Origin: Candidatus Omnitrophica bacterium CG08_land_8_20_14_0_20_41_16
GTDB lineage: Bacteria > Omnitrophota > Gorgyraeia > Gygaellales > Profunditerraquicolaceae
DNA: 34,173 nucleotides
Reading direction: 5' to 3'
NCBI GenBank assembly: GCA_002774445.1
Contig: PEYI01000056.1
Span: forward strand, 1-34,173
A program made the translations under genes and the position numbers. Position 1 is the stretch's first letter; every line of letters starts with the position of its first letter. Positions 1 to 34,173 of this stretch are shown here, piece after piece. The notes under the pieces are model-generated. The model was not told the origin of the DNA, did no database searches, and was given only the letters and a program-made list of their open reading frames with translations.

Positions 1-167
1 TGTGTTGCTCAATACTTATACTTCTTTTGTGACTCAGGGGGGTAAGAATGTATTGACCGATCCCTATTTTTTTAAATACAAGAGCGTAGCACACCTACTA
101 ATTAATACTGTTATTGCTAAGAAAACCTTACTGCACCTTGACTAATGGGGACCATTACAGTTTGAAC

Positions 168-192
168 GTCACAAAAGTCCACCTTTTGCGAC
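168..192. other. Isolated stem-loop in the gene-free left end
   Basis: Bases 1-272 hold no gene I can support. The one clear structure is an inverted repeat with 10-base arms at 168-177 and 183-192, one mismatch, and the loop TCCAC. No T-tract follows on either strand, so it is not a convincing terminator. The surrounding sequence has the look of a decayed mobile-element end, but I see no transposase and no paired terminal repeat. Confidence 0.3.
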
Positions 193-272
193 GCTTAACT
201 AATGTTTGAACTAAACGGTTGGACCCACACAGCGCGCGAGGACAATCCGCTTGACTCAATTGTTATATGTTT

Positions 273-958
273 TTATTTTTTCCTCTTTTTGGATTGCTTT
301 CGCAACTCCCATAAATGTTCTATTGGATTTTCTGATAAAATTTTTTTAAGCGAGGAACCTTTTCTTCTATTGCACTTTTTATGTATAAGTCTTAGATTTT
401 CAACTGTAGAACAACCACCTTTAAAGAATGGAATAATGTGATCGAATTCGGCTTGGTTATCAGATACGGGTTTACAGCATTCTTGACAAATTTGTCCGTC
501 ACGTCGAACCACTTTCAATATTACGTCTCTCGGAATGGAACGACTGGTTTTTGGTCTCTGTTAATGGTTCAGCTACAAAATATACAGGGCATACATGACC
601 AAAAACTCTACAAGCAGCTTCTATCAATACTCTAGGTATTTTTTCTGGATAGTCGCTTGTTTTGAATTCTTTAACATCCTTGGTGAACCATTTCTTTCTT
701 GTTTTATCAAGAGTAGCTCCATTCCCCAATATTCCAGTTTTGAGACAAATTTTCAAATACTCATTATGCTCTTTGGCTTCTTCTCTCAACACTGGCAGAA
801 GCGGAAAATCTTCAATCACAGGACCATAAGGACAATAATGTAATTCCCAACATGGTTTACATAATTCCTTGGTGCGTTTTCCCCAATCAGATAAAAGCTC
901 TTTTTCTTTAATGTTGGGTTTGTACCCTAAAGATCTTTTTATTAAGGGAGCATTTCAT
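273..958 (-). pseudogene. HNH endonuclease gene broken by two frameshifts
   Basis: Three reading-frame pieces join into one protein of about 228 residues. The C-terminal piece (ending at 273) has the HNH core: two C-x2-C pairs, a central DHIIP, then N and H-x2-CN before KG. The middle piece begins with a cysteine motif, ELCKPCWELHYCPYGP, before any start codon. An ATG at 956-958 gives a plausible N-terminus, MKCSLNK. The breaks fall at two A5 runs on the minus strand (548-552 and 936-940); removing one A from each restores a single frame through all three pieces. HNH proteins cut DNA in restriction, homing or phage settings, and the role here is unknown. It lies downstream of acsB after a gap and is not obviously part of that operon. 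It is either a decaying gene or two homopolymer errors in the assembly. Confidence 0.7.
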
Positions 959-1030
959 TTTTAAATTTTTTCATATAACAATTAATATCCGAACTCTTTT
1001 TTTCTTTGAAATTTCTTTGTAAGGATTAAG

Positions 1031-1090
1031 TTATCTTTCCGCCAGCATCTCTACCGCCTCTTCTAAATCTTCCGGAGATGAGCGCGTAAT
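1031..1090 (-). pseudogene. Possible C-terminal remnant of a lost gene after acsB
   Basis: A short open frame ends with residues reading TRSSPEDLEEAVEMLAER and a TAA stop, which looks like a natural helical C-terminus. A stop at 1091-1093 closes the same frame upstream, and a palindrome (1097-1111) lies between it and acsB. A GAGGAG sequence just after the acsB stop could be the former ribosome site of the lost gene. This is inference from a very short stretch. Confidence 0.3.
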
Positions 1091-1096
1091 TTACGA

Positions 1097-1111
1097 TCCG
1101 CCGCAGGCGGA
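1097..1111. repeat. Small GC-rich palindrome TCCGCC-gca-GGCGGA
   Basis: Perfect 6-base arms with a 3-base loop lie 19 bases beyond the acsB stop codon. The same CCGCC/GGCGG style of hairpin occurs inside queA (11801-11821) and infB (18643-18659), so it belongs to a dispersed class. No T-tract follows on the minus strand, so it is not a standard terminator. Confidence 0.6.
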
Positions 1112-1130
1112 GAGTAAGCTATCTCCTCAC

Positions 1131-3284
1131 TTACATTAAAGGCTTCATTGAAATTGCCGGATGTTTAACCTTATTTAGGAAACTTAACAGCTCATCCGAA
1201 GTCGTAGCAACTGTTTCATCCGCAATCTGTTCCAACAAATTCGGTTCCCCTATTTCACAAGCCAGCTTCTTTAATCTCTCCCCTAATAATTCCTTTAATT
1301 CTTTAGGCATCCAAACTAACCGCCTTAATCCTCCCTCAGCTGAAATAAACTTCTTACTCAAGATATATAATTTCCCTATTCCCAAGAATCCAGGAGTCTG
1401 CACCCCCCCTCCCACTAACCCGGCTAAAGTAGTAAAACTCATGCCCGAAGGAGTCATACCGGAATAATCGCGATGCACTACCATAACACCGTTAGCCTCG
1501 GGAATAATCGCGACAATACACTCAAAGCAGCCGCAAGATGACATCGGAGAATCCATTAAAGAATACATACTCACTTTATCTATGCTTTTATTAGACTTAT
1601 TTTTTACAAATTCATTTATATTATCCCACTGGCCCAATCTTTTATCCAAAACCCGGCCTTTTGGTATAGGTTGATTCGGGCCCGTAGGCATAATCTCAAA
1701 AGCCGCCTTGGCATCCAACCACGAATATGCCCCGCATAAGCCTAAACGTTCGGGGGTAACGACACAAACATGGTTAGGCGCAAAGGACTGGCAGAGTAAA
1801 CAGGAAAAGTAAGTGTCTACACTTTCATCGGTCATCCCGCTAAGGCGCTCGTCGCGCTCGTCGAAAACCTTCTTTGCTTTGCCTTGCAATTTCTCAACAT
1901 CCTCTTTTTTAGTATATAAATTGACCTGAACTTTATCTACGATTGCGCTATATTCCTGATGCAGCATGGCATGTAGTATTACACCTATATGTTTTAATCT
2001 GAAACCCTTGGTAAAAGCGTCCTTGCTTATCCGAATCCAGTTCATATCGCGCTGGCCCACATGCATTAAACCCATAGCATAATTTACAAAACGGTGTATC
2101 TGGCGTTCTAAGACCGGCTCAAAGTCATTTTGCATTTTGCGGCCGTAAACATCTACGATAATAGCCAATGGCAGAGACTTGCTCCCCGGCTCTAAGCGAT
2201 CAATATCCGGGCCGGTTAGCTCAACCTTGCCATCCTCTACTTCATCTTCTTTTTTTGAAGTTAAAAATTCAAAGGCCAAACTCGCCCGGCCTCCGAATTC
2301 AACTTGCAATTGTTCTTTTCTTACCCTCTCTCCTTCAAACGCCGCGGCGTACGGAACAGGCACAGCCACTTCCGCCATCTTTACTTTAATCCCGCGGGTA
2401 ATGATACATTTAGAAGGAAGTTTTTTATAATCTTTCTCCGTTACTAAAGCCTCAAACAGAGTCGTATCAATTTTACCTAACTGCGGGACATCTAAATCCG
2501 TTATGACAGGCAGGCCGAATGCCAGCCCGCCAAAGCCTGTTGCCACAATCACTTCATCTACATGACCTAAGAGCAAGATGAAAGCCGGGACGCGGTTACG
2601 GATATATTCCGCTATCCCCTGCCATTGCCCGGGCTTAAAACCACCGTAAATTAAAGGCGCGCGCACCGCAAAGTTTACCGCATAAATTACGGATAAATAA
2701 TCGCTGCCTAAAGGAACAATATAATTCTCTAAGCCTAATTCTACACCCTTGCCTTCTAACTGCTTTTGTAAAGTATTTCCTTTAATATTACCGGCTAAGA
2801 GGCTGACAATACCTTTAGATTGAAAATCGCGGATTAAGCCAACTGCCGAAGGAGCGTCTTTTGCCGGCCCTAAAATTACGGCTATACCGGATATTCTCCC
2901 ATCAACAAGCTGCAGCCCCAAAGAGCGCAGGATTTTATCCGGGATAAAGCCTATTCCGTCTTTAGGATGATCGTTGTTTAGCACTGCCAAAGCTGCCAAT
3001 ATTTCTTCGCAAAGCAAAGTAGCAATACCCTTATTAAATATTCCGCCTAAGTAAGGAATCAAATTTAACCCTTCAATTTCTTTTAGAACTTTAACTAAAT
3101 CACCCAAACTCTTAACCTCTATATTAAGCAAGGCATTAATTAAGGGCAGGTAATAATTCGTCTCCGGGAAAGAAACCTGCGCATCTTTGCAGGACTTAGC
3201 AATCGCCGCATCCAGCGATTTACGGGTTAAATTTAATACCGCGTCCGCACCTTTCTCACCTAACTGCGTTAATATCTCTGACAT
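1131..3284 (-). CDS. acsB: Acetyl-CoA synthase, bacterial type (CO dehydrogenase/ACS complex)
   Basis: This is the Wood-Ljungdahl enzyme that joins CO, a methyl group from the corrinoid protein and CoA into acetyl-CoA. At 717 residues it has the full three-domain bacterial length (Moorella is 729), not the short archaeal CdhC form. All nickel-iron A-cluster ligands are present: C495, C498, C507 and C517, then C584-G585-C586. The spacings equal those of the Moorella enzyme (506/509/518/528/595-597). The start is well placed, with AGGAG about 6 bases upstream. It overlaps the preceding oxidoreductase gene by 29 bases and is the last gene of the metF run. The partner genes acsA, acsC, acsD and acsE are not in the window. 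No missing residue suggests loss of function. Confidence 0.97.
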   Translation of the reverse strand: MSEILTQLGEKGADAVLNLTRKSLDAAIAKSCKDAQVSFPETNYYLPLINALLNIEVKSLGDLVKVLKEIEGLNLIPYLGGIFNKGIATLLCEEILAALAVLNNDHPKDGIGFIPDKILRSLGLQLVDGRISGIAVILGPAKDAPSAVGLIRDFQSKGIVSLLAGNIKGNTLQKQLEGKGVELGLENYIVPLGSDYLSVIYAVNFAVRAPLIYGGFKPGQWQGIAEYIRNRVPAFILLLGHVDEVIVATGFGGLAFGLPVITDLDVPQLGKIDTTLFEALVTEKDYKKLPSKCIITRGIKVKMAEVAVPVPYAAAFEGERVRKEQLQVEFGGRASLAFEFLTSKKEDEVEDGKVELTGPDIDRLEPGSKSLPLAIIVDVYGRKMQNDFEPVLERQIHRFVNYAMGLMHVGQRDMNWIRISKDAFTKGFRLKHIGVILHAMLHQEYSAIVDKVQVNLYTKKEDVEKLQGKAKKVFDERDERLSGMTDESVDTYFSCLLCQSFAPNHVCVVTPERLGLCGAYSWLDAKAAFEIMPTGPNQPIPKGRVLDKRLGQWDNINEFVKNKSNKSIDKVSMYSLMDSPMSSCGCFECIVAIIPEANGVMVVHRDYSGMTPSGMSFTTLAGLVGGGVQTPGFLGIGKLYILSKKFISAEGGLRRLVWMPKELKELLGERLKKLACEIGEPNLLEQIADETVATTSDELLSFLNKVKHPAISMKPLM

Positions 3285-4137
3285 TTTCTTCTCCTAATTT
3301 GTTAATTATGTGATCCACCAGCATCATACTTATTACTACGCTATCCTTACGCACGACACTTCCGCAGGCAAAAATATCCACATTATTGGTGCGCATCCAT
3401 CCGTTCACCAGTACAAAATCATCTTTAACCTGAATATCCGTATTTTTTAAGAAGTCAATATTTGATTTATAGTTATCCATAAATAAAACCGCGCATACAC
3501 CTAATGCCTTGCCGCTGGCTAACTTAACCGCCTGAGTTTCCCCCTCGCCGATTATCTCTTGCACAGAATCATGAATAACTTCTGTGTTCTGAGGAATTTG
3601 GGAAGGATCAAATGCAACGCGGCTTAAAAGTTTTATCTCAACACCATACTTTTCCGAGACTGCCTCGGCCAATTTCAGCGCAAAACTATTGCTGCCCACA
3701 ATACAAACCGGATGCGCTATATAACGTTTAAGGAAATCCTTAGCGTCATCCAAGGTATAAAGCCGGTAAACACCTTCTTTTTTAGCGCCCGGGAGATCGG
3801 GGATAACCGGACCCCTGCCGGAAGCAATCACCAAGATATCGTAGTTAATACTGCCTTTGTCCTTAAAATAAACCAGCTCCTTCTGGATATTGAGGCCTCC
3901 GGCTTTCTTGTTCTTAATAAGGTTTATATTTTGCTTTGAGTAATCTTCCTCATTACAGAGGAAAATATCTTTTTCGCTTATTGTCCCGCTTATAAGGTCT
4001 GGTAGTTTTAAATGGTCATAGGCAGGATAATTCTCCTCGCTAATCAGGGTTATTTTGCACGCCTTATTCTTTTCTCTTAAACGCCAGGCGACGTTATGCC
4101 CCGAAACCGAAGCTCCGATAATAACTATATTATTCAT
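3256..4137 (-). CDS. Short FAD/NAD(P)-type oxidoreductase with degenerate cofactor motifs
   Basis: The 293-residue protein has the two-Rossmann layout of NAD(P)H-nitrite reductase/rubredoxin reductase relatives but lacks their C-terminal dimerisation domain. The FAD motif is GASVSG (8-13) instead of GxGxxG. The middle ATG-type motif is weakened (IASGRGPVIPDLPG). The NAD motif is GSNSFA (148-153). The late A-x-GD motif that contacts FAD reads ACGSV, so the acidic residue is Ser260. It could still bind FAD loosely, or serve as a structural or electron-relay partner. It overlaps metF by 4 bases (ATGA) and acsB by 29, so it is translationally coupled to both. An electron-transfer role with MetF or the CODH/ACS complex is inferred from context. 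The family is clear; the specific substrate is not. Confidence 0.8.
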   Translation of the reverse strand: MNNIVIIGASVSGHNVAWRLREKNKACKITLISEENYPAYDHLKLPDLISGTISEKDIFLCNEEDYSKQNINLIKNKKAGGLNIQKELVYFKDKGSINYDILVIASGRGPVIPDLPGAKKEGVYRLYTLDDAKDFLKRYIAHPVCIVGSNSFALKLAEAVSEKYGVEIKLLSRVAFDPSQIPQNTEVIHDSVQEIIGEGETQAVKLASGKALGVCAVLFMDNYKSNIDFLKNTDIQVKDDFVLVNGWMRTNNVDIFACGSVVRKDSVVISMMLVDHIINKLGEENVRDINAVR

Positions 4138-5003
4138 AGCGCCGAGGCGTCTAATACGCGCGGTACCACTTTACCCCATCCAATTGACATAATATGTATT
4201 CCGTCGCATATAGGTTTTAATTCTTTGATCAGGCGTGAGGCGATTTCAACTGACCGCGCTACTTTATCCTGCGCCCCTTCTATTTCTTTAATTAAATTAT
4301 CCGGAACAAATACGCCGGCAACATTTTTATTCATATATTTAGCCATACCTGCGGACTTAAGCAAGACTATACCCGCCATAATTTTAGTTTTTAGGTGTTT
4401 GGTTTTATTTAAGAAATTCTCAAAAACTTTTAGGTCATAAACTGCCTGAGTCTGGAAAAATTCGGCGCCCGCGGCGATTTTCTTCTCCATCTTCATAATC
4501 TGGGGCTCTAAAGGGTCTGCGCCGGGATTGACTACCGCACCTAAGCAGAATTTCGGTGACGCCCCAAGTAGTTTATTCTCATTCATATCAGAACCTTCCT
4601 GAAGTCTCCTTGCTGCCTGCAGCAATTGTACCGAATCCAAGTCAAATACTGGCTTGGCATTCGGATGGTCGCCTAAAGTAGTATGGTCTCCGGTAAGTAT
4701 CAAAACATTTTCAATACCTAAAGCGGCGGCGGACAAAAGGTCTGATTGCAGCGCTAAACGGTTGCGGTCGCGGCAGGCCATCTGAAATATCGGCTCAAAA
4801 CCATGCTGCTTTAAGATGCTGCATACTGCGAGCGAACCAAGGCGCATCACCGAACTCTGCAAATCCGTAACATTAATCGCATCAACGCGGGTGCGGATAA
4901 GCTCAGCATCTTCCAAAAGCTGCTTAGTCTCAATCCCTTTCGGCGGCCCAATCTCCGACGTCACCAAAAACTTCCCGGCTTGTAATTTTTCTTTGAAAGT
5001 CAT
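4134..5003 (-). CDS. metF: 5,10-methylenetetrahydrofolate reductase
   Basis: MetF reduces methylene-THF to methyl-THF, the methyl donor for acetyl-CoA synthesis (and for methionine). The protein has 289 residues, close to the family norm, and folds as a TIM barrel. The catalytic glutamate lies in TSEIGPPKG (residue 17). The FAD-binding barrel motifs include DAINVTDLQ, QMACRDRNR, LILTGDH and the FQTQAVYD strand. No strong ribosome site precedes the ATG; the leader reads AAAGTAAT. The small zinc subunit MetV found with some acetogen MetF proteins is not visible nearby. The next gene overlaps by 4 bases. Its place directly before the oxidoreductase and acsB points to the Wood-Ljungdahl methyl branch rather than only methionine synthesis. 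Confidence 0.95.
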   Translation of the reverse strand: MTFKEKLQAGKFLVTSEIGPPKGIETKQLLEDAELIRTRVDAINVTDLQSSVMRLGSLAVCSILKQHGFEPIFQMACRDRNRLALQSDLLSAAALGIENVLILTGDHTTLGDHPNAKPVFDLDSVQLLQAARRLQEGSDMNENKLLGASPKFCLGAVVNPGADPLEPQIMKMEKKIAAGAEFFQTQAVYDLKVFENFLNKTKHLKTKIMAGIVLLKSAGMAKYMNKNVAGVFVPDNLIKEIEGAQDKVARSVEIASRLIKELKPICDGIHIMSIGWGKVVPRVLDASAL

Positions 5004-5014
5004 ATTACTTTATA

Positions 5015-5188
5015 ATTTTAGCGGTCCTGTCTTGTCTTGTTCTCGCAGCACCGCTCGATTTTCCCCACCGAGGAAAATCTCGCTTGGAGTTTCTGCTCGC
5101 TCGCCCCGACTTTGTAATTAGCTTGGGCACCTTGGCCGCTCGCACAAACTACATGCTGCTCGAATCAAGCCAATCCACCCGCTAAAAT
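5015..5188 (-). ncRNA. Structured element, copy C (tandem-GA family)
   Basis: This fills the gap between the NYN gene and metF. The outer arms are ATTTTAGCGG / CCGCTAAAAT (5015-5024, 5179-5188). Inside, reading the minus strand, is the family's basal motif: CTTG, a bulged A, TTC, GA, GCAGCA on one side, opposite TGCTGC, GA, GAA, CAAG. This gives continuous pairs with tandem G-A/A-G pairs in the middle. CTTG/CAAG replaces the CGTG/CACG of the other two copies. A further hairpin pairs GATTTTCC with GGAAAATC. The centre differs from copies A and B, so this is a shorter or diverged member. It would form part of the metF leader if read through. Function unknown. Confidence 0.55.
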
Positions 5189-5199
5189 AGAAGCATCGT

Positions 5200-5811
5200 T
5201 TATTTCCATGTATTAGGACGAGCTAACTTAACGCCACCGTCTATGGTTACAACGTCTTCAAATTGACTAGTAGCTAAATGCTTTTCTTTCAACTTCATAT
5301 GAAAATCTACCACTTGTTTTAACTCTTCAGCTCGCCTCCCTATTGGAATTACCAAACCAATTCGTTTCTCAGGAAAAGTAGTTTTTACAGCTTGTATTGC
5401 CGGTATTAAATCGCTATCTCCAGAAACAATTATAGCGGTATCCCAAAGATCCTGGACAGCTGTTTGTAAAAGCTTAATAGCTATATTAACATCAGTCTGT
5501 TTTTCCTCAAAAATTTTGTATTGCTTGTGGCAAATTCGGCAGAACTTATCGACATATCTAAAAGCTCCAAAAACAACCTCAACACCTACAGATTGCAATG
5601 CTTTAACATATGTCTGATGCTTAACCAGCTTAACCTGATCCCAAGTAACATAGGTAGTAAAATAAAGTACCTTCTCGACTTTATCATGCGAGGTTACAAA
5701 ACAATGAGCTAACTTATTAAGATTAAGCCATTTATATTTATTGTAAAGTGGATTGGAATCTAAGGAGGGGTAGAGATTAAAACCGTCAATAAAAAAAGCT
5801 ATTCTATTCAT
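5200..5811 (-). CDS. NYN-domain (PIN-like, LabA/DUF88) putative ribonuclease
   Basis: The 203-residue protein has the acidic pattern of NYN nucleases: FIDGFNLY (D9), KQTDVNIAIKLL (D107) and SGDSDLIPAI (D132, D134). A C-x2-C-H (91-95) sits between strands and could bind zinc. Family members are metal-dependent RNases or RNA-binding proteins; the target here is unknown. The ATG has no ribosome-binding site and lies 9 bases after the T-tract of a terminator hairpin. Expression therefore appears to depend on read-through, or translation is inefficient. The gene has its own promoter (5888-5916), separating it from the folD run upstream. It is followed by structured element C. Confidence 0.85.
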   Translation of the reverse strand: MNRIAFFIDGFNLYPSLDSNPLYNKYKWLNLNKLAHCFVTSHDKVEKVLYFTTYVTWDQVKLVKHQTYVKALQSVGVEVVFGAFRYVDKFCRICHKQYKIFEEKQTDVNIAIKLLQTAVQDLWDTAIIVSGDSDLIPAIQAVKTTFPEKRIGLVIPIGRRAEELKQVVDFHMKLKEKHLATSQFEDVVTIDGGVKLARPNTWK

Positions 5812-5819
5812 AGGATAAT

Positions 5820-5848
5820 AAAAAACCCGAACTCACGAGAAGTTCGGG
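5820..5848 (-). terminator. Rho-independent terminator just before the NYN start codon
   Basis: On the minus strand, CCCGAACT pairs with AGTTCGGG (perfect 8 bp, 7-base loop) and six T residues follow at once (5825-5820). The start codon is 9 bases further on. It can end the short RNA described at 5820-5880 or act as an attenuator for the NYN gene. Confidence 0.8.
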
Positions 5849-5880
5849 GCCAGCAAGATACGAGATCTCGCTGGGATGAT
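5820..5880 (-). ncRNA. Candidate twin-hairpin small RNA or attenuator leader
   Basis: From the likely start near 5880 the transcript contains two back-to-back hairpins and a T-tract. Hairpin 1 (5850-5874) pairs CCAGCGAGAT with ATCTTGCTGG, with one G-U pair and the loop CTCGT. Hairpin 2 is the terminator at 5826-5848. Both loops contain CTCGT, which suggests a shared binding sequence rather than chance. The unit is complete: strong promoter, about 60 nt of structure, terminator. It could be a free small RNA or the attenuated leader of the NYN mRNA. I do not recognise it as a known family. Confidence 0.55.
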
Positions 5881-5887
5881 GACATTA

Positions 5888-5916
5888 TTTATACCACAAC
5901 TACGCATGACAGTCAA
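5888..5916 (-). promoter_or_regulatory. Sigma-70-type promoter for the NYN leader RNA
   Basis: On the minus strand TTGACT (5916-5911) and TATAAA (5893-5888) are separated by exactly 17 bases. The predicted start falls near 5880, just ahead of the first hairpin. Confidence 0.75.
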
Positions 5917-5940
5917 TCTTTTTCTTTCTATTCTGTTTAA

Positions 5941-5969
5941 AGTATACCACATAAATCCCGCTTTTTAAA
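5941..5969 (-). promoter_or_regulatory. Possible second, upstream promoter (extended -10)
   Basis: TGG-TATACT (minus strand, -10 at 5946-5941) has a weak -35, TTTAAA, 17 bases upstream (5969-5964). It would add a longer leader to the NYN transcript. The remaining sequence from 5970 to 6113 is AT-rich and holds nothing I can assign. Confidence 0.35.
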
Positions 5970-6113
5970 TGTTCAACCTACTTTATTTGTCTCGATAATT
6001 CCGGGTCACAATATTTAATTAACCCTCTCTTTGTAATTAAGTATTGTATCCCTATAATTCTTGATGATGATATTCTGCCCCTATTGGATCCGAAAATAAA
6101 TCCCATCTTAATA

Positions 6114-6342
6114 AATGAATCTGGCGTGATTTCGAGCGAATGGAGATTTTAGGCAAAGCAGCTCGAGTATTTTTGGGAATCCCGATGTCCCGCGAAAGCG
6201 TGACAATATCGGGACGGCGATGCTGTTCGAGTCCCGAGCAAGAGTGCGAGGGATGAGTTCAGCAGCCGCCAAAAATACGAGAGACCTTTGCCGTGCCCGT
6301 GAGGGCAAAATCGACCTGAGCGAGAAACACGGCAGATTCATT
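6114..6342 (+). ncRNA. Structured element, copy A (tandem-GA family)
   Basis: This 229-base element lies between folD and the NYN unit, read on the plus strand. The terminal arms are AATGAATCTG / CAGATTCATT. The basal motif pairs CGTG, bulged A, TTTC, GA, GC (6125-6137) with GC, GA, GAAA, CACG (6320-6331). Further stems are GATTTT/AAAATC, GGCAAAG/CTTTGCC and GTATTTTTGG/CCAAAAATAC. Next come CCCGAT/ATCGGG, enclosing a CGC-GAAA-GCG hairpin, and a domain whose tip has a second tandem GA motif. An extra GCCC-GTGA-GGGC hairpin sits in the 3' half. It is homologous to the copy at 11368-11583, with compensating changes in several stems. It points against the local genes. Function unknown. Confidence 0.65.
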
Positions 6343-6378
6343 AAAGAACAATTATATGTTAGGAACAGTTCCTTCAAT

Positions 6379-7221
6379 TTACTGCTGTAACTTTGCTGCT
6401 TCCACTAAGTTACGCATTAGCATTGTCACGGTTAATGGGCCGACGCCGCCGGGAACCGGCGTAATCCAGGAAGCGTGCTTTTCCGCTGGCTCAAACTCTA
6501 GATCACCGACAATCTTATCGGCTACCCGATTTATCCCGACATCAATCACAATTGCGCCTTCTTTCACCCAATCGCCTTTGATTAAACCCGCTTTTCCTAC
6601 TGCTACAATTAAAATCTCGGCAGTCCTGACGTGTTCTTCTAATTTTCCTGCCTTAGAGGTTCCAATATGGCAAACTGTAACTGTCGCGAATTTATCTAAT
6701 AATAAAAGTGAAAGCGGCTTGCCGACGATTTCACTGTGTCCAACCACTACTGCCTCTTTACCGTATAAATCTACGCCAGTTTCCTTTAATAACTCCATTA
6801 CTGCCGCAGCTGTGCAAGGCAAAATTTTCGCCTTGCCGAAAACAATCTTACCTATATTAACCGGATGCATACCTTCTACATCCTTTTCCGGTAAAATAAA
6901 CTGGCTGATTTTTTTATAGTCTATTTGTGCCGGTAAAGGCATCTGGATAATGATGCCGTTCACGGACTTATCGGCGTTTAATTTCTTGATAAAGTCAATC
7001 AGCGTAGCTTCACTGGTATCTTGAGCTAAATTATGCAATTTATACTCAATACCTAAATTTTCCGCGACTTTGGTCTGCGACTTGACATAGCTGACGGCAC
7101 CCGCATTCTCTCCGGCCATTATACTGGCTAAAACCGGCTTATGCTTTAAGGCTTGCACCTCTTGTTTTATTTCTTCTTTTATTTTCTCGGCTATGGGTTT
7201 ACCCTCTAATAATTTTGCCAA
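6379..7221 (-). CDS. folD: FolD: methylene-THF dehydrogenase, cyclohydrolase site altered
   Basis: The 280-residue protein has the FolD fold, with the nucleotide-binding motif VVVGHSEIVGKPLSLLL and the C-terminal PVPGGVGPLTVTMLMRN. In the active site, Y45 and the QMPLP glutamine are kept. The position of the catalytic lysine (E. coli K54, human K56) is Gln49, in SYVKSQTK. The second conserved acid (E. coli D121, human D125) is Glu, in KDVEG. From published mutants, loss of this lysine abolishes cyclohydrolase but can leave dehydrogenase activity. The start is TTG with GGAGG 6 bases upstream, inside the end of fchA (23-base overlap). FolD here probably works as the dehydrogenase while FchA supplies the cyclohydrolase step for the Wood-Ljungdahl methyl branch. 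Confidence 0.95.
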   Translation of the reverse strand: MAKLLEGKPIAEKIKEEIKQEVQALKHKPVLASIMAGENAGAVSYVKSQTKVAENLGIEYKLHNLAQDTSEATLIDFIKKLNADKSVNGIIIQMPLPAQIDYKKISQFILPEKDVEGMHPVNIGKIVFGKAKILPCTAAAVMELLKETGVDLYGKEAVVVGHSEIVGKPLSLLLLDKFATVTVCHIGTSKAGKLEEHVRTAEILIVAVGKAGLIKGDWVKEGAIVIDVGINRVADKIVGDLEFEPAEKHASWITPVPGGVGPLTVTMLMRNLVEAAKLQQ

Positions 7222-7759
7222 CTTTTGCCTCCGTGAGTTTTCTTATCTTTTTTATCTGCTTCTCTTTTTGTTCCAATTCTTTGGTTATCGAGCTGGTCAA
7301 TTTTTTATCAGCCAGCGATTTCAGGTTTATTGCGACATTAAAATAGGCGCTGGCAAAAGCTCCTTCTAAAAATATCGCTGCCACTGCCACGTCGCTGATT
7401 AAATTGAGATTGCCTTTCTCAATCAGGATCGGGCATAATTTTATCCCTTCAAAACAAAGACGAGCGACCATAAACGGGACATCTAACGCATCCCTCAAAT
7501 TTTTACTTTGATACGCCGTAACATCCATATCTACTAAATTCAAAAAGTCATCCCTTAACTTTCCCGATTTCTCTAAAATTTCCTTTAGTTCATTTTCATA
7601 TTGCGCGTATTTGGGTTTTCCTAAAGTAAAGTTAACGACCATGCTGATTAAAGAAACACCCATTGCCGCGGTTAAAGCCGCGGCCGAACCGCCTCCCGGA
7701 GCAGGTAGTTTTGCCGCTAAGTCATCAAGGTAAATTTTAATTGGCTGGCATTTATACAT
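7199..7759 (-). CDS. fchA: Methenyl-THF cyclohydrolase / cyclodeaminase-family protein
   Basis: The 186-residue all-helical protein of the FTCD_C family opens with the signature LPAPGGGSAAALTAAMGVSL near residue 20. Members either deaminate formimino-THF or hydrolyse methenyl-THF (FchA of acetogens and purine fermenters). No histidine-degradation or glycine-reductase gene is nearby. The gene overlaps folD by 23 bases, and FolD lacks its cyclohydrolase lysine, so the cyclohydrolase role is favoured. It begins 5 bases after yraN, so the pair is appended to the rplS-rnhB-yraN run. It would interconvert formyl-THF and methenyl-THF in the cytoplasm. Confidence 0.9.
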   Translation of the reverse strand: MYKCQPIKIYLDDLAAKLPAPGGGSAAALTAAMGVSLISMVVNFTLGKPKYAQYENELKEILEKSGKLRDDFLNLVDMDVTAYQSKNLRDALDVPFMVARLCFEGIKLCPILIEKGNLNLISDVAVAAIFLEGAFASAYFNVAINLKSLADKKLTSSITKELEQKEKQIKKIRKLTEAKVGKIIRG

Positions 7760-7764
7760 TTTTA

Positions 7765-8145
7765 TCAGTAGGTAAAGGCCCCATCAAGGTCAAAGGCATT
7801 CTTAATTAAATTCACTCTCGCTTTAGGGTAAAAATAATCTATAGAAATCACGTCAAACCTTGCTTTTCTATTTAAGAGGCCTTTTTCTTTAAGAAAGCTT
7901 AGCGCGGCCTTAGCCACCTGCCTCTGTTTTAACCTTGAAACAGCCTCGCTGCCTAAACCGAACCTATCGCTAGCGCGCGTCTTTACCTCTATAAAACAAA
8001 ACGCGCCTTTCTCTTTAGCAATAATATCTATCTCGCCTAATTTTGTCTTGTAATTACGGCAAATAATTTTGTATCCGTTTTCCTTTAAGAAATTCGCTGC
8101 CAGTTCCTCGCCCTTATTCCCTAAACTTATTCTTTCTTTAGACAC
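7765..8145 (-). CDS. yraN: YraN/UPF0102 family putative nuclease
   Basis: The 126 residues match the usual length. The restriction-endonuclease-like motifs are clear: GNKGEELAANFLKENGY, LGEIDIIA and FIEVKTR, which carry the metal-binding acids and the lysine. The cellular role is poorly defined; Holliday-junction or repair-linked activity has been suggested for relatives. The start is GTG, overlapping rnhB by 8 bases; the rplS-rnhB-yraN order is common in bacteria. Confidence 0.93.
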   Translation of the reverse strand: MSKERISLGNKGEELAANFLKENGYKIICRNYKTKLGEIDIIAKEKGAFCFIEVKTRASDRFGLGSEAVSRLKQRQVAKAALSFLKEKGLLNRKARFDVISIDYFYPKARVNLIKNAFDLDGAFTY

Positions 8146-8842
8146 CTTTAAAACTCTTTCTGTGTATCCGTGATGGCCCTATTTTTTTTAAAATATCCCG
8201 GTGTTCTTTTGTGGGATAACCCTTATGTTTAGCAAATCCGTATTCAGGATAAATCTTGTCATACTTAAGCATGAGCCTATCGCGGGTAACTTTGGCTAAG
8301 ATTGAAGCAGCGGCAATGGTTTTAGACTTGGTATCGCCCTTGATAATAGCCGTATATGGCAAGGTTAAATCCAAAACCATATTACCGTCCACAATTACAT
8401 GGATACCCTTAACTTTAGGGGCGCCTAATCCCACAGGGATGCACCTTCCTATACCTTTTAAGGAAGGGTGTAATTTTCTTATTAAAGAGTTTACTGCCTG
8501 CCGCATGGAAAGACGAGTAGCTTCTAAAATATTAACGCGGTCAATTGTCTTTTCGCTTACAATACTAATACCGAATATTGAATTCTTGATAATCTCTAAA
8601 AAGGCCTTTTCCCGCCCAAGGGAGGTTAATTTCTTAGAATCATCTATGCGGCTATTAAACTTTTCTTTTTTCAATAATACCGCCGCTGAAACTACCGGCC
8701 CGGCTAAAGGGCCGCGGCCGGCTTCGTCTACTCCGATAATAAAATCAAACCCTTTTTTCTTAAGTTTATTCTCGTAATAAAATGAAACTCCTTGCGAAGG
8801 TTCCTTAAATGAATGAAATACTTGAGCGGCCAAAACGGACAT
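8138..8842 (-). CDS. rnhB: Ribonuclease HII
   Basis: RNase HII removes ribonucleotides and RNA primers from RNA-DNA hybrids. Motif I is GVDEAGRGPLAGPV; later motifs include IDDSKKL, VDGN, GDTKSKTIAAASILAKVTRD and the C-terminal YGFAKHKGYPTKEH. An unusual segment of about 20 residues (SLKGIGRCIPVGLGAPKVKG) precedes the VDGN motif and coincides with a palindromic DNA stretch (8429-8470). It is probably an in-frame repeat insertion in a surface loop. The ATG has no good ribosome site and follows a perfect hairpin at 8870-8892. The gene sits in the usual rplS-rnhB-yraN order. Confidence 0.95.
   Translation of the reverse strand: MSVLAAQVFHSFKEPSQGVSFYYENKLKKKGFDFIIGVDEAGRGPLAGPVVSAAVLLKKEKFNSRIDDSKKLTSLGREKAFLEIIKNSIFGISIVSEKTIDRVNILEATRLSMRQAVNSLIRKLHPSLKGIGRCIPVGLGAPKVKGIHVIVDGNMVLDLTLPYTAIIKGDTKSKTIAAASILAKVTRDRLMLKYDKIYPEYGFAKHKGYPTKEHRDILKKIGPSRIHRKSFKGV
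8429..8470. repeat. Palindromic insert within rnhB
   Basis: Two hairpins lie inside the coding sequence. TCCC-aca-GGGA occupies 8429-8439. CACCTTCCT pairs with AGGAAGGGTG (8442-8470) around a 10-base loop with one bulged base. They encode the extra segment of the RNase HII protein. Confidence 0.5.
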
Positions 8843-8869
8843 CTTGCTTTGTAAAACTAATATTCAGGT

Positions 8870-8892
8870 CCTTGTTGCCTACGGCAACAAGG
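8870..8892. repeat. Perfect 10-bp hairpin upstream of rnhB
   Basis: CCTTGTTGCC and GGCAACAAGG flank the loop TAC in the 138-base gap between rplS and rnhB. No T-tract follows on the minus strand. The rest of the gap (to 8980) holds a weaker inverted repeat around GCTC...TTTCGC / GGCGAAA...GAGC and no gene. Confidence 0.6.
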
Positions 8893-8980
8893 ATTTCGTT
8901 AGATAAAAACTTACGGTGCTCAAATTTCGCCGGATAAGGGCATAAGGATCTCAATTTTTAGGCCGCGAAAGTACGAGCCC

Positions 8981-9337
8981 TTAGGCTTTTTCTTCTTTGG
9001 ATTCAATTTTAGTGGCGCGCTTTCCGACCTTGTTTCTTAAATAATAAAGCTTGGCCCTTTTAACTTTGCCGGAATGGATTACCTCAATGCGCTCAATACC
9101 AGGCGAAAATAAAGGGAACACGCGCTCAATGCCTTCACCGTAAGATACTTTCCTTACCGTAAAATGTTCCCTCACCCCTGAACCTTCCCTGGAAATAACC
9201 ACACCCTCAAAAGGATGCAGACGGAATTTATCAGGGCCTTCGGATATCCTAGTCATAACCTTTACCGTATCCCCAACGCCAAACTTAGGAAAATCTTTCT
9301 TGATAAATTGCGATTCAATAAGTTTCATCTTATCCAT
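8981..9337 (-). CDS. rplS: 50S ribosomal protein L19
   Basis: L19 sits at the 30S-50S interface. The 118-residue product matches the family: [55 protein letters not shown] and the basic end [22 protein letters not shown] longer frame opens at 9373, but AAGGAGG lies 5 bases ahead of the ATG at 9337, so that start is chosen. The leader carries a structured region (9343-9439) shared with the ompA-family gene. The trmD-rplS order is standard. Confidence 0.97.
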
Positions 9338-9342
9338 TACTG

Positions 9343-9439
9343 CCTCCTTGCGCAGAAGCGCATACTGACCCATCCGCCCCAGAAGGGGCGCACTTGGCAG
9401 TCATTTATGCCAAGGTGCCTTTAGAGCCAGGTATTGCGC
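9343..9439 (-). promoter_or_regulatory. Structured rplS leader (three-way junction, SD-proximal switch)
   Basis: On the minus strand, GCGC-a-ATAC (9439-9431) pairs with GTATGCGC (9365-9358) as stem P1. Enclosed are P2 (arms 9390-9399 and 9408-9418, loop reading TAAATGAC) and P3 (GCCCC-ttct-GGGGC). The GCGC at 9361-9358 can instead pair with GCGC at 9353-9350, directly against the AAGGAGG at 9349-9343. P1 and the SD-proximal hairpin therefore exclude each other. P2 and P3 are nearly identical to those at 32521-32560 before the OmpA gene. The fold is inferred by eye. The rest of the gap to trmD (9440-9485) shows no clear promoter. Confidence 0.55.
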
Positions 9440-9485
9440 ACCTTAAGTTTTGGTTTAACGAAACCCCGCCAACGGCAGGGATATA

Positions 9486-11671
<2,186 letters not shown>

Positions 11672-11676
<5 letters not shown>

Positions 11677-12718
11677 TTATTAGCATGGCGTCGCCATAAC
11701 TGTAAAATCTATACTTCTTATCCACTGCCTCCTGATAGGCCTTCTTCATAAGCTCTAAACCGGCTCCGTCGGAGGCGCCTGCCTGCCGGCAAGGCAGGGA
11801 TCCGCCACGGTTTGTGGCGGAAAAGGCGCAAACCAGCATAAAAAGTGTCGTCTTAGGCAGATGGAAATTAGTCAAAAGACAATCCGCAATCTGGAATTTA
11901 TAACCCGGGTAAATAAATAAATCCGTATAGCCCTCTTTTGCTCCTTGAGCATAAACCTCTAAAACCCTAAGGCTGGTTGTGCCTACGGCAATAATACGCG
12001 TTTTATTTTTGCGGGCTTTTTCTATTTTTTCCTGTGCCTCAAGAGGCACCTTAAAATATTCCGGTTCCATCTTATGCTGAGTTATATCATCGGACTTTAC
12101 CGGCTTAAATGTACCCACCCCTATATGTAAAGTCAAGTAAGCGATATCTATCCTGCGCAATGCGATTTCCTTTAATAACTCTTCAGTAAAATGCAACCCT
12201 GCGGTAGGAGAAGCAATTGCTCCTTCTTTTTGGGCATAGACTGTTTGATAATAAACCTTATCTAAATCTTCGGGCTCTCTCTTAATATACAGCGGCAAGG
12301 GAACCTGCCCAAATTGATATATTGTATTCGCATCTTCTGGTTTAAATGATATTTCTCCGCGGCCGCTGATTATCCCTGAAATATTACCTTCGGCAAAGAT
12401 TATCTTCTCTCCTGTTTTGGTGCGGCTGGGTTGGATTAAGGCCTCAAATATTGAACCGGTTTTACGCCGCGTTAAAAGCACCTCTACTTTACCGCCTGTA
12501 GCCTTACGCCCCATTAGACGACAAGCCAGCACTTTGGTATTATTTAGAACTAAAAGATCGTTCTCTTTTAGGTAAGTTAATATATCCTCAAATAGACGAT
12601 GCTCTATAGAGCCATCTACGCGGTTTACAACTAAAAGCCTGGCCTTCTGCCGCTCTTTTAAAGGATACTGCGCGATTAATTCTTTAGGCAGGTTATAATC
12701 AAAATCAGATAGCTTCAT
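11672..12718 (-). CDS. queA: S-adenosylmethionine:tRNA ribosyltransferase-isomerase
   Basis: QueA turns preQ1-tRNA into epoxyqueuosine-tRNA using the ribosyl group of SAM. The 348-residue protein starts typically (FDYNLPKELIAQYPLKERQKARLLV). It carries EGAIASPTAGLHFTEELL, TLHIGVGTFKPV, AVGTTSLRVLE and LLTNFHLPKTTLFMLVCAF, and ends YRFYSYGDAMLII. Between LVCAF and the last helix lies an atypical insert (ATNRGGSLPCRQAGASDGA). It is encoded by nested palindromes (11763-11821) and is an in-frame repeat insertion in a loop. The stop codon TAG is formed by the edge of the structured element at 11297-11676. Confidence 0.96.
11763..11821. repeat. Palindrome cluster inserted in the queA coding region
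   Basis: Three hairpins stand in a row: a GCTCCG/CGGAGGC-type stem at 11763-11775, CTGCC...GGCAG around TGCCGGCA (11779-11797), and TCCGCCAC-ggttt-GTGGCGGA (11801-11821). The reading frame of queA runs through all of them without a stop. Confidence 0.7.
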
Positions 12719-12739
12719 TTTTATATTAGAGGGGAAGGC

Positions 12740-13921
12740 CTATAAATTGCTCAAATCCTTAATAAACGCATCATCTATATCGTCGTAAGAGAATATGACT
12801 ATTCCGTCAGGGGAAAGCGAGGCAATGGTTTTATACTGTTCAACGAATGCCTTTGGGGTATCCTTCATAAGATGGAGCCCCAAGCCTACAAAAACTTTAC
12901 CCCTGCCTCGGTGACATAGAGAAGAACGCACTAGCTCCTTAGCCAAGTGATTATCTAAGGTATAATTCATTAACACAACATAATCCAAGATTCCATCTTC
13001 AAGCCAAAAAGGCCAATCCTGAAACATGCTGGAATAAGCGCGTTCACCTGCCGGAATTACTGCGGCAGAAACCAAAAGGTTAGGCGATTTCTCTTTAACC
13101 CGCTTTGCTATCCTTCTTACAATGCTAGTAATCTGGCCGCGCCTCCAGTCATCCCAAAGTATATAGTCTTTGACATTTTTTAACCCACTAACAGGGTCTA
13201 TCCCTGCCCACTCCTTAAAACGCTCTACATCCTTAGGCCCGTATCCGTAGCTTAAGCCGTATTTGGTAAACTTCGACCCTGGGATAAACGGAACAGTCAT
13301 CGGATAACGCAGATAATCTAGATGCACTCCGCTAAATAAAGGATAGCGCTCCACTATCTCTTCAACGATGGAAATCAGATACTTCGCCACCCTTTGATCC
13401 CCGGGCTCAAGAAATAAGTGCTCCTCCCTAAGATAATATTTATCTGATTCATCAGGATTATTTCTGCCGGATATTCTATTATACTGATCCTTGGTTAAAA
13501 CATCCTTGCCGAATTTTTTAATGATATCCGCAGAATCATTCTGGCCTAAGCTCAACAGGTTCACCCAGGCAAATACCTTTATATCGCTATCCCGGGCTTC
13601 CTTTAATAAAAAATCAATTGTATCTACTCCGGCTGACTTAATTATATCTTCATATTTTAAGCAGCCAGTCAGCTTAGAATCATAATAGGCCTTACCCGAT
13701 TGATAAACCTGCAGATATATCTCATTAATCTTTGCCTGCCTGCATAATGCGATTAATCTTATCACAGCATCTTTAGAATAAAGAACTTTATCTTTAGCGA
13801 ATACACTAACCCAGATTCCTCTTGGCATCTGCGTCCTAAGATTATCGCCGGCAGAAGATAAAGTAATAGCCACAAAACAAAATATAATACAAATTGATAA
13901 TATAAACTTTATTTTATGCAT
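12740..13921 (-). CDS. Secreted GHL10-type (DUF187) glycoside-hydrolase-like protein
   Basis: The 393-residue protein has an N-terminal signal peptide (hydrophobic stretch 5-23, ending near SSAG). A TIM-barrel domain of the GHL10/PF02638 type follows: RGIWVSVFAKDKVL, NEIYLQVYQSGKAYYDS, FAWVNLLSLG, FSGVHLDYLRYP, SAAVIPAGERAY and DYVVLMNYTLDN. Relatives are envelope-associated proteins thought to act on polysaccharide or peptidoglycan; the substrate is unknown. The acidic residue in HLDYLRYP is a candidate catalytic site. It lies between ruvB (60-base gap, nothing recognisable) and queA, with no functional link visible. Confidence 0.85.
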   Translation of the reverse strand: MHKIKFILSICIIFCFVAITLSSAGDNLRTQMPRGIWVSVFAKDKVLYSKDAVIRLIALCRQAKINEIYLQVYQSGKAYYDSKLTGCLKYEDIIKSAGVDTIDFLLKEARDSDIKVFAWVNLLSLGQNDSADIIKKFGKDVLTKDQYNRISGRNNPDESDKYYLREEHLFLEPGDQRVAKYLISIVEEIVERYPLFSGVHLDYLRYPMTVPFIPGSKFTKYGLSYGYGPKDVERFKEWAGIDPVSGLKNVKDYILWDDWRRGQITSIVRRIAKRVKEKSPNLLVSAAVIPAGERAYSSMFQDWPFWLEDGILDYVVLMNYTLDNHLAKELVRSSLCHRGRGKVFVGLGLHLMKDTPKAFVEQYKTIASLSPDGIVIFSYDDIDDAFIKDLSNL

Positions 13922-13981
13922 TTTGAGGATAAATCAGGCAAGGTACGCAACAGATATGCATTAATAGTTTCATTTTGGGAT

Positions 13982-15091
13982 TTAAAACAGCTCTTCCTGT
14001 TTTTCTTTGGTATATTTTAATCCGAAGTGGCCAAAGGCAAGTTTAGTGGCAGTGCGGCCGCGCGCGGTGCGCTTAAGATACCCGGCCTTAAGAAGATAAG
14101 GCTCAACCGTATCCACAATCGTATCCACTTCTTCGTTAAGGCTCGCGGCCAAAGACTCAACTCCTACCGGGCCTCCGCCGTATGATACCAAAACTAATTT
14201 TAAAACCTTGCGGTCCAAATCATCAAGCCCTGCCTTATCAATCCCTAAATCATCTAAAGATTTAGCCGCCATTTTTAAATCTATTATTTTAACTTTAGAT
14301 ACTTGCGCGTAATCCCTTATGCGGCGCAATAATCTGTTGGCGATACGCGGGGTGCCGCGCGCCCTGCGGGCTATTTCATCCGCGGCATCTTCTCCGATTT
14401 CTATGCCTAATGTTTTGGCAGAATGTTTAACAATCTTAGCCAAGTCCTTAAATTCATAGAAATCAAGGTTATAAAATATGCCAAACCTCCCTCTTAGGGG
14501 AGCGGCCAATAGCCCCGTGCGCGTAGTAGCTCCAATCAAGGTAAAGGGTTTAAGGTTAAATTTTATCGTCTTAGCATATGGCCCTTTATCAATGACAAAA
14601 TCAATCTGGAAGCTTTCCATTGCCGGATACAAGAATTCCTCAACTACTTTTGACAATCGGTGTATCTCGTCAATAAATAATATATCCCCTTGCTCAAGAT
14701 TAGTTAATATCCCGATTAAATCTCCGGCGCGCTCAATAGCCGGGCCTGATGTAGCGGTAATCTTAGAACCCATCTCGTGAGCGATAATATGCGCCAAAGA
14801 AGTCTTGCCTAAGCCCGGAGGCCCGCTTAAGAGAACATGCTCCAGCGGCTCTTTTCTCTGCTTCGCTGCCTGAATAGAAATCTTTAAATTATCAATTATC
14901 TCTTTATGCCCGACGAACTCGGTGAATTTCTTCGGACGCAAAGAAATATTTAATACTATATCTTCTTCGGATTCTTTCCCGTCAATAATATTGACGTTTC
15001 CTTTAAGCAGCGTCTCTCTTGACCCGTTAGAAACATCTTCTTCAGCGGGAGTTAATTTACGGTTTCTAACAGGTCTTGTCTCTTCGCTCAT
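13982..15091 (-). CDS. ruvB: Holliday junction branch-migration ATPase RuvB
   Basis: RuvB is the AAA+ motor that drives Holliday-junction migration with RuvA. The 369 residues include Walker A GPPGLGKTS, Walker B ILFIDEIHRL, sensor 1 GATTRTGLL with arginine finger APLRGRFG, sensor 2 GTPRIANRLLRRIRDYA, and the C-terminal winged helix. The N-terminus is about 20 residues longer than usual before LRPKKFTEFVG. The gene overlaps scpA by 26 bases. RuvA and RuvC are not in the window. Confidence 0.97.
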   Translation of the reverse strand: MSEETRPVRNRKLTPAEEDVSNGSRETLLKGNVNIIDGKESEEDIVLNISLRPKKFTEFVGHKEIIDNLKISIQAAKQRKEPLEHVLLSGPPGLGKTSLAHIIAHEMGSKITATSGPAIERAGDLIGILTNLEQGDILFIDEIHRLSKVVEEFLYPAMESFQIDFVIDKGPYAKTIKFNLKPFTLIGATTRTGLLAAPLRGRFGIFYNLDFYEFKDLAKIVKHSAKTLGIEIGEDAADEIARRARGTPRIANRLLRRIRDYAQVSKVKIIDLKMAAKSLDDLGIDKAGLDDLDRKVLKLVLVSYGGGPVGVESLAASLNEEVDTIVDTVEPYLLKAGYLKRTARGRTATKLAFGHFGLKYTKEKQEELF

Positions 15092-15821
15092 AGAGAATAA
15101 TATTCTCCTTATTCTTTAAAATTTCTATATCCTCAAATAGTTCGCTTTGACGCGCAATAATCTCTTTTATACGAATCAATTCCAATACTGCTAAAAAAGT
15201 GGCGATAATATCCATTTTATTCTTATGAATGCCAAATAAATCTGAAAGCTTAACTTGAGATTTAACCAATAACAAATGCAGTATTTCATGTACCGCCTGT
15301 TCAACCGTAAATTGGTCTTTAACTACTTCATAAAAAACTTCCTTAGGAATATCCTTTAGGGCCTTGGAAAAAGCGCTGATAAGATCGAATATACTGGCTT
15401 CAAAATAAACGCCTTCGGCCTTAAGTTTATCTTTGTCTAATTCAACCTTAGGGTGTTTAAATACCTCGCGCTGGTCCGTCTCCTTCTGGCGTAAATTCTC
15501 GGCTATCTCCTTAAACTTTTCATACTCTAAAAGGCGCCTGGTTAATTCTTCACGCGGATCTGACTGCTCCTCTTCTTGCCCAATCTCTTCTTCAGCCGGA
15601 AGAAGCATTCGGGATTTAATCTCCATTAGTGTCGCCGCCATAACCAAAAATTCTCCGGCGATATTTAGATCCAAAAGCTGCATTAAATTAATATACTGCA
15701 AATACTGCTCGGTTACCTTAGAGATAGGAATATCGTAAATATTCAAGTGGTCTTTTTTAACTAAGTATAAAAGCAGGTCTAGCGGCCCCTCAAATATTTC
15801 AAGCTTTACCTTATAGGTCAT
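15066..15821 (-). CDS. scpA: Segregation and condensation protein A (kleisin)
   Basis: ScpA is the kleisin that links SMC heads in the bacterial condensin. The 251 residues carry the standard N-terminus (FEGPLDLLLYLVKKDHLNIYDIPISKVTEQYL), an acidic middle (EEEIGQEEEQSDPREE) and a C-terminal winged helix (DIIATFLAVLELIRIKEI). It overlaps trpS by 4 bases and ruvB by 26. ScpB, often adjacent, is not seen here. Confidence 0.95.
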   Translation of the reverse strand: MTYKVKLEIFEGPLDLLLYLVKKDHLNIYDIPISKVTEQYLQYINLMQLLDLNIAGEFLVMAATLMEIKSRMLLPAEEEIGQEEEQSDPREELTRRLLEYEKFKEIAENLRQKETDQREVFKHPKVELDKDKLKAEGVYFEASIFDLISAFSKALKDIPKEVFYEVVKDQFTVEQAVHEILHLLLVKSQVKLSDLFGIHKNKMDIIATFLAVLELIRIKEIIARQSELFEDIEILKNKENIILYERRDKTC

Positions 15822-16798
15822 AGGTTTATTGCTCTTAATACTTCCTCCATCGTTTGGACGGCGAGAAAACTTGCCTTTTCCCTGCCGGACTCCAATATCT
15901 TCTTTATCCTGTCCTTATCCTTACCGAGCTCTTCTCTTTTTTTCTGAATAGGAACGACCTTATCAATAATATTTTCTGCGAGGATCTTCTTACACTCAAC
16001 ACATCCCGCTTTAGCGCCCATACACCAATCGCAAACCTCATCTTTTAATTTAGGGACAAATGTAGAATAATAGGAAAACACATTGCAGGTATCCGGGTGG
16101 CCCTTATCAATCAACTTAATCCTTTTAGGGTCAGTAAACATAGCAGAGATCTTTTTTGTTATGACGCCGGGCGCATCAGAAAGATTTATGGTGTTAAGGT
16201 AGCTCTTACTCATCTTCCTGCCGTCTAATCCCAATAATTTAGGGGTTTGGGTTAATATCGCATCCGGATAAGGAAAAATATTTTTCTTATACAAATTATT
16301 AAAAAGCCGAGCGATTTCTCTGGTAAGTTCTAGATGCGGAAGCTGATCACGGCCCACAGGAACCTTTTCTGCTTTATAAAGAAGTATATCCGCGGCCTGT
16401 AAGACCGGATACCCCAAGAAACCGTAAGTATTAAGATTGCGCATCTTTACCTCGCGCAGCTGTTCTTTGTAAGTCGGGCAGCGTTCAAGCAGGCCTAAAG
16501 GCGTCAGGCAGGAAAGAACCATATAGAGTTTAAGGTGCTCGGGGATATCCGACTGGACAAATATTACCGCCTTGCCCGGGTCAATACCTACACTTAACCA
16601 ATCTATAACATTATCAATTATATTAAGAGATAACTCGGAGGTATTTTCGTATTCACTCATCAATGCATGCCAATCGGCAACCATAAAAAAACATTGATAC
16701 TCTTCCTGAAGTTTTATCCAGTTATCCAACGCCCCAGCCAAATGACCTAAGTGCAGCTTACCTGTGGGCCGCATCCCGCTTAATATTATTTTTTTCAT
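15818..16798 (-). CDS. trpS: Tryptophanyl-tRNA synthetase with probable [4Fe-4S] motif
   Basis: This class I synthetase charges tRNA-Trp. The 326-residue product has the HIGH-type motif HLGH (16-19) and KMSKS (195-199). C238, C259, C266 and C269 form C-x20-C-x6-C-x2-C, closely matching the iron-sulfur site of the Thermotoga maritima enzyme (C-x22-C-x6-C-x2-C, last three residues at the same numbers). C256 is an extra cysteine nearby. An upstream TTG could start 6 codons earlier, but the ATG at 16798 gives the usual MKKIILSGMRPTGKLHLGH. GGAGG lies 11 bases from that ATG, at the edge of an inverted repeat (16797-16872). Confidence 0.96.
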   Translation of the reverse strand: MKKIILSGMRPTGKLHLGHLAGALDNWIKLQEEYQCFFMVADWHALMSEYENTSELSLNIIDNVIDWLSVGIDPGKAVIFVQSDIPEHLKLYMVLSCLTPLGLLERCPTYKEQLREVKMRNLNTYGFLGYPVLQAADILLYKAEKVPVGRDQLPHLELTREIARLFNNLYKKNIFPYPDAILTQTPKLLGLDGRKMSKSYLNTINLSDAPGVITKKISAMFTDPKRIKLIDKGHPDTCNVFSYYSTFVPKLKDEVCDWCMGAKAGCVECKKILAENIIDKVVPIQKKREELGKDKDRIKKILESGREKASFLAVQTMEEVLRAINL

Positions 16799-16872
16799 CC
16801 CGTTACAAACCTCCAATCATTCACGCTATAAACCTTTAAATATCCCCGTTACGCAATAGTTTGTAACGGGAT
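16797..16872 (-). promoter_or_regulatory. Inverted repeat with alternative pairings over the trpS start
   Basis: The whole infB-trpS gap lies between 14-base perfect arms: ATCCCGTTACAAAC (minus strand, 16872-16859) and its complement at 16810-16797. The latter holds the spacer after GGAGG and the first two bases of the trpS ATG. A third piece, GTAACGGG (16852-16845), can pair with the first arm instead (8 bp). The long pairing would bury the start and the short one would free it. This could regulate translation or be a dispersed palindrome that landed here. Confidence 0.5.
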
Positions 16873-19098
16873 TCATAATTTTCTAGCTATCCTCTCTTCC
16901 TCATAGGCCTCAATGATATCGCCTTCAATCACCTGATCAAACCCGGCTAAGCTAATCCCGCACTCAAAACCTTCAGCTACTTCACGCACATCGTCTTTAA
17001 AACGCTTTAACGACGAAAATTTGCCTTTAAAGACTACCTCCTCATTTCTGACTAAATCAACCATACAACTACGGTTAAATTTACCCTTAGTAACAAAACA
17101 CCCCGCAACTCTCCCCGCGTGAGAGAGTTGAAATATCTTTCTCACCTCAGCCCGGCCTAAGAATATTCTCTTAATCTTCGGCTCGAGCATGCCTTCAATT
17201 GCTGCCTTGATATCATTGGCTAATTCGTAAATGGTATTGTAGTTTTTTACATCAACACCTTCTTTAACCATTAATTCTTTAGCCAAATCATCAACCGCCA
17301 CATTAAACCCTAAAATCAGGGCATCGGAAACAACAGCCAACATAACATCAGAACTATTAACATTACCTACCCCGGCATGTATAAAATCCAACTTTATTTC
17401 GGATACATTCATTTTCGTTAAAGTTCCCCGGATTGCCTCAAGCGAACCCTGGACATCCGCCTTGATAATCAATTTTAATTCTTTTATCTTCCTTGCCTGA
17501 ATCTGGGCATGCAGGTCTTCTAAGCTCATACGTTTTACTGACTTTACCTGCCGGTCCCTTTCTTTTTCCATACGCAGAGAAGCTATCTCCTTGGCTTCTT
17601 TTTCCTCGGCGATAGCAAAAAATTGTTCTCCTGCCGCAGGGACACCCGAAACACCTAAGACCCCAACCGGCACCGAAGGAAGAGCGCTAGTTACGGATTG
17701 CCCATGGTCATTAAACATTGCCCGAATCTTACCGTAAAAATTGCCTACAATAATATTCTCATTTAAACGCAGGGCGCCATTCTGCACAAGAAGGGTAACT
17801 ACCGGGCCCCTCCCCTGAGACATTTTGGCTTCAATGACTATACCCCGGGCTAAACGGTTAGGGTTGGCTTTTAATTCCAGCATCTGCGACTCTAATATAA
17901 TCATCTCTAAAAGATTATCTATTCCCTCGCCTGTCTTTGCTGACACCGGAACAACTATTGTTTTTCCTCCCCAGTCCTCGGGATTTAAATCAAGTTTAGC
18001 CAACTGCTTTTTAACCCGGTCAATATCTGCCCCCGCTTTATCAATTTTATTTATAGCTACGATTATAGGTACCCCTGCTACCCGGGCATGGTCTATAGCC
18101 TCTTCTGTCTGAGGCATAATACCATCATCCGCCGCAACAACCAAGACCACAATGTCGGCAATACTCGCTCCCCTTAAACGCATGGCAGTAAAGGCTTCAT
18201 GGCCAGGGGTATCTAAAAATGTTATCTCACCCCTTGCCAAAACTACCCGGTATGCCCCGATATGCTGGGTAATCCCGCCATATTCAGATTCAGCAACTTT
18301 AGTCTTTCTTATCACGTCTAAAAGCGAAGTCTTGCCATGATCAACATGGCCCATAAAGGTGACGACCGGAGAGCGTGGTTTCAAATCTTTCGCTTCATCA
18401 CGAACCCTATGCATACTTAAGGTTAGCTCTTCTTTCCCTAATGCCTTTTTAATTTTACAATGGTATTTCTCGCAAATTTTGCTTACAACAGTTTCATCCA
18501 AGGCTTGGTTTATCCCCACCATCATCTTCATATCCATAAGGCCCTTGATGACAAGGGAAGGTTTCTCCCCTAATTTGATAGCTAAATCCTTAACCGTAAT
18601 AGGCAGCTCAAGCTCCAATTCTTTTAACTCAACCGCAGGCCACCCCGCCGTAGGCGGGGCTTTAGCCAAAGCCACAGGCGCTGCCTTAACTTCAATCTTA
18701 GGCTCTATCTTAATGGCTTCAGGCTTACTGATTATTTTAGGCGCGGGGATTTCTTTTTTAACTGCTGGCTTAGGAAGAATTACTACCTCTATCCTAGGTC
18801 CAGGCGTAATAATTTTCTCAATAGCGGGTTTTATCTTAATGACTGGCGCAACAAGTTTAACTTTCCCTTTTTTAAGATTAGCGGCTTTGGCTTTGGCTAA
18901 AGGAGACCAAACCACGGCCTTCCGGCCTGTGGCTTTGGCCCTAGTAACTCTTTTAACCTTAGTTGTCACCAACGCAATGGTTTTCTTGACCGGCTTAGTA
19001 TGGGCATCCGCAACTTTATGCGCTGCCTTTTTCATCTTTAGAGCCGGCGTCTTCTTAATTATTTTCTTTTTCTCTTTTTGCTTTTTCTGCTTAAGCAT
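16873..19098 (-). CDS. infB: Translation initiation factor IF-2
   Basis: IF-2 is the GTPase that brings initiator tRNA to the 30S subunit. A very basic lysine/alanine/proline-rich N-terminus (about 150 residues) is followed by an IF2_N domain ([20 protein letters not shown]). The G domain has [21 protein letters not shown] and SAKTGEG, and beta-barrel and C-terminal tRNA-binding domains follow. The frame opens at 19173, but AGGAAGG precedes the ATG at 19098, giving 741 residues. A small insert ([10 protein letters not shown]) before the IF2_N domain is encoded by the palindrome at 18643-18659. The nusA-infB order is standard. Confidence 0.96.
18643..18659. repeat. Palindrome CCCCGCC-gta-GGCGGGG inside infB
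   Basis: Perfect 7-base arms with a 3-base loop encode part of the linker ahead of the IF2_N domain. The frame is kept. It is the same hairpin style as 1097-1111 and 11801-11821. Confidence 0.65.
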
Positions 19099-19127
19099 TA
19101 TTTTATACCTTCCTGTTTTTATAAACT

Positions 19128-19154
19128 CCATTAGAAGACTTCGTTTTCTAACGG
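19128..19154. repeat. Palindrome at the nusA-infB junction
   Basis: CCATTAGAAGAC and GTTTTCTAACGG flank the loop TTC, with mismatches at two positions. It supplies the nusA stop codon (19148-19150). It resembles the CCCCGTTAGAAAC repeat before rimP. Confidence 0.5.
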
Positions 19155-20395
19155 AGCAATTTCTTAGCAGCAACTATCAATTTAGCTGCTTTTTTCTCGC
19201 CAATACCTTTAATTTTAGTCAGGCCTTCTTCTCCCGCCCTGGCAAGGTCTGACAATGAGTTTATCCCGGCGCATGATAAACTAAGCAGGGTTTTTTCTCC
19301 TATGCCTGATAATTCTTCTAAGGAAGCTTCGCCCTTTCCCTTTTTCTTTTCCTTTTTCTTATCCTTCTCCTGGGCCTTCTCGGCAGGCTTTTCTTCCTGA
19401 ATTTTAACTTCAGCATCGCCGCCAACCGCCTTCTCCTTAGCCAATGCTTGCGCCTGAGTAGTCTTAGTGCGTATATCAAGTTCCCAGCCTATAAGCCTTG
19501 AGGCAAGCCGGACATTCTGGCCGTGCTTACCTATCGCCAGAGACAATTGGTCATCATCAACGATAACTTCGGCCTTCATTTTATCTTTTTCTAATTTTAT
19601 CTCGGAAACCTTGGCCGGAGAAAGCGCGTTCTTAATATACTCCCGGATATCTTCGTTAAAACGCACAATATCGATCTTTTCGCCGTAAAGCTCGTTAACG
19701 ATATTCCTCACTCTATTCCCACGCATGCCTACGCAGGCGCCCACGGAATCAACTTTATCATTCTTAGAATAAACCGATACCTTCGTCCGTTCCCCGGCCT
19801 GCCGGGATATGGCTTTTATTTCTACTATCCCCTCATAGATCTCCGGAACTTCAAGTTCAAAAAGTTTCTTTACCAAATTAGGATGCGCGCGCGATAAAAT
19901 AATCTGAACCCCTCTGGCTTCCCTTTCCACACCCAACAAAAAGGCGCGGATGCGCTGTCCTTGTTTAAATTCTTCATTCGGAGACTGCTCACGTTTAATA
20001 AGTATGCCTTCGGCCTTACCCAAAAGATCTATGATAATATTCCCTCTTTCAAATCTATAGACCGTGCCGCTGACAATCTCTCCTACGCGGCCCTGAAATT
20101 CATTAAAGACCACCTCCTTCTCTGCCTCGCGTATCTTCTGGATTATAACCTGACGCGCGGTTGAAGCGGCGATACGGCCAAAGTCCAAAGAAGTAACTTC
20201 TTGACCGTTTCTATAAGCGTGTATCTTGCCGCTATTACGGTCAAGCTCTACCTTAAGCTCTTCTTCAGGCTTAAGGTCAATAACTCTTTTGGCAGCGCTA
20301 ACCAAGGCGCTCTCCACCGCCTCAATTAAAACTTCTTTCTTGATTCCCTTTTCTCTCTCTATTTGTTCAATTATTGCTAATAATTCCTGGCTCAT
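19148..20395 (-). CDS. nusA: Transcription termination/antitermination factor NusA
   Basis: NusA binds RNA polymerase and nascent RNA to control pausing and termination. The 415 residues show the N-terminal polymerase-binding domain, S1 domain (RVGEIVSGTVYRFERGNIIIDLLGKAEGIL) and KH domains (SVGACVGMRGNRVRNIVNEL and LAIGKHGQNVRLASRLIGWELDI). A lysine/glutamate-rich linker and a helix-hairpin-helix end (LSGIGEKTLLSLSCAGINSL...IKGIGEKKAAKLI) follow. The rimP-nusA-infB order is canonical. Confidence 0.97.
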   Translation of the reverse strand: MSQELLAIIEQIEREKGIKKEVLIEAVESALVSAAKRVIDLKPEEELKVELDRNSGKIHAYRNGQEVTSLDFGRIAASTARQVIIQKIREAEKEVVFNEFQGRVGEIVSGTVYRFERGNIIIDLLGKAEGILIKREQSPNEEFKQGQRIRAFLLGVEREARGVQIILSRAHPNLVKKLFELEVPEIYEGIVEIKAISRQAGERTKVSVYSKNDKVDSVGACVGMRGNRVRNIVNELYGEKIDIVRFNEDIREYIKNALSPAKVSEIKLEKDKMKAEVIVDDDQLSLAIGKHGQNVRLASRLIGWELDIRTKTTQAQALAKEKAVGGDAEVKIQEEKPAEKAQEKDKKKEKKKGKGEASLEELSGIGEKTLLSLSCAGINSLSDLARAGEEGLTKIKGIGEKKAAKLIVAAKKLLR

Positions 20396-20415
20396 TTTTA
20401 TATTCTCCGATTCTA

Positions 20416-20874
20416 TTAAATTATAAGTCTTGCCTTATTAATTTTTAAAAAAGGCACCTCAATAAGGTTATCCTCTACGCTTATAAAAACACTATCTTCG
20501 CCTACCTTGTTAATCAAACCCTCCCACTCTAATTTACCGTTAATAAGTTCATTCAAGAAAAATCTTGCGCTTTTATTTAAACAACGCAAAAAATCATTTT
20601 TAGTCTTAAGCGGCCTATCTAACCCGGGAGAAGAAATCTCCAAGATATACCTACCTTGAATTATATCTTTTTCATCAAGCAACCCGCCTATGTCCCGGTT
20701 AAGTATTGCGCATTCATCTAGTGTTATCCCGCCCGTAAGCTTATCCGTTAAAATCCTTAAAACAAGATCTCTACCTTCATACCTGTAAATAATATCCACC
20801 AAGATTAAGTTTAAAGATTTTAAATAATCCTCCAACAAAATATTCAACTGACTAATAAGAACTTCCCTATCCAT
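20416..20874 (-). CDS. rimP: Ribosome maturation factor RimP
   Basis: RimP assists 30S subunit maturation. The 152-residue protein has the family pattern: LILVDIIYRYEGRDLVLRILTDK, GGITLDECAILNRDIGGLLD and the signature YILEISSPGLDRPLKTKNDFLR. It precedes nusA by 20 bases. Its ATG follows the arm of an inverted repeat (20878-20927); GGGGT 4 bases upstream of the ATG is the only plausible ribosome site. Confidence 0.95.
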   Translation of the reverse strand: MDREVLISQLNILLEDYLKSLNLILVDIIYRYEGRDLVLRILTDKLTGGITLDECAILNRDIGGLLDEKDIIQGRYILEISSPGLDRPLKTKNDFLRCLNKSARFFLNELINGKLEWEGLINKVGEDSVFISVEDNLIEVPFLKINKARLII

Positions 20875-20877
20875 TTA

Positions 20878-20927
20878 CCCCGTTAGAAACATCCTAAATA
20901 ATATAACCCCCCTAGTTTCTAATGGGG
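20878..20927. repeat. Inverted repeat filling the proS-rimP gap
   Basis: CCCCGTTAGAAAC (20878-20890) and GTTTCTAATGGGG (20915-20927) differ from perfect complement at one position. The arm nearest rimP ends 3 bases before its ATG and includes its only plausible ribosome site. Confidence 0.6.
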
Positions 20928-20933
20928 TTTATC

Positions 20934-22172
20934 TCAAGCTTTAATTTCTTTAATAACTTCCTGCGCTGGTTTAATAATCTTATTTTGGGTGCGGCGGTCT
21001 TTAAGCTCTAACGAACCGTCTTTAAGCGCGCCCTTACCAATAATTACCTGCAAAGGTATCCCTAAAAGATCGGCGTCTTTAAACTTTACCCCTGCCCGCT
21101 CATCGCGGTCATCAAGAAGAACGTCAATTCCGGAAACTTGCAAATCTTTATATACGCTTAAGGCCATTGCCATAATATTCTTATCCGTTACATCCAAAGC
21201 CATAATGATAACCTTATAAGGGGCAAGCTCATTAGGCCAGATAATCCCGTCCTGATCGTGGTTCTCCTCGATTACCGCAGAGATTAAACGCGAGACGCCT
21301 AGGCCATAACAACCCATAATAATAGGCTGTAGTTTTCCCTTAGCGTCTAAAAAGTTGGCGCCCAGAGAAACGCTGTATTTAGTCCCCAACTTAAATATGT
21401 GCCCAACCTCAATGGCATTTACTTTCTCTAGTGGTTCTTTACATTTAGGGCATCTCTCTTTTGCGCCCTCCTCAAAAGTTCTGGAATATTTACACTTAGG
21501 GCAAGTTAAAACCAAATCTTCGCCGTCTGGGGCCACAACCATAAATTCATGCGAAACCTTTCCCCCCATAATTCCGGAATCTGCTTCAGGAATTAAGACA
21601 TTAAGCCCGCATCTTTTAAAAATCCTTATATAAGCTTCATACATCGCCTGATAATTCTTATCCAGTCCGGCCGCATCACTATCAAAACTATAAGCGTCCT
21701 TCATGATAAATTCGCAGGCGCGGATTAAGCCATTTCGCGGCCGAATTTCATCGCGAAATTTAGTCTGAATTTGGTATAAAACTAACGGGAGTTGCTTGTA
21801 ACTTGACACGTAATTCCTGACTAATTCGGTAATAATTTCCTCATGGGTCGGGCCTAAGCAAATCTTTCTATCCCGACGGTCAATAAACCTAAACATAACT
21901 TCGCCGATATCCTTATCCCGGCCCGAGCGCTGCCATAGCTCTAGAGGCTGTAACGCCGGAAGTAAAACCTCGGACGCGCTACAGGAATTCATCTCCTGAC
22001 GGATTATACTCTGGATATTCTCTAAAACTTTTAAACCTAAAGGAAGATAAGAATAAACTCCGGCCATAAGCATGCGCACTAACCCCGCGCGCAAAAGAAG
22101 CTGATAACTTATTGATTCCGCTTCCTGCGGAGTCTCTTTTAAAGTCGGAATAAAAGTTTTTGTCCAGCGCAT
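20934..22172 (-). CDS. proS: Prolyl-tRNA synthetase lacking the INS editing domain
   Basis: This class II synthetase charges tRNA-Pro. Motif 2 (KFRDEIRPRNGLIRACEF) and motif 3 (GCYGLGVSRL) are present, as is the C-terminal anticodon domain. The length is 412 residues, against about 570 for bacterial ProRS. The INS editing domain that normally lies between motifs 2 and 3 is missing. The two cysteine pairs that usually flank it (about residues 224/227 and 241/244) are now 14 residues apart and look like a small zinc ribbon. The enzyme should be unable to clear alanyl-tRNA-Pro in cis. The ATG overlaps the cpaF stop (TGATG); a GTG one codon earlier is possible. Confidence 0.95.
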   Translation of the reverse strand: MRWTKTFIPTLKETPQEAESISYQLLLRAGLVRMLMAGVYSYLPLGLKVLENIQSIIRQEMNSCSASEVLLPALQPLELWQRSGRDKDIGEVMFRFIDRRDRKICLGPTHEEIITELVRNYVSSYKQLPLVLYQIQTKFRDEIRPRNGLIRACEFIMKDAYSFDSDAAGLDKNYQAMYEAYIRIFKRCGLNVLIPEADSGIMGGKVSHEFMVVAPDGEDLVLTCPKCKYSRTFEEGAKERCPKCKEPLEKVNAIEVGHIFKLGTKYSVSLGANFLDAKGKLQPIIMGCYGLGVSRLISAVIEENHDQDGIIWPNELAPYKVIIMALDVTDKNIMAMALSVYKDLQVSGIDVLLDDRDERAGVKFKDADLLGIPLQVIIGKGALKDGSLELKDRRTQNKIIKPAQEVIKEIKA

Positions 22173-23425
22173 CACTTAAAAATCTCTTGGGGTAAATTTA
22201 TACCTGCCTTATAGAATAAAGGGTAAAATACCGGTACTACTCCGGTAGCCCTAAACCTACCCTTGACTTTGCCTTCTTTACTTACCTCTTCAATTTCGTA
22301 TACAAAAATATCCTCTAGAATAACTTGATAATCTTTTATTCCGTTTACCTGAGTCAGGCGTGTTATCTTCCTAGAGCCATCAGGTAACTGCTCCTGTTGA
22401 ATAATAAGATTTACAGCTGCGGCTATCTGCCTATGCACGGCCTCCAAAGTTATGGGGATACCACTGGTTAAAACCATGGTCTCGAGCCTATGAATGACGT
22501 CTTGCGGGGAACCGGCGTGGATTACTGCCAAAGCTCCTCTATGGCCGGAACACATTGCCTGAAGCATATCCAAAGCCTCCGAACTTCTGATTTCTCCCAA
22601 AATAATCCTCCCCGGCCGCATACGTAGAGAATTCTTAAATAAATCTCTTATGGTTACTTCTCCCTTACCTTCGATATTAGGGTTTCTTGTTTCAAGCCTA
22701 ATTACATGATCTTGAGCCAAGTGCAATTCCGCGGTATCTTCAATAGTAACAATACGTTCATCATTATTAATATATCCGGAGAGGACACCTAAGGCGGTAG
22801 TTTTTCCTGAACCAGTTGCTCCGGAAAAAAGCATATTGACTTTGGCCTTAATGCAGGCAATTAAAAAATCTGCCATACACCGGTCTAATGTCCCTAAACC
22901 AATCAGGTCTTCGACCGAGCGAATCTCCTCAAGGAATTTCCTGATTGTTACCACTGGGCCGTCTAACGCCAAAGGAGGTATGATAACATTCACCCGAGAG
23001 CCATCATCTAAGGAAATATCTACGTAAGGATATGATTCATCAATATGGCGCCGGGTAGGAGCAAGCATCTTTTGAACTACATACATAATCTGCTGGTCAC
23101 TATCAAAGGTAATTGAAGATATTGTTTTTTTACCGTTCTTCTCCAGGTAAACCTTTTTGGGGCCGTTAATCATAATCTCGGTAATGCTCGGGTCTTTCAT
23201 AAATTGCTCTATCGGGCCGAAACCGCTAAACTCATCGACTAACTCCCCGATTATTCTTTGCTTATCTTCTTCACCTAGGCCGTGCCGGGGACGATTTACT
23301 ATACCCTCTATTATCAGCCTGATATTTTCCTTCAGCTCTTCCTTAGTGGCAGAAGCCTTATTCCATAGGCTGCTATACCGAGCAATGAAATCCCGCCTTA
23401 TTTTATCTTTTAATGTTCCATCCAT
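22172..23425 (-). CDS. CpaF/TadA-type secretion ATPase (Flp pilus family)
   Basis: The 417-residue hexameric ATPase belongs to the type II/IV secretion superfamily. Walker A is GATGSGKTT (202-210), Walker B RIILGEIR (273-280), with the His box (VIHAGSP) near 303. The N-terminal domain includes the family motif FGPIEQFMKDPSITEIMINGP. Such ATPases drive Tad/Flp pilus assembly or related secretion. No other tad or pilus gene is present, so the gene is an orphan between ispG (the stop abuts its ATG, TAAATG) and proS (1-base overlap). AAGGGG precedes the start. Confidence 0.93.
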   Translation of the reverse strand: MDGTLKDKIRRDFIARYSSLWNKASATKEELKENIRLIIEGIVNRPRHGLGEEDKQRIIGELVDEFSGFGPIEQFMKDPSITEIMINGPKKVYLEKNGKKTISSITFDSDQQIMYVVQKMLAPTRRHIDESYPYVDISLDDGSRVNVIIPPLALDGPVVTIRKFLEEIRSVEDLIGLGTLDRCMADFLIACIKAKVNMLFSGATGSGKTTALGVLSGYINNDERIVTIEDTAELHLAQDHVIRLETRNPNIEGKGEVTIRDLFKNSLRMRPGRIILGEIRSSEALDMLQAMCSGHRGALAVIHAGSPQDVIHRLETMVLTSGIPITLEAVHRQIAAAVNLIIQQEQLPDGSRKITRLTQVNGIKDYQVILEDIFVYEIEEVSKEGKVKGRFRATGVVPVFYPLFYKAGINLPQEIFK

Positions 23426-24490
23426 TTATTCCCCTTTCAGTTGTTTTAACAAGAGCTCCTCGCATTTGGAAAAAGAGATTTTACCTATAGCCTTTCCTCT
23501 TTTGAATAATAACCCATATTTTTTGCCGAAGGCAACGCCGATATCCGCTTCTTTGGCTTCGCCCGGTCCGTTAACCACGCAACCCATTATTGCTACCTTA
23601 AGCGGCCGAGTCCATAGCCGAAAATCCATAGCTGAAAGTCTTTTCTCTAAATTATTGACTATCTTCACTAAATCCACTTCGCAACGTCCGCAAGTAGGGC
23701 AACTGATAATTTCAGGCCCAAAACTGCGCAGGCCAAGCGACTCTAGGATAGCCTTAGCAGCATAAACTTCCTGAAGAGGATTATCTGTAAGCGATACCCT
23801 GATAGTATCCCCTATCCCCCCTAAAAGCAAAGCGCCTAAAGCAATACTTGACTTTATGGTTCCGGCAAAAGGAGAGCCGGTAGCAGTAACTCCCAAATGC
23901 AAAGGATAATCGCAAACCCTGGCTATCTTGCGGTAAGCCGTAACAGTATCCAATACATTAGATGCCTTCAGCGAAATTACCATATCGTAGAATTTAAATC
24001 CCTCCAGCATCTTTATATATGAAAGCGCGCTCTTAACTAATTTATCCGGCATCCCTGATTTCTGTGAGCCGGAATCTTTAACTGATCCCGAGTTTAAACC
24101 GATACGCAAAGGTATCCTAGATGATTTTAATGCGCTTATCACTTCCCTGACCTCTTCTTTTTTATAAATATTACCGGGATTAAGCCTGATTTTATCCGCG
24201 CCACAATCAATAGCCATAAGCGCAAGCCGATAATCAAAATGTATATCTGCAACTAAGGAAAGGCTAACCCTATTCTTTATCTTTTTAAATGCCTTAGCGT
24301 CATCCGCATCTTTTACCGCCAAACGCACAATCTGACACCCTGCATTCTCTAAATCAATAATCTGTTTAACGGCCTTCTCGATATCTGAAGTCTTAACCTT
24401 GACCATAGATTGTATAACAATAGGGCTTCCTCCTCCTATAATAAGGCCGCCGACCTTAACTACCCTTGTTTTATGCCTTTTAATCAACAT
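23426..24490 (-). CDS. ispG: 4-hydroxy-3-methylbut-2-enyl diphosphate synthase (MEP pathway)
   Basis: IspG is a [4Fe-4S] enzyme that converts MEcPP to HMBPP. The 354 residues include IVIQSMVKVKTSDIEKAVKQI, GADKIRLNPGNI and the cluster region with CPTCGRCEVDL and AIMGCVVNGPGEAKEADIGVA. The cysteines of CPTCGRC and GCVVNGPG are the expected ligands. It lies two genes from dxr, another enzyme of the same pathway. A perfect 10-bp hairpin (24500-24526) sits 9 bases upstream of the ATG and no ribosome site is visible. Confidence 0.96.
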   Translation of the reverse strand: MLIKRHKTRVVKVGGLIIGGGSPIVIQSMVKVKTSDIEKAVKQIIDLENAGCQIVRLAVKDADDAKAFKKIKNRVSLSLVADIHFDYRLALMAIDCGADKIRLNPGNIYKKEEVREVISALKSSRIPLRIGLNSGSVKDSGSQKSGMPDKLVKSALSYIKMLEGFKFYDMVISLKASNVLDTVTAYRKIARVCDYPLHLGVTATGSPFAGTIKSSIALGALLLGGIGDTIRVSLTDNPLQEVYAAKAILESLGLRSFGPEIISCPTCGRCEVDLVKIVNNLEKRLSAMDFRLWTRPLKVAIMGCVVNGPGEAKEADIGVAFGKKYGLLFKRGKAIGKISFSKCEELLLKQLKGE

Positions 24491-24499
24491 GATTATTTA

Positions 24500-24650
24500 G
24501 TTACTGCTGAAAAACCCAGCAGTAACTTGATTACACAGATTTTAGAAAAGATTACACAGATTGTCTCGTGGGAGATTTAATCCGTGTAATCTGCTTCTAA
24601 TCTTTTAATCAGAGAGCTCTGCATATTTTTTAGACTTTTTCAGAGCTCTC
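24500..24650. repeat. Three successive palindromes between rseP and ispG
   Basis: GTTACTGCTG/CAGCAGTAAC (24500-24526) is perfect. GATTACACAGATT/AATCCGTGTAATC (24550-24591) has one mismatch. GAGAGCTCTG/CAGAGCTCTC (24612-24650) is perfect and overlaps the rseP stop. No T-tract follows on the minus strand, and no gene or promoter is evident in the 158-base gap. Confidence 0.65.
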
Positions 24651-25731
24651 ATTTAACGAAAAGCTTGGATATCTTATCCCCAAAATTTCTGACTATATCA
24701 TTATAGGTTACAAAAACCGCCAGGAACATGATAAAAGAAATTCCGATCTTGTTAACTACCCGATCTGCCTTAAGGCTTAAAACCTTACCTCTTATTTTTT
24801 CTAAAGCCAGCAATACAATATGGCCTCCGTCTAATATAGGTAACGGCAAGAGGTTAAATATCGCAAGGCTTAAACTTAATACTGCCATCAAATGCAGGAT
24901 AGCTATAACACCCAGCCTTACCGCTTTAGAGGTAATAAAGAAAATCCCCAGAGGCCCGGTCATAGACTCGCGCATAGAAAGCCTGCCGGTTACAAGGAAA
25001 CCAAGGGCTTTATAGGTCATAATCGTCAAATCAAAAACTTTACTAAGGCCTAAGGAGAAGGATTTTAGAAAACCATGCCTTACTTCTACTACTTCATCAA
25101 AAGGAGTTATACCCAATAAACCGAATTTACGCTTCTGGCCTATCTGATCTTCCATCTGTTTCTCTTTTATTCGTACCGGAAGAATAAGTTCTTTATTTTC
25201 TCTTACAAATGATACTTTCACATAATCCTCGGACTTTTTGGCATAAATTATTTTCTGCAGATCTTCCCAATATTCTACTCTTTTACCGTCTATAGCAGAA
25301 ATCTTATCCCCTATTTTAAGGCCTGCTTCCTGAGCGCCAAGCCCATCGATCAATCCCCCTACCTTAGTGGTCAACGTAGGGTAACCTACAAAACATATCA
25401 GCCAAAAGAACAAAATCCCCAAGACATAATTAAGCAAAGGCCCAAAAAATATTATCCAGAAACGCTTACCCGGCTTCTGCGATAAATATTCGTCGGGTCC
25501 GCCTTTATATTCCTCCAGGTTATCTCCTGCCATCTTCACGTAACCGCCTAGCGGGATAACGCTAATAGAATATTCCGTCTGGCCTTTTTTTATTTTGATT
25601 AATTTCCGGCCGAATCCCAGCGAAAATTCTTCAACCCGCACGCCAATCTTTTTAGCAATAATAAAATGCCCGAATTCATGAACGAGTATCAGTATACTCA
25701 AAATAAATAAGAAAATAAGCAAAACTAACAT
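24649..25731 (-). CDS. rseP: RseP-type site-2 zinc metalloprotease (M50)
   Basis: This inner-membrane protease cuts anti-sigma factors or signal-peptide remnants within the membrane. The 360 residues have HEFGH near residue 18 in the first helix, a PDZ domain (VGGLIDGLGAQEAGLKIGDKISAIDGKRV) and the third zinc motif NLLPLPILDGGH, with four hydrophobic segments. It follows dxr by 1 base, in the common dxr-rseP arrangement. Confidence 0.95.
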   Translation of the reverse strand: MLVLLIFLFILSILILVHEFGHFIIAKKIGVRVEEFSLGFGRKLIKIKKGQTEYSISVIPLGGYVKMAGDNLEEYKGGPDEYLSQKPGKRFWIIFFGPLLNYVLGILFFWLICFVGYPTLTTKVGGLIDGLGAQEAGLKIGDKISAIDGKRVEYWEDLQKIIYAKKSEDYVKVSFVRENKELILPVRIKEKQMEDQIGQKRKFGLLGITPFDEVVEVRHGFLKSFSLGLSKVFDLTIMTYKALGFLVTGRLSMRESMTGPLGIFFITSKAVRLGVIAILHLMAVLSLSLAIFNLLPLPILDGGHIVLLALEKIRGKVLSLKADRVVNKIGISFIMFLAVFVTYNDIVRNFGDKISKLFVK

Positions 25732-25732
25732 C

Positions 25733-26887
25733 TTAATTCAACCTCCGGGTAAGGCTATATGCTTCTTGCCTAGCCCAGTTATTAGCAGAACGAATATCAT
25801 TAAGGGTGGGATTTAAACTATTCTTATGCCTACGCATAACCTTCGCCACTATTTCAGCTATCTCTATAAACTTTAATCTTTCTTTAAGGAATTCTTCCAC
25901 TGCCACCTCATTTGCCGCATTCATTACCACCGGTAATGTGCCTAACTCTTCTGCCGCCTGATACGCTAACCCTAAACAGGGAAATCTTAAAATATCCGGT
26001 TTCTCAAAATTTAACGCCCTTAATTTATAAAAATCTATTCCGGGTAAAGAATTATTCAGCCTTTCCGGATAGGATAACGCGTATTGAATAGGTATACGCA
26101 TATCCGTAACGGATATCTGCGCCAAGACAGCTCCGTCTACGAACTCAACCATAGAGTGAACCAACGCTTCAGGATGAATCAAGACTTTAACCTTATTACG
26201 ACTCACATCAAATAAAAACATAGTTTCTAAAAGCTCCAAACCCTTATTCATAAGTGTCGCGGAATCTACGCTGATCTTCTTACCCATCTTCCATCTGGGA
26301 TGTTTAAGCACCCTGGGTACAGATACGCTTTTTAAAACCCTGCCGCTCTCATGATAAAAAGGGCCCCCTGAGGCAGTAAGATAAATAGTTTTTAACCTGC
26401 CCCGGTCTTGGCCTTCAAGGCACTGCCATATTGCTGACTGTTCGCTGTCTACCGGGATAATCTTTACTCTTGCCCTATTAGATATACGCATAATAAGCGG
26501 CCCGGCCATAACCAAGGCCTCTTTGTTAGCTAAGGCAATATCCTTGCCGCTATCTATCGCGCTAAGTAAAGGCTCGAATGCAGCTGAACCGCTTATGGCG
26601 AACATAAACTGGCCTATTCTCTTATCTTTAATTAACTCAATTAGGCCTTCGTCATCGGAAAAAACTCTTACCTTGGGGCTTAAGTTCCTCTCAAGTTTAA
26701 ACGCGGCTCCTTTATCCTTTAGGCAAACGAATAGAGGATGAAATTCCTTTATTTGGCCATCCAAAGTTTTTATGTCCGCGTTAGCGGATAAACCTATAAC
26801 CCTAAATCTATCCGGAAACCTCCTTATAACACTAAGCGTATTCTTTCCGACAGATCCGGTTGAACCAAGTATGGCAATATTTTTCAT
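25733..26887 (-). CDS. dxr: 1-deoxy-D-xylulose 5-phosphate reductoisomerase
   Basis: Dxr makes MEP from DXP using NADPH, the committed isoprenoid step. The 384 residues show ILGSTGSVGKNTL, IALANKEALVMAG, PVDSEQSAIWQCLEG, LTASGGPF, HPRWKMGKKISVDSATLMNKGLE and the substrate loop. It overlaps cdsA by 4 bases (ATGA) and sits in the uppS-cdsA-dxr-rseP run that is common in diderm bacteria. Confidence 0.97.
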   Translation of the reverse strand: MKNIAILGSTGSVGKNTLSVIRRFPDRFRVIGLSANADIKTLDGQIKEFHPLFVCLKDKGAAFKLERNLSPKVRVFSDDEGLIELIKDKRIGQFMFAISGSAAFEPLLSAIDSGKDIALANKEALVMAGPLIMRISNRARVKIIPVDSEQSAIWQCLEGQDRGRLKTIYLTASGGPFYHESGRVLKSVSVPRVLKHPRWKMGKKISVDSATLMNKGLELLETMFLFDVSRNKVKVLIHPEALVHSMVEFVDGAVLAQISVTDMRIPIQYALSYPERLNNSLPGIDFYKLRALNFEKPDILRFPCLGLAYQAAEELGTLPVVMNAANEVAVEEFLKERLKFIEIAEIVAKVMRRHKNSLNPTLNDIRSANNWARQEAYSLTRRLN

Positions 26888-27681
26888 TTTAATAAGGCTA
26901 CGCTCATATAAAAATAAAATACCGGGGCAGTAAATAAGAGGCTGTCGATCTCATCCAGTACTCCGCCCATCCCCGGAAAGATATTGCCGGAATCCTTGAC
27001 TTCGCAATCACGCTTGATTAAAGATTCGGAAAGATCTCCTAACTGAGCCAATACGCTTATACTTATGCCCAAAACTATAAGATGTAAATAATTAAAACCT
27101 AACAATGGCCTACAGGCTATGGCAGAAAAGACGCTAAAACCAACTCCTCCGATTGCGCCTTCAAAAGTCTTCTTTGGGCTTATGGCCGGAAAAAATGGAA
27201 TCTTGCCAAAACGGCTGCCAATAAGATATGCCCCGATATCGCATGATTTCGTAATTAACAACACCGAAGCCAAAAGGCCCAAGCCGCTGCTTAGATACCT
27301 TATTTTAATTAAGAAACTAAAAAACCATGAAATATAAATTATCCCGAATATTGTGGTAGCTATGCCTATAATGGCGCCAGAATGCTCACGGCGCTTAAAC
27401 TGCATAATGATAAGGAATACAAGAGCCAGGACAATAAATAAAAACTCCCAGCCATGGGTTAGCTCAAAACGAAACATTATGGACAAAGGAATAATGACCC
27501 CCATGCCTATACCGAAATATTTATAGGTGGATATCCCCTTCTTTTCAAGCATCAGGAAGAACTCATAAAGGCCCGCGGCGATAAATAGAGTAACTACCAA
27601 ACCGCAAAGCCAGTCAATAAATATAACCCCAATAATCATAGCGACAAGCAGGCTTGAACTGGCTATTCTTTTTGTTAACAT
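26884..27681 (-). CDS. cdsA: Phosphatidate cytidylyltransferase
   Basis: CdsA makes CDP-diacylglycerol for phospholipid synthesis in the inner membrane. The 265-residue protein has about eight hydrophobic helices. The C-terminal signature reads QLGDLSESLIKRDCEVKDSG followed by NIFPGMGGVLDEIDSL. The usual PGHGG...DR there is PGMGG...DE, a variant I believe also occurs in some other bacterial groups. It overlaps uppS by 7 bases and dxr by 4. Confidence 0.94.
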   Translation of the reverse strand: MLTKRIASSSLLVAMIIGVIFIDWLCGLVVTLFIAAGLYEFFLMLEKKGISTYKYFGIGMGVIIPLSIMFRFELTHGWEFLFIVLALVFLIIMQFKRREHSGAIIGIATTIFGIIYISWFFSFLIKIRYLSSGLGLLASVLLITKSCDIGAYLIGSRFGKIPFFPAISPKKTFEGAIGGVGFSVFSAIACRPLLGFNYLHLIVLGISISVLAQLGDLSESLIKRDCEVKDSGNIFPGMGGVLDEIDSLLFTAPVFYFYMSVALLK

Positions 27682-28385
27682 CCTCCAAACCTTCTCTCTC
27701 TTGCCTGATACTCTCCTACTGCGGCCTTCAAATCATTCGCTTTAAAATCAGGCCAAAACTTCTTAGAAAAATATAACTCCGTGTAAGAAATCTGCCAGAG
27801 CAGGAAATTGCTTATGCGCATCTCGCCGCTGGTGCGTATTAAAAGATCCGGATCCGGCAAGCCAAAGGTATAAAGCCAACCGCTAAATTTATCTATATCC
27901 AGATCATCTATATCCAATTCCTGAGATAATGCCGCCCGGGCAAATTTCTTAGCCGCTTCAACTATCTCCTGTCTTGAGCCGTAATTTAAGGCCAAGACTA
28001 CGGTCAATCCGGTATTATCTTTAGTTTTCTGCTCTGCCCCTTTAATCTTCTTTTGTATACCTAAAGGCAAAGGCTCATCTTTACCAATAACCTTAAAACG
28101 GATATTATTCTTATGCATATCTCTAACCTCTCGATCAAGAAAGCTGCCGAAATAACGCATAAGCATATTAATTTCCCTCTTAGGCCTAGCCCAGTTCTCT
28201 GTGGAAAAGGCAAAAAACGTTACCACCTTAATACCTATCTCCGCGGCCGCCTTAACAATCTCTTTAACTCTCTTAACGCCTTCCCGATGCCCGGCAGTGC
28301 GAGATAGCCCGCGCTTACGCGCCCACCGTCCGTTACCGTCCATTATAATGGCGACGTGTTGAGGGATATTATTTTTATCAATCAT
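27675..28385 (-). CDS. uppS: Undecaprenyl diphosphate synthase (cis-prenyltransferase)
   Basis: UppS builds the C55 lipid carrier for the cell wall. The family motifs are all present: HVAIIMDGNGRWARKRG, GHREGVKRVKEIV, FAFSTENWARP, LALNYGSRQEIVEAA and the C-terminal RTSGEMRISNFLLWQISYTELYF. I place the start at the ATG giving MIDKNNIPQHVAIIMDG (236 residues). A TTG 8 codons earlier, after AAAGG, is an alternative. It leads the isoprenoid/lipid run, with ispG and dxr feeding its precursors. Confidence 0.95.
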   Translation of the reverse strand: MIDKNNIPQHVAIIMDGNGRWARKRGLSRTAGHREGVKRVKEIVKAAAEIGIKVVTFFAFSTENWARPKREINMLMRYFGSFLDREVRDMHKNNIRFKVIGKDEPLPLGIQKKIKGAEQKTKDNTGLTVVLALNYGSRQEIVEAAKKFARAALSQELDIDDLDIDKFSGWLYTFGLPDPDLLIRTSGEMRISNFLLWQISYTELYFSKKFWPDFKANDLKAAVGEYQARERRFGGC

Positions 28386-28414
28386 AATGTAACCCAATAA
28401 ACGCAACAAACCTT

Positions 28415-28452
28415 TAGCTATTTAACTTTTTATTAGCTATTTAACTTTTTAT
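28415..28452. repeat. Tandem duplication, 2 x 19 bp
   Basis: The unit TAGCTATTTAACTTTTTAT occurs twice without a break. The second copy overlaps the stop codon of the GH57 gene (28449-28451), so the duplication lies at its 3' end. It is too short and AT-rich to assign a role. Confidence 0.8.
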
Positions 28453-30029
28453 TGGTGGACACGATAATCTATATTCGGAAATATATTATCTTTATATTCA
28501 ATATCTTCAAGCCAGTTATAATCAAGAGAATCCCCTTTTATATCATCATATAAACGGCCAAATTTTAAAAGGTGATCCTTAATGCGCCGCGTGGCGTATT
28601 CTGTATGCGTCCCTGCCCCTAAAATAAAGGCCCAGTCAGAACTCTGGGCTAGCAGCAGTTCGCGTAAAGCTTGGTTTAAGGCCCGTTTGGTTATCCCGTT
28701 TACATTAGGATATTGTTTAACTAGCTCCGTCATTCTATCTGAAGCCGCATGCAAATGCCGGTAAACCCAATCGTTCGAACCCTGTAACCACATCTCACTA
28801 TAACCCTTCCAACCCCAGCTTGACATTGATGGGGTAAGCACCTGATTGCGCGGATTCTCATCTAAGTATTCCAGGGCCGTAGTCAAACGTAGCTCATCCT
28901 GATCAAGGGCAATCTTGCGGATTAAAAACTCAAGCCAAACCGGGCCCTCATACCACCAGTGGCCAAACAACTCCGCATCATAAGGAGAAACAATTATCGG
29001 CTTCTTCCCTAAAAGTTCATACAGGTATTCTACCTGCTTTTGACGGTTAAACATGAAATTTCCGGCGTGGGCTGCTGCTTTCTCGCGCCCCCATTGCGGC
29101 ACATAAGGCTGTTTATGATTACCCGTTCCCGTAATACGGTAATACTTTATCCCGGTATTAGTCCGTATCCCATCAGGATGGATATAGGGTTTAATATAAT
29201 CATATTCCAAATCAAAACCTATATCGCGGTAGAACTCACGGTAATTATAATCCCCCGGGTAACCTTCAATTGAAGACCAGACTTGCCTTGATGACTCTAA
29301 GTCTCTGGCAAAACAGGCAACCCCCGTCCCCTTGCAGTAGGCCGGAGCAAATACTCCGTATTTAGGCCTAGGCCTTCCATGCAAAATGCCATGAGAATCA
29401 ACGAAGAAATAACGTAACCCCGCTTCTTTTAATATCTCGTCATGCCCTGGATGATAGCCGCATTCAGGAAGCCAAATACCACGAGGCCTCCTAGCGAATA
29501 CACTCTCATAATGCGCTACGGCAACCTTTACCTGAGCGCGTACAGATTCCTTGCAAATATCCATAAGTGGGAAATATCCATGGGTAGCGCCGCAGGTAAT
29601 AATCTCCAGCTTGCCTAAATCCTGAAACTTCTTAAACGCGCTAATTAAGTTACGATTATACCTCAAGAAGGTATCTCGGCTAGCCAAGAATTCATTAAGA
29701 TACATAGAAGCCAAATTCTGAAACTCCGGCTGCCAGCGCGTCCTCTCGATCTCTTTATGCGCTAACTCAATAAGCCTATTGATATGTTTTAAGTAGCGCC
29801 CTTGAAGGAGGGGGTCACTAAGCATTGAGATTAAAGTCGGGCTTAACGTCATGGTGATACGAAAGTCAACACCGTCGTTGAGCAATCTTTCAAATACCAT
29901 AATTAAAGGCACATAGGTCTCGGTTATCGCTTCATAAAGCCAGTCTTCCTCTAGGAAATCTTCGTGCTCCGGATGGCGCACGTAAGGAAGATGCCCATGC
30001 AAAACTAAACAAAGGTACCCTTTATGCAT
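28449..30029 (-). CDS. GH57 family 1,4-alpha-glucan branching enzyme (DUF1957)
   Basis: The 526-residue enzyme begins with the GH57 opening LVLHGHLPYVRHPEHEDFLEEDWLYEAI. The catalytic nucleophile region is GIWLPECGYHPG and the acid region SPYDAELFGHWWYEGP. The aromatic SSWGWKGYSEMWLQGSNDWVYRHLH matches branching-enzyme members (TK1436-like), which form alpha-1,6 links in glycogen. It follows a DUF4912 gene, a pairing I recall from other bacteria. A palindromic repeat abuts the ATG (30030-30076) and no good ribosome site is visible. No other glycogen gene lies in the window. Confidence 0.92.
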   Translation of the reverse strand: MHKGYLCLVLHGHLPYVRHPEHEDFLEEDWLYEAITETYVPLIMVFERLLNDGVDFRITMTLSPTLISMLSDPLLQGRYLKHINRLIELAHKEIERTRWQPEFQNLASMYLNEFLASRDTFLRYNRNLISAFKKFQDLGKLEIITCGATHGYFPLMDICKESVRAQVKVAVAHYESVFARRPRGIWLPECGYHPGHDEILKEAGLRYFFVDSHGILHGRPRPKYGVFAPAYCKGTGVACFARDLESSRQVWSSIEGYPGDYNYREFYRDIGFDLEYDYIKPYIHPDGIRTNTGIKYYRITGTGNHKQPYVPQWGREKAAAHAGNFMFNRQKQVEYLYELLGKKPIIVSPYDAELFGHWWYEGPVWLEFLIRKIALDQDELRLTTALEYLDENPRNQVLTPSMSSWGWKGYSEMWLQGSNDWVYRHLHAASDRMTELVKQYPNVNGITKRALNQALRELLLAQSSDWAFILGAGTHTEYATRRIKDHLLKFGRLYDDIKGDSLDYNWLEDIEYKDNIFPNIDYRVHQ

Positions 30030-30076
30030 GTTAATGAGCCCCGACGCTCGCTTGCGCTTGGTCGGGGCGAATTAAC
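30030..30076. repeat. Palindromic repeat, TTAATTCGCCCCGAC family, copy 1
   Basis: Ends GTTAAT...GCCCCGAC / GTCGGGGC...ATTAAC enclose a 16-base centre. It starts one base from the GH57 ATG. A second copy with a different centre is at 31175-31229, before the DUF4912 gene. Confidence 0.7.
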
Positions 30077-30129
30077 CCCCGCCGATTTGATTCGATTTGA
30101 TGCATCGAATCAAATCGAATCAGCGGGGG
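30076..30129. repeat. Long perfect-arm palindrome upstream of the GH57 gene
   Basis: CCCCCGC / GCGGGGG outer arms enclose GATTCGATTTGAT / ATCAAATCGAATC (13-base perfect arms, 7-base loop). It lies next to the repeat at 30030-30076. Nothing else is seen in the 166-base gap. Confidence 0.7.
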
Positions 30130-30195
30130 AAGTTCGGACAGATAAATTATGTCGCTTATAATCTTGTTACAGGGCTCCATAACTTATGTCCTCAC

Positions 30196-31164
30196 TTATT
30201 TAGTTTCTCTATTTACAATTGGAGTAATGGTGCGTTCTTCTAAATTATCTTTTGAGACGGCCTTAACCGGAATAACTTGTTTACCGTTAGGTAAAGCAAA
30301 ACGCAGGGTAAACGTCCCATCGCGCCTTAAGGCTATAGGCCTATTCTGGACAGTCACTTTAGCATCGGCTTGAGTTGCGCCATAGACAATCAGTTCGCAA
30401 TTAACTTCCAGCCAAAAACTCCTTGAGGCCGGCCTTTTTACCGGACTAACCATAGAGGCAATCCCGGGTGAACTTATGATACCCTTGCGCCAGACGCCTC
30501 CAGCAGGAGAACTTCTGCCTAAACCAAGACCCATACCATAAAGTTTAGCGAACATATCATCGGGAATCATCCATTCCTCATCAGTAATCCAAGAGGGCCT
30601 ATCAAGGGGAGTCTTTACGGCATTAGAACGCAATATAGTTATGAACTTGCCGTCGCTTAATATAAGCCCCAAATCTACGCACCACGATCTTCCGGCAGTG
30701 CCTATATCAATATACCAACTATTGGCAAACCCAGGTATCTCAATGTCAAAAAACCTGTTTGCATTTGAACCATTAAAAATAATGCTGCTCACATCATATA
30801 CACGCAACACTCTTCTGGCTTTATAGAATGCATCCTTAAGTTCTGCTTTAAATTTATCCCAGATAGATTCTTTCGCCTCCCAGTAGGCATAAAGCCACCA
30901 AGGGTCGCGCACTACTAAAACTATTTTATCCCGGCCATATAAAGAAGGCAGTTCCCTTTTTAAACCGCCTTGCATAAGCATAGCCTTAGCATGCGAAAAT
31001 TTTGCCGTGCCTATAGCTGCCCCCTGCTCCCTTAAGATATCTTTCTTAATACCTATCCGGGAAACAGATTTTATAATTTTCTTAGGCTTTCTGCTCTTCA
31101 GGACGGCCTTCTTTCGGATTATTTTTTTTACCTTTGCCTTTACGCGCGCTAATAATTTTTTCAT
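30196..31164 (-). CDS. DUF4912 domain protein with basic N-terminus
   Basis: The 322-residue protein has a lysine/arginine-rich N-terminus (first about 45 residues). The DUF4912 core follows: GRDKIVLVVRDPWWLYAYWEAKE, VLRVYDVSS, FDIEIPGFANSWYIDIG and RSWCVDLGLI. A C-terminal beta-rich part (VNCELIVYGATQADAKVTVQNRPIALRRDGTFTLRFALPNG) resembles a carbohydrate-binding or Ig-like fold. The function is not established; pairing with the GH57 branching enzyme suggests glucan handling. An earlier frame start at 31239 runs through a palindrome. GGAGGGGATT directly before the ATG at 31164 decides the start. Confidence 0.88.
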   Translation of the reverse strand: MKKLLARVKAKVKKIIRKKAVLKSRKPKKIIKSVSRIGIKKDILREQGAAIGTAKFSHAKAMLMQGGLKRELPSLYGRDKIVLVVRDPWWLYAYWEAKESIWDKFKAELKDAFYKARRVLRVYDVSSIIFNGSNANRFFDIEIPGFANSWYIDIGTAGRSWCVDLGLILSDGKFITILRSNAVKTPLDRPSWITDEEWMIPDDMFAKLYGMGLGLGRSSPAGGVWRKGIISSPGIASMVSPVKRPASRSFWLEVNCELIVYGATQADAKVTVQNRPIALRRDGTFTLRFALPNGKQVIPVKAVSKDNLEERTITPIVNRETK

Positions 31165-31174
31165 AATCCCCTCC

Positions 31175-31229
31175 TTAATGAGTCCCGATACTCCTCCGAC
31201 ATATCGTCGGAGTCGGTCGGGGCGAATTA
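31175..31229. repeat. Palindromic repeat, TTAATTCGCCCCGAC family, copy 2
   Basis: It has the same ends as 30030-30076 (TTAAT at one side, CGGGGCGAATTA at the other). The centre carries a different hairpin, CTCCGAC-atatc-GTCGGAG. It lies in the leader of the DUF4912 gene. Confidence 0.65.
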
Positions 31230-31241
31230 TTGAACACAATT

Positions 31242-31340
31242 ATGCGCCAAGGGCGCATCTAGTGAAATCCCGCGTCAGCGGGAACCCCGAAGCGTGCGTA
31301 GCAGATTTCGCAAGAAATCTGCAAGCGCTTACGCGAGGGG
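31242..31340. repeat. Cluster of three further hairpins
   Basis: ATGCGCC/GGCGCAT (31242-31258), TCCCGC/GCGGGA (31268-31283) and a larger CCCC...GGGG stem (31285-31340) enclosing GCAGATTTC/GAAATCTGC (perfect 9 bp). With copy 2 they fill the leader between the terminator at 31368 and the DUF4912 gene. No promoter stands out. Confidence 0.65.
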
Positions 31341-31367
31341 TAATCTATAAGTTGCGGCCTCACTAAC

Positions 31368-31393
31368 AAAAAAAGGGAAAATTATCCCCTTTT
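31368..31393 (-). terminator. Rho-independent terminator of the ompA-family operon
   Basis: On the minus strand AAAGGG and CCCTTT arms (with GGGGA/TTCCC pairing inside) are followed by a run of seven T. It lies about 40 bases after the stop of the coiled-coil gene. Confidence 0.75.
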
Positions 31394-31434
31394 AAAGAAC
31401 TTTAAAAGAACCGTTCTTTGTCCACGCCTCTATT

Positions 31435-31818
31435 TCATTTCTTGGCCTTTTTGCTGTTTGCTAAAGCTTCCTTGAGGTCATCTTCCAATGCTTGCTTAAG
31501 CTTAGTTACCTTCTCCAGCTCCTCTTTAATACTCTGGCCTACCAATTGCTCTTGAACCAAAACCTTCTTAATAGCTTGAGAACTAGCCTTCTCTTCCTCC
31601 AGCTCTTTCTCTCTAGCTTTTAATTTCTCTAAGATTGCGGCTTTCTCCTTTGTAAATTTAATCATCTTTTCTTCAAGGTCCATCCTCTGCGCCATCTCTT
31701 TCCTTCTCGCAGAACTCTGGCTATACAGATTCGCGCAGGAACCTATATTAAAGACAAAGAGGATTAAACTTAAAACCGCCAATATGACTACTAACTTTCC
31801 CTTGGGCATCTCTTCCAT
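31435..31818 (-). CDS. Membrane-anchored coiled-coil protein
   Basis: The 127-residue protein has one N-terminal membrane helix (about residues 8-28, LVVILAVLSLILFVFNIGSC). A long charged heptad-like region of lysine and glutamate follows (EKMIKFTKEKAAILEKLKAREKELEEEKASSQ and on) to the end. I do not recognise a named family. It starts 3 bases after the OmpA-family gene and shares its promoter and terminator, so the two are co-expressed. Together they could link the inner membrane to the OmpA lipoprotein and peptidoglycan; this is inference. Confidence 0.75.
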   Translation of the reverse strand: MEEMPKGKLVVILAVLSLILFVFNIGSCANLYSQSSARRKEMAQRMDLEEKMIKFTKEKAAILEKLKAREKELEEEKASSQAIKKVLVQEQLVGQSIKEELEKVTKLKQALEDDLKEALANSKKAKK

Positions 31819-31821
31819 TAT

Positions 31822-32478
31822 TTATTTCAAGTTCTCTTTAGGCTCAAGAAGCCCTGATTCATCTCTTTTCAACGTATTGCCTTCTTTGACCTTAGTAACC
31901 TTAGGCTGGATAACAATCTCAACCCTGCGATTTAACTTTCTGCCTTCTCTTGTATCATTTGAGGCAACAGGGTGATACTCGCCAAAACCAATCGCCGAGA
32001 TGCGTTCTGGAGAGATGCCTTTTTCGTTAACTAAAAAATGCAGCACGCTTAAAGAGCGCGCGGTTGACAACTCCCAGTTAGATTTCCAGTTGGAATATTT
32101 AATTTGGACATTATCAGTATAACCCTCTATACCTATATTAAAGTCGGCTACATTATCTTTTAATACCGAAGAGACCTTATCCAATAAAGAATAAGCCTTC
32201 TCTTTTATTTTGGCTTTACCGGAATCAAACAAAAGATCACCAACCACGGTAATAACTAGGCCCTTCTCCATCATCTCTAACTTTACCTGCTTATCAGATA
32301 TCTCCTGGCCCAATCTATCCTCTAATAGTTTCTTGGCAGAAGCAAGCTCGTCTAATTGGTTAGAAAGTTCTTCAATCTTTTGCGCGTCCGAACGCCTGCC
32401 ACTTTGAAATATAAATGTGCATCCTACCAAGGCAAAACTCATAAATACTGCTAAACCGGTTTTAAATATCCTTTCCAT
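31822..32478 (-). CDS. OmpA-family peptidoglycan-binding lipoprotein
   Basis: The 218-residue protein has a signal peptide with the lipobox ALVGC (lipid-carrying Cys20) and a coiled coil (residues about 33-70). The OmpA_C domain follows: LFDSGKAKIK, GIEGYTDNVQIKYSNWKSNWELSTARS and ISAIGFGEYHPVASNDTREGRKLNRRVEIVI. The conserved Asp and Arg that bind diaminopimelate are present (TDN, NRRVEI). It tethers the outer membrane to the wall. AGGAGAGG precedes the ATG. It has its own sigma-70-type promoter and a leader fold shared with rplS. Confidence 0.93.
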   Translation of the reverse strand: MERIFKTGLAVFMSFALVGCTFIFQSGRRSDAQKIEELSNQLDELASAKKLLEDRLGQEISDKQVKLEMMEKGLVITVVGDLLFDSGKAKIKEKAYSLLDKVSSVLKDNVADFNIGIEGYTDNVQIKYSNWKSNWELSTARSLSVLHFLVNEKGISPERISAIGFGEYHPVASNDTREGRKLNRRVEIVIQPKVTKVKEGNTLKRDESGLLEPKENLK

Positions 32479-32484
32479 AGTTCA

Positions 32485-32576
32485 CCTCTCCTTGTATAAA
32501 AAGTACACACCGGCCTCTCCCCCGAAAGGGCGCACTTGGCAATCATTTATGCCAAGGTGCAAATAAAGCCGGGTGT
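32485..32576 (-). promoter_or_regulatory. Structured leader of the ompA-family gene
   Basis: On the minus strand, ACACC-c-GGC (32576-32568) pairs with GCCGGTGT (32514-32507). These enclose a long hairpin with GGCATAAATGATTGCC at its tip and a small CCC-tttc-GGGG hairpin. A weak TGTA/TACA hairpin touches the ribosome site. The enclosed part differs at only a few positions from the rplS leader, while the closing stem has different bases. Function unknown. Confidence 0.5.
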
Positions 32577-32591
32577 TTTCTTATGAATTTT

Positions 32592-33925
<1,334 letters not shown>

Positions 33926-33940
33926 CCGCTCATTTTTAGA

Positions 33941-34173
33941 TTAGGGAGTCATGGTGAATAGCTTCCGAGCTATTTCCGGATTCTTCGCGATAAATTTAAG
34001 CTCATCATCAACAAGGGGCTTTTGATTATGCACATTGGCGTATCTGACTAATTCTAAGATTTCGGCTGCCTGTGCATCATCGCGGAAAGCAACCTCTATC
34101 TTCTCATAAACATTCCTAAATCCTTTTATCCCAGAATACTCTCCGGCAGTAATCTTACGCCCGGTTTCAATTA
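33941..34173 (-). CDS. C-terminal part of an unrecognised protein, cut by the window end
   Basis: The last 76 residues of a minus-strand gene are visible, ending KNPEIARKLFTMTP and a TAA stop. The segment is soluble-looking and mixed alpha/beta, with EYSGIKGFRNVYEKIEVAFRD and LVRYANVHNQKPLVDDELKFIA as the most distinctive parts. I do not recognise the family with confidence. The gene runs in the same direction as purA, 56 bases upstream of it. Confidence 0.7.
   Translation of the reverse strand, partial: IETGRKITAGEYSGIKGFRNVYEKIEVAFRDDAQAAEILELVRYANVHNQKPLVDDELKFIAKNPEIARKLFTMTP

Follow-up and report, generated by a model that had tools for sequence, protein, structure and literature searches.

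The window, by which we mean the whole 34,173-nt stretch of DNA analysed here, carries between folD and metF a cassette whose elements all lie on the minus strand and follow one another in the order promoter, twin-hairpin RNA, terminator and NYN gene (Table 1). A first-pass annotation had described a TTGACT-17-TATAAA promoter, about 60 nt with two hairpins, and a T6 run behind the second hairpin with the NYN start close by and no ribosome site, and each of these elements was recovered. The promoter, P2, consists of TTGACT at 5916-5911, a 17-nt spacer and TATAAA at 5893-5888; the latter was not listed by our consensus scan because the scan rule needs a T at position 6 of the -10 element. The distance from P2 to the 5' end of the RNA is nearly fixed across the group, and A5880 is the probable transcription start. 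The two hairpins are separated by the single-base linker C5849, the intrinsic terminator was recovered by the consensus scan, and 8 nt lie between T6 and the NYN ATG at 5811. No Shine-Dalgarno sequence was found between the U-run and the NYN start, either in the window (5809-5825) or in the closest Omnitrophota members with their 7-10 nt gap; GGAG-like sites are present before NYN in some distant members. Upstream of P2 lies a second promoter, P1. In several of the pairwise comparisons the cassette reaches, on its 5' side, exactly to the -35 element of P1, and DNA similarity to three homologous loci (L006, L008 and L016) starts at -158, i.e., at 5969. Promoters, RNA and NYN gene (~5969-5200) are, taken together, common to unrelated loci. 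P1, the conserved 5' end of the RNA and this sharing of the entire cassette go beyond the first-pass description. The spacer between folD and the cassette (6108-6377) is GC-richer than its flanks and resembles a dispersed repeat-type element, and the minus-strand open frame within it is probably no gene.

Table 1 Features of the RNA-NYN cassette in the window
Feature	Position	Strand	Basis or remark
Promoter P1, TTTAAA-17-TATACT	5941..5969	-	consensus scan; also in the closest homologues
Promoter P2, TTGACT-17-TATAAA, sigma-70-like	5888..5916	-	fires into the RNA
Small RNA, 61 nt: AUCAUC, hairpin 1, C, hairpin 2, U6	5820..5880	-	fold z, conservation, covariation
Hairpin 1, 10 bp, loop CUCGU	5850..5874	-	fold; 7 of 10 pairs changed on both sides
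Hairpin 2, 9 bp, loop CUCGU, intrinsic terminator stem	5826..5848	-	fold, scan; 4 of 9 pairs changed on both sides
Terminator U-run, T6	5820..5825	-	sequence, consensus scan
NYN-domain protein gene, 203 aa, HEC-09 family, putative RNase	5200..5811	-	Pfam, PADLOC, fold

We then characterized the RNA by folding and comparative analysis. Folded alone, the 61-nt RNA reaches -27.4 kcal/mol, against -13.2 ± 2.6 kcal/mol for shuffled sequences (z = -5.4, equalled by 0 of 200 shuffles), and it adopts two independent, adjacent hairpins whose centroid matches the minimum-energy fold except at one pair. No mutually exclusive alternative structures were seen in this fold. The length is held at 59-62 nt in all close members. 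Over the 19 pairs in eleven distinct RNAs, 91% of cells are paired and 11 pairs have changed on both sides, yielding a covariation score of 0.46, compared with 0.26 for shuffles (0/500) and at most 0.19 for slid controls. Since the fold reaches z = -5.4 and 11 of 19 pairs show double-sided changes, the twin-hairpin RNA is not a product of chance. Sequence conservation that goes beyond pairing is seen at the 5' end, which reads AUCAUCCC, and at the GGCCCC junction. The identical CTCGT loops claimed at first pass are exact at this locus, but only the nearest relatives share the sequence; elsewhere the apices read CCTCGTG/CCTGTG or CTTCGTG/CCTGTG, and both apices across the group tend to a looser Y..GU(G/A) pattern. 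The first-pass annotation would have been refuted by a lack of conserved loops or terminator in homologous loci; terminator and structure are conserved there, and the loop sequence only loosely so. The CTCGT..CTCGT pattern has four matches in the window's genome, fewer than in a backwards-read control. Rfam 15 gave no family at the RNA, neither in the window at the gathering threshold nor at 13 further loci at a lenient threshold.

The protein encoded downstream matches only NYN in Pfam (6.1e-13) and the PADLOC family HEC-09 (PDLC04163) with 1.8e-60 over residues 1-203 of 203, which makes it a full-length member. Residues D9, N12, D107, D132 and D134 are invariant. Its AlphaFold model has a pLDDT of 92.8, and the best solved-structure match of the fold is VPA0982 (2qip), which we take to be a NYN-type protein; a search of the PDB by sequence returned no relative. 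The protein combines the domain, the acidic residues and the modelled fold of a NYN nuclease and is a putative RNase. The abbreviation HEC denotes "Hma-embedded candidates" for defence, and antiviral activity has been demonstrated for several HECs (PMC12988326). For HEC-09 itself, we found no demonstrated defence activity or published test in the open-access literature, and the family correlated with phage susceptibility in one Pseudomonas survey (PMC12447246).

To follow the pairing of RNA and gene, NYN relatives were drawn from species-level genomes and, within the phylum of the window, from 285 Omnitrophota genomes; many family members stem from metagenome assemblies. The same arrangement was observed at every close NYN relative with readable upstream DNA, in Omnitrophota, an Ignavibacteria and a Desulfobacteraceae, and more loosely in a Zixibacteria genome. 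Among the assessable close Omnitrophota relatives no intact NYN without the RNA was found (one further case, G132, is cut by a contig end). We also searched with a covariance model built from the eleven RNA sequences, to which the window RNA, itself part of the building set, scores 84.2 bits. Across the 285 Omnitrophota genomes the model gave 19 strong matches, 11 of them before an intact NYN, two before a NYN with its middle deleted (G024/L083 and G064/L088) and six without NYN. Applied to 297 Desulfobacterota-phylum genomes, the model returned the known match and two new ones, both followed by NYN genes (56% and 50% identity), and a pattern scan of viral contigs combined with the model yielded one strong match, again followed by a NYN gene, on an element that also encodes a putative serine recombinase and a KAP NTPase. 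Searches that started from the RNA alone led back to NYN genes in this way: the two Desulfobacterota genes and the viral-contig NYN all lie outside the building set of the model. None of the 80 viral-contig loci obtained with a loose RNA pattern and searched with the model was real, one of 15 matches to a stricter pattern was, and a peptide-pattern search of the viral contigs found no close NYN relatives. Omnitrophota and Desulfobacterota matches below about 35 bits were taken as chance unless a NYN gene follows; by this rule L235 (33 bits) is real and L236-L238 are not.

The genes around solitary RNA copies include HsdM, AbiEi/AbiEii and HipA. At L086, a solitary RNA with promoter (5056-5115) lies directly upstream of an AbiEi/AbiEii pair (3240-4963), with a HipA-like gene nearby. 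DUF6933 genes (PF22016) occur near two solitary copies in different genomes (L084:2045-2641 and L085:2551-3174), and at L085 a DUF3800 gene immediately follows the RNA copy. A link to DUF3800 RNA motifs was set aside, L085 being a single case with no Rfam match.

NYN has a patchy distribution, being absent from the two other genomes of the genus that we searched and from most of the family. Counted from the NYN start, DNA similarity between unrelated loci extends from roughly -140/-170 to +611, covering promoters, RNA and gene. The genes folD and metF are close together in many relatives, and in G149, where NYN is located elsewhere, the gap between them is 20 nt. At L011 the neighbours include a type I restriction specificity gene. 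In addition, several members reside on enterobacterial plasmids of 3.5-5.7 kb with three to five annotated genes, and of 5,426 complete E. coli genomes, 12 carry the L044 type and 10 the L275 type, on plasmids only. Judging from these comparisons, the RNA-NYN module is evidently horizontally mobile. As a separate observation, the folD-metF gap (5003-6379 in the window) is usually short in the family, often below 60 nt, and in several relatives (L249, L254, L257, L260, L263, L264 and L271) it measures 600-1350 nt with no NYN match inside. Some relatives have other insertions here, and the site seems to attract different ones.

Importantly, the RNA is retained where NYN is damaged. All eight damaged NYN copies examined keep the RNA: internal deletions with promoter and RNA intact in L083 and L088, in-frame stops in L290, L298 and L328, and frameshifts in L317, L320 and L323. 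Moreover, L084 and L086 carry the RNA with a promoter although NYN is absent. Of eight RNA copies without an intact NYN, four have a good promoter and the other four do not. An assembly error may lie behind single-base damage, and the damaged copies may be recent or misassembled, in which case RNA retention would reflect only too little time. A NYN that is broken while the RNA stays, together with no intact NYN that lacks the RNA among the assessable close Omnitrophota relatives, is the asymmetry expected of a toxin and its antitoxin.

Retention of the RNA could also be read in terms of movement, with the hairpins serving as the recognition sites of a selfish element whose movement NYN assists. 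The RNA-only copies would then be non-autonomous derivatives of this element. The cassette limits do agree at unrelated loci, and both L083 and L088 have lost the middle but kept the end with the RNA as well as the 3' end of NYN. However, the shared limits may simply mark the part that is selected for, the window's genome holds a single copy of the RNA/NYN cassette, and similarity stops at the stop codon, where no matching hairpin element is found. Moreover, NYN is an RNase-type fold, and the conserved promoter and U-run indicate transcription. We regard such a recognition-site role as quite improbable.

We next considered whether the pairing holds beyond the close relatives. All eleven relatives scanned match the PADLOC candidate defence family HEC-09, and full-length HEC-09 matches include relatives on plasmids of E. 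coli, Klebsiella, Leptospira, Thermus and others and in a phage record. Searching 297 genomes each of two other phyla for HEC-09 gave 19 and 34 positive genomes. A detector that requires a hairpin, a linker of at most 7 nt, a second hairpin and a U-run, within 200 nt upstream, recognised the RNA at 33 of 46 HEC-09 loci of these phyla (three of the 46 had already been encountered earlier in the analysis), against 0 of 97 other genes at the same loci. Most of the HEC-09 loci missed by the detector show two hairpins by eye. Two further RNA groups covary strongly, with 10 of 16 and 15 of 17 pairs changed on both sides (0/500 shuffles). In the NYN outgroup L302-L304, whose HEC-09 matches are weak or partial, the detector recognised no twin-hairpin RNA, so that this outgroup delimits the RNA-NYN association. 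Nor could a clear twin-hairpin RNA be made out in three of the plasmid members (L276, L280 and L048). These results also bear on the plainest account of the locus, an ordinary terminator of the upstream gene that sits before NYN by chance. Hairpin 2 with its U-run would make a good intrinsic terminator, but the RNA has its own promoter 8 nt upstream, its first hairpin covaries as well, and the detector found nothing at the 97 control genes, so that this account is hardly credible.

More importantly, the RNA is not tied to one orientation. It lies on the NYN strand at 24 of the 33 detected loci and is divergent, pointing away from NYN, at the other nine (L285, L286 and L305-L311); inspection by eye adds L312-L314, L045 from Thermus and L278 from Microbacterium to the divergent loci, and L287 has the RNA type of the divergent group, yet on the NYN strand. 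A tree of 71 proteins, which includes 11 divergent loci, requires a minimum of two changes to account for the divergent state. Since a leader cannot switch strand and remain a leader, the RNA is best seen as a gene of its own.

The first-pass annotation had offered two possibilities, a discrete small RNA or an attenuator, and the former is upheld by the conserved promoter and terminator, the strong covariation, the promoter-bearing copies without NYN and the divergent version. An attenuator would be a cis-acting leader, with a terminator autoregulating the NYN mRNA and bound or cut by the NYN protein. A place in the 5' leader of the NYN mRNA is indeed seen at the window locus. The RNA is on the same strand, only 7-10 nt separate its U-run from the NYN start among the closest relatives, and in 28 of the 46 loci of the two other phyla the terminator precedes the start, mostly by 7-38 nt. 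Read-through control may well coexist with another role in these same-strand branches. The divergent branch, in contrast, lacks this position, with nine loci by the detector and 11 on the tree where an opposite-strand RNA cannot lead the NYN mRNA. In addition, promoter-bearing RNA copies exist where there is no NYN gene to lead, and the hairpins are not mutually exclusive. A leader as the sole explanation is therefore unlikely.

We thus favour, as a somewhat probable reading, a compact mobile HEC-09 module of two components, a NYN nuclease and a dedicated ~60-nt twin-hairpin RNA that restrains it. Most transcripts from the strong promoter would stop at the terminator, providing RNA in excess, while a minority would read through, or start elsewhere, and allow the nuclease to be made. 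The RNA would most likely bind the NYN protein through its hairpins and keep it inactive, as in ToxI/ToxN and RCd22/AbiF; a disturbance of the balance, such as a phage infection, would release the NYN RNase, which could then damage RNA, giving a potentially toxic response with a possible role in defence. The earlier suggestion of an RNase acting on its own RNA agrees with this as far as an RNA-protein pairing goes; cleavage of the RNA and binding with inhibition look the same at the level of sequence.

An activating or guiding RNA would leave most of the traces that an inhibitory RNA leaves. The RNA might accordingly be a positive cofactor, a scaffold or activator of NYN in an active ribonucleoprotein effector. 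Obligate pairing and covariation are compatible with either sign, two hairpins with similar apices could serve as docking sites, and HEC-09 is a candidate defence effector. Nevertheless, the RNA outlasts NYN and never the reverse in the assessable close relatives, and an antidote therefore fits better than a helper; a variable guide segment is, moreover, lacking, since conservation extends over both the 5' end and the stems. We consider a positive cofactor possible but rather unlikely.

The proposed restraining RNA has a close counterpart in Clostridioides difficile, where RCd22, a short RNA with two motif copies and an intrinsic terminator, precedes abiF; most transcripts of that locus end at the terminator, and RCd22 neutralises AbiF in cis and trans (PMC12373285). 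Both systems are mobile and candidates for abortive infection, and both combine a promoter, a short RNA with two related motifs, a terminator and then a nuclease-type gene. A scheme like that of AbiF/RCd22 would explain why HEC-09 loci have a promoter, an RNA and a terminator, and also why their loss is asymmetric. The components differ, however. AbiF is an Abi_2/HEPN protein, whereas the HEC-09 protein matches only NYN in Pfam; the abiF RNA motif is RF03085, whereas no Rfam match was obtained at any HEC-09 locus scanned, at gathering or lenient thresholds; and RCd22 is always upstream and on the same strand in the described cases (PMC12373285), whereas the HEC-09 RNA can be divergent. Another case of an RNA antitoxin paired with a protein family other than ToxN is AvcID, in which the RNA antitoxin AvcI partners a deoxycytidylate deaminase (PMC10511110) instead of the NYN enzyme of HEC-09.

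PDLC04163 is a protein model alone, and the RNA partner is added by the present analysis; neither Rfam 15 nor the open-access literature searched describes an RNA that partners HEC-09 or a stand-alone NYN nuclease. Our comparisons suggest that the system, although listed as one gene, consists of an enzyme and its controlling RNA, resembling an RNA-type toxin-antitoxin. On the broader proposition, that HEC-09 represents a widespread system of RNA and NYN, either a toxin-antitoxin or one for abortive infection, whose twin-hairpin RNA antitoxins on either strand form a family not recognised before, and the first in which a NYN nuclease is governed by a small RNA of its own, we are evenly divided. 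A defence candidate known by its protein alone appears to have an RNA partner unrecorded by protein annotation, and tests in which the HEC-09 protein is expressed without this partner might overlook an activity or damage the host. If the reading is right, NYN joins the short list of nuclease types under RNA antitoxins, and Rfam would gain a new small RNA set spanning several phyla. The module is testable at once because members reside on tiny E. coli plasmids.

The layout also recalls the type III toxin-antitoxins ToxIN, CptIN and TenpIN, in which a promoter, a structured RNA and a terminator precede an endoribonuclease, the RNA of HEC-09 being assumed to be the inhibitor. Both the window locus and the same-strand branches have the terminator between RNA and putative toxin gene; the divergent branch, whose RNA departs from the type III layout, lacks it. 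The type III toxin has the ToxN/AbiQ fold, whereas the HEC-09 protein is NYN by Pfam and fold, and the type III antitoxin consists of tandem repeats, whereas the HEC-09 RNA is one twin-hairpin unit, two 28-nt repeats occurring only in L282 and L283. Because toxin fold and repeat structure both fail to agree, we do not place the module among the type III systems. These two loci, on Klebsiella plasmids, carry paired 28-nt direct repeats (GCGATTAAGTTACGC..., spacing 53) upstream of NYN (L282:1195-1275 and L283:561-641). These repeats sit in a structured stretch, their core occurs once in L275 and L281, and the pair comes closer to type III antitoxins in its repeat style.
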